A DNA stretch of 39,675 nt. Origin: Armatimonadota bacterium. GTDB lineage: Bacteria > Armatimonadota > JAAZEB01. Shown here one piece after another: positions 1 through 39,675 of the stretch. A program made the position numbers and the translations under genes. The stretch covers positions 1-39,675 of the forward strand of contig JAAZEB010000202.1 of the NCBI GenBank assembly GCA_012512505.1, given 5' to 3'. A model generated the notes under the pieces. The model did no database searches. It was not told where the DNA came from and saw nothing but the letters and a program-made list of their open reading frames with translations. Position 1 is the first letter of the stretch; the number at the start of each line of letters is the position of its first letter.

Positions 1-412
1 ACCTTGGAAATGGCCTCTTGCCACCCGCCTAGCTCTTGGACTAGCGACGGAGCCCCATTTTCAGGTCGTCTCGCCGGCCCCTGCCCCCAGTGCCAAAACG
101 GCCGATGGCGAAGGGCAGCCGGCCCGCCGCCCACTCCCGCCAGATCATGCGCCCGATTCCTGGACGCTCGCCCGACCCCGCCTGGCGGTCCTTCCATTAG
201 AATATTCTAATACTCTTCTAATCGATTCTTAATGATCGCGCGGTAGAATCAGACTAGAGGCTTCCGACCCTGGGATGGTGCTGTGCCTTGGCGAGCGGTG
301 GTAGCGCCGGCCTAGCACCCTGGCGTTTCGCACCGGAGCCAAGGCAGCCCATCCGACGAAACCAGACCGGAGGTCAACAAGCGGACACTACTGCTCCGAG
401 TGGAGGTGCTTT
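1..412. other. Upstream region of the pseudopilin gene, no gene seen
   Basis: I see no convincing coding region here; the short open frames have low-complexity Pro/Arg/Ala composition typical of high-GC noise. The notable part is an AT-rich island at about 196-249 in an otherwise GC-rich sequence. It holds a palindrome, 11-bp direct repeats and a -10-like hexamer, listed separately. The left edge may hold the end of a neighbouring gene, but nothing recognisable is visible. Confidence 0.6.
196..249 (+). promoter_or_regulatory. Putative activator-type promoter with 11-bp direct repeats
   Basis: A perfect 16-bp palindrome ATTAGAATATTCTAAT lies at 196-211. TTCTAAT occurs at 205-211 and again at 216-222, and TCTTAAT at 227-233, so three 7-mers share an exact 11-bp period. 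Ten bases after the last unit is TAGAAT (244-249), a good -10 hexamer with no recognisable -35. Direct repeats of one helical turn ending about 10 bp before a -10 are the known geometry of PhoB/OmpR-family class II activation. Here they would serve the pseudopilin gene at 413. The regulator is unknown; the assignment is inferred from geometry alone. Confidence 0.4.
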
Positions 413-1081
413 GTGAGAAGGAGAGAAGGCTTCACTCTGATTGAGCTGCTGGTTGTGATTGCGATCATCGCAATCCTGGCGGCGATCCTGTTCCCGGTGT
501 TCGCCCGGGCGCGCGAGAATGCCCGCAAGGCATCGTGCCAGAGCAACCTGAAGCAGCTCTCGTCGGCATTCCTGATGTACGTCCAGGACAACGACGAGAT
601 GTGGTACTCCTGGGCGTGTGGCTGCAACTACGTGCCGGGCAACCCGCACTGCTGGTATCCCCCGCTGCAGGCCTACATCAAGAGCACCGACGTCACCATC
701 TGCCCCTCGATCGGTAAGGTCGGCCGCTCTGCCCCCTGCGGCGCGGAGGTCACCACGCTGACCTACGGCATCAGCTATCTCCTGCGGCAGAACACCAGCA
801 TCGCCCAGTGGCAGCGGCCCGCCAGTTGCGTGTTGTTCGCGGACTCCGGCAACATCGAGAACGGACTGCTGTCGGAGTCTGGCTACGTCTCCAACTGCGG
901 GCCGGCAAATGGGCAGCCACTGGGAGATGCCTCTGAGAACTGGCCCAGCACCTGCCAGTGGCGCATCCTCTGGCGCGCCCGCGACCGACACAACGGCGGC
1001 CTCAACGTCTCCTACATGGACGGCCACGTGAAGTGGGAGAAGCTGGCGAACCTGGTGGACTACAGCATCTGGTCGCCATAG
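413..1081 (+). CDS. Type IV pilin-like (DUF1559-type) pseudopilin
   Basis: The 222-residue protein starts at a GTG with GGAGG (402-406) six bases upstream. It opens with a short basic leader and a class III prepilin site: cleavage between Gly6 and Phe7, with Glu at +5, then one hydrophobic helix to about residue 27. After the helix comes the [20 protein letters not shown] neck typical of the DUF1559 family. His193, nine residues and then Asp-Gly form the H-X9-DG motif near the C-terminus. Such proteins are very numerous in Armatimonadota and Planctomycetes and are thought to be exported through type II secretion/type IV pilus machinery; individual roles are unknown. Several Cys residues in the globular part could form disulfides. 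It is a single gene with a strong hairpin after the stop. Confidence 0.9.
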
Positions 1082-1121
1082 CCCGGCGCCACGCTAGCGC
1101 GCCGAGAGGGCCAGAGAACAA

Positions 1122-1144
1122 GGGGGCGCCCGGTGGGCGCCCCC
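1122..1144. terminator. Strong hairpin between convergent genes
   Basis: GGGGGCGCCC (1122-1131) and GGGCGCCCCC (1135-1144) pair perfectly over 10 bp with a 3-base GGT loop. It lies between the convergent pseudopilin and DUF481 genes, so it could end transcription from both sides. There is no T-run on either strand, so it is not a textbook intrinsic terminator. Confidence 0.55.
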
Positions 1145-1166
1145 TGCCGCTCCGAGGGTTCTCGTC

Positions 1167-2201
1167 TCAGAAGGTGTAGCCGAGGGTGGTGCGAGTGCGG
1201 AAGTCGGAGGCTTTAACCCCTTCCGGGCGCGGGGTGTTGTTGTAATCGTGCGTGGCGGAAAGCCCGAGGCTAATGGCGCGGGTGAGCGGGAAGGAAAGCG
1301 TCAGGTCGCTGACCGCGCGCAGGGGATAAGGCGAGCGCACGCTGGGATGGACGGCCATGCTCAGGCTGAGGGTGGAGGCGTTCAGCACGCGCATCTGCGT
1401 CGCGGAGAAGAGGCGCACCGTCACGTCGTCGGTGGAGTTGAGGCGGCTGAACTTCTCCCAGACGTAGTTGCCACCCACCTCGACGTTCCAGGTGAACCGG
1501 GGCTGTTGCACCAGCCGGTAGCCCATCGACAGCGCGTGGTTCTGCCGCAGCATCAGCTTCTGCACGTCGTCTTGCTGAAGGATGGTATTGACCGAGAGGT
1601 AGCGCCGCCCTCCCTGGTTCCAGTTGAAGGTGACGCCACCACGCATCCGCGCCAGGTCTGGCTCCGTGCCGGTGCCGGTCTTCGTTTCGCCGCGCTCGGC
1701 CACAGCGGAGAAAAGCAACTCGGTGAGGGTGCTCTTGCGGCGCAGGTCGCCGGCCACCAGCCAGTCGTTGCGCTCCTTATTGCCGGTGATCCAGCCGAAG
1801 CCGAACTGCACGCCGCCCCGCCACTGAACCACCGGGGTCGGCTTCTCACCGCGCGGCAGTTCGGTGCTGATCAGGTTCACCTGGCGGATGTCTACGCCGC
1901 GCACCCCGTCGGCCGTTCGCACCTGCAGCGTGCCGCCCTCGATGCCGGCCAACACGCCCACGAGGACCTCGCCCCCTTCCGGGTAGACCGCCAAGTCCCC
2001 ATCACTGCGGATGTCGGTCACGTTTCCCCAATCTAGCTCCGCAATCCCCAGGTACTCCGTGCTAAACCGCAGTTTGTCGCGTCTCATTCCCAGGATGGTG
2101 CCGCTGAGGCGACTGTTGGCGCCGATCTGCACCTCGTCGGCGTGCAGTGCCGGCATCGCCAGCACCAGCAGCGCTGTGAGGCAGAGAACGCGTGATGCCA
2201 T
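1167..2201 (-). CDS. DUF481 family outer-membrane beta-barrel protein
   Basis: A 344-residue exported protein. The chosen ATG has GGGAG seven bases upstream; a longer frame to 2309 lacks this signal. Residues 1-21 are a signal peptide with cleavage after Ala-Leu-His-Ala. Residues about 22-130 resemble the beta-strand N-terminal part often found before DUF481 ('SRLSGTILGMRRDKLRFSTEY'). The rest is alternating aromatic/polar strands ending in Phe (GYTF), the usual end of an outer-membrane barrel. DUF481 includes E. coli YdiY; the function is not established. It implies a diderm envelope. It has its own near-consensus promoter about 190 bp upstream and appears monocistronic. Confidence 0.82.
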   Translation of the reverse strand: MASRVLCLTALLVLAMPALHADEVQIGANSRLSGTILGMRRDKLRFSTEYLGIAELDWGNVTDIRSDGDLAVYPEGGEVLVGVLAGIEGGTLQVRTADGVRGVDIRQVNLISTELPRGEKPTPVVQWRGGVQFGFGWITGNKERNDWLVAGDLRRKSTLTELLFSAVAERGETKTGTGTEPDLARMRGGVTFNWNQGGRRYLSVNTILQQDDVQKLMLRQNHALSMGYRLVQQPRFTWNVEVGGNYVWEKFSRLNSTDDVTVRLFSATQMRVLNASTLSLSMAVHPSVRSPYPLRAVSDLTLSFPLTRAISLGLSATHDYNNTPRPEGVKASDFRTRTTLGYTF

Positions 2202-2765
2202 ATTGCTGCTCCCTTCCGCGCGTGGGCAGCGGGCGGCCACGTCCGCTGGGGGCGCCGTTCCGAGGAGAGCGCCGGCAAGAGGTGCGTGATGCCCGCCAGT
2301 GCGGTCCAATGCGAGCGATGGGCGGCGGGGCCACCCGTGATCGGCCTGGACGCGAGCCAGGCGAGAGTAAGCGTCTGGCTGCTGCAGGCTACTATAACAC
2401 GCGCCTATCCCCTTGTCAAGCGCGTTGGCGCGGCGGTGGCGGTGGTCTAGGTTTAGCCCACGTTGCCTGCATCATCGTGTTTCAGGTTTCCCGCCAGCGG
2501 GCATCTAGCCCCTATGAGCGGACCCTACCAGAGGCGTGAAGGCGTCTGCAATCGCTCCTGAAACCGGGGCTCGCCGCAGCGGGAGGTCCGCACCGCCGCC
2601 GGCACCCAGGCGAGGGCACAGCGGCTCTTTGGGAGCTGCGCCGACCCAGCCACCGGCGCCGGACCGGCGTTCCGGGGCAGCAGCAGACGAAACCGTCCGA
2701 CCCCCCACAGGGATCGGTGCCAGACGAACGCGGATCGCGCAATCGGGAGGCGGGGACCAACGAAC
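2202..2765. other. Divergent intergenic region, no gene seen
   Basis: This 564-bp gap separates the divergent DUF481 and thioredoxin-TPR genes. The open frames crossing it are Arg/Pro/Gly-rich and antisense to, or extended from, the real genes, and none looks like a protein. The only clear signal is the DUF481 promoter at 2391-2419. I could not find a convincing promoter for the plus-strand gene. Confidence 0.55.
2391..2419 (-). promoter_or_regulatory. Sigma-70-type promoter for the DUF481 gene
   Basis: Reading the minus strand, TTGACA (2419-2414) is followed after exactly 17 bp by TATAGT (2396-2391). The -35 is a perfect match and the -10 is one base off TATAAT. It points to the DUF481 gene and predicts a leader of roughly 180 nt. 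Confidence 0.75.
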
Positions 2766-3620
2766 ATGCGACGAATGCGATGGATCGCGCCGTTGGCGGT
2801 GGCCGGCCTGTTGCTGGCCACTGCGGCGCGCGCAGAGCAGCTGCCCTGGCGGACTGATGTCAAAGAAGCGCTTGCTGAGGGAACCAGAGCCGACCGCCTG
2901 GTCATGCTCAGCTTCACCGATACGGATTGTGAGTGGTGCGACCGCATGGACAGCGAGACGCTGTCGAACGCGGACGTCGTGAAGGCGTGCGAGCGGGTCA
3001 TCCCGGTGCGGGTGGATGTGAACACGGCGCCGGAGCTGGCCCGGCAGTACGGCATCGAGGGCGTGCCTTCCTTCATCTTCGTGGAGGGCTCCGGGGATGA
3101 GGTTGGCCGCATCGTCGGCTTCTTGCCGGCGCCCATCTTCCTGGACCGCCTGCAGCAAGTGCTGGATGATCAGCAGAAGGTGGTCGACCTGCGCAAGCAG
3201 GTGTCCGAGAACCCCAACGACTACGAGGCAAAGGCCAACCTGGCGCGCATCTACATCGAGCGGCGTCAGGGCGACCTGGCCGCCCCCCTGGTGGATGCCC
3301 TGGCGGCGCTGCCCAAGGATGACGCGCCGGCAGACATGGCCGAGATGCTCCTGGGCACCGGCATCGCCTACGGCTCGCGCGGCAATAACGACCGCGCGCT
3401 GGTCTACCTGGAGAAGGTGATCCAGGGCTATCCGGGCACCGAGGAGGCGGAGTGGGCCCAGTTCTTCACCGGGCTGGCCCTCGGCCTCAAGGGAGAGCGT
3501 GAAGCGGCGATCCAGCAACTGGAGAAGGTGATCGCCACGGTAAAAAGCGAGGTGGTGCGCGAGCGCGCGCGCATGTTGCTCGAGCGCTTCCGCGAGGAGC
3601 CCGCGCCACCCAGCCTCTAG
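2766..3620 (+). CDS. Exported thioredoxin-fold protein with C-terminal TPR repeats
   Basis: A 284-residue protein with a signal peptide (1-23, cleavage after Ala-Arg-Ala). Residues about 28-140 form a thioredoxin-like domain of the Thioredoxin_7 type with the redox pair Cys55-Glu-Trp-Cys58 and the cis-proline Val-Pro101-Ser-Phe. A helical region follows, with TPR-like repeats from about 150 to 275. The Cys pair suggests a periplasmic disulfide reductase or oxidase; the TPR part would dock a client. The upstream Shine-Dalgarno is weak. It is convergent with the dehydrogenase gene, with a hairpin between the stops. The family assignment is firm, the substrate unknown. Confidence 0.85.
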   Translation: MRRMRWIAPLAVAGLLLATAARAEQLPWRTDVKEALAEGTRADRLVMLSFTDTDCEWCDRMDSETLSNADVVKACERVIPVRVDVNTAPELARQYGIEGVPSFIFVEGSGDEVGRIVGFLPAPIFLDRLQQVLDDQQKVVDLRKQVSENPNDYEAKANLARIYIERRQGDLAAPLVDALAALPKDDAPADMAEMLLGTGIAYGSRGNNDRALVYLEKVIQGYPGTEEAEWAQFFTGLALGLKGEREAAIQQLEKVIATVKSEVVRERARMLLERFREEPAPPSL

Positions 3621-3642
3621 CGAGAGCCAAGCGGCAAGCGTC

Positions 3643-3674
3643 GGGGCACGGGGGAGCTTCTTCCCTCGTGCCCC
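3643..3674. terminator. Bidirectional hairpin between convergent genes
   Basis: GGGGCACGGGGGA and TTCCCTCGTGCCCC pair over about 13 bp with one G-T wobble around a short loop. It sits 23 bases after the thioredoxin-TPR stop and 25 bases after the dehydrogenase stop on the other strand. No clear T-run follows. Confidence 0.6.
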
Positions 3675-3698
3675 GGCGGCCATTGTCGCGGGGGCCGG

Positions 3699-4748
3699 CT
3701 ACGCGGCAACGAGCGCTCGCTCGGCCGGCGCGGCATCGGCCGGCCCCCGCTCCAAGGCGGCAAGGATCGCCGCGGTGACCTGCGCCGTGGTCGCCTCGCC
3801 ACCCAGATCGCGCGTCTGGCAGGCCGGGTCGCCGAGGACGGTGTAGGTGGCCGCCTCGATGCGTGCCGCGGCCGCCTCTTCGCCCAGGTGACGCAGCATC
3901 AGCGCCGCCGAGAGGATGACCGCCGCCGGGTTGGCCAGGCCCTTGCCGGCAATGTCCGGCGCGCTGCCATGCACCGCCTCAAAGACGGCATAATCGCGTC
4001 CGTGGTTGGCGCCGGGTACCACTCCCAGGCCCCCCACCAGGCCGGCGCACAGGTCAGAGAGGATGTCGCCGTAAAGGTTCTCCATCAGCAGCACCTGGAA
4101 GCGGTGCGGGCGTGTCACCAGGTGCATCGCGGCCGCGTCGACGATCATCTCCTCGTAGTTGATGTCCGGGTAGCGGCGGGCCACGCGGCGCGCGCACTCC
4201 AGGAAAAGGCCGTCGGTCATCTTCATGATGTTGGCCTTGTGGATGGCAGTCACCCGGGTCCGCCCGGTAGCCAGGGCATAGGAGAAGGCGAACTCGGCGA
4301 TGCGCAGGCTGGCCTGCTCGGTGGTCACCTTCAGGCTCTCAACGACGCCGGGCACCACCAGGTGCTCGATCCCGGAGTAGAGCCCTTCGGTGTTCTCGCG
4401 GATGACCACCAGATCAACGTCGCGGAAGGGTGAGGGCACGCCGGCAATCGAACGCACCGGGCGTACGGAAGCGTAGAGGTCCAGCGCCCGCCGCAGGGCG
4501 ACGTTGGCACTGCTGAAGCCCCGCCCCACCGGGGTCGTGAGTGGGCCTTTGAGGGCCACGCGCGTCTCACGGATTGCCTCCAGCACCGGATCGGGCAGGC
4601 AGGTGCCGCACGCCTCGGCCGCGGCGGCCCCGGCAGCCATCTCCCGCCACCGGATATCCACGCCCGCGGCGGCCAACACCTCTCGCGCCGCCCCCGTCAC
4701 CTCCGGCCCGATGCCATCACCGGGGATCAACAGCACCTCGTGCGCCAT
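3699..4748 (-). CDS. NAD-dependent isocitrate dehydrogenase (IDH3-like)
   Basis: A 349-residue member of the isocitrate/isopropylmalate dehydrogenase family, which oxidatively decarboxylates isocitrate to 2-oxoglutarate. Visible features are the N-terminal LIPGDGIGPEV, the substrate loop Ser79-Ser80-Ala81-Asn82 with Arg86, the IRENTEGLYSGIEH block with Tyr124, Lys171 (HKANIMKMTDG), and the metal aspartates in NLYGDILSD (228, 232). The block HGSAPDIAG has Asp265-Ile266 where NADP enzymes have Lys-Tyr, so NAD is the likely cofactor. Similarity to mitochondrial IDH3 alpha is strong throughout, and no isopropylmalate-specific loop is seen. Homoisocitrate dehydrogenase is the main alternative. GGAGGAGG stands upstream of the ATG. 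With sdhCAB nearby it fits the TCA cycle. Confidence 0.85.
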   Translation of the reverse strand: MAHEVLLIPGDGIGPEVTGAAREVLAAAGVDIRWREMAAGAAAAEACGTCLPDPVLEAIRETRVALKGPLTTPVGRGFSSANVALRRALDLYASVRPVRSIAGVPSPFRDVDLVVIRENTEGLYSGIEHLVVPGVVESLKVTTEQASLRIAEFAFSYALATGRTRVTAIHKANIMKMTDGLFLECARRVARRYPDINYEEMIVDAAAMHLVTRPHRFQVLLMENLYGDILSDLCAGLVGGLGVVPGANHGRDYAVFEAVHGSAPDIAGKGLANPAAVILSAALMLRHLGEEAAAARIEAATYTVLGDPACQTRDLGGEATTAQVTAAILAALERGPADAAPAERALVAA

Positions 4749-4860
4749 CGGTCACTCCTCCTCCCCCGCGCGACCGCGGCTCCGGCCGGCCGGGTGGCTC
4801 GCGGGCCTGCGGTCCGTCATTACAACACCACCGGACGGCCGGACGTTCCCGCAGCCGGCA

Positions 4861-4900
4861 GGTCGGATCGCCGGCGTCCCGCCGGCCGCCGTAGGAGGCG
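4861..4900 (+). repeat. Dispersed repeat R2, copy 1
   Basis: This begins GGTCGGATC and contains GCCGGCG (4870-4876), TCC and CGCCGGC (4880-4886), a perfect 7-bp hairpin, then GCCGTAGGAGGCG. It matches copy 2 (56 bp downstream) almost base for base. It lies between the isocitrate dehydrogenase start and the thiL stop. Confidence 0.7.
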
Positions 4901-4916
4901 CACACCCCCGCCGATG

Positions 4917-4966
4917 GGTCGGATCGCCGGCGTCCCGCCGGCCCGCCGTAGGAGACGTTTCCTACG
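4917..4966 (+). repeat. Dispersed repeat R2, copy 2, with second palindrome
   Basis: This carries the same GGTCGGATC plus GCCGGCG-TCC-CGCCGGC hairpin as copy 1. It then has CGTAGGAGACGTTTCCTACG (4947-4966), a 20-base near-perfect palindrome with one wobble. The palindromic part recurs at 12864-12887 beside repeat R1. Confidence 0.7.
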
Positions 4967-5021
4967 CCAAGCACGCGGCCGTCGGAGGGCTCGTGCCGTG
5001 GACCGGCGGTGATGGGGCTAC

Positions 5022-6032
5022 TCAGGTGGGGAAGTGCTGGAAGCCGGCGCCGGGAAGCGGGCAGCGCGTTCCGTCAGGCTGGAGGAGGGTGAAGCCCTGG
5101 GGCACCACGCGGCCGATCGGCACCGCGGATGTGCCTGTGGCCGCGATGGCAGCGCGGACATCTGAGACACGGTGGGGCGCCACGGCGAGCAGCAACTCGT
5201 AGTCCTCCCCACCACTGAGCGCCAGGGCGAGCGGATCGAGGCCAAGGCACGCCGCGGCCTCGCGGCAGGCCGGGGAGAGGGGAATGGCGGCAGCGTCGAT
5301 CTCGGCGCCGACCCCGCTCTCCTCGCCGATGTGGCGCACGTCGCTCGCCAGGCCATCGCTGAGGTCGATCAAGGCGGTGAGCCCGCCCGTGACAGCCGCG
5401 GCGCGCGCCTCGGCCACGCGCGGCCAGGGCCGACGATGCGCCTGAAGCACCGCTTCGGGCACCCGCGCCACCGCCGCCGGGCCGGCCTGGAGGGCAGCGC
5501 AGCCCGCCGCCGAATCGCCGAGGGTGCTGGTGACCAGGAGCACGTCACCCGGGCGCGCGCCCGCGCGCGTGGCCATCTGCTCCGGCGCCACGTCGCCGAT
5601 GGCGGTCACGGCAATCACCTGCCCGCCGCGCGCGCGCACAGTATCGCCCCCGGCTAGCCGCACCCCGAAGTGGGTCGCCAGCTCCTGCATGCCGGCGTAC
5701 AGCTCCTCCACGGTCGCCACCGCCGTCTCCTTTTCCAGGGCGACGCAGGCCAGGGCAAAACAAGGCTCGGCAGCCATGGCGGCGCAGTCGCTCAGGTTTA
5801 CCGCCAGCGATTTCCAACCCAGGTCGCGCGCGCTCATCCAGTCGCGGCGGAAGTGGACCTCTTCCACCAGCATGTCGGCGGTCGCGATCAGCAGGCGGCC
5901 CGGCGCGGGCCGGAAGGCCGCCGCGTCGTCGCCGATCCCCAGGACGATGCCGGAGGCGTCGCCCTCTCGCCCGCCGATCAGCCGCGCCAGGCGCGCGATC
6001 AACCCAAACTCACCCACTTCCGAAAGCCGCAT
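5022..6032 (-). CDS. thiL: Thiamine-monophosphate kinase
   Basis: A 336-residue ATP-dependent kinase that converts thiamine phosphate to thiamine diphosphate, the last step of cofactor synthesis. It opens with GEFGLIARL and the metal-binding LGIGDDAA (Gly-Asp-Asp at 34-36). Next come the strand TADMLVEEVHF, the Ala-Val-Asn-Leu-Ser-Asp-Cys-Ala-Ala-Met helix, and AGGDTVR in the middle. The C-terminal half has LIDLSDGLASD and LSGGEDYELL, both diagnostic for ThiL in the PurM/SelD-like superfamily. Length is normal. The Shine-Dalgarno before this ATG is poor, but no better in-frame start is visible. It stands alone, with R2 repeats downstream. TPP feeds 2-oxo-acid dehydrogenases. Confidence 0.92.
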   Translation of the reverse strand: MRLSEVGEFGLIARLARLIGGREGDASGIVLGIGDDAAAFRPAPGRLLIATADMLVEEVHFRRDWMSARDLGWKSLAVNLSDCAAMAAEPCFALACVALEKETAVATVEELYAGMQELATHFGVRLAGGDTVRARGGQVIAVTAIGDVAPEQMATRAGARPGDVLLVTSTLGDSAAGCAALQAGPAAVARVPEAVLQAHRRPWPRVAEARAAAVTGGLTALIDLSDGLASDVRHIGEESGVGAEIDAAAIPLSPACREAAACLGLDPLALALSGGEDYELLLAVAPHRVSDVRAAIAATGTSAVPIGRVVPQGFTLLQPDGTRCPLPGAGFQHFPT

Positions 6033-6334
6033 AGTCCGCTGTCATTCCCCTGGTGTCGGACGAACTCGCCGCCGGGCAGGCCGGCTGTCACTCTGTTCGC
6101 GGCGGGCCGGCGGCGGCCCTGCCACGCCCGGACGCCCTTCCAGCCCCCGAGCGGTCTCCACCGCGCCGCCTGACGCTGTGACCGGAACCGGCGGACCGAA
6201 TGCCCGCTCCGAACGGGATGGAGCGCGGCGCGGCCACGGCGGGTTCGCTGGCGGCCCGGCAAAGGCAGGAGGAACCGCGAAGGAGAGACCGGCGGCCGAC
6301 CACCCTGCTCGCGGCGTGGCGGTTCACCGCTGGA
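6033..6334. other. Intergenic stretch, nothing recognised
   Basis: A 302-bp gap between thiL and the small downstream-oriented gene. Frames crossing it give Arg/Gly/Ala-rich peptides without family character. I see no strong hairpin or consensus promoter, although thiL must be transcribed from here or from further upstream. Confidence 0.5.
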
Positions 6335-6565
6335 TCAGGGGTCGGTAGGGGGGCAGGGGGGCGCTTCGGCGGCGCTATCGGGAACCTGGGTGAGGACGGC
6401 GCAGGCCTCCTCGATCAGGGCCAGGCGCTCCTCCTCGGTGGCTGGCGAGCGGGGCACCCGCCCCTCGCCGGCCAGGGTGATCCCGCGCAGGAGCCGCTGC
6501 AGCATCAGAACCTCGGCATCCGTGAGCTGGTCCACCAGTTGATGGACTTCCTCCCTCACCGTCAT
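6335..6565 (-). CDS. Small hypothetical protein, antitoxin-like helix
   Basis: A 76-residue acidic protein from an ATG preceded by AGAGGGA at a suitable distance; the frame extends upstream but without a ribosome site. The N-terminal TVREEVHQLVDQLTDAEVL forms an amphipathic helix like those opening many small antitoxin-like or DUF2281-like proteins. The middle has EEERLALIEEAC, and the last ten residues are Pro-rich. No partner toxin gene is adjacent, so an antitoxin role is only a resemblance. It lies 118 bp downstream of sdhB in the same orientation and may be the tail of that transcript. Confidence 0.5.
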   Translation of the reverse strand: MTVREEVHQLVDQLTDAEVLMLQRLLRGITLAGEGRVPRSPATEEERLALIEEACAVLTQVPDSAAEAPPCPPTDP

Positions 6566-6683
6566 GGCAGTCCCTCTTACCCCAAACGAGCCCACCTGAT
6601 GGAGGCAGGTCGCGGGGTGCGCCCGGCGTCCGTGGCGTCGTTCGCGGACGGCTCCGAACGCGGCGCGGCGAGGGGGTACCCGC

Positions 6684-7427
6684 TTACTTGCGAACGGTGG
6701 CCCGCAGATGCTCCCGGTTGAGGCGGGCGATGTTGACGAGCGAGATCCCTTTGGGGCACTCCGCCTCACACTCGCCCTCGTTGGAGCAGTGGCCGAAGCC
6801 GGCCGCGTCCATGGCAGCCACCATTGCCAGGGCGCGGCGCTCGCGCTCCGGCTCGCCCTGCGGCAGCAGCGCCAGGTGCGAGATCTTCGCGCTGACGAAG
6901 AGCACCGCCGAGGCGTTCTTGCAGGTGGCCACGCACGCCCCGCACCCGATGCACGCCGCCGCGTCCATCGCCGCCTCCGCGTTCGGCTTCGGCACCGGGA
7001 TCGTGTTCGCCTCCGGGGCGCTCCCGGTGTTTACCGAGATGAAGCCCCCCGCCTGGATGATCTTGTCGAACGCCGAGCGGGCAACCACCAGGTCCTTCAC
7101 CACCGGGAAGGCGCGGGCGCGGAACGGCTCGATGACGATGGTGTCGCCGTGGTGGAACTTGCGCATGTAGAGCTGGCAGGTGGTGATCCCCTGCCCCGGG
7201 CCGTGCGGGCGACCGTTGATCATGCAGCCGCAGCTCCCGCAGATCCCTTCCCGGCAGTCGTGGTCAAAAGCAATCGGCTCCTCGCCCTGGGCCTCCAACC
7301 GGCTGTTGACGATGTCGAGCATTTCGAGGAAGGAGGCATCCTCGGGGATCCCCTTGGCCTCGTAGGTGACCAGCCGGCCCTTCTCCTTCGGCCCGGCCTG
7401 CCGCCAGACCTTCAGCGTCAAGTCCAT
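6684..7427 (-). CDS. sdhB: Succinate dehydrogenase iron-sulfur subunit
   Basis: A 247-residue electron-transfer subunit. The plant-ferredoxin-type N-terminal domain has Cys58, Cys63, Cys66 and Cys84 for [2Fe-2S]. The C-terminal bacterial ferredoxin domain has Cys159-x2-Cys162-x2-Cys165 with Cys169, and Cys214, Cys220, Cys224, for [4Fe-4S] and [3Fe-4S] clusters. It passes electrons from the SdhA flavin to quinone through the SdhC haems. The start lies one base after the sdhA stop, with GAGGAG inside the end of sdhA, so translation is probably coupled. The order C-A-B and the sequence resemble the Bacillus/Bacteroidetes-type complex, which works with a single large membrane subunit. Confidence 0.95.
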
Positions 7428-7428
7428 T

Positions 7429-9342
7429 CTACTTGTAGCTCCTCTGCGCCAGCGAGACGTTGGTGAAGGTGAGCGGCTCCTTATGGAGCACCGGCGTCTC
7501 CCCCACCCCCCGGAACTCCCAGGCCGCAACGTGGCAGAAGTGCTCGTCGTCGCGCAGCGCCTCGCCCTCCTCCGTCTGGCTCTCCTCGCGGAAGTGGCCG
7601 CCGCACGACTCTCGGCGCTCCAGGGCGTCCAGCACCAGCAGTTCGGCGAACTCCAGGAAGTCGGCCACGCGGCCGGCGCGCTCCAGCGTCTGGTTGAGGG
7701 TGCCAGGGCTGCCGGGCACGGTGACGTTCTCCCAGAACTCCTCCCGCAGGGCGGGGATCCGCTGCAGCAGCTCCTTCAGGCCAGCCTCATTGCGCGCCAT
7801 GCCACACTGGTTCCACAGCATCACCCCCAGTTCGCGATGGAAGCTATCCACCGTGCGCTTCCCCTTGATGGCGAGCAGCCGGCTCAGCCGCTCGCTAACC
7901 TCGCGTTCGGCATCGCGGAAGGAGGCGTGGTCGGTGTCTAGCGCCGTCAGCTTGGCGCTCGCCAGGTAGTCGCCAATCGTGTAGGGGAGGATGAAGTAGC
8001 CATCGGCCAGGCCCTGCATCAGGGCACTGGCGCCGAGGCGGTTGGCGCCGTGGTCGGAGAAGTTCGCCTCGCCAAGGACGAAAAGCCCGGGCAGGTTGCT
8101 CATCAGGTTGTAGTCCACCCACAGCCCGCCCATGGTGTAGTGCGGGGCTGGGTAGATCCGCATCGGCACGGTGTAGGCGTCCTCGGCGGTGATCTCGTGG
8201 TACATGTCGAAGAGGTTGCCGTAACGCTCGCGGATCGCCGCCAGCCCGTCGCGCTTGATCGCGTCGCTGAAGTCGAGGTAGACGCCGCGGCCGCCGGGGC
8301 CAATCCCCTTGCCGGCGTCGCACTGCTCCTTGGCGTTGCGCGAGGCCACGTCGCGGGGCACCAGGTTGCCGAAGGAGGGGTACTTCCGCTCCAGGAAGTA
8401 GTCGCGCTCCGCTTCGGGGATCTGTTCGGGGCGCCGCGTGTCGCCGGGCGTCTTCGGCACCCACACCCGCCCGTCGTTGCGCAGGCTCTCGCTCATCAGC
8501 GTCAGCTTCGACTGATAATCGCCGGCAACGGGAATGCAGGTGGGGTGGATCTGGGTGTAGCACGGGTTGGCGAAGAACGCCCCCCGCCGGTGGGCCCGCC
8601 AGGCCGCGGTCACGTTGCATCCCTTGGCGTTGGTCGACAGGTAGAAGACGTTGGCATAGCCGCCCGTCGCCAGGCACACGGCGTCGGCAACGTACGTCTC
8701 CAGCCCGCCGGTGACCAGGTTCCGCACCACGATGCCGCGGGCAACGCCGTCCACCACCACCAGGTCGAGCATCTCCCGGCGGGGCAGGATCTTCACCCGG
8801 CCGGTGCTCGCCTGTCGCATCAAGGCGCTGTAGGCGCCCAGCAAAAGCTGCTGGCCGGTCTGGCCGCGGGCGTAGAAGGTGCGCGAGACCTGGGCGCCAC
8901 CGAAGGAGCGGTTGGCCAGGTAGCCGCCGTACTCGCGGGCAAACGGCACGCCCTGGGCAACGCACTGATCGATGATCGAGGCGCTCACCTGCGCCAGGCG
9001 GTAGACGTTCGCCTCGCGGGCACGGAAGTCGCCCCCCTTGATCGTGTCGTAGAAGAGGCGGTAGACGCTATCGCCGTCGTTCGGGTAGTTCTTGGCGGCG
9101 TTGATGCCGCCTTGCGCGGCGATGCTGTGGGCGCGCCGGGGGCTGTCCTGGAAGCAGAAGGAGAGGACCTGGTAGCCCAACTCCCCCAGACTGGCGGCCG
9201 CCGAGGCCCCGGCCAACCCGGTGCCAACCACGATGACCGTATATTTTCGCTTGTTGGCCGGGCTCACCAGCTTCAGGTGGTCCCGGTGTCGGTCCCACTT
9301 CGCTTCCAGCGGGCCATCCGGCACTTTCGCGTCGAGTATCAT
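7429..9342 (-). CDS. sdhA: Succinate dehydrogenase flavoprotein subunit
   Basis: A 637-residue FAD subunit that oxidises succinate to fumarate in the TCA cycle, or the reverse. The dinucleotide-binding Gly40-Thr-Gly-Leu-Ala-Gly45 is near the N-terminus. His72 in [14 protein letters not shown] is the expected covalent FAD attachment site. The capping domain holds THPTCIPV-like sequence ([17 protein letters not shown]). The signature [18 protein letters not shown] contains the C-terminal FAD contact residues. The ATG has GGGGAG seven bases upstream; a longer frame to 9432 overlaps sdhC and lacks a ribosome site. It is followed directly by sdhB and preceded by sdhC at 46 bp. Confidence 0.96.
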
Positions 9343-9388
9343 CTTTCTCCCCGGGGAATGCGAACACAGCGGGGCGTCTCTGGCCGGC

Positions 9389-10087
9389 TCACTGCCCAAA
9401 GAACCCCCAGAAGGGCAGGACCAGGAAGCCAAGCGCGATCAGCCATCCCAACACCGCGCCGGCCGCGCGCAGACGGGGCCGCAGCCGGGGGCGGTTGATG
9501 CCCAGCGTTTGGAAGGCGCTGGCGAAGCCGTGGCTCAGGTGCAGCCCCAGTGGAATCATCGCGAAGGCATAGCCGAAGGCGATAAGGGGGTTCTGGAAGC
9601 TGCGCATCACCAGCCCGTACAACTCCTGCGGGCCGTGGTGGTCACCATACTTGAACATCCAGACGTGCAGGGGGATGAACACCGCCAGCACCAGGCCGCC
9701 GATCCACATCGTCCGGGAGGCGAAGGTGCTACTGCCGGCGGTTCGCTTCACCGCGTAGCGCTGCGGGCGCGCCGTCCAGTTGCCCAACGTCACCGACACC
9801 GCCGAGGCGATATGCAGCAGCGCCAGCAGCAGCAGCCCGATCTCCACCGGTACCACCAGCGGGATCTTCGCCAGGAAGGCGGCATAGCCGTTGAAGGAGT
9901 CCGGTCCCTTCAGCAAAAGGAGGTTGCCTGCCAGGTGGCCGATGAGGAAGAGGAACATCCCCAGCCCGGTGAGGGCCATCGCCACCTTCTTCAAAATCGA
10001 GGAAAACGCCATCACCCCATGCTTTCCCGTGCCGCGCACCGCCGGCCGGGGCGCCGTCAGCGTGCCCCGCTCCGCTACCGATTGCAT
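9389..10087 (-). CDS. sdhC: Succinate dehydrogenase cytochrome b subunit (b558 family)
   Basis: A 232-residue membrane anchor with five predicted helices: about 33-59, 78-102, 126-147, 167-195 and 208-229. Histidines at 51, 92, 141, 183 and 186 lie in helices 1-4 and can bind two b haems, as in the single-subunit B. subtilis-type cytochrome b558. It replaces separate SdhC/SdhD proteins, and no sdhD is present. A soluble N-terminal tail of about 30 residues precedes helix 1. The ATG at 10087 has GGGAGGTG just upstream; MAFSSIL at residue 26 is an alternative but weaker start. It is the first gene of sdhCAB, behind the promoter at 10301-10330. Confidence 0.9.
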
Positions 10088-10300
10088 GCCCACCTCCCGC
10101 ACCGCGGCGCCCGCCGCTTTCTCAACATCACGAACACCAAAGTGTTTCAACCCGGCCCCGACAGATCCCTGCCCGCACGGCCGCGGGCCCAAAGGGTTCA
10201 GGGGGAGGGAGCGACCGCGTCTCCGGCGGCACTCGCAAGGTGCCAGCCGCTTCGAGGCGCGCGGTCGGCGGGGTTGGGGCTGCCTTCGCGTGCTGGCAGA

Positions 10301-10330
10301 ATGTTAGCACGAGAGCTGGGCGATTGTCAA
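10301..10330 (-). promoter_or_regulatory. Sigma-70-type promoter for sdhCAB
   Basis: On the minus strand TTGACA (10330-10325) is followed by 18 bp and TAACAT (10306-10301). The -35 is perfect and the -10 acceptable. It predicts a leader of about 205 nt before sdhC, long enough to hold regulatory structure; I see only a weak hairpin there. Confidence 0.65.
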
Positions 10331-10357
10331 CCGGTGGTACGAGGGCTAAGAGTCTAA

Positions 10358-10395
10358 GAACAGGAGTACGCCCTCCAGAACGCAGGCCGTACTCC
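10358..10395. repeat. Dispersed repeat R3 copy 1, hairpin
   Basis: Bases 10358-10389 match 29042-29073 at 28 of 32 positions. Within it GGAGTACG (10363-10370) pairs with CGTACTCC (10388-10395) around a 17-base loop. It lies 34 bases after the amt stop, so it may also work as a terminator for amt. Confidence 0.55.
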
Positions 10396-10428
10396 CATTC
10401 CTGAGCGCTCACGGCGGGCCACTGGCCC

Positions 10429-11760
10429 TCACAGGTTGTAGGCCGCTTCGCCGTGCTGGCTGATGTCGAGGCCGGCCTCCTCGTGTTCCTTGGAGACGCG
10501 CAGCCCCAGGAGGGCGTTGATCACCTTGAGGATGAGGAAGGTCATCACGCCGGCATAGAGCATGGTGACGACGACACCGATGGCCTGCTTGCCCAGCAGA
10601 GCGGCATTGCCATAGAAGAGGCCGTCGGCGCCGGCCGCGTTGACCGCGGTGGTGGCGAAAAGCCCGGTTGCCAGCGCCCCCCAGGTGCCGCCCACGCCGT
10701 GCACCCCGAAAGTGTCGAGCGAGTCGTCGTAGCCGAGGCGGCTCTTGAGCAGCACGGCGCCGTAGCACAGGGCGCCCGCGCCCGCGCCGATCACCACCGC
10801 CGCCAGCGGCGTGACGAAGCCGGCGGCCGGGGTGATGCCCACCAGGCCGGCCACCGCTCCCGAGGCGGCCCCCAACGCCGTCGGCTGCTTGCGGTGCCAC
10901 CACTCCACCAGCATCCAGACCAGCGCCCCGCTGGCCGCCGCCGTGTTGGTGGTAACGAAGGCGACGGTGCTCAACTGCCCGGCGGCGATGGCACTCCCAG
11001 CGTTGAAGCCAAACCAGCCGAACCACAGCAGCGCCGTGCCGAGCAGCGTCATCGTCAGGTTGTGCGGCCGCATCTCCTCGTGCGGGTAGCCATGGCGCTT
11101 GCCCATTACCAGCACCGCCACCAGCGCGCTGACCCCGGAGGAGATGTGGACCACGGTGCCGCCGGCGAAGTCCAGGGCACCGAGCTGCTTGAGCCAGCCG
11201 GCGGTGCCAGCCGCCGGGTCACCTCCCCAAACCCAGTGGGCAATCGGGTCGTAGACGAGCGTGGCCCACGCCACCATGAAGAGCAGGTAGGCGCTGAACT
11301 TCTTACGCTCGGCAAAGGCGCCGGTGATCAGCGCCGGGGTGATGATGGCGAACATCGCCTGGTAGATCATGAACGCCTGGTGCGGGATCGTCGCCCCGTA
11401 CACCGGGTTCGGCTCCAGGCCGACGCCGTTGAGGCCCAGCCACGCCAGGCTGCCGATCAGGTGCGACACATCCGGGCCGAACGCCAACGTGTAGCCCCAG
11501 AGGACCCACTGCACGCTGATCACGGCCACGGCCACGAAGCTCTGCAGAATGGTCGCCAGCGCGTTCTTGGAGCGCACCATGCCGCCATAAAAAAGCGCCA
11601 GACCCGGCGTCATCAGCATCACCAGCGCCGCCGAGATCAAGATGAACGCCGTGTCGCCCGGGTCTACCCGAACGCCCTCCTCGGCCGCCAGCGCCCCGGC
11701 ACCAGTGCCAACCACCAATAGCACGATCCCTATCAGAACATTGCGGAGACGCGATCCCAT
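10429..11760 (-). CDS. amt: Ammonium transporter (Amt family)
   Basis: A 443-residue Amt/Rh channel that moves ammonium across the inner membrane. Residues 1-26 look like a cleavable signal peptide, as in E. coli AmtB. About eleven helices follow. The pore histidines are His205 ([10 protein letters not shown]) and His354 (TFGVHGVGG). The block [20 protein letters not shown] and the DPIAHWVWG loop are classical. The C-terminal tail with [21 protein letters not shown] is the segment that senses the PII protein GlnK, yet no glnK lies beside it, which is unusual. The start has a G-rich ribosome site (GGGGGG). Nitrogen control is suggested by the 11-bp operator array and promoter upstream. Confidence 0.95.
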
Positions 11761-11791
11761 GAAGACCCCCCGGGGATGCCGGTGACGGATT

Positions 11792-11814
11792 GCGGGCAGC
11801 CCAAGGCTGCCCGC
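11792..11814 (-). other. Perfect hairpin in the amt leader
   Basis: GCGGGCAGCC (11792-11801) and GGCTGCCCGC (11805-11814) form a 10-bp perfect stem with a 3-base loop. It lies inside the predicted amt 5' UTR, 32 bases before the start codon. No T-run follows, so it may stabilise the mRNA or act in attenuation. No known riboswitch is recognised. Confidence 0.55.
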
Positions 11815-11868
11815 CAGACCATCCCCTACCCTCACCCAGCCGGTAGCCGGCAGTGCGAGACCGGTTTC

Positions 11869-11874
11869 ATTGTA
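11869..11874 (-). promoter_or_regulatory. amt promoter -10 element
   Basis: On the minus strand TACAAT is one base off the -10 consensus. At 17-18 bp upstream there is no match to TTGACA; instead the position falls on the 11-bp repeat array, which ends exactly 10 bp away. This fits an activator-dependent promoter with a transcript start near 11861 and a leader of about 100 nt. Confidence 0.6.
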
Positions 11875-11884
11875 CCCGGGGTTT

Positions 11885-11944
11885 GTTTCGCGTCCGTTTC
11901 ACCCCCGTTACATCTCTGTTGCCGCCCGGTAACAGCTCTGTTTC
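11885..11944 (-). promoter_or_regulatory. Six-unit 11-bp operator array, GlnR-box-like
   Basis: Six 5-mers start at 11885, 11896, 11907, 11918, 11929 and 11940, always exactly 11 bp apart. Read towards amt they are GAAAC, GTTAC, GCAAC, GTAAC, GAAAC, GAAAC, each followed by six variable bases. This is the known layout of the binding site of actinobacterial GlnR, an OmpR-family nitrogen regulator (GTnAC and GAAAC half-sites with 6-bp spacing). The array ends 10 bp upstream of the amt -10. The regulator gene is not in the window, and the name GlnR is an inference. Confidence 0.7.
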
Positions 11945-11963
11945 GCGGCCACGGGGGCACCCC

Positions 11964-12803
11964 TCAGTCGGGGTCCGGGGGAAGTGTGGTACCGGTGGGG
12001 CTCTCCGCCGTTGAACCGCGCAGCAGCAGCAACCCCAGCACCACGCGATAGACGCCAAACGGGGTGAGGCCAAGGTGGGCCACGGCGCGCAGCATCCAGG
12101 CGGCGGCCGCGTAGCCCACCACCGCCGAGACGGCAAACCCGACGGCCAGCGGCAGGCGCTGCTGCCGGGGGATGCCACGGCGCGGCAGATCGCGCAGCCC
12201 CCAAACGCCGGCGCCGGCGAGGATCGGCACGCCAAGAAGAAAGGAGAAACGCACCGCGGCGGGAAGGCTGAGGCCGGCCACCACGCCCGCCGCGATCGTG
12301 ATCCCGGAGCGCGACACGCCCGGTAGGAACGCCAGCGCCTGCGCCAGGCCCACCACCACGGCGTCGCGCCCGCCGGGCTGCCAGTGCACGCCGGCTGCCG
12401 GGCGGAACTGGTCGACGGCGATGAGCACGCCCCCCATCAGCAGGGTGAGGGCGGCCACCTGCCACGGCCGACGGAAACAAGCCCGCGCCGGGCCCTCCAC
12501 CAAGACCCCGGCCACCACGGCCGGCAGGCACGCCACGGCAACCCACAGCAGCGGCAGCGCGTTCCCCGCCGCGGCGCCCTGGAGCAGGGCGAGCCAGTCG
12601 TGACGCAGCGCCGCCAGCAGGCCAGCCAGGCAGCCAAGGTGCAGCACAATGTCTACGTCGAGCGAGTGGCGCGGCCAACGCATCAGCCGGGAGAGCAGCA
12701 CGGTGTGGGCAGAGCTGCTGACCGGCAAGAACTCGGTCAACCCCTGCACGGCCCCCAGGGCGGCTGCCCGGCGGACCCCGATCGTTTTCTGCTGGCGCGT
12801 CAC
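11964..12803 (-). CDS. uppP: Undecaprenyl-diphosphatase (BacA/UppP family)
   Basis: A 279-residue integral membrane enzyme that removes one phosphate from undecaprenyl diphosphate to recycle the lipid carrier of cell-wall synthesis. The two signature loops are GLTEFLPVSSSAH (21-33) and PGVSRSG (161-167), which form the active site. Hydrophobic helices fill the rest, and length is normal. The only possible start is the GTG at 12803: an in-frame TAA lies two codons before it, and there is no properly spaced Shine-Dalgarno. A -10 hexamer ends six bases upstream, so the mRNA is probably leaderless. The gene is transcribed towards amt, but the operator array and the amt promoter separate them. Confidence 0.93.
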   Translation of the reverse strand: MTRQQKTIGVRRAAALGAVQGLTEFLPVSSSAHTVLLSRLMRWPRHSLDVDIVLHLGCLAGLLAALRHDWLALLQGAAAGNALPLLWVAVACLPAVVAGVLVEGPARACFRRPWQVAALTLLMGGVLIAVDQFRPAAGVHWQPGGRDAVVVGLAQALAFLPGVSRSGITIAAGVVAGLSLPAAVRFSFLLGVPILAGAGVWGLRDLPRRGIPRQQRLPLAVGFAVSAVVGYAAAAWMLRAVAHLGLTPFGVYRVVLGLLLLRGSTAESPTGTTLPPDPD

Positions 12804-12808
12804 GCCTT

Positions 12809-12837
12809 ATGATACCATGCCCGGCAGCCGGGTGCAA
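12809..12837 (-). promoter_or_regulatory. uppP promoter, predicted leaderless transcript
   Basis: On the minus strand TTGCAC (12837-12832), 17 bp, then TATCAT (12814-12809). Transcription would start at about 12803-12801, which is the GTG start codon of uppP. Confidence 0.6.
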
Positions 12838-12863
12838 ACGCCACGCCTCCAGCGGCGGGCCTG

Positions 12864-12887
12864 GGCGTAGGAGACGTCTCCGATGCC
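12864..12887 (+). repeat. Dispersed repeat R2, partial copy (palindrome)
   Basis: GGCGTAGGAGACGTCTCC followed by GATGCC is a near-palindrome centred on GGAGACGTCTCC. It shares its core with the palindrome at 4947-4966. It lies directly beside the R1 copy at 12918, suggesting the two repeats can travel or be retained together. Confidence 0.5.
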
Positions 12888-12917
12888 GAGGGGGTGTTCT
12901 TCATCCAGGCAACTGGC

Positions 12918-12975
12918 CGGAGTGCCCGAGCCATCGAGCTTCGGCGGTCTGGAGCCGCAGCACGCGCGCCAGGAG
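12918..12975 (+). repeat. Dispersed repeat R1, decayed copy
   Basis: CGGAGT (12918-12923) is followed by GCCCGA, GCCA, TCGAGC, the first hairpin with one mismatch. The next part, TTCGGCGGTCTGGAGCCGCA, matches the other copies, but the second hairpin and closing ACTCCG are degraded. About 25 bases before it (GGGGGTGTTCTTCATCCAGG) are shared with the copy near 19200. Confidence 0.6.
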
Positions 12976-13016
12976 TCGGTTCGGCGCGGTCGAATCTGTG
13001 CCGTGAGGATATGCCG

Positions 13017-14129
13017 ATGCCGCAAGCAAGCCGTTCGTTCCGCGAGGAGATCCTGGGAAAGGTCCGCGGCGACCAGGTGCCACGGATCCCGTTTGCCACC
13101 TACAACCTCCACCCGTTCGGGAGCCATGGCGACGACCCTTCCTACGCGCCGCTGCTGGCGCTGGGCGAGCGCCAGGCGGGCATGCTGGTCAAGGCCGACC
13201 TGCGTCGCGTCGGCGGCAGCGACGGCGAGCGGGAATGGCGGGTGGAGAACTTGCCCGGCGAGACCCGGACCACCACCGTCTGGCACACGCCCAAAGGTGA
13301 CCTGCGCTCGGTGACGGCGACGCCCCACGGCCAGCCAAGCTACGTGGTGGAGCCGTTCATCAAGAGTGACGCGGACATCGCGCGCGTGCTCTCGGTGCCT
13401 TACACGCCCCCTCAGTTCGATTCCTCCGGGGTGCGCGCCCTGCTGGAGCAGATCGGGACGCGGGGCGTCCTCTACCTGAGCTACCCGGACCCGATGTACG
13501 CGGCGGCCTCGCTGTTCGACTACGAGGAGTTCGTGGTGCGCTGCGTGACGGAGCCAGAGCGCCTGCAGGAACTGATCGATGCCTTCGCCGAGCGCGCCGC
13601 TGGCGAGGTGGAACGCCTGGCGGCCGCGTCCGCCGGGCTGCCGGTGCTGTTCTACACCGCCGGGCCAGAGCTGGCCACGCCACCAATGCTCCCGCCGAGC
13701 GTCTTTGCGCGCTTCGTGACCCCCCACCAGAAGCGGATCATCGGCATCCTCCACCGGCACGGGCACCTGGCGTGCATCCACTGCCACGGCCGCGTCCGCC
13801 TGGTGCTCGATGAGATCCTGGAGACCGGCGCCGATGCCCTGGAGCCTATCGAGCCACCGCCGCAAGGCGACATCTCCCTCGCGGAGCTATTGGAGCGCGT
13901 TGCCGGGCGCTTGTGCCTGATGGGCTACGTTCAGGACCAGGAGTTCTACCGCTCCCGGCCAGGGGAGATCCGCCGCCATGTGGCGGAGGTCGCTGCCCTC
14001 CTGAACGCCTCGTCGCGCTACGTGATGCTGCCGACCTGCACGCCGTTCCAGCATCCGGCCTCGCCGGCCTACGTCGCCGCCTACACCGAGTGGATCGAGG
14101 CGGCGGCCGAACTGCTGCCCGGCGGGTAG
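13017..14129 (+). CDS. Uroporphyrinogen decarboxylase-fold (methyltransferase-like) protein
   Basis: A 370-residue member of the URO-D superfamily (PF01208-like), which holds haem-pathway HemE and many corrinoid or cofactor methyltransferases (MtaA, CmuA). ATG at 13017 is chosen because GAGG lies eight bases upstream; ATG at 13011 is also possible. The frame runs further up through repeat R1, which is not coding. Cys253, His255, His257 and Cys341 (LPTCTPF) are candidate zinc ligands of the kind seen in methyltransferases, and the HemE substrate-binding arginine pattern is not obvious. A methyltransferase-like function is therefore more likely than HemE, but the substrate is unknown. A distant paralogue is at 22941-23894. 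The gene stands alone. Confidence 0.75.
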   Translation: MPQASRSFREEILGKVRGDQVPRIPFATYNLHPFGSHGDDPSYAPLLALGERQAGMLVKADLRRVGGSDGEREWRVENLPGETRTTTVWHTPKGDLRSVTATPHGQPSYVVEPFIKSDADIARVLSVPYTPPQFDSSGVRALLEQIGTRGVLYLSYPDPMYAAASLFDYEEFVVRCVTEPERLQELIDAFAERAAGEVERLAAASAGLPVLFYTAGPELATPPMLPPSVFARFVTPHQKRIIGILHRHGHLACIHCHGRVRLVLDEILETGADALEPIEPPPQGDISLAELLERVAGRLCLMGYVQDQEFYRSRPGEIRRHVAEVAALLNASSRYVMLPTCTPFQHPASPAYVAAYTEWIEAAAELLPGG

Positions 14130-14222
14130 CCCGCGAATGCCAGTGACCAGGTTCCGTCGACGAACAGACCGGCCCGCGCGCGGGCACGGTTTCTCGTGGA
14201 TAGATCGTGAGGAGTTGGAGGC

Positions 14223-15035
14223 ATGCTGGAAGCGTTCAGCACGCTGCACCCGGTAGTGCAGGCACTGATAGGCACCCTGTTCACCTGGTTCGTCACCGCC
14301 CTGGGGGCTGCCGGCGTCTTCCTCACCCGGCAGGTAGACCGCCGGGTCTTCGATGGTCTGCTCGGCTTCGCCGGTGGGGTGATGATCGCCGCCAGCTACT
14401 GGTCGCTGCTGGCGCCGGCAATCGAGATGTCCTCCGGCCGATCGCTGCCTGCCTGGGTGCCGGCGGCGGTGGGGTTCCTGCTGGGGGGCGCATTCCTGCG
14501 CCTGGTGGACCGGCTGCTGCCGCATCTTCACCCGGGCCTGCCGCTGGAGGAGGCTGAGGGCCCGAAAACCACCTGGCGGCGCACCACGCTGTTGATCCTG
14601 GCGATCACCCTGCACAACCTGCCAGAGGGATTGGCGGTAGGCGTCGCCTTCGGTGCCGCGGCCGTGGGGATGCCAGAGGCGAGCGTTGCCGCCGCCATCG
14701 CGCTGGCCATCGGCATCGGCCTGCAGAACTTCCCAGAGGGGATGGCCGTTTCCATGCCACTGCGCCGCGAGGGCCTCTCGCGCTTCAAGAGCTTCTGGTA
14801 CGGTCAGATGTCTGGAATGGTGGAGCCGGTCGCCGGGATGCTGGGCGCCGCCTTCGTGCTGGTGGCCATGCCGATCCTCCCCTACGCGCTCGCCTTCGCC
14901 GCTGGCGCGATGATCTTCGTCGTGGCCGAAGACCTGCTCCCCGAGGCCGGACAGGGCGGCAACGTCCACTGGGCCACCACCGGGGTGATGCTCGGCTTCA
15001 CCGTGATGATGATCCTCGACGTTTCCCTTGGCTGA
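14223..15035 (+). CDS. ZIP family divalent-metal transporter
   Basis: A 270-residue protein with about eight helices. Helix 4 carries HNLPEG (131-136) and helix 5 QNFPEG (168-173), the binuclear metal site of ZIP transporters. Glu201 in helix 6 (GMVEPV) adds a further ligand. A short acidic/His loop (HLHPGLPLEEAE) lies between helices 3 and 4. It most resembles the GufA/ZupT-type subgroup, which imports zinc and related metals. AGGAG lies eight bases before the ATG. It is co-oriented with selD, 142 bp downstream; no functional link is known. Confidence 0.88.
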   Translation: MLEAFSTLHPVVQALIGTLFTWFVTALGAAGVFLTRQVDRRVFDGLLGFAGGVMIAASYWSLLAPAIEMSSGRSLPAWVPAAVGFLLGGAFLRLVDRLLPHLHPGLPLEEAEGPKTTWRRTTLLILAITLHNLPEGLAVGVAFGAAAVGMPEASVAAAIALAIGIGLQNFPEGMAVSMPLRREGLSRFKSFWYGQMSGMVEPVAGMLGAAFVLVAMPILPYALAFAAGAMIFVVAEDLLPEAGQGGNVHWATTGVMLGFTVMMILDVSLG

Positions 15036-15177
15036 GGCAGCGCCCGCTTGCTTTGCAGGCCCCTTCCCTTCAGCGGCGATCTGTGGTAAGCTAAGTGGAG
15101 CATCCGGTAGGTATACTGCCGCTCGTGGCGCGGTGCGAGAGGCCGCGCGGGTAACGCATGCGAAAGGGGGTGAAGCC

Positions 15178-16230
15178 ATGGCAGACGCAGAGCCGATCCG
15201 GCTGACCACGCTGTCGCACGGCGCCGGGTGAGCGTGCAAACTGAGCCCAGGGGACCTGGCGCAAGTATTAGCAGCAATCCCGAGAGCCACCGATGCCAAC
15301 CTGCTGGTGGGCACCGAGAGCGCCGATGACGCGGCCGTCTACCGCCTCGGGCCGGACCAGGCGGTCGTCTTCACCGTGGACTACTTCACGCCCATCGTGG
15401 ACGACCCTTACCAGTTCGGGCGCATCGCGGCGGCCAACGCCTTCAGCGATACCTGGGCGATGGGCGGCGAGCCTGCCCTGGCGCTGAACATCGTCGGCTT
15501 TCCCTCGCGCACGCTGCCGCTCACTCTCTTGCAAGAGATTCTGCGCGGCGGTGCCGCGACGGCCGCGCAGGCCGGTGTGCTGGTGGCTGGCGGCCACTCG
15601 ATTGATGACCCGGAGCCGAAGTACGGGATGGCCGTCGTCGGCTTCGTCCATCCCGACCGGGTGTTCACCAACATCGGCGCGCGGCCGGGCGACCGCCTTT
15701 ACCTTACCAAGCCGCTCGGGATCGGCATCATCGCCACCGGCATCAAGCAGGAGCGCGCGAGCCAGGAGATGGTCGAGCGCGCCATCGAGGTGATGACAAC
15801 GCTGAACCAGGGCGGGTCGCGGGCGATGCGCGCGGCGGGGGCGCACGCGGCCACCGACGTCACCGGCTACGGCCTGCTGGGCCACCTGCGCGAGATGCTG
15901 GCCGGCGGCGGCATCGGCGCGCGCGTCTCCCTTTCGCGGGTGCCGGTGATCGAAGGAACCTGGGACCTAGTACGTGCCGACGTGTGCCCCGGGGGCACGC
16001 GCCGCAACCTGGCCGCCGTGGAGCGCCAGGTGGACTTCGCCCCCCAGCTCGATGAGGCCGAGCGCCTCCTGCTGTGCGACGCCCAAACCTCCGGCGGGCT
16101 CCTGATCGCGGTCGCTCCCGAGCGGGCGGCCGCCCTGGAGGAGGCGCTGCGCGCGGAGGGCACGCTGGCTGCCGCCTGCATCGGCGAGATCACCGACAAC
16201 CCCGCGGCAAGGATCGAGGTGGTTCGGTAG
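15178..16230 (+). CDS. selD: Selenide, water dikinase, selenocysteine-containing
   Basis: A 350-residue enzyme making selenophosphate from selenide and ATP. The gene must be read through an in-frame UGA at 15229-15231 (residue 18). It starts at ATG 15178 with GGGGGTG five bases upstream, runs ...TLSHGAG, then Sec18, then ACKLSPGDLAQVL. This aligns exactly with SHGAGCGCK of E. coli SelD, where the position is catalytic Cys17. Beyond it are GTESADDAAVYRL (ATP/Mg binding), the FSDTWAMGG and GGHSI motifs, TDVTGYGLLGHL and CDAQTSGGLLIAV, all typical. A plain gene caller would split or truncate it, giving a start near 15307. It implies the organism has SelA, SelB and tRNA-Sec elsewhere. The product both is a selenoprotein and feeds their synthesis. 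Confidence 0.95.
15229..15259 (+). promoter_or_regulatory. UGA selenocysteine codon and bacterial SECIS hairpin
   Basis: Twenty bases after the UGA (15229-15231) the stem CCAGG (15247-15251)/CCTGG (15255-15259) closes a GGA loop. A small apical loop beginning with G, placed 16-37 nt after UGA, fits the bacterial SECIS bound by SelB. It lies within coding sequence. The lower stem is imperfect. Confidence 0.65.
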
Positions 16231-16294
16231 CACGGCGGTGGCGGGGCAAACCCTCCACCGCCCTCCCGACCACCACGCGCAGGGAGGAGGAAAC

Positions 16295-16768
16295 ATGGCG
16301 ATTCCGGTCGGCTCTGCCGCCCCCGAGTTCACCCTGACGGGTACCGACGGCGGCCAGATCCGGTTCGCGCGAGGCGCGAACGAGCACACGTTCCTCGTCT
16401 TCTGGAAGTCGAGCTGCCCCTACTGTCAGGAGTACGTGCCGCAGCTTGGCGCGGTGTTCCAGCGGCATTCCGAGGCGCCGGTGCGCGTGCTCGGGGTAGC
16501 AGTCGGCGCCGATACGGCCGAATCGGCCGCGCGCTTCCAGCAGTCGGCCAACTTCCCCTTCCCAACCGGCGTTGACGAGCAGCGGGAGGTGCGCCAGGCC
16601 TACCAGCTCTTCCGCGTGCCGACGATTGTGCTCGTCGACCCGACCGGGGAGGTGCTGCGCACCTACATCGGCGGGCGCGGCGAGATGGTCACGGCCATCG
16701 ACGATGCCCTCACTAGTATCGAGAAGGGGATCGCGGTCGCAGGCTACGACCTCGAAGGCAGCGGCTGA
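16295..16768 (+). CDS. TlpA/ResA-like thiol-disulfide redoxin
   Basis: A 157-residue thioredoxin-fold protein of the AhpC-TSA/Redoxin group. The ATG is preceded by GGAGGA, an excellent ribosome site. The active site is Cys41-Pro-Tyr-Cys44 after FLVFWKSS, and the cis-proline is in FRVPTIVLVD. No signal peptide or membrane anchor is seen, so it should act in the cytoplasm, unlike most TlpA/ResA proteins. It lies 64 bp after selD in the same direction and may be co-transcribed. A redox partner for selenium handling or for the Sec residue is possible but only suggested by position. A short imperfect hairpin (16769-16788) follows the stop. Confidence 0.85.
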   Translation: MAIPVGSAAPEFTLTGTDGGQIRFARGANEHTFLVFWKSSCPYCQEYVPQLGAVFQRHSEAPVRVLGVAVGADTAESAARFQQSANFPFPTGVDEQREVRQAYQLFRVPTIVLVDPTGEVLRTYIGGRGEMVTAIDDALTSIEKGIAVAGYDLEGSG

Positions 16769-16869
16769 GGGCCCTGACTTCAGGCCCCGGGTGGGCCTGT
16801 CCAAACAGAATCTCGTTCGGTAAGGAAGCCACGGCGAGGGCCAGCCGGCGCCGCGCCCGGGCCGAAGCG

Positions 16870-18315
16870 ATGTCCGAGCAGCAGATCGAGGCGTTCGTGG
16901 CGGGAGTGCGGGCGACCATCGCGCGTCAGGCGATGCTTTCGCGCGGCGAGCAGGTGGTGGTGGCCGTTTCCGGGGGGGCCGACTCGCTAGCGCTCCTCCA
17001 CGCGCTGAACGCCCTGCGCGCGGAGCTGTCGCTGGCGCTGCACGTCGCCCACCTGAACCACCGCCTGCGCCGGGCCGCCACCGCCGATGCCCGCTTCGTG
17101 GCGGCGACGGCCGAGCGCCTAGGCCTCCCCTGCACCGTGGCGGCGGTAGATGTGCGCGCGGTGAAGCGGGCCACCGGCCTCAGCCTGGAGCACGCCGCCC
17201 GACGCGAGCGTTACCGCTTCCTCGCGCGGGTCGCCGCCGCCATCGGCGCCCAGACGATCGCCACCGGGCATACCGCCGACGACAACGTCGAGACCGTCCT
17301 CCTCAACCTGCTGCGCGGCGCCGGACCGGACGGCCTCGCCGGCATCCCCCCGGTAGGCACGGCGATTCCCGATTGCGAGCCGGAGACAGCCGCCGGGCCC
17401 GGTCCCCGCCTGGTTCGTCCGCTGATTGAGACGTGGCGCACCGAGGTGGAGGCGTATGTCCGGGCGTTGGGGCTGGAGCCGCGGGAGGACATCACCAACC
17501 GCAGCCGCGCCTACCTGCGCAACCGGGTGCGCCTGGAGCTGCTGCCCTACCTGCAGCGCCACTTCGGCCCGCAGGTGAAGCCGAACCTGCAGCGCCTCTC
17601 GTGGCTGGCGCGGCCGGAGACGGAGTTGCTGGAGAGCCTGGCGACGGAGGCGCTAGGGCGAGTTGCCCGCCTCGGCCCCGGGCGGGTGGAACTCTCGTGC
17701 CCGGAGCTGCGGGGGCTACCCCTGGCGCTGCAGCGTCGGGTGGTGCGCGCGGCGCTGCGGCAGGTCAAGGGCACGCCAGAGGAGATCGGGTTTCGCGAGA
17801 TTGAGCGCGTGCGGGAGGCAGCGGGGGCCACGGCGGTGCAACCGTTCGACCTCCCGGGGCCGATTCGGGTGACGGCGGTGGGCCGCTGGTTGGTGCTGTC
17901 GCCGCCGGAGGTGGTCCAAGAGCCGGAGGCGCTGGCGGTACCGCTGCCGGTGCCCGGGCAGGCGCCGGCGCCTGGCGGCGGCACGATCACCACGGCGCTG
18001 ATGCCGAAACCGGAGGGGTTCCAGGTGCCGCGCGTGCCGCGTGCGCGGGCCGTCACCCTGGACGCCGACGCCGTCACCCTCCCCCTGGAGGTGCGCACCT
18101 GGCGCCCGGGTGACCGCTTCGTGCCGCTTGGTCTGGGAGGGCACCAAACGCTGCACAAGCTGTTCATCGGGCGGAAGGTGCCGGCCGCCGAGCGCGCGCG
18201 CACGCCGATTGTGGCCGACGCCCAGGGCATCCTCTGGGTGGCCGGCATCGCCATCGCCGACCGCGCCCGCGTTCAGGAACACACGCGCCGGCTGTTGTGC
18301 TTGCGGTGGGAGTAG
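16870..18315 (+). CDS. tilS: tRNA(Ile)-lysidine synthase
   Basis: A 481-residue enzyme that converts cytidine 34 of the AUA-reading tRNA-Ile to lysidine, so that it decodes isoleucine rather than methionine. The N-type ATP pyrophosphatase domain has SGGADS at 34-39, HVAHLNHRLR, and ATGHTADDNVETVLLNLLRG. The middle DITNRSRAYLRNRVRLELLP is the TilS signature. The C-terminal domain, VRTWRPGDRFVPLG through LHKLFIGRKVP, binds the tRNA. It is somewhat longer than average owing to a Pro/Gly-rich linker before the C-terminal domain. The Shine-Dalgarno is weak. Only nine bases separate it from pyrF. Confidence 0.94.
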   Translation: MSEQQIEAFVAGVRATIARQAMLSRGEQVVVAVSGGADSLALLHALNALRAELSLALHVAHLNHRLRRAATADARFVAATAERLGLPCTVAAVDVRAVKRATGLSLEHAARRERYRFLARVAAAIGAQTIATGHTADDNVETVLLNLLRGAGPDGLAGIPPVGTAIPDCEPETAAGPGPRLVRPLIETWRTEVEAYVRALGLEPREDITNRSRAYLRNRVRLELLPYLQRHFGPQVKPNLQRLSWLARPETELLESLATEALGRVARLGPGRVELSCPELRGLPLALQRRVVRAALRQVKGTPEEIGFREIERVREAAGATAVQPFDLPGPIRVTAVGRWLVLSPPEVVQEPEALAVPLPVPGQAPAPGGGTITTALMPKPEGFQVPRVPRARAVTLDADAVTLPLEVRTWRPGDRFVPLGLGGHQTLHKLFIGRKVPAAERARTPIVADAQGILWVAGIAIADRARVQEHTRRLLCLRWE

Positions 18316-18324
18316 GAGAGAGAG

Positions 18325-19188
18325 ATGGGCTTCTGGGAGAAGGTGCGGGCGCGCTGGAGCACGGCGAACACCCTGGTCTGCGTTGGTCTCGACCCGGACT
18401 ACGAGCGGATCGCGCCAGCGCTGGCGGCGGCATCTGGCACGGCGCCGCCCCCCGAGGATGGGATCCTGGCGTTCAACCGCGCCATCATCGAGGCGACAGT
18501 GGACCTGGCCGCCGCCTTCAAGCCGCAGATCGCCCACTACGCCGCGCTAGGCGAGGGCGGCCTGCGAGCCCTCCAGGCCACCCTCCGCCACCTCCAGACC
18601 CACTACCCCGAGGTGCCGGTGATCCTCGACGCCAAGCGCAACGACATCGGCAGCACGGCCGCGCGCTACGCCACGGAAGTGTTCGAGGTCTTCGGTGCCG
18701 ACGCGGTGACGGTGAGCCCCTACCTGGGCGGCGACTCGCTGCAGCCGTTCCTGGACCGTGCCGACCGGGGCGTCTTCATCCTCTGCCGCACCTCCAACCC
18801 GGGCGCGCGCGACCTGCAAGACCTGCCGGTGGGCAGCGACGGCCGGCCGCTTTACCAGGTGGTGGCGCAGCTTGCCGCCGAACGCTGGAACACCCACGGC
18901 AATGTCGGCCTGGTGGTGGGCGCCACCTACCCGGACGAACTGCGGGCGGTGCGCGCTCTTGTGGGCGATCTGCCGTTTCTGGTGCCCGGCGTGGGCGCCC
19001 AGGGCGGCGACGTGGAAGCCGCGGTGCGCAGCGGGCAAGACCGTGGCGGCGCCGGCCTGCTGATCAACTCTTCACGCGGTATCCTCTACGCCTCGTCCGG
19101 CGCCGACTTCGCGGCGGCCGCCCGCCGCGCCGCCCAGGAACTGCGAGACGCCATCAACGCCTGCCGCTCGTGCCCCAGCGGGCACTGA
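18325..19188 (+). CDS. pyrF: Orotidine-5'-phosphate decarboxylase (type 2)
   Basis: A 287-residue TIM-barrel enzyme, final step of UMP synthesis. The motif LDAKRNDIGSTA holds the catalytic Asp102, Lys104 and Asp107, and Lys66 lies in AAFKPQI. The length and the insert AASGTAPPPEDGILAFNRAII mark the longer type 2 (mycobacterial/myxobacterial-like) PyrF family. The C-terminal phosphate-binding segment is VPGVGAQGGD and the following LLINSSRGILYAS. AGGAGAGAG precedes the ATG. It is probably co-transcribed with tilS. The partner pyrE is about 9 kb away, so the pyrimidine genes are scattered. Repeat R1 lies immediately downstream. Confidence 0.93.
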   Translation: MGFWEKVRARWSTANTLVCVGLDPDYERIAPALAAASGTAPPPEDGILAFNRAIIEATVDLAAAFKPQIAHYAALGEGGLRALQATLRHLQTHYPEVPVILDAKRNDIGSTAARYATEVFEVFGADAVTVSPYLGGDSLQPFLDRADRGVFILCRTSNPGARDLQDLPVGSDGRPLYQVVAQLAAERWNTHGNVGLVVGATYPDELRAVRALVGDLPFLVPGVGAQGGDVEAAVRSGQDRGGAGLLINSSRGILYASSGADFAAAARRAAQELRDAINACRSCPSGH

Positions 19189-19223
19189 CGGCCGCCGGGG
19201 GTGTTCCTCCTCCAGGCGATTGC

Positions 19224-19283
19224 CGGAGAGCCCGAGCAATCGGGCTTCGGCGGTTTGGAATTCCGCGTTGCCGCGGCACTCCG
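19224..19283 (+). repeat. Dispersed repeat R1, complete copy B
   Basis: CGGAG is followed by hairpin 1 GCCCGA (19230-19235), GCAA, TCGGGC (19240-19245), a 17-base linker, hairpin 2 CCGCG (19263-19267), TTGC, CGCGG (19272-19276), then ACTCCG (19278-19283) that pairs with the first five bases. The copies at 36.6-36.8 kb have GCCGCA and TGCGGC in hairpin 2, so A-T became G-C, a compensatory change. It lies between the convergent pyrF and beta-helix genes and could end transcription. Confidence 0.7.
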
Positions 19284-19294
19284 CTGCTCTTTGG

Positions 19295-22200
19295 CTACCG
19301 CTCGCCGTGGTAATGCTCCGTTACCTCGTGCCGCACCGGCCAGGAGGCACGGTACTCGTCCTGGTAGAGGCCGATCTCGTCGAACGGGATCGGGCGGAAG
19401 CCGATGCGGTCGAACGCCGGGGAATCTGCTTTCAGGCGGAAGTCGTGCCGCTCGCGGCTCACCAGACCCGGATCCTCGTGGGTGATCCAGTTGTCGCGCA
19501 GATCCTGCCTGCCCCCGTCGCGAGTGAGGAACTCCCCGCAGTTGTAGACCACGTTGCGCCACACCGAGTTTACGTCCGGCTGCTCGGCCAGCCGCGCCAG
19601 CGCCGGGTAGCGCGTGCTGTAAGGCGGTCGCGAGATCTCCACGTCCTCGTGCAGCAGCTTGACGAGGTGCGGCTGCTGCAGGAACTCCCGCCAGTGCGCC
19701 TCGCCCCACGGCGAGAAGCTGACCGCGTAGCGGCAGTCGATGAACAGGTTGTTGTCGACCACGTTCTCCTTGCCGCCGTGAATCTGCACCGCGCCGAAGA
19801 GGCCGGCGGAGCAGCGGTAGAAGACGTTGCCGTAGACCACCGTGCCGCTGATCGCGTCGTCCAGGCGAATCCCACCCTGGCCAATCGTGTCGAGCCCACT
19901 GCCGATGTGGTGCCAGTAGTTGTAGCGCAGTACATTCCCCCGGTAACTCGGGTTCAGGAACATGTCGATCCCGGCCTGGTCGTCCGACTCGTAGACGACG
20001 CTATGGATCTCGTTGAACTCGACAACGTGGTCGTTCCCCTCCAGGCGGATGCCATGGTGCGGCGAGTCGTGGAACAGGTTATGGGCGATGCGGTTGCCGA
20101 CGCCGTTCATCAGCACCGCCGGCGTGTAGGTGCGGTCCACGCGCGAGAAGTCGTGGATGTGGCAGTTCTCCACGAAGTGCCCACCTGGGGTCAGCGTCTT
20201 TCGGTCGCCACCAGTGACCACGGTGCCGCCCCGGCCCAAGGTATAGAGGTCACAGCCGAGGATCCCGTGCTCCTGGCCTCCGTCAATGACGACGCCATTG
20301 CCGCCGAGCCGCCGCAGCGTGCAGCCGGCCAGCAGGCAGCGCCGGCCGTCCTGGATCGTGATGCCATCCCAGCGGCCCAGCTCCAGCGTCAGGCCGCGAA
20401 GGGTGACGTGCGAGACATCCTCCAGCCGCACCAGCGGTGTCTCCAGCAAGGAGATCTCCACCGTCGCCCGGTCCGGGTCCGCCGGCGGGTAGAAGTAGAG
20501 GATGCCGCGCCCGCGGTCGAGGTACCACTCGCCCGGCTGGTCAATCTCTTCCAGCAGGTTGAAGAAGTAGAAGCGCTGGCCCTCGCGCGTGCGGTAGGCG
20601 GCGGGGTGCGCCGCCGTCACCTGCCGCGCCGAGGTGTCGATCGCCGCGACGCCCACCGTCGTGTCGGCCCAGTGGTAGTACCAGGTGCCGAACATCCAGA
20701 TATCGCGCGCCTGCGACCAGCGCGCCGGGCGGTCGCCCTCATAGGTGAAGGTGGCCCCGCGGTTCTTCTCCTGCGAGCCTGGGTCCCGCACCTGGCCGGT
20801 GAGGAGGAACCCCTCGTTCGGCCAACGCGCCAGACGCATCGGCCGGCCATCGAAGAAGAGCTCCAGGACGGGGCAGCCCTCCATGCCAAAGCCGCGCGGC
20901 TGCAGGGTGCCATACTCGGTGATCCCCTGCGCGCGCAAGTCACACTGCACCACCTTGCCGCGGGCCTCTTCCGGCAGGCGCGCCAGCACCGCCGCGTCGT
21001 GCACCGGCTGGAAGCCTCGCACCCGGGTGCCTCCGGTCAGCACCGGCGTCTCTCCCGGAAACGCTCGGTAGACGACCGGGGCCTCAGCCGTGCCGGAGTC
21101 TTCTTCCGTCAGTGTGAACGTCTTGGTCAGCCGGTACTCGCCCCCGCGCAGGAAGACGACGACCCCGCCGCGAGGCAGGGGACCTTGCCGCTTTAGCGCC
21201 CGGATCGCCTCGCGGGCGCCGACGAGCGTGGCGAAGGGGCGCGCTTTGGTGCCCGGGTTCGTGTCGGATCCCCGCGGCGACACATAAAAGGTGATCGCCG
21301 GCTTCGGGAAGCGGGGCACGCGCACGCGCGAGTCGGCGGGATGGCGTGGCGGCCGGCCGGCCTGCAGGCGCTGCACCTCGCGCAGGCGCTCGGCGGCTTC
21401 CCAGCGGTGGTGCTCCGGGGCGTCGGCCATCTCCTGCAGTTGGCGCAGTTCGGCCGCGGCCGCGCGCCACTCCCGCGCCCGGAGGTAGCTCTCGGCGATC
21501 TGGAGGCGGGCGGCGCTGCGGTAGTGCGCCGGCGCCTCCGCGAGGGCGGCAATCCGCGCATATTCGGTCCGGGCGGCGCGATAGTCGCGCGCCTCCATCC
21601 GCGCGTGCGCCCGCTCCAGTTGGAGGTCCAGTTGCTGCCGGGGCGACAAATCAGGCATGGCAATCAGCCTCTCGTACTCCTGCCAGGCCAGGGCGTGCTG
21701 CCCCTCGCGACGGTAGGAGCGCGCCGTCGCGAGGCGCACGGCCAGCCGGTCCGATGGGGTGATCTCTGGCAGCGCCAGCACCTTCTCGTAGAGGGCGCGC
21801 GGCACCACATCCCCAGCCCCCTGGCGGAATAGCTGCAGCAGATGGTCCAGCGCCGCCCGGCGGTGCCGATCTGGCAGACCGGGGAGCTCCAGCAGCACCG
21901 ACCACTCGCCGGCGGCGGCGCGCAGGTCACGTTGCGCCTGCAGCGCGCGCCCCCGACAGAGGCGCGCGACCGCCCGCAGGTGCGGATGCAGATCCGTCTG
22001 CCGCAGCACCCCGGCAAAGGCGCGTGCCGCCGCGGCGTGCTCTCGCGCCGAAAGGTGTGCCAGCGCCCCCGCGAAGCGCGACGCCACCGCGTCGCCCAGC
22101 GGCGCGTAGAAGTGGGCCGCCTGCAGGATCTCCATCGGCGCCAGCGCCCGGCTGTAGATGGCTACCTCGTCCACGTCCAGCACGGCGGAGCCCCAGCCGG

Positions 22201-22915
22201 AGTTGGCGTAGCCAACGCGAAAGCGTCCGGTCGGCGCGGGCGGGGTGTAGTCGCCAGCGTAGTCGCCCTGGCCGATCAACAAGCCATCGAGGTAGAGGCA
22301 CATCTGCCGGCCGTCCCAGGTGCAGGCCAGGTGGTGCCAGATGCCATCGCGCAGGGGCGCTTCGCCGCTGATGCCGACGGCGTTCACCGGCGCCGGCCGC
22401 CCAATCTCGAAGCCGAGCTGCCCGGAGGGGAAGCGGACCGTCACCCGCCAGCCGTCCCAGTAGCCGACGCCGATTGAGAGCAGCGTGCCATCGGTCGAAT
22501 CGTTGTTGCCCCGATGCACGCCAGGGCCGTGGGTGCGCACCCAGGCCGCCGCGGTGAACGCCTTTGCCACCGGGAACGGCTCGGCGGCAAAGGTGCCCTG
22601 GTCGAGGCGCACCGCCTGCTTGCCGGGCCAGCGCCCCTCAATCACCCGCAGCGTCTCCGGCGGCGCTCCCGCCTTCGGCACCAGCTCGAACTGCAGCGCC
22701 CCGCCCTTGCCGGCCAGATCGGGCACCGGCACCGTCTCAAACGTGTAGTAGCGCAGCAGCGATGGATCCTGCGTCACCGTGTCGCGGTAGCGCTGCCACT
22801 GCGGCAGCGAACCGCCCGCGTCCTCCGCCCAGCCGGGCAGCGGTGCCAGCAGCATCAGCAACAGCGTCAGGATGGCCGGGCAGCGCGCGCCCGGGTTGCC
22901 TCTTTCGGTTGGCAT
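19295..22915 (-). CDS. Secreted LamG/TPR/right-handed beta-helix giant protein
   Basis: A 1206-residue secreted protein. The ATG at 22915 has GGAGGG five bases upstream and is preferred over the GTG at 22936. Signal peptide 1-30 (cleavage after Gly-Trp-Ala). Residues about 100-270 are a LamG/concanavalin-type domain (WHHLACTWDG, LYLDGLLIG, DEVAIYSRAL). About 275-520 is an Arg/Ala-rich helical TPR-like array. From about 540 (FYVSPRGSDTNPGTKARPF) to the end is a right-handed parallel beta-helix with repeated Asn/Gly turns such as GNRIAHNLFHDSPHHGIRLE. Beta-helix proteins of this kind are polysaccharide lyases, hydrolases or epimerases. No catalytic set can be named from sequence alone. It is the last gene of the minus-strand sugar block, 25 bp after the URO-D-like gene. 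Confidence 0.85.
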   Translation of the reverse strand: MPTERGNPGARCPAILTLLLMLLAPLPGWAEDAGGSLPQWQRYRDTVTQDPSLLRYYTFETVPVPDLAGKGGALQFELVPKAGAPPETLRVIEGRWPGKQAVRLDQGTFAAEPFPVAKAFTAAAWVRTHGPGVHRGNNDSTDGTLLSIGVGYWDGWRVTVRFPSGQLGFEIGRPAPVNAVGISGEAPLRDGIWHHLACTWDGRQMCLYLDGLLIGQGDYAGDYTPPAPTGRFRVGYANSGWGSAVLDVDEVAIYSRALAPMEILQAAHFYAPLGDAVASRFAGALAHLSAREHAAAARAFAGVLRQTDLHPHLRAVARLCRGRALQAQRDLRAAAGEWSVLLELPGLPDRHRRAALDHLLQLFRQGAGDVVPRALYEKVLALPEITPSDRLAVRLATARSYRREGQHALAWQEYERLIAMPDLSPRQQLDLQLERAHARMEARDYRAARTEYARIAALAEAPAHYRSAARLQIAESYLRAREWRAAAAELRQLQEMADAPEHHRWEAAERLREVQRLQAGRPPRHPADSRVRVPRFPKPAITFYVSPRGSDTNPGTKARPFATLVGAREAIRALKRQGPLPRGGVVVFLRGGEYRLTKTFTLTEEDSGTAEAPVVYRAFPGETPVLTGGTRVRGFQPVHDAAVLARLPEEARGKVVQCDLRAQGITEYGTLQPRGFGMEGCPVLELFFDGRPMRLARWPNEGFLLTGQVRDPGSQEKNRGATFTYEGDRPARWSQARDIWMFGTWYYHWADTTVGVAAIDTSARQVTAAHPAAYRTREGQRFYFFNLLEEIDQPGEWYLDRGRGILYFYPPADPDRATVEISLLETPLVRLEDVSHVTLRGLTLELGRWDGITIQDGRRCLLAGCTLRRLGGNGVVIDGGQEHGILGCDLYTLGRGGTVVTGGDRKTLTPGGHFVENCHIHDFSRVDRTYTPAVLMNGVGNRIAHNLFHDSPHHGIRLEGNDHVVEFNEIHSVVYESDDQAGIDMFLNPSYRGNVLRYNYWHHIGSGLDTIGQGGIRLDDAISGTVVYGNVFYRCSAGLFGAVQIHGGKENVVDNNLFIDCRYAVSFSPWGEAHWREFLQQPHLVKLLHEDVEISRPPYSTRYPALARLAEQPDVNSVWRNVVYNCGEFLTRDGGRQDLRDNWITHEDPGLVSRERHDFRLKADSPAFDRIGFRPIPFDEIGLYQDEYRASWPVRHEVTEHYHGER

Positions 22916-22940
22916 CGCTTCCCTCCACACTCCCACCCGG

Positions 22941-23894
22941 TTACTGATACACGCCCTCGGCCCGCCAGATGTCGAGCATCGCCTCGTAGCGGGCGAGGCG
23001 CATTCCGGTGTAGATGCAGTTGCTGGTCGAGAAGATATAGCCGCCGCCGGGCATGCCGTGGCGCAGCGCGTAGCGCACCGACTCGGCGCACTCCGCGTCC
23101 GTGCCGGTGTCCAGCAGGCCGCAGTTCACGTTGCCGATCAAGCAGACGCGGTCGCCATAGCGGCGCTTCACCTCGGCGATATCAACCCCCGCCTGGGGAT
23201 CGAGCGAGTGCAGCGCGTGCGGGTTCGCCTGCACGAGCTGGTCGAGGATCGGCAGGATGTTGCCGTCGGTGTGCTTGATCGTGTAGAACCCCAGGTCGCG
23301 CTGGCCCTGGATCAGCTTTGCCAGGTAGGGGGTGACGAACTCGCTAAACTGGGTTGGGCTGAGGAACGGCCCCGCGTTCAGGCAGTAGTCGGAGCAGAGG
23401 GCGAAGCCGTCCAGCCCGCCGTGAGCCCGCAGCCGCTCGGCCCACTGGAGGGCGTGGTTGACCATCGCGTCCGCCTCGGCCTTCACCTTCTCCGGCTCGT
23501 CTACCAGGCGGCAGGAAAACGCCTCCATGCTGCCGCCGGAGGGGATGCCGTAGGTGGCATCGCCGTGCATCATCAGGAAGTAGCGGTCGCCGCTCTTCTC
23601 GCGGATCAGGTCGATCAGGCGGAAGGTCTCCTCCAGGCTGCCGGGGTTCGGGTGCAGGAAGATGGCGCTGTGCTCGAAGCACTCGGCGGTAGCCAGATAG
23701 AGGTCGGCCATGTCGTTGCGGTGGAGCTGGCGCTCCTTCTCCTCCATCTGGTCCCACTGCCCGTAGTGGCGCTGCGAGAAGTGGAGCTTCCCGAACGCCT
23801 CCATGGTCAGGAAGAAGACCAGCTCGAAGTGGGGCACCCGCCCGGTTAGCGGACGGCGCTCCAGCGCGGCGATGAAACGCTCTCGTGGGGTCAT
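22941..23894 (-). CDS. Uroporphyrinogen decarboxylase-fold protein
   Basis: A 317-residue member of the URO-D superfamily. It opens with MTPRERFIAALERRP, the standard first helix of these proteins, and contains FALCSDYCLNAGPFLSP, the conserved 'H-x-DGN' strand (KHTDGNILPILDQLV), HSLDPQAGVDI and GNVNCGLLDTGT. The last two match the substrate-pocket strands of the non-HemE subgroup common in Armatimonadota, Planctomycetes and Clostridia sugar loci. GAGGAG stands before the ATG. A cofactor methyl-transfer or demethylation role, for example on O-methyl groups of plant sugars, is conceivable but unproven. Its place between the DUF1284-like and beta-helix genes suggests a role in the same pathway. 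Confidence 0.78.
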   Translation of the reverse strand: MTPRERFIAALERRPLTGRVPHFELVFFLTMEAFGKLHFSQRHYGQWDQMEEKERQLHRNDMADLYLATAECFEHSAIFLHPNPGSLEETFRLIDLIREKSGDRYFLMMHGDATYGIPSGGSMEAFSCRLVDEPEKVKAEADAMVNHALQWAERLRAHGGLDGFALCSDYCLNAGPFLSPTQFSEFVTPYLAKLIQGQRDLGFYTIKHTDGNILPILDQLVQANPHALHSLDPQAGVDIAEVKRRYGDRVCLIGNVNCGLLDTGTDAECAESVRYALRHGMPGGGYIFSTSNCIYTGMRLARYEAMLDIWRAEGVYQ

Positions 23895-23905
23895 CGGGAC
23901 TCCTC

Positions 23906-23938
23906 AAGGTGTCAAGTGCCAGGTGTCAGGTGTCAGGA
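23906..23938. repeat. Short direct repeats of AGGTGTCA
   Basis: AGGTGTCA at 23907-23914 and again in AGGTGTCAGGTGTCAGG (23921-23937), with the related AGTGCC between. It lies in the 96-bp gap between two minus-strand genes. The pattern may be slippage or a small dispersed repeat; no function is suggested by the sequence. Confidence 0.5.
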
Positions 23939-23990
23939 ATGCGCGCGCCTCCGCATCTCGCCAGCTTCCTCCAGGCGTCTGGGCCAGCCG

Positions 23991-24962
23991 TTACCGCAGC
24001 TTCTCCATCAGCTCCCGTCGGCCCTTTTCGTAGTTGCGGTTGCCCTCAGAGCGGTTCTCTTCCCCGCAGCCATCCCACCACACGGAGGGCGCGGCATTCC
24101 GACGGCCGCAGATCGGCTGGGTTGTCGGGATACGCTCGAAAATGAGCCGGAAGAGGTCGCGGGCCTTCAGCGTGCTGCCGTAGCGGAGGCCCAGGCGCTG
24201 CAGCGTGTCCAGGTCGCGCTTCTCGTTGGACAGCCCGCCGGAACCCAGCACGTTGACGCAGGCGTTGAGCCCCGGCACCCGCTTGGGGCAAGGCGCGCAC
24301 ATCGCCCAGTCGGCTCCCCGGGCCATCGTCACCGGCAGGTCGGGATGCGTGGTCAGGACTATCTCGAGGAGCTCGGGCAGGTTATCGTCGGCGTAAGGCG
24401 GGCGCACGCCACCACCGTACTGGCACACGGCGCAGAGGAGGATGTGCGGGCGGATGGTGATCCCCTTGCCAGAGCGGAGAGCCTCCATCGAGGCGCGCTT
24501 CTCCCGGGCCATCTCCTCGGGGCTGCGCGGCGGAATGAGTGCGTCGATCCCCTTCTCCCGGCCCTTCTCGTAGCACCCGCTGCCCGCCCGGGGGCAGCCC
24601 CGCCAGGCCTCGGAAGTCGTGCTCTCGTAGCCGCAGATGCCGGCCACCGTTGGGATCGCGTGAAGCAGCGTGAGCAGCAGCGCCCGCGCGGGAAGAACGT
24701 TGCCGGGCGCCAGGTCGAGCCGGCAGAGGATGTCCAGGTCGCGCTTCCGGTTGAACTCGGCGCCCTCGGGAGTGTCTCCGGCCGGGCCGGGATCCTGGTA
24801 GGCGTAAACGTCGCCGGCATTGCAGACCAGGCGGACCGGTTGGTCCGGATCCTTCCGGATGGCGTCCCGCACCTGGGCCAGCCCGGCATCCTCCGGCGCA
24901 GCGCCGTCGGCGCCCTGCGCGCAGACAAGACAGAGCAGTTGGTACGGTCTCAGCTCAAGCAT
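23991..24962 (-). CDS. Tandem DUF1284-like Cys-rich putative metal-binding protein
   Basis: A 323-residue soluble protein made of two similar halves (about 1-142 and 168-323). Each half begins LRPYQLLCLVC or IRPHILLCAVC, has a Cys-containing middle, and ends KRDLD, then L-RL, IPT, GIC-G or PICG, a Trp and Cys, and YEKGR. Cysteines fall at 11, 14, 47, 80, 110, 123, 130 and at 177, 180, 222, 225, 235, 285, 299. The opening and the GADWAMCAPCP segment recall DUF1284, a small uncharacterised Cys-rich family, but DUF1284 is normally a single short unit. Metal or iron-sulfur binding is inferred. ATG at 24962 follows GAGGGG. It sits within the sugar block, 211 bp after the TIM-barrel gene. Confidence 0.65.
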   Translation of the reverse strand: MLELRPYQLLCLVCAQGADGAAPEDAGLAQVRDAIRKDPDQPVRLVCNAGDVYAYQDPGPAGDTPEGAEFNRKRDLDILCRLDLAPGNVLPARALLLTLLHAIPTVAGICGYESTTSEAWRGCPRAGSGCYEKGREKGIDALIPPRSPEEMAREKRASMEALRSGKGITIRPHILLCAVCQYGGGVRPPYADDNLPELLEIVLTTHPDLPVTMARGADWAMCAPCPKRVPGLNACVNVLGSGGLSNEKRDLDTLQRLGLRYGSTLKARDLFRLIFERIPTTQPICGRRNAAPSVWWDGCGEENRSEGNRNYEKGRRELMEKLR

Positions 24963-25139
24963 GATACCCCTCCACAGGCCGTCGGAATGACGAGAGTTGG
25001 CGTACCGGACGCCGATGGGCAATCCCGTCGTCTTGCCCGAGAAGAGCTCCTTTGCCACCGGCCGCCACCAGCCCGCCAGCAGGATGGTGGGCTGTCTCCC
25101 CGGCCATTCGGGGGTAGGAGCGCCGCGCCGTCGTGCCCG

Positions 25140-25163
25140 GTCGTGCGTACTAACGAGCACGAC
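25140..25163 (-). terminator. Hairpin after the TIM-barrel isomerase gene
   Basis: GTCGTGC (25140-25146) and GCACGAC (25157-25163) form a 7-bp stem with a 10-base loop, 10 bases past the stop of the upstream minus-strand gene. There is no T-run. It may be a partial terminator or mRNA processing signal inside the six-gene block. Confidence 0.4.
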
Positions 25164-25173
25164 TCTCACCCGT

Positions 25174-26157
25174 TCACCGGAGCCCGCGGCGCTCCAGGAC
25201 CCCGATCAGGTAATCGCGGCCGAAGTGGAGGCGCTCCTCCATCTGGTCGAGGTAAGGGATCGCCTCATACTCCGCGGGGTCTGGCAGTTCGCCGGCGGCG
25301 ATGCGGCGCTCGCACTGCCAGACGAGCTTCACCACCTGCGCCAACTCCTCGCAGGTCAGGTCAGGATGCAGCGAGAGCCACCATGGGTCGAAGATCGCGA
25401 ACTCGAACAGCCACTTGTGGTCCTCGATGGAGAGGGGCAGTTGCGGCTGGTACTCGCCCAGCACCGGCAGGATGCGCTCCCAGTCCAGGCAGCCCTGGCC
25501 CGGGGCTTTCCCCTGGCGGACGTAGCCATTCTCGGAGAAGTAGAGGATTCCATCCTTCAGGTGGGTGAGGTGGGTGTAGGGCGCGGCGCGGCGCGCGGCC
25601 GCCACCGGGTCCTCGGCATGGCACAGGACGTTGGCGGTGTCCAGACAGATGCCGGCGATCGCCGGGCCCACATCCTCGATCAGGCGGACCAACTCGAAGG
25701 TGGTGGTATCGCCGTGCGTCTCCAGGTTCACCCGGCTGCCGTGGTGGCGCAGCACAGGCCCCAGGCGGCGGATGAAGGCCGCCGAGTCGGCCAGGTGCTG
25801 GGTCCAGCGCACCGGGTGCTCGTAGCGTTCCGGGCCGCCGCCAAGCGAGCTGTGCAGTTCGTGCCAGCCACAGGCCGCCGCCGCCTCAATCTGGCGCACA
25901 AACTCGGCGTAGTGGTCCTCCAGCGAGCCACCCACCAGGTGTGGGTTGCAGGTAGGCACCGAAACGTGGGTGTAGAGGCCCAGGCGGTCAGCTTCCTGCC
26001 GCACCTCCTGCAGCGCCCCGGGATCCAGGGTGGGGCTCAGGCTGCGCACCCCCCCGAACTGCGCGCCTTCCAGGCCATGTTCCCGCAGGAACGTCAGCGT
26101 GGCGAACGGATCCAGCTCCAGCTCTCGGATGGTGAAGGTATCGAGACCAACCTGCAT
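25174..26157 (-). CDS. Xylose isomerase-like TIM-barrel sugar isomerase/epimerase
   Basis: A 327-residue AP endonuclease 2/sugar isomerase-fold protein. The metal ligands expected for this fold are visible: Glu146 (VNLETHGDT), Asp173 (ICLDTANVLC), His196 or His199 (YTHLTHLKDG) and Glu245 (LSIEDHK). The family isomerises or epimerises sugars, inositols and keto-sugars; related proteins act on 3-keto-glycosides. ATG at 26157 has GGAG upstream. It begins 14 bp after the Gfo/Idh/MocA stop, so the two are almost surely co-transcribed and act in sequence. The exact substrate cannot be read from the sequence. Confidence 0.8.
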   Translation of the reverse strand: MQVGLDTFTIRELELDPFATLTFLREHGLEGAQFGGVRSLSPTLDPGALQEVRQEADRLGLYTHVSVPTCNPHLVGGSLEDHYAEFVRQIEAAAACGWHELHSSLGGGPERYEHPVRWTQHLADSAAFIRRLGPVLRHHGSRVNLETHGDTTTFELVRLIEDVGPAIAGICLDTANVLCHAEDPVAAARRAAPYTHLTHLKDGILYFSENGYVRQGKAPGQGCLDWERILPVLGEYQPQLPLSIEDHKWLFEFAIFDPWWLSLHPDLTCEELAQVVKLVWQCERRIAAGELPDPAEYEAIPYLDQMEERLHFGRDYLIGVLERRGLR

Positions 26158-26171
26158 GGCCCCCGCTCCTT

Positions 26172-27320
26172 TCAGCCGGCGGCGACAACGTAGGTGGGAT
26201 CGGCCGGGGCAGCAAACCCCGCGGTACCAATGGCGCCGTCGGAGGTGCTTTGCCACGGCTCCGGCTCAATCGGCAGGGTGATCGTCTGCCCGCGCTGCGC
26301 GGAGCGGTAGGCGGCCTCGGCCACTTCGACGGTGCCGCGCACCTCGCGGCCGCTGGTAAGCAAGTGTGCTTCCTCGCCGCGCAGGTGCTTCACCCACTCG
26401 GCGATGCAGCGTTCGTGGCCGTTCCAGGGGCCGGAGGGCACCGGCACAAAGCCGTTGAGCGCCTCTCGGCCATAGCGCTCCACGGCGGCGGTGTTCGTCT
26501 CGTCGTGCAGCAGCACAAAGGTGCCCTTGCCACTGAGGTAGTAGGCCTCACCCCGGGTGCCGCACACCTGCACCAGCTCGTACCAGAGGGCGTTCGGCCC
26601 AACGTGCGAGCGAGTGAACCAGTTGATCGACAGGTTCGCCAGCGCGCCGGAAGCCATCTCGGCAGCGATCACCCCGGCGCTCTCCCCCTCCATGCGCTCC
26701 GGCAACACCTTGGTGAGGCAGGTAACCCGCGCCACTTCGCCGCCATACCAGCGGAGGGCATCGATCTGGTGCGTCAGGCAGCTCATGATTGCCCCGCCGC
26801 CAATGCCGTCACGGCTGCGCGCCCAGCTTCCCTCCGCCATCACCACGTTCTGGTTGTGCTCCAGCTTCCAGTAGAAGACTTCGCCCAGGGCGCCGCTGTC
26901 CAGCACCTCCTTCAGCGCCATCCACTCGCCGTGATAGCGCCGGTCGTGGCAGACGGTGAGCGAGACGCCGGCCGCCTCGCAGGCGGCGATCATCTGGTCG
27001 CACTCGGCGATGTTGCGGGCCATCACTTTTTCGGTGAGGACCGGCTTGCCGGCCGCCGCCGCGGCCAGGGTCGCCGGCAGGTGGAGGTGATGCGGCAGGA
27101 GGATATCCACGGCGTCCACCTCGGCATGGTTGATGGCGTCGTGGTAGTCGGCCACGAGGATCACCTCGGGGCCAAGCAGTTGACGGATGCGCGCGTGCCG
27201 GGATGGATCCGGCTCGGCAACCACCGTTACCGTGCAGCGGTCGGTCAGCTTCTGGAAGCCGGGCGCGTGCGCCCCCAGGATCCCGCCGCCGCCCAGAATG
27301 CCGATACGTACCTTGCTCAT
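26172..27320 (-). CDS. Gfo/Idh/MocA family sugar dehydrogenase
   Basis: A 382-residue NAD(P)-dependent oxidoreductase. The Rossmann N-terminus reads VRIGILGGGGILG (4-16), with the family Glu97-Lys98 pair in VLTEKVMARN. The second domain carries GGGAIMSCLTHQIDALRWYGG, including the His of the usual D/H-x3-H-like catalytic set. These enzymes oxidise the C3 or other hydroxyls of free or glycosidic sugars. No signal peptide is present, so it is cytoplasmic. The start has GGGGGG upstream. It lies between DUF1080 and the TIM-barrel protein, the gene order expected for a 3-keto-glycoside pathway. A paralogue is at 38301-39455. Confidence 0.88.
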   Translation of the reverse strand: MSKVRIGILGGGGILGAHAPGFQKLTDRCTVTVVAEPDPSRHARIRQLLGPEVILVADYHDAINHAEVDAVDILLPHHLHLPATLAAAAAGKPVLTEKVMARNIAECDQMIAACEAAGVSLTVCHDRRYHGEWMALKEVLDSGALGEVFYWKLEHNQNVVMAEGSWARSRDGIGGGAIMSCLTHQIDALRWYGGEVARVTCLTKVLPERMEGESAGVIAAEMASGALANLSINWFTRSHVGPNALWYELVQVCGTRGEAYYLSGKGTFVLLHDETNTAAVERYGREALNGFVPVPSGPWNGHERCIAEWVKHLRGEEAHLLTSGREVRGTVEVAEAAYRSAQRGQTITLPIEPEPWQSTSDGAIGTAGFAAPADPTYVVAAG

Positions 27321-27332
27321 GCTGCCCCCCTC

Positions 27333-27350
27333 CCCGGCCGCGCGGCCGGG
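27333..27350. other. 18-bp GC palindrome before the Gfo/Idh gene
   Basis: CCCGGCCGCGCGGCCGGG is self-complementary over 18 bases and lies 13 bp upstream of the Gfo/Idh/MocA start, within the 120-bp gap after the DUF1080 stop. It could be an operator or an intra-operon hairpin; in a GC-rich genome chance is also possible. Confidence 0.35.
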
Positions 27351-27440
27351 TGCTTGTTGTGGCAGAGTTCGCGGGCACCCCGGGGCTTCCTGCCCGGGCC
27401 AGGCCCCGCGCCGGGAGAGGGGGGTACGGGGGATGAGCGG

Positions 27441-28193
27441 CTACGGCTCGTCGTAGCCCTTCAGCGGACGATACCAGATGTTGCGGAAGCGCACCAGATC
27501 CCCATGGTCCTGCAGCATCAGCGGCCCCACCTCGGGGTGCTTGACGTAGGGCAGGATCTCGCGGTGGGTGGTGGGCCCGATCAGCTCGGTATGGTTGTGG
27601 ACGAGCACGCCGTTGTGCAGCACGGTGACGTAGGCCGGGCGGACCAGCGTTTCCCCGTCGAAGCGCGGCCCCTCCCAGATGATATCATAGCTTTGCCACT
27701 CGCCCGGCTTGCGGCAGGCGTTCACCAGCGGCGGGAACTGCCCATAGATGGCGGCGGTGGTGCCGTCTGGATAGGTGGGGTTGTCGTAGCAGTCCAGCAC
27801 CTGGATCTCGTATCTGCCCATCAAGAAGACGCCGCTGTTGCCGCGCCCCTGGCTTTCGCCCTTCACCACCGTGGGCGCCGCCCACTCGATGTGGAGCTGG
27901 CAATCGCCAAACTCCGCCTTGGTCTGGATGCTGCCGGTACCGGGCGCCACCTCCATGAAGCCGTTCTCCAGCTTCCACTTGGCGGGGCTGCCGTCGGTGG
28001 AGACCCAGCCGTCGAGGCTGCGGCCGTCGAAGAGGATCACGGCGTCGGACGGCGGCGTACCGGGCCGCTCCGGCGTGCTGGCGGTGCCGGGGTCGATCAC
28101 CCGAGGCTGTGGGCGGTTGCCGTCATGCACATGCCACTTGCCACCGGGGAGGATGGGCGTGTCGTCGTAGCCCAGGTTCTTCTTGGCTTCCAT
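27441..28193 (-). CDS. DUF1080 protein, 3-keto-glycoside-acting type, no signal peptide
   Basis: A 250-residue beta-jellyroll protein of DUF1080 (3-keto-disaccharide hydrolase family). It contains [41 protein letters not shown], the HNG-V-VHNHTEL strand and the final [17 protein letters not shown], all family hallmarks. Characterised DUF1080 enzymes cleave 3-keto-glycosides. This copy starts directly at MEAKKNLGY, equivalent to the mature N-terminus of its paralogue at 36788, which has a signal peptide. This one therefore appears cytoplasmic. AAGGAG precedes the ATG. It is the first gene of the minus-strand sugar block, with a strong promoter upstream. Confidence 0.88.
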
Positions 28194-28317
28194 TCGGGGT
28201 CTCCTTCTCACCAGCCTGCTGGCGCGCTGGCCTGGCGGGGTTTCCGGGCAAACTGCCTGGCAGCGGCAACCTGGCCACCCCAGGGCGGGAAGGCGCCCGG
28301 CTGCCAAGCACGCCCCT

Positions 28318-28346
28318 ATTGTAGCCTCCGGCCGATCCAGTGTCAA
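28318..28346 (-). promoter_or_regulatory. Near-perfect sigma-70 promoter of the sugar block
   Basis: On the minus strand TTGACA (28346-28341), exactly 17 bp, then TACAAT (28323-28318). It is the strongest promoter match in the window and drives DUF1080 and probably the five genes after it, with a leader of about 118 nt. Confidence 0.75.
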
Positions 28347-28423
28347 GCGCCGCCTCGGAGTGCAGAGCCGGCAGGTTGGCCGCCCGCCGGCGTCGAATAG
28401 GCGCTTGTTGAAGGTGGTACGTG

Positions 28424-29023
28424 ATGACTGACTCGCTGTATGACCAGGTGTATGCCTGTGGCTGCATTCGTTTTGGCGAGTTCCGGCTGCGCTCCGGGCT
28501 CCTCTCGCCGTTTTACGTGGACCTGCGGGTGCTCATCTCCTGCCCGGCAACGCTGCGCGCCCTGGCGGCGGAGCTGGTACAGGTGATCCAGCCGCTGCCG
28601 CACGACCGGATCGCGGCGCTGCCCTACGCCGGCCTGCCGATTGGCGTGGCGGCCAGCCTCGCGGCGGAGATCCCGCTGATCTACCCGCGCAAGGAAGCCA
28701 AGGCGTATGGCACCGGCCAGCAGATCGAGGGGGAGTTCAACGCCGGCGAGCGCGTGGTAGTGGTAGACGATGTGATCACCGACGGCGGCACGAAGATCGA
28801 GGCGATCCGGCCGCTGGAGGCCGCCGGCCTGGTGGTGAAGGACGTGGTCGTCCTGCTGGACCGCGAGCAGGGAGGGGATCGCGTCCTCGCTCGGAACGGC
28901 TACACGCTGCACTCGGTGATGCGCCTCACGCCGACGCTGGAGGCGCTGGTGCGGCTGGGCCGCATCACCCCGGAGCAGCGCGACGCCGCGCTCGCGTTCG
29001 TCGCCGCCAACCAGTTTGCCTGA
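28424..29023 (+). CDS. pyrE: Orotate phosphoribosyltransferase
   Basis: A 199-residue enzyme joining orotate and PRPP to give OMP. The PRPP-binding motif [14 protein letters not shown] is at 111-124. The segments [22 protein letters not shown] and [15 protein letters not shown] are typical for PyrE, including the flexible catalytic loop after KEAKAYG. ATG 28424 is chosen because AGGTGG lies six bases upstream; the GTG immediately before would add one residue. It diverges from the DUF1080 promoter and is separate from pyrF at 18325. Repeat R3 follows the stop. Confidence 0.94.
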
Positions 29024-29041
29024 CACGCTGCCAAAGCTCGG

Positions 29042-29073
29042 GAACGGGAGTGCGACCTCCAGAACGCGGGCCG
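29042..29073. repeat. Dispersed repeat R3, copy 2
   Basis: This matches 10358-10389 at 28 of 32 bases, sharing CCTCCAGAACGC exactly. It lies in the 87-bp gap between the convergent pyrE and helicase genes. The right arm of the hairpin seen in copy 1 is not preserved. Confidence 0.55.
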
Positions 29074-29110
29074 GGACGGAAGTGGCGGCGCCGCGCTGCC
29101 GCGTCGGTGC

Positions 29111-32100
29111 TCAGGCAAGGCCCCGCTCGAAGGTCATGCCCCGGTGGTCACGGTGGAAACCGGCCGCCTCCAGCACCGCCTGCCCGGCGCTGCCCAGGAC
29201 CGCCGCCCCGTTCCAGGTGTGGACCGTCACCCGGTAATCCTGGCGCAGCAGGTGCGGCAGCAGCGCCGCCAGCGCCCGCGCCCACTGCCCTTCGTCGGTC
29301 CCCGCGGCCGTGATCAGGCCCGAGCCGCCTCCTTCCGCCACCAGCACCGGGTAGCCTCGCTGGAGAACCACCCAGGTGGTGGGCACGCGGGCCAGGGTGA
29401 GGGGCTCGCCCGTGGCACCGGCCGGAACCGCCGGCGCCTCCGCGCCAAGGCGGTTCGCCGGATCGCAGGCGTTGAGGACCACCAGGTCCTCCGCCGGTGA
29501 GGCATCGCGGCTCTCCCGCAGCCGCTCCACGGCCGAGGCGAGGGCATACTGCGGGCCGGGCAGCCCCTCCACGAAGAGGCCCCGGCGCACCTCGCCGCGC
29601 ATCTCCATCAAGCGCAGGTGGTGCGCCACCGCCGCCCACTCGCACGGCCCCTCCTCCGCCTCCAGCACCGCCCGTGTCACCACACCCCAGCGCTGCAGGA
29701 GCTGCCGGGCATAGCGCGCCGCCGTCTCGTCGGCCGGCTCCTCGGGGCCCAGCACCCCCAGCCGGTGGACCAAACTCCAGCGACCAGACGTCAGCGCGGC
29801 CGAACGCTGCTGGAGGCGCTCCGCCACCCGCCGCTTCGCCGCGTAGTACTCCGAACGGCTCGGGCGCCGCAGCCCCCAGGACGTCGGCCGGCGCGCCGCG
29901 AGCTGTGCCTCCAGGGCGCTGAAGCCCTGCGGCTCGCGCCCAGCGCGGGCGCCCACCGCCTCCGGCTGCAGCAAGCGCCGCAGCGCCTCCATGCTGTCGT
30001 TGGTGACCAGCCCATTCAGCGCCAGCTCCCAGAGCGCCTGCTCCACCTCCTCCGCGCTCCGGCGCAGCACCGAGGCGAGGTCGGCCACAAAGGCAGCCCC
30101 CTCCGACTGGAGGGCCTCGTAAACGGCGCGCGCCTCGGCAGAGAGAGCGTCGAGGGGTTCCGTCGCGGGGGCCAGGCACTGCCGGCCCTCCCCGCGGAAG
30201 AAGAAGCGCACCCGCGCCCGCCGGGGATCGGCGGCACCCGAGGCCACCCAGACGACCTCGCCGGCGCGGCACAGCTCCTCTAGTTCCTTCGGTTCGTAGC
30301 GTTCCAGGCGCGCCGGCAGCACCGCCCGCTCCCAGGCCGTTCCCACCACCGGCAGGCCGCGAAGCTGCTGCAGTGTCTCGGTGAGGCCCGCCGGCCCCTG
30401 GCACCGCTCGGCCGGGTGGGCGTGCTGCCAGCGCGCCAGAAAGTCGGCGTAGGCGGGGAACGGCACCGGGCGCACCTCGCGGCGCAGCAGCGTCAGCGTC
30501 TGCCGGTGGATCTCCGCGAAGTTGCGTCGGTCGAGGTACTGCTCCTCCTCGGAGGCCGTGCGGGCGAAGCGCCCCCGTGCCAGCACGCCCTCGTCCACCA
30601 GCCGCTCCAGAGCCTCGCGCAGCCATTCCATCGGAAAGGCATAGCGCGTGCGGATGGCGCTGGCCGTCACCGGCCCGCTGTGGGCCAGGTAGCGGCGGAG
30701 GATGGCCAGGGCAGCCGGCGCGTCGGCGGTGGCGGCGAACGCCTCGCGGTACTCGCTCTCAAGCTCCGCGGCCACCCAGCGCGGCTCCGGGCCGTGGGCG
30801 GTGGGGATCTCCAGGCGCACGAGACGCCCGGCCCGCGCCAGGCTCTCGATCCAGGGGGTCGGATCTATGGCGCTGCGAGCGGCCACCTCGGCCTCCGAGA
30901 GGTCGCCCAGTTCCTGCAGGAGGACCGCCAGTTCCTCCAGGGTACGTGCCCGGCCGGCAGCCCCGGTGTGCTGCAGGCGACTCGCCACCTCCGCCACCGC
31001 CTCCGGCTTCAGGAACTCCTCCAGCGCCACATCCTTCAGCACGTCGCCCAGCAGGTCGCGGCTCACGGCGAGCTGCTGGAGCTGGCGTTCTGCCTTCGGG
31101 GCATCCTGCTCGTACATGAAGATGCTGACGAACTGGAAGAGCAGCGCCTGGGCAATGGGCGAAGGGGTGGCGCCCTCATGGACGACCACCTCGATTCGGC
31201 CGGCCTGGATCTCGCCCAGCACCTCCTCCAGCGCCGGCAGATCCATCACGTCCTGCAGGCAGTCGCGGTAGGTCTCAATCAGGATCGGGAAGTCGTCGAA
31301 GCGGCGCACCACCTGCAGCAGCTCCTTGGCACGCAGGCGCTGCAGCCAGAAGGGGGTGCGCTTCCCGCCCCGGGCGCCCGGCAGCAACAGCGCCCGTGCC
31401 GCGTTCTGACGAAACTGCGCCCCGAAGACCGCCGAGTTCGGCAGCTCGCGCAGGATGCGCTCGCGCGCCTCGGCGGGTGTCATGCGCGCCACCACGTCCG
31501 TCGGGAACTCCGCGTCCGCGTTCGGGAAGCGCAGCAAGATGCCGTCGTCGTTCGACTGCGCCTCGACCTCCACGCCGGTGCGCTCGCGCAGCGCCTGTGC
31601 CAGCGCCAGGCTCCACGGGCCATTCACCCGCCCACCGAACGGCGAGTGGACCACCATCCGGGGATCGCCAAGGGCGTCGCGGAACAGCTCCACCACCACG
31701 GTGCGGTCGGAGGAGATGCTGCCGACGGCGCGCAACTGCCGGGCCACGTAATCCAGGACGTGCCAGGCGCAGTTGTCGTCGAGGCGATAGTCGCGCCGCA
31801 GCCAGTCCAGGATCGGCGCTGCCCACCCCTTCGCGGCCGCCTCGCGATCTTGCCGGGTGCTCGGCCAGGAACCGGCCGCCGCGCGGACGCGCTCCGCCAC
31901 CAGGCGGCGGAACGCGCCAACGCGTTTGCCCAGGTCGTAAGGCCGCCAGGCGATATCGCCGCGCCAGAATGGCATCCGAGGGCTGGCGCCCGGCGCCTCG
32001 ACAACGTGCACCCGGTCGTCGGTGATCTCCACCACCCGCCACACCTGCGAGCCGAGCATGAACGTGTCGCCGGTCTTCGTCTCGTAGACGAACTCCTCGT

Positions 32101-33892
32101 CCAGCTCCCCCAGCTTCACCTCGCCGTTGGAGAGCGACGCGGTGAAGGTGCCCCGGTCGGGGATGGTGCCGCCGTTGGCGAGGGCGAGCAGCCGCGAGCC
32201 AGGCAGGCCCGCCAGCACGTTGTTCACCCGGTCCCAGGAGAGGCGCGCGCGCAGCTCTCGATGCGCCTGGCTCGGATAGCGCCCGGCCAGCATCTCCAGC
32301 ACGGTGTGGAACGCCTGCGGCGACAGCTCCTGGTACGGGTAGGCCTGGCGCACCAAGCGATAGAGGTCCTCCACTCGCCAGGTCTCGACTGACACCATCG
32401 CCACGATCTGCTGCGCCAGCACGTCGAGTGGGTTGCGCGGGGTGTGGGTGCTCTCCACCTCGCCGCGCAGCATCCCGCCCACCACGGCGGCGGTCGCCAT
32501 CAGGTCCTCGGCGTGGGTGGGGAAGAAGCGTGCCTTCGACGTTTGGCCGACCAGGTGCCCGGCGCGACCGACGCGCTGCAGCCCGCGCGCCACGCCCTCC
32601 GGCGACTGGATCTGGAGCACCAGGTCGACGGCGCCGATATCGATGCCCAGCTCCAGGGAGGAGGTCGCCACCAGCGCCGGCAGCTCACCCGCCTTGAGCG
32701 CCTGTTCCATCTCCAGGCGTGACTCGCGCGAGACGCTGCCGTGATGTGCCCGGATCGGATTGGGATGAGTGCCGTCGCCCGCGGCCATCATCCCCCGGCC
32801 GCGCATCACCCCGTCCTCAATCAGCGCCAGGGCGTGCCCGCGCTGCGCGCCCGCCGCGCTCTCCTCGTTCAGCCAGTCCGCCACCCGCTCCGCCATCCGC
32901 CGGCTGTTGCAGAAGACCAGCGTCGTCTGGTGCTGCTGGATGAAGTTGTCTATCACCGGGATGAGCGACGGCCACAGGGAGTCGCCCGGCAGCCGGCGCA
33001 GGTCGGCCACCGGGGAGATCACCTGCAGGTCCAGATCCTTGCGGTACTGGGCGTCGATGATTGTTACCGGGCGTGGCACGAGGCGCTGGGGTGGTTCGGC
33101 GGTGGAGAGAGTCGCCGCCGGTGGTCCAGGCTCCCACTCGCAGCCGCCGAGGAAGCGGGCGGCCTCCTCGAGGGGCTGGATGGTGGCGGTGAGGCCGATC
33201 CGCTGCACCGGCGCGGTGGCGACCGCCTGCAGGCGCTCCAGGCTGAGGGCGAGGTGTACCCCGCGCGTGGTGCCCACAAGGGTGTGGATCTCATCGACAA
33301 TGACGGTCTGCACCGTGCGGAAGATAGCGCGCGCGGCCGGCCCGGTGAGGAGCAGGTAAAGCGACTCGGGGGTGGTGATCAGGATGTCGGGCGGCTTGCG
33401 CACCATCGCCTGCCGCTCACGCGGGGGCGTGTCGCCGGAGCGCACCGCCACGCGGATCTCCGGGAACGGCAGGCCCAGCTCCTCCGCCGTGCGGGCATTG
33501 CCCGCCAGCGGCACGCGCAGGTTGCGCTCGATGTCGTTGTTCAGCGCCTTGAGCGGCGAGATGTAGAGCAGGCGGACTCCGGGGATTGCGGATTTCGGAT
33601 TGCGAATTGCGGATTGCGAATCGCGAATCGCGGATCTGCGTCGCGAACTCCCGGCAGGCGGTGCCTGTGACAGGTCGCGGTGGCGCTGGTCGATGCCCCA
33701 GAGGAAGGCGGCGAGGGTCTTGCCGGAGCCGGTGGGCGCCAAGATGAGGACGTGCTCGCCGCGTTGGATGGCGGCCCACCCTTGCGCCTGGGGGGGTGTT
33801 GGCTGCCCAAACCGCTGCTGGAACCAGGTGCGCGTGGGCGCGCTGAAGGCGGCGAGGGGGTCCGGGGTAGTCGGCGGTTCGGGCTCGGGCAT
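29111..33892 (-). CDS. lhr: Large Lhr-type DEAD/DEAH helicase
   Basis: A 1593-residue superfamily 2 helicase. Motif Q region FGQPTPPQAQGW, Walker A APTGSGKT (52-59), Ia LLYISPLKALNND, motif II VDEIH (199-203), SLELGIDIGAVDLVLQ and QRVGRAGH are all present, followed by the WH and Lhr core beta-barrel (GSQVWRVVEI). The long C-terminal half with LLRQDYRVTVHTWNGAAVLG is the Lhr-C part. Lhr proteins translocate on DNA and help repair. ATG at 33892 (MPEPEPP) is used; the frame runs to 34045. Residues about 80-103 (between Walker A and Ia) are a low-complexity insertion encoded by a heptanucleotide repeat, separately listed. mscL lies upstream with a strong hairpin between. Confidence 0.92.
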   Translation of the reverse strand: MPEPEPPTTPDPLAAFSAPTRTWFQQRFGQPTPPQAQGWAAIQRGEHVLILAPTGSGKTLAAFLWGIDQRHRDLSQAPPAGSSRRRSAIRDSQSAIRNPKSAIPGVRLLYISPLKALNNDIERNLRVPLAGNARTAEELGLPFPEIRVAVRSGDTPPRERQAMVRKPPDILITTPESLYLLLTGPAARAIFRTVQTVIVDEIHTLVGTTRGVHLALSLERLQAVATAPVQRIGLTATIQPLEEAARFLGGCEWEPGPPAATLSTAEPPQRLVPRPVTIIDAQYRKDLDLQVISPVADLRRLPGDSLWPSLIPVIDNFIQQHQTTLVFCNSRRMAERVADWLNEESAAGAQRGHALALIEDGVMRGRGMMAAGDGTHPNPIRAHHGSVSRESRLEMEQALKAGELPALVATSSLELGIDIGAVDLVLQIQSPEGVARGLQRVGRAGHLVGQTSKARFFPTHAEDLMATAAVVGGMLRGEVESTHTPRNPLDVLAQQIVAMVSVETWRVEDLYRLVRQAYPYQELSPQAFHTVLEMLAGRYPSQAHRELRARLSWDRVNNVLAGLPGSRLLALANGGTIPDRGTFTASLSNGEVKLGELDEEFVYETKTGDTFMLGSQVWRVVEITDDRVHVVEAPGASPRMPFWRGDIAWRPYDLGKRVGAFRRLVAERVRAAAGSWPSTRQDREAAAKGWAAPILDWLRRDYRLDDNCAWHVLDYVARQLRAVGSISSDRTVVVELFRDALGDPRMVVHSPFGGRVNGPWSLALAQALRERTGVEVEAQSNDDGILLRFPNADAEFPTDVVARMTPAEARERILRELPNSAVFGAQFRQNAARALLLPGARGGKRTPFWLQRLRAKELLQVVRRFDDFPILIETYRDCLQDVMDLPALEEVLGEIQAGRIEVVVHEGATPSPIAQALLFQFVSIFMYEQDAPKAERQLQQLAVSRDLLGDVLKDVALEEFLKPEAVAEVASRLQHTGAAGRARTLEELAVLLQELGDLSEAEVAARSAIDPTPWIESLARAGRLVRLEIPTAHGPEPRWVAAELESEYREAFAATADAPAALAILRRYLAHSGPVTASAIRTRYAFPMEWLREALERLVDEGVLARGRFARTASEEEQYLDRRNFAEIHRQTLTLLRREVRPVPFPAYADFLARWQHAHPAERCQGPAGLTETLQQLRGLPVVGTAWERAVLPARLERYEPKELEELCRAGEVVWVASGAADPRRARVRFFFRGEGRQCLAPATEPLDALSAEARAVYEALQSEGAAFVADLASVLRRSAEEVEQALWELALNGLVTNDSMEALRRLLQPEAVGARAGREPQGFSALEAQLAARRPTSWGLRRPSRSEYYAAKRRVAERLQQRSAALTSGRWSLVHRLGVLGPEEPADETAARYARQLLQRWGVVTRAVLEAEEGPCEWAAVAHHLRLMEMRGEVRRGLFVEGLPGPQYALASAVERLRESRDASPAEDLVVLNACDPANRLGAEAPAVPAGATGEPLTLARVPTTWVVLQRGYPVLVAEGGGSGLITAAGTDEGQWARALAALLPHLLRQDYRVTVHTWNGAAVLGSAGQAVLEAAGFHRDHRGMTFERGLA
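33583..33638. repeat. Heptanucleotide repeat inserted in the helicase gene
   Basis: Seven consecutive 7-mers run from 33583 to 33631: GGATTGC, GGATTTC, GGATTGC, GAATTGC, GGATTGC, GAATCGC, GAATCGC, then a degenerate eighth. They are AT-richer than the flanks. In the helicase frame they read SAIRDSQSAIRNPKSAI and keep the frame open. Other Lhr proteins normally pass straight from the Walker A helix to the VRLLYISPLKAL strand here. Confidence 0.8.
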
Positions 33893-33936
33893 GGGGGTCG
33901 CTCTCCTCTCGGCGCCTCGGGGGCACCCGGCACAAG

Positions 33937-33977
33937 CCACGATGCCCGCACCGGCGCTGATGATGCGGGCATCGTGG
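33937..33977. terminator. 14-bp perfect hairpin between mscL and helicase
   Basis: CCACGATGCCCGCA (33937-33950) pairs perfectly with TGCGGGCATCGTGG (33964-33977) around a 13-base loop. It lies 45 bp upstream of the helicase start and 108 bp after the mscL stop. No T-run follows. It could be a terminator, an attenuator or a protein-binding palindrome. Confidence 0.55.
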
Positions 33978-34084
33978 TCCGGGCGCGATCGATGGTGCCC
34001 GCCGACCGACGCTCCCAACGCCCGCCTCGGCCGGTGGGCTGACATCGCGGCCGGCCCTACGGGCGAACGGCCACCCCGCGGAGG

Positions 34085-34507
34085 TTACACCTCCGCGCGC
34101 GTGCCCTCCGTGACCGGCGAGAGCGCGCTGCCACAGGCCCGGCACCGCCGCGCGGCCTGGGGCACCACCTCCAGGCACTCCGGACAGGCTCGGGTGGCCG
34201 GCTCAGCCGGCGCCGGGCCTGGCTTCAGCAGCACCTTGGTGATCAGGAAGACCACGAAGGCGATGATGACGAAGTCAACCAGGGTGCCGATCAGGTGGCC
34301 GTAGCGGATTGTGTTCTGGGTGCCCAGCAGGGTGATACTTGCCTCCCGCCAGTCTCCTCCGGAGGGGAGCACGAGGCCAATCACCGGCATCAGCAGGTCG
34401 TCGACGATGGCCGATACCACCTTACCGGTCGCGGCGCCAATGATGACGCCGATTGCCAACGCCAGCGCGTTGGTCTTGGTGAGGAAGGACTTAAACTCCT
34501 GTAACAT
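34085..34507 (-). CDS. mscL: Large-conductance mechanosensitive channel with zinc-ribbon tail
   Basis: A 140-residue protein. The N-terminal LQEFKSFLTKTNALALAIGVIIGAA and helix 1 with the VVSAIVDDLLMPVIGLVL stretch are standard for MscL, which opens as a pentamer under membrane tension to release solutes. Helix 2 (about 74-94) follows a short periplasmic loop. The C-terminal tail is not the usual short helix alone: Cys108-x2-Cys111 and Cys122-x2-Cys125 form a zinc ribbon. Similar tails occur in some other bacterial MscL proteins. The ATG at 34507 follows AAAGGCGG. It is monocistronic as far as can be seen. Confidence 0.88.
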   Translation of the reverse strand: MLQEFKSFLTKTNALALAIGVIIGAATGKVVSAIVDDLLMPVIGLVLPSGGDWREASITLLGTQNTIRYGHLIGTLVDFVIIAFVVFLITKVLLKPGPAPAEPATRACPECLEVVPQAARRCRACGSALSPVTEGTRAEV

Positions 34508-34734
34508 GGGCGTTCCGCCTTTCTCCCGCACCCCTTGCTTTCGGCGCGCGCGCGGGGTGTCCTGCACGTCCGCGGCTCGTTGCCTCTGTCGAACGGCCAG
34601 ATAACCTACCCACTCCACCCTTGTGGCGAGCGGCGGAAGCTGAACGCGGACGCCCGTCCGGCGCCCAGCACCGGCGCCAGGCCGCCTCAAAAAGCGGGGG
34701 AGAGACGGCCCGGCGCCGGGCGGGTTGCTCGCAG

Positions 34735-36588
34735 CTACGGCCGCGCGGGCGTCAGCGCCTGATCCAGGCGGACGATCAGAGACGCGGTCTGGCGGCGCAC
34801 CTCCTGCATGCGCCGCGTGTCCACGCTGGACCAGTCCATCGGGTTCCACCAGGGCAGCGCGTTGACGGCAGCGTTGAGCTGCTTTTCCGCCTCATCGGCG
34901 GCCTGCCTGGCGGCAGCGCTTCCCCCTTGCCGGGCTTGAGCGATCCGCTGGGTCAGCATGGCGAGGTAGGAGTAGTCATCCACACCCTCACGCAGCGACT
35001 CCCAGGCGATGGTGGGGATGGCACCCTGATAGGTGCTCCAGTCGTCCGGCTTCAGGAAGTGCGGGTAAGCGGTGGCCTGTTCCTTCGGCTCGGCGGCATT
35101 CACGGCGGAGCCATCGAAGTCGTTGAACACATCCTCGTGCGGCCGGCAGAAGGTCCAGGTCACCTCCGCCCGGGCGCCACTCTTCCAGAAGAGGTAGCCG
35201 GCGCCGTAGCGGTTGGGGAACATCGCTCGCTCCTGGGGAGCCGGGTTGACGTAGCAGCCGGTGCCGTACCACCAGAACTCCGCGCCCGTCTTCTCGCACG
35301 TCTCGCGAGCCTTGCGGGCATTCTCCTCGTTGGCGATCAGGCCACTGACGAAGCAGGGCGCCGTGAGGTACTGCGCTGCCTTCTCCAGGAAGCCCAGTTG
35401 ATAGAAGGTGGCGTAGGTGGCAGCCCCGCCGCGCCGCCAGCTCTGGTAGTCCTGAATGGCGAAGGTGTTGTCGCCGCTCGGCTCGTCCACTCCGTAGAAG
35501 TACCAGCGGCTGGGAGCGTTGGTCGTCGCCGCGACGGCGGCCTCTGCCACCGCCCGCACGCCATCACTCAGCTCGGCCGGCCAGGGGTCCTTCTGCACGT
35601 CGCAGGTGGCGCCCACCGCGTCACGCACCTGCCCCACCACGCTCATCGAGCAGACGTGCGGGCCGGGAAGCCCCGCCTCGCGCGACAATCGCGCCAACCG
35701 CAGGTAGGGAGAGGCATCGCAGCGCGCCGTCCCCGCCTTGATCTGCGACAGGTCTTCCTTACCCAGCGGGATCTCCACCAGGCCAGTCATGCCGTGCCGG
35801 GCGAAATCGCGCAGTTCGGCCAGCGTCTGGGCTTCGCTCATGTTGTTCCAGCGCGCCACGTCGGCATAGAGAAGCCAGTAGCGGTCTCGCGGGCGCTGCA
35901 GCAGGAATGGCAGCACCTCGATCTCCAGCGGCAGCACCAGTGCCGGCCGGCCAGCGGCCCGAATGCTCACCGAGGCCCGGTAGGTGCCGGGGCGCGCGGC
36001 GGTGCTCGCGCTCAGGGTGAGCCAAAGCGCGGTGCTCTCTCCCGCCTTCACGTCGAACGACCGCTCTTCGAGGACGCCGCGGCTCAGCGGCACCATCTTC
36101 TTCCCGTTGGCGCAGGGCAACAGCAGCTCGGGGGTGATGTACCAGTCGCGCGAGCGCCAACCGCGGCGCTGCGGCCAGAAGTGCATGTGCCGGATATCAA
36201 CGCTCACCGGGGCGCCCTGGAGGTCGACGCTGACGCGGAGGCCGCGCAGATCGCGGAGCCCGTAGAGGCCCACCCACACCGGCTCATCCTCGCCGCGGGC
36301 CAGGAAGGCCGACAGCTTCGCCGCGTGCTCCTCCGCCTTGGGAATGCGGTAGGGCTTGTAGTCCCCCGGATCGGGCGTCACGTAGGCGATCATCCCCGCG
36401 CGCTGCTCGGCGCGGGTGGGCGCCGGGGCCTGCCAGTTCTGCTCCGGCCGCGCGGCCTCGCGGAACGGCTCTCCAGGATCAACCTTCTCGTAAGTCACGC
36501 CCCCGATCGTCACGGGGCCGGTCGTTTCCGCGGCGCGAACTCCCTGCGCCAGCAACAAGATACAGAGGGTCAGTAGCATTCTCATCAT
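34735..36588 (-). CDS. Secreted DUF4091/GH123-like glycoside hydrolase-type protein
   Basis: A 617-residue exported protein. ATG at 36588 has GGAG seven bases upstream; the open frame beyond it runs through repeats R1 and is not coding. Signal peptide 1-19 or so (MMRMLLTLCILLLAQGVRAA). Residues about 190-300 look like a beta-sandwich, and the middle is a TIM-barrel-like domain with WYFYGVDEPSG (Asp368-Glu369), the position of the catalytic Asp-Glu pair in GH123 N-acetylgalactosaminidases. The end (AIPTIAWESLREGVDDYSYL, 523-542) is the DUF4091 signature. It probably acts on an extracytoplasmic glycan. Substrate and activity are unproven. It lies downstream of the secreted DUF1080 gene. Confidence 0.78.
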   Translation of the reverse strand: MMRMLLTLCILLLAQGVRAAETTGPVTIGGVTYEKVDPGEPFREAARPEQNWQAPAPTRAEQRAGMIAYVTPDPGDYKPYRIPKAEEHAAKLSAFLARGEDEPVWVGLYGLRDLRGLRVSVDLQGAPVSVDIRHMHFWPQRRGWRSRDWYITPELLLPCANGKKMVPLSRGVLEERSFDVKAGESTALWLTLSASTAARPGTYRASVSIRAAGRPALVLPLEIEVLPFLLQRPRDRYWLLYADVARWNNMSEAQTLAELRDFARHGMTGLVEIPLGKEDLSQIKAGTARCDASPYLRLARLSREAGLPGPHVCSMSVVGQVRDAVGATCDVQKDPWPAELSDGVRAVAEAAVAATTNAPSRWYFYGVDEPSGDNTFAIQDYQSWRRGGAATYATFYQLGFLEKAAQYLTAPCFVSGLIANEENARKARETCEKTGAEFWWYGTGCYVNPAPQERAMFPNRYGAGYLFWKSGARAEVTWTFCRPHEDVFNDFDGSAVNAAEPKEQATAYPHFLKPDDWSTYQGAIPTIAWESLREGVDDYSYLAMLTQRIAQARQGGSAAARQAADEAEKQLNAAVNALPWWNPMDWSSVDTRRMQEVRRQTASLIVRLDQALTPARP

Positions 36589-36620
36589 TCGTGGTCTCCG
36601 ATACGAGTATCCGAAAATGG

Positions 36621-36680
36621 CGGAGCGCCGCAACCGTGCGGCATCCCAGCCCGCGATAGCCCGATTGCTCGGGCACTCCG
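36621..36680 (-). repeat. Dispersed repeat R1, copy C1
   Basis: In plus coordinates: CGGAGC (36621), hairpin 2 GCCGCA (36627-36632) ACCG TGCGGC (36637-36642), linker, hairpin 1 GCCCGA (36659-36664) TTGC TCGGGC (36669-36674), then ACTCCG (36675-36680). Both hairpins are perfect. It is the first of two tandem copies upstream of the DUF4091 gene. Confidence 0.75.
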
Positions 36681-36700
36681 GACAGTTGCCGGGAGAGCAG

Positions 36701-36759
36701 CGGAGTGCCGCAGCAATGCGGCTCCCCAACTGCCGATGCCCGATGGCTCGGGCACTCCG
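36701..36759 (-). repeat. Dispersed repeat R1, copy C2
   Basis: CGGAGT (36701-36706), GCCGCA GCAA TGCGGC (36707-36722), linker of 15, GCCCGA TGGC TCGGGC (36738-36753), ACTCCG (36754-36759). All three stems (two hairpins and the closing pair) are perfect, so this is the best-preserved copy. It lies 21 bp after C1 and 28 bp from the DUF1080 stop. Confidence 0.75.
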
Positions 36760-36787
36760 ATAATCGCCCGACGTGGCGGAGTGGGCG

Positions 36788-37609
36788 TCACTGCTCGTCG
36801 TAGCCGCCCAGCTCGCGGATCCAGAGGTTGCGATAGCGCACCGGGCAGCCGTGGTCCTGCAGCACCAGCGGGCCTTTGGCCCCGTGCGGCGCGTACTGCG
36901 CCAGGGCACGATGGGCCACCGCGCCCAGCAGCGCCGTGTGGTTATGCACCACGACGCCGTTGTGCAGCACCGTGGCATAGGCTGGCGTCTCCACCTCGCC
37001 GTCGCGGAAGCGGGGCGCGGTAAAGATAATGTCGTAGGTCTGCCATTCGCCGGGCTTGCGGCAGGCGTTCACCAGCGGCGGGTACTGCCCGTAGAGCGCG
37101 GCGGCCTGCCCATCGGGGTAGGTGCGCGCGTTGTAGCTGTCGAGCACCTGGATCTCGTAGCGGCCGAAGAGGATGACGCCGCTGTTGCCCCGATCCTGGC
37201 CTTCGCCGGTGGGCGGGTTGGGGGCGGCCCATTCGAGGTGAAGCTGGCAATCGCCAAACTCGTCGCGGGTGACGAGGTTGCCGGCGCCGGGGGTGGCCAC
37301 CAGCACGCCGTTCTCTACCTTCCAGCGCGATGGCTGGCCTTTACCGTCGTGCCACCGCTCGAGGTTGGTGCCGTCGAAGAGGACGATGGCATCGGAGGGG
37401 GGTTGGCCGGGCTGCTCTGGGGTGCTAGCGGTGCCAGGCGTCACGACGCGCGGCTGCGGGCGCTCGCCGTCGTGAACGTGCCACTTGCCGCCGGGGAGCA
37501 ACGGCGTGTCTTGATAGCCGAGGCTGCGCTGCGCCACGGCGGCCGCCACCACGCACAGGCCCGCCACTGCCACGAGGGCGAGCCGCAAGGCCGGTTGGTA
37601 TCGTCTCAT
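36788..37609 (-). CDS. DUF1080 protein, secreted paralogue
   Basis: A 273-residue DUF1080 (3-keto-glycoside-acting family) protein with a signal peptide (about 1-26, cleavage near AAAVAQ). From [19 protein letters not shown] on it tracks the copy at 27441-28193 closely, including [41 protein letters not shown] and QDHGCPVRYRNLWIREL. The two are clear paralogues differing mainly in export. GGAGGTGGC stands just before the ATG. It precedes the DUF4091 gene (with R1 repeats in the 199-bp gap) and diverges from the response regulator. It would act in the periplasm or outside the cell. Confidence 0.9.
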   Translation of the reverse strand: MRRYQPALRLALVAVAGLCVVAAAVAQRSLGYQDTPLLPGGKWHVHDGERPQPRVVTPGTASTPEQPGQPPSDAIVLFDGTNLERWHDGKGQPSRWKVENGVLVATPGAGNLVTRDEFGDCQLHLEWAAPNPPTGEGQDRGNSGVILFGRYEIQVLDSYNARTYPDGQAAALYGQYPPLVNACRKPGEWQTYDIIFTAPRFRDGEVETPAYATVLHNGVVVHNHTALLGAVAHRALAQYAPHGAKGPLVLQDHGCPVRYRNLWIRELGGYDEQ

Positions 37610-37829
37610 GAGCCACCTCCACAGGCTGTGTTAATCCCTAATACGCCACCGGGGCGGGGCCACTCCTGCATTCGTCAGCCGCCGCGCGGTCCCGTTTGGC
37701 GCGGCCAGCGGCCGGGAAACTACCCTTTCGAGGTCCGCAACCGGCGGCGATCCGCGCTGGCCGAGGCCTCCGCCCCCTGCACCGGTGTTCCAGCCGCCAG
37801 CGGGGCAGTGGGAGAAGGAGGGGCTCACC

Positions 37830-38273
37830 TTGGAGCAACCAACGACCGGCACCCCGGCCGCGTCCGCCGCGGCCCCCGACGCATTGCCGCGAGTGCTGGT
37901 AGTGGAGGACAACCCCGATACCCTGGAGATGCTCTCACTGGCGCTCACGATGATCGGTTATGAGGTGGAGACGGCGGCGGACGGCCAGACGGCCCTGCGC
38001 GCCGCGGCGGCACATCCCCCCGATGCCATCCTCTGCGACATCGGGCTTCCCGACATCGATGGCCACGAGGTGATGCGGCGCCTGCGCGCGCTGCCGGGGT
38101 TGGCGCACACACCGGCCTTCGCGCTCACCGGGTTCGGCCAGGAGCAGGACATCGAGCGAGCGCGCGCCGCTGGCTTTGATGCCCACCTCACCAAGCCGGT
38201 GGATCTGGCCGATCTCGACCGGCGCCTGCGCGAGGCGTTGGCCGGCGCCGCGGCCCCCGTCCCGGCGACCTAA
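37830..38273 (+). CDS. Single-domain response regulator (CheY-like)
   Basis: A 147-residue receiver-only protein. The start is a TTG at 37830 with GGAGGGG eight bases upstream; an upstream in-frame GTG at 37785 lacks a ribosome site. After a 20-residue Ala/Pro-rich N-terminus comes a complete receiver: acidic pocket Glu26-Asp27 (VLVVEDNPD), phosphoacceptor Asp70 (AILCDIGLPDIDG), Thr100 (FALTGFG) and Lys122 (LTKPVD). No output domain is present. It resembles the C-terminal receivers of hybrid histidine kinases, so it may belong to a phosphorelay. No kinase is nearby. It interrupts the sugar locus and is divergent from DUF1080. Confidence 0.88.
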   Translation: MEQPTTGTPAASAAAPDALPRVLVVEDNPDTLEMLSLALTMIGYEVETAADGQTALRAAAAHPPDAILCDIGLPDIDGHEVMRRLRALPGLAHTPAFALTGFGQEQDIERARAAGFDAHLTKPVDLADLDRRLREALAGAAAPVPAT

Positions 38274-38300
38274 CCCCCGGCGGGGCGGGCGCGCGGCCGG

Positions 38301-39455
38301 CTATCTTCCCAACCGCGCGTCCTCCTCGGCGATCCAGGCATCGTAGTCGCGCGAGCGCGGCTCCGGGTCGCCCAGGCCCGCCTCGTGCCGCCAGCGAAGC
38401 AGCGGGTGGTCGCGTCGCGTCTGGGGCAGCGGCACGCGCCGGCCGTAGGCGGCGCTTTCCAAGATGCCCATCAGCACCTCCAGGACGTGGTGCGCCTCGG
38501 CACCGCTGCAGTCGTGCTCTCGCCCCTCTTCGATCGCGCGCACCATCTCGTCGGCGAAGGCGTACTCGTCCGGGTAGGCTCCCCGGGCCGGGTCGTATCC
38601 TTCGGGGAGGATCGCCGGCAGCGGCTGCCACTGGTCGTGCGTGCCGTCCGGGGCGTGGTGGGGCACCGGCAGCCACCAGGCATCAGTGGTCTTCCAGAGG
38701 ATGCGCCCGGTGGTGCCCAGGATCTCGATTCCGTGGGCCAGGGCATCGGCGCGCGGCAGGTGGTGGCACATCACGGTGGCGACGACGCCGGCGGGGAAGT
38801 CGAGCATCGCGGTGATCCGCTCGCCGGCCACGATCCCCATGCCCCCCGGCGCCACCACCACATCCTCCGGGGTGATCGGGCGGCCGGCCACCGTGGCGAC
38901 AGCGCTGACGCCCTGGCAGCGGCCGGCCAGGGCCAGGAAGTTGTTGATCAGGTGCGTCGCCAGGTTCATCAGCCCGTAGCCGCCGTAATAGCCCTTGTCG
39001 TTGGCGATCAGCGCCCGCACCTCCCCAATCTGGCCGGCGGCGATGGCGCGTCGCACCGCCTGCAGCGGCGGACCCAACCGGCTCTGGTGATGCACCGCCA
39101 GGCACACGCCCCGGGAGTTGGCGGCCGCCAGCAGCCGATCGGCCTCCTCCAGGTTGGTGCAGAGCGGCTTCTCCACGTCAATGTGCGCACCATACTCCAG
39201 CACCCGCAGGCACAGGTCGTAGTGAAACTCGGTGCCGGTGGCAATGACGACGATGTCCGGACGCTCCACGGCCATCATCTGGTCCAGGTCGGCATAGCAG
39301 GCGGCAACCCCCAGCGCCGCCGCCAGCCGGTCCCGGTGATCCGGCCGCAGGTCGCACAGGGCCACCACTTCAGTGCGGGGGTGGGCGGCATACCCTTGGG
39401 CGATGGCGGTGCCGCGCGGGCCGCAGCCGATGATGGCCACACGATAACTCTTCAT
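38301..39455 (-). CDS. Gfo/Idh/MocA family sugar dehydrogenase, second copy
   Basis: A 384-residue NAD(P)-dependent oxidoreductase. The Rossmann motif is VAIIGCGPRGTAIA (6-19), the family Glu95-Lys96 in IDVEKPLCTN, and the second-domain helix has GLMNLATHLINNFLALAG. Distinct in sequence from the copy at 26172, so a different substrate is likely. GAGGAA precedes the ATG. Its first base (39455) is also the last base of the upstream gene's TGA stop, so the two are translationally coupled. It has no signal peptide. The nearby secreted DUF1080 and DUF4091 proteins suggest a related glycan route. It is convergent with the response regulator, 27 bp apart. Confidence 0.87.
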   Translation of the reverse strand: MKSYRVAIIGCGPRGTAIAQGYAAHPRTEVVALCDLRPDHRDRLAAALGVAACYADLDQMMAVERPDIVVIATGTEFHYDLCLRVLEYGAHIDVEKPLCTNLEEADRLLAAANSRGVCLAVHHQSRLGPPLQAVRRAIAAGQIGEVRALIANDKGYYGGYGLMNLATHLINNFLALAGRCQGVSAVATVAGRPITPEDVVVAPGGMGIVAGERITAMLDFPAGVVATVMCHHLPRADALAHGIEILGTTGRILWKTTDAWWLPVPHHAPDGTHDQWQPLPAILPEGYDPARGAYPDEYAFADEMVRAIEEGREHDCSGAEAHHVLEVLMGILESAAYGRRVPLPQTRRDHPLLRWRHEAGLGDPEPRSRDYDAWIAEEDARLGR

Positions 39456-39675
39456 CACGGTTCCTCGGTTCTCCACTCGCTGGGTAGCGCCATTCCGTCG
39501 CACACCAGCCGCACGTCATCAAACCAGGCGGTCCCCTCACCATAGCGGAAGATGAGGTGGGGGGCCAGGGTGAGCACCCCCGGGTCGGGCTCGTCCTCCG
39601 CCGGCGGCGTGTAGATGACCGCCAACTCCCGCCACTCCTCCGGCGGGGTGCCAGGCTCGGTCAAGGATGGCCCGC
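39455..39675 (-). CDS. C-terminal part of a beta-sandwich (sugar-binding-type) protein
   Basis: The reading frame is open to the right edge and no start is visible, so only the last 73 residues are seen. They include PPEEWRELAVIYTPP, APHLIFRYGEGTAWFDDVRLV and the stop after EWRTEEP. The 'W..V..tp' strand followed by an aromatic GTAWFDDVRL strand is typical of the final strands of carbohydrate-binding (CBM4/9-like) jellyroll domains attached to glycoside hydrolases. The full protein cannot be identified. It overlaps the next gene by one base (TGATG), so it belongs to the same transcript. Confidence 0.6.
   Translation of the reverse strand, partial: GPSLTEPGTPPEEWRELAVIYTPPAEDEPDPGVLTLAPHLIFRYGEGTAWFDDVRLVCDGMALPSEWRTEEP

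Follow-up and report, generated by a model that had tools for sequence, protein, structure and literature searches.

A probable GlnR-type operator array upstream of an ammonium transporter gene in Armatimonadota

Introduction

GlnR is described as a nitrogen regulator of actinomycetes. Direct repeats of 11 bp are common to the OmpR family, and in PhoB/PhoP boxes such repeats lie upstream of a -10 element whose -35 element is weak or absent. The GlnR operator consensus comprises GTnAC/GnAAC half-sites, and the GlnR transcription complex contains four DNA-binding domains arranged head-to-tail (PMC10704036). The amtB promoter of Streptomyces coelicolor carries three GlnR boxes with six sites, of which a2 overlaps the start of the -35 element, and some actinobacterial targets, such as gdhA, are repressed by GlnR (PMC5826061). 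GlnR regulation itself is thus known; its presence in Armatimonadota appears to be unreported, as no report was found in the open-access literature searched. Here, we analysed a 39,675-nt stretch of DNA (the window), which represents contig C104 of a 5.66-Mb genome (G000), and compared its amt promoter with these systems.

Results

Inspection of the region upstream of amt revealed exactly six minus-strand GNNAC half-sites (11944 to 11885) with an exact 11-bp period, and the adjoining 11-bp register did not read GNNAC on either side. From the distal to the proximal end, the half-sites were separated by agagct, cgggcg, agagat, gggggt, and ggacgc, and the last was followed by aaaccccggg and TACAAT (Table 1). 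The best -35 match for this hexamer at spacers of 15–19 bp reached only 3/6 positions of TTGACA. The original prediction of six half-sites followed by a TACAAT box without a -35 element, in a segment (11864-11944) that covers both array and -10, was therefore reproduced, and the half-sites fit the actinobacterial GlnR consensus GTnAC/GnAAC, as it had proposed (PMC10704036). Its view that six units are longer than usual did not hold, since S. coelicolor amtB also has six sites (PMC5826061).

Table 1. Features of the amt promoter region in the window
Feature	Position	Strand	Remarks
Half-site 1 (distal), GAAAC	11940..11944	-	
Half-site 2, GTTAC (a-type)	11929..11933	-	
Half-site 3, GCAAC (b-type)	11918..11922	-	
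Half-site 4, GTAAC (a-type)	11907..11911	-	
Half-site 5, GAAAC	11896..11900	-	Where a -35 element would begin
Half-site 6 (proximal), GAAAC	11885..11889	-	10 bp from the -10 box; relatives show the same spacing
-10 hexamer, TACAAT	11869..11874	-	No -35 match
Stretch from -10 to amt start codon, containing the amt leader	11761..11868	-	Inferred from -10 and start codon
amt, ammonium transporter, 443 aa (P0001)	10429..11760	-	NCBIfam TIGR00836, 488 bits; Pfam PF00909
uppP-like undecaprenyl-diphosphatase gene	11964..12803	-	Upstream; array lies in the gap between this gene and amt

Apart from the array before amt, neither strand of the window contained a run of at least three GNNAC units. Under a second-order Markov null, 100 simulated windows contained on average 0.42 runs of three units and 0.01 runs of four, and no longer run arose. 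The minus strand of the window also contained three consecutive ORFs without a Pfam or NCBIfam match (12807-13865, 13887-15314, and 15268-15885).

A whole-genome search with a four-unit pattern matched the amt array, an array before glnA on C174 (GTAAC-GTTAC-GTAAC-GAAAC, 10 bp, TATTAT), and one chance-looking site on another contig, and the same pattern read backward gave one match. A sequence-only array model (R1), trained on 12 arrays from this genome and its relatives, returned only four sites across the 5.66 Mb at E ≤ 10, each before nitrogen genes, with E values of 2e-6 (glnA), 8e-4 (amt), 0.015 (C207), and 0.52 (C87, weak taken alone); the C207 and C87 sites were absent from the training set. 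The C207 site (GAAAC-GTAAC-GTTAC, 10 bp, TATAAT) lay ahead of a second glutamine synthetase gene, and the C87 site (TTTAC-GTTAC-GTAAT-GTAAC, 10 bp, TAAAGT) lay ahead of an omp-glnK pair. Further arrays near nitrogen genes, which the original prediction had anticipated, were thus present at glnA, the second glutamine synthetase gene, and the omp-glnK pair.

Two PII genes were found in the genome, on C49 and C87; the one outside C87, which in our reading lies near a glnE-like gene, had no array before it. The claim that amt lacks an adjacent glnK was correct for the amt contig, which has no PII gene, but glnK, which has its own array on a different contig, would still be part of the apparent regulon. 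Behind the C87 array, a 227-aa protein without a family match is followed by the PII gene (L245:2593-3276 and 3302-3643; G000:C87), and by our own reading this protein may be of the outer-membrane type.

The genome encoded nine OmpR-family regulators, among which P0002, on contig C385, stood out. Its best solved-structure matches were 8hig, 8hml, and 8hih (E values of 2e-43 to 2e-39), which we take to be mycobacterial GlnR, their entry titles being generic; MtrA followed at 6e-29. This assignment is consistent with the GlnR structures in PMC10704036. The DNA-binding domain of P0002 matched the OmpR-family winged-helix domain PF00486 at 7e-29. The receiver domain PF00072 gave no match in P0002 but matched two canonical regulators of this genome at 1e-32 and 1e-25. 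In the P0002 receiver, the acidic pair ED was replaced by SN and K by E, with D53 retained and invariant in the alignment. Pfam GlnR_1st (PF21695) matched 12 of the 16 aligned proteins (best E 8.7e-9) and did not match P0002; in the same-family relative G002, its E value was 9e-6, just under the curated cut-off. The P0002 gene is divergent from an argC-like gene, and reading of the ORFs on C385 revealed no evident histidine kinase. P0002 therefore corresponds to the expected OmpR-family member whose GlnR-like receiver is degenerate.

Phylogenetic analysis of the regulators separated P0002 and 37 other rows from 14 canonical OmpR regulators with a support of 100/100, although this outgroup was small. 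The P0002 side comprised atypical regulators of Armatimonadota, Chloroflexi, and Latescibacterota together with 8hig and 8hih, and its inner forks were too weak to distinguish descent from transfer. Canonical OmpR regulators were present in nearly every genome of the comparison.

In an rpoB tree, three named Armatimonadetes genomes nested among the phylum-mates of our genome, separately from the rows of Chloroflexi, Nitrospirae, and Latescibacterota. Some deep forks were weakly supported, and a Tectomicrobia row with a branch length of 10, which looks like a wrong reading frame, was ignored. The tree thus places the genome in Armatimonadota, a lineage far from Actinobacteria. Its 16S rRNA gene appears to hold insertions, because the match (G000:C18:775-2525) spans 1751 bases against a model of 1533 positions.

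The 80 nearest amt loci of named genomes were scanned, and only one, in a Chloroflexi genome (L043), had three units in a row directly before amt. Arrays were few in this set because most of the homologues came from other phyla, such as Nitrospirae, and relatives chosen by kinship were therefore needed. In such relatives, arrays of 2–6 units with the 10-bp spacing were located before amt, glnA, glnK, or nirB, and the 11-bp period was kept before amt and glnA, in line with the original prediction. Arrays of 2–6 units with the 10-bp spacing preceded amt in G061, G063, G033, G020, G006, G003, G045, G021, G009, G005, and G014, and the Chloroflexi genome G064 also carried an amt-upstream array with this spacing. 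Glutamine synthetase genes were preceded by arrays in G001, G012, G005, G044, G034, G036, G062, G023, and G003, with weaker glnA sites in G002, G070 (Latescibacterota), and G064 and G069 (both Chloroflexi). Neither of the same-family relatives, G001 and G002, yielded an amt match at 1e-30, but both kept a glnA array. The glnR gene adjoined a glutamine synthetase gene in many relatives, and the G033 site lay ahead of such a glnR-GS pair.

In the relatives, GNNAC spacing peaks at 11, 22, and 33 bp were confined to upstream regions read on the sense strand. TAnnnT was found exactly 10 bp away in 16 of 35 upstream sense-strand site pairs, and the control pairs numbered 1 in 94 kb of coding sequence, 5 on the reverse strand, and 0 in upstream regions of genomes without GlnR.

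An R1 scan of 61 genomes at E ≤ 0.1, divided into core-GlnR and other genomes by our reading of the regulator tree, detected arrays in 20 of 24 core-GlnR genomes versus 6 of 37 others (Fisher p = 2e-7, ignoring shared ancestry). When the training genomes were left out, the counts were 12/16 versus 6/37 (p = 7e-5 in the same test, again ignoring shared ancestry). Four genomes with core GlnR (G016, G029, G032, and G052) had no array at this threshold. Among the inspected sites, 24 of 29 lay before nitrogen genes, among them GSIII (G055) and nirB (G051), the other genes among the 24 being named from their sequences and from amt and glnA searches; none of the four inspected sites in GlnR-less genomes did so.

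Three further loci were recorded among the relatives. On contig C203 of G051 (loci L128 and L271), a two-unit array that stands before nirB, 10 bp from TATACT, lies about 4 kb from the gene for a diverged GlnR-like protein. A three-unit array precedes a ZIP-family transporter gene in G054, a genome with core GlnR (C110:7919-7962, L263). In G040 (C27:353-412, L270), the array model picked up a series of 11-bp tandem repeats resembling GTAACTCTCTC.

Discussion

Our sequence comparisons strongly support nitrogen control of the GlnR type in Armatimonadota. The arrays, P0002, the relatives, and the rpoB placement all favour the original prediction of such control far from Actinobacteria. The six-fold repeat before amt is very probably a GlnR docking site, and we regard it as highly likely that a GlnR-type activator uses the array as its operator, with the apparently orphan OmpR-family protein P0002 as the binding partner. 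Since P0002 is encoded on a different contig from amt, we infer its pairing with the amt operator. By analogy with the actinobacterial GlnR family, the direction of control would be activation under nitrogen shortage, and the signal is probably not aspartate phosphorylation because the receiver pocket is degenerate.

By analogy with the GlnR transcription complex (PMC10704036), P0002 would line up head-to-tail on the six half-sites, and three dimers covering the array would be the simplest arrangement. The proximal dimer would sit in place of the missing -35 element and recruit RNA polymerase to TACAAT, so that amt would be transcribed when nitrogen is scarce. P0002 would also control glnA, the second glutamine synthetase gene, and the omp-like gene with glnK, each of which has an array with the 10-bp spacing.

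The arrays might instead be bound by a different OmpR-family regulator, for example a PhoB/RegX3-like one, and merely resemble GlnR sites, given that nine such regulators are encoded and that 11-bp direct repeats are common in the family. We consider this very improbable, as array presence goes with the GlnR-like protein throughout the phylum whereas canonical regulators are nearly ubiquitous, the targets are nitrogen genes, and the half-sites follow the published GlnR consensus (PMC10704036) and not Pho boxes. A Pho box reading of the array was rejected because neither the half-site sequence nor the targets fit.

That GlnR represses amt or has mixed effects would have precedent in actinobacterial targets such as gdhA (PMC5826061), but the array lies upstream of a -35-less -10 element at a fixed distance, which is the layout of an activated promoter, and overlaps neither the -10 element nor the start, making this reading very improbable. 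We give practically no credence to a chance or structural repeat without a regulatory role: occasional three-unit runs are expected in a GC-rich genome, but the array has six units, arrays are associated with nitrogen genes genome-wide, and they are conserved in relatives, so that together with the Markov null a chance repeat was ruled out.

With operation through a GlnR-type activator as the preferred reading, GlnR control would not be confined to actinomycetes, because the switch and its docking sites recur across a distant phylum. We lean slightly towards the view that GlnR nitrogen control predates Actinobacteria or spread well beyond them. On this view, it is phylum-wide in Armatimonadota, also occurs in some Chloroflexi and Latescibacterota, and has diverged receivers whose way of sensing nitrogen may differ. 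The diverged subclade of G051, G014, and G008 may represent a second version, one member of which has a site before nirB. The regulator, operators, and targets form a complete set in the little-studied phylum Armatimonadota, a concrete regulon that is open to testing and lets the origin of GlnR be traced. The diverged receivers are useful for finding what GlnR senses, which is still unsettled.

Like GlnR of actinomycetes (Streptomyces, Mycobacterium, and Amycolatopsis), P0002 is an OmpR-family, apparently orphan regulator with a degenerate receiver in which the aspartate is kept. The arrays share with actinomycete operators the GTnAC-n6-GnAAC half-sites at 11 bp and the nitrogen-assimilation targets (PMC10704036, PMC5826061), and the amt array resembles S. 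coelicolor amtB in its six sites and in the overlap of half-site 5 with the -35 start, as seen for a2. PhoB/PhoP boxes differ in their half-site sequence, canonical phosphorylated receiver, and phosphate-gene targets. Unlike the actinomycete systems, the host here belongs to Armatimonadota, related proteins also occur in genomes of Chloroflexi and Latescibacterota, and the receiver is strongly diverged. All six half-sites stand in one unbroken 11-bp register, unlike those of actinomycete GlnR promoters, and the gene arrangement also differs: in relatives, glnR often adjoins a glutamine synthetase gene, and in this genome amt lacks an adjacent glnK.
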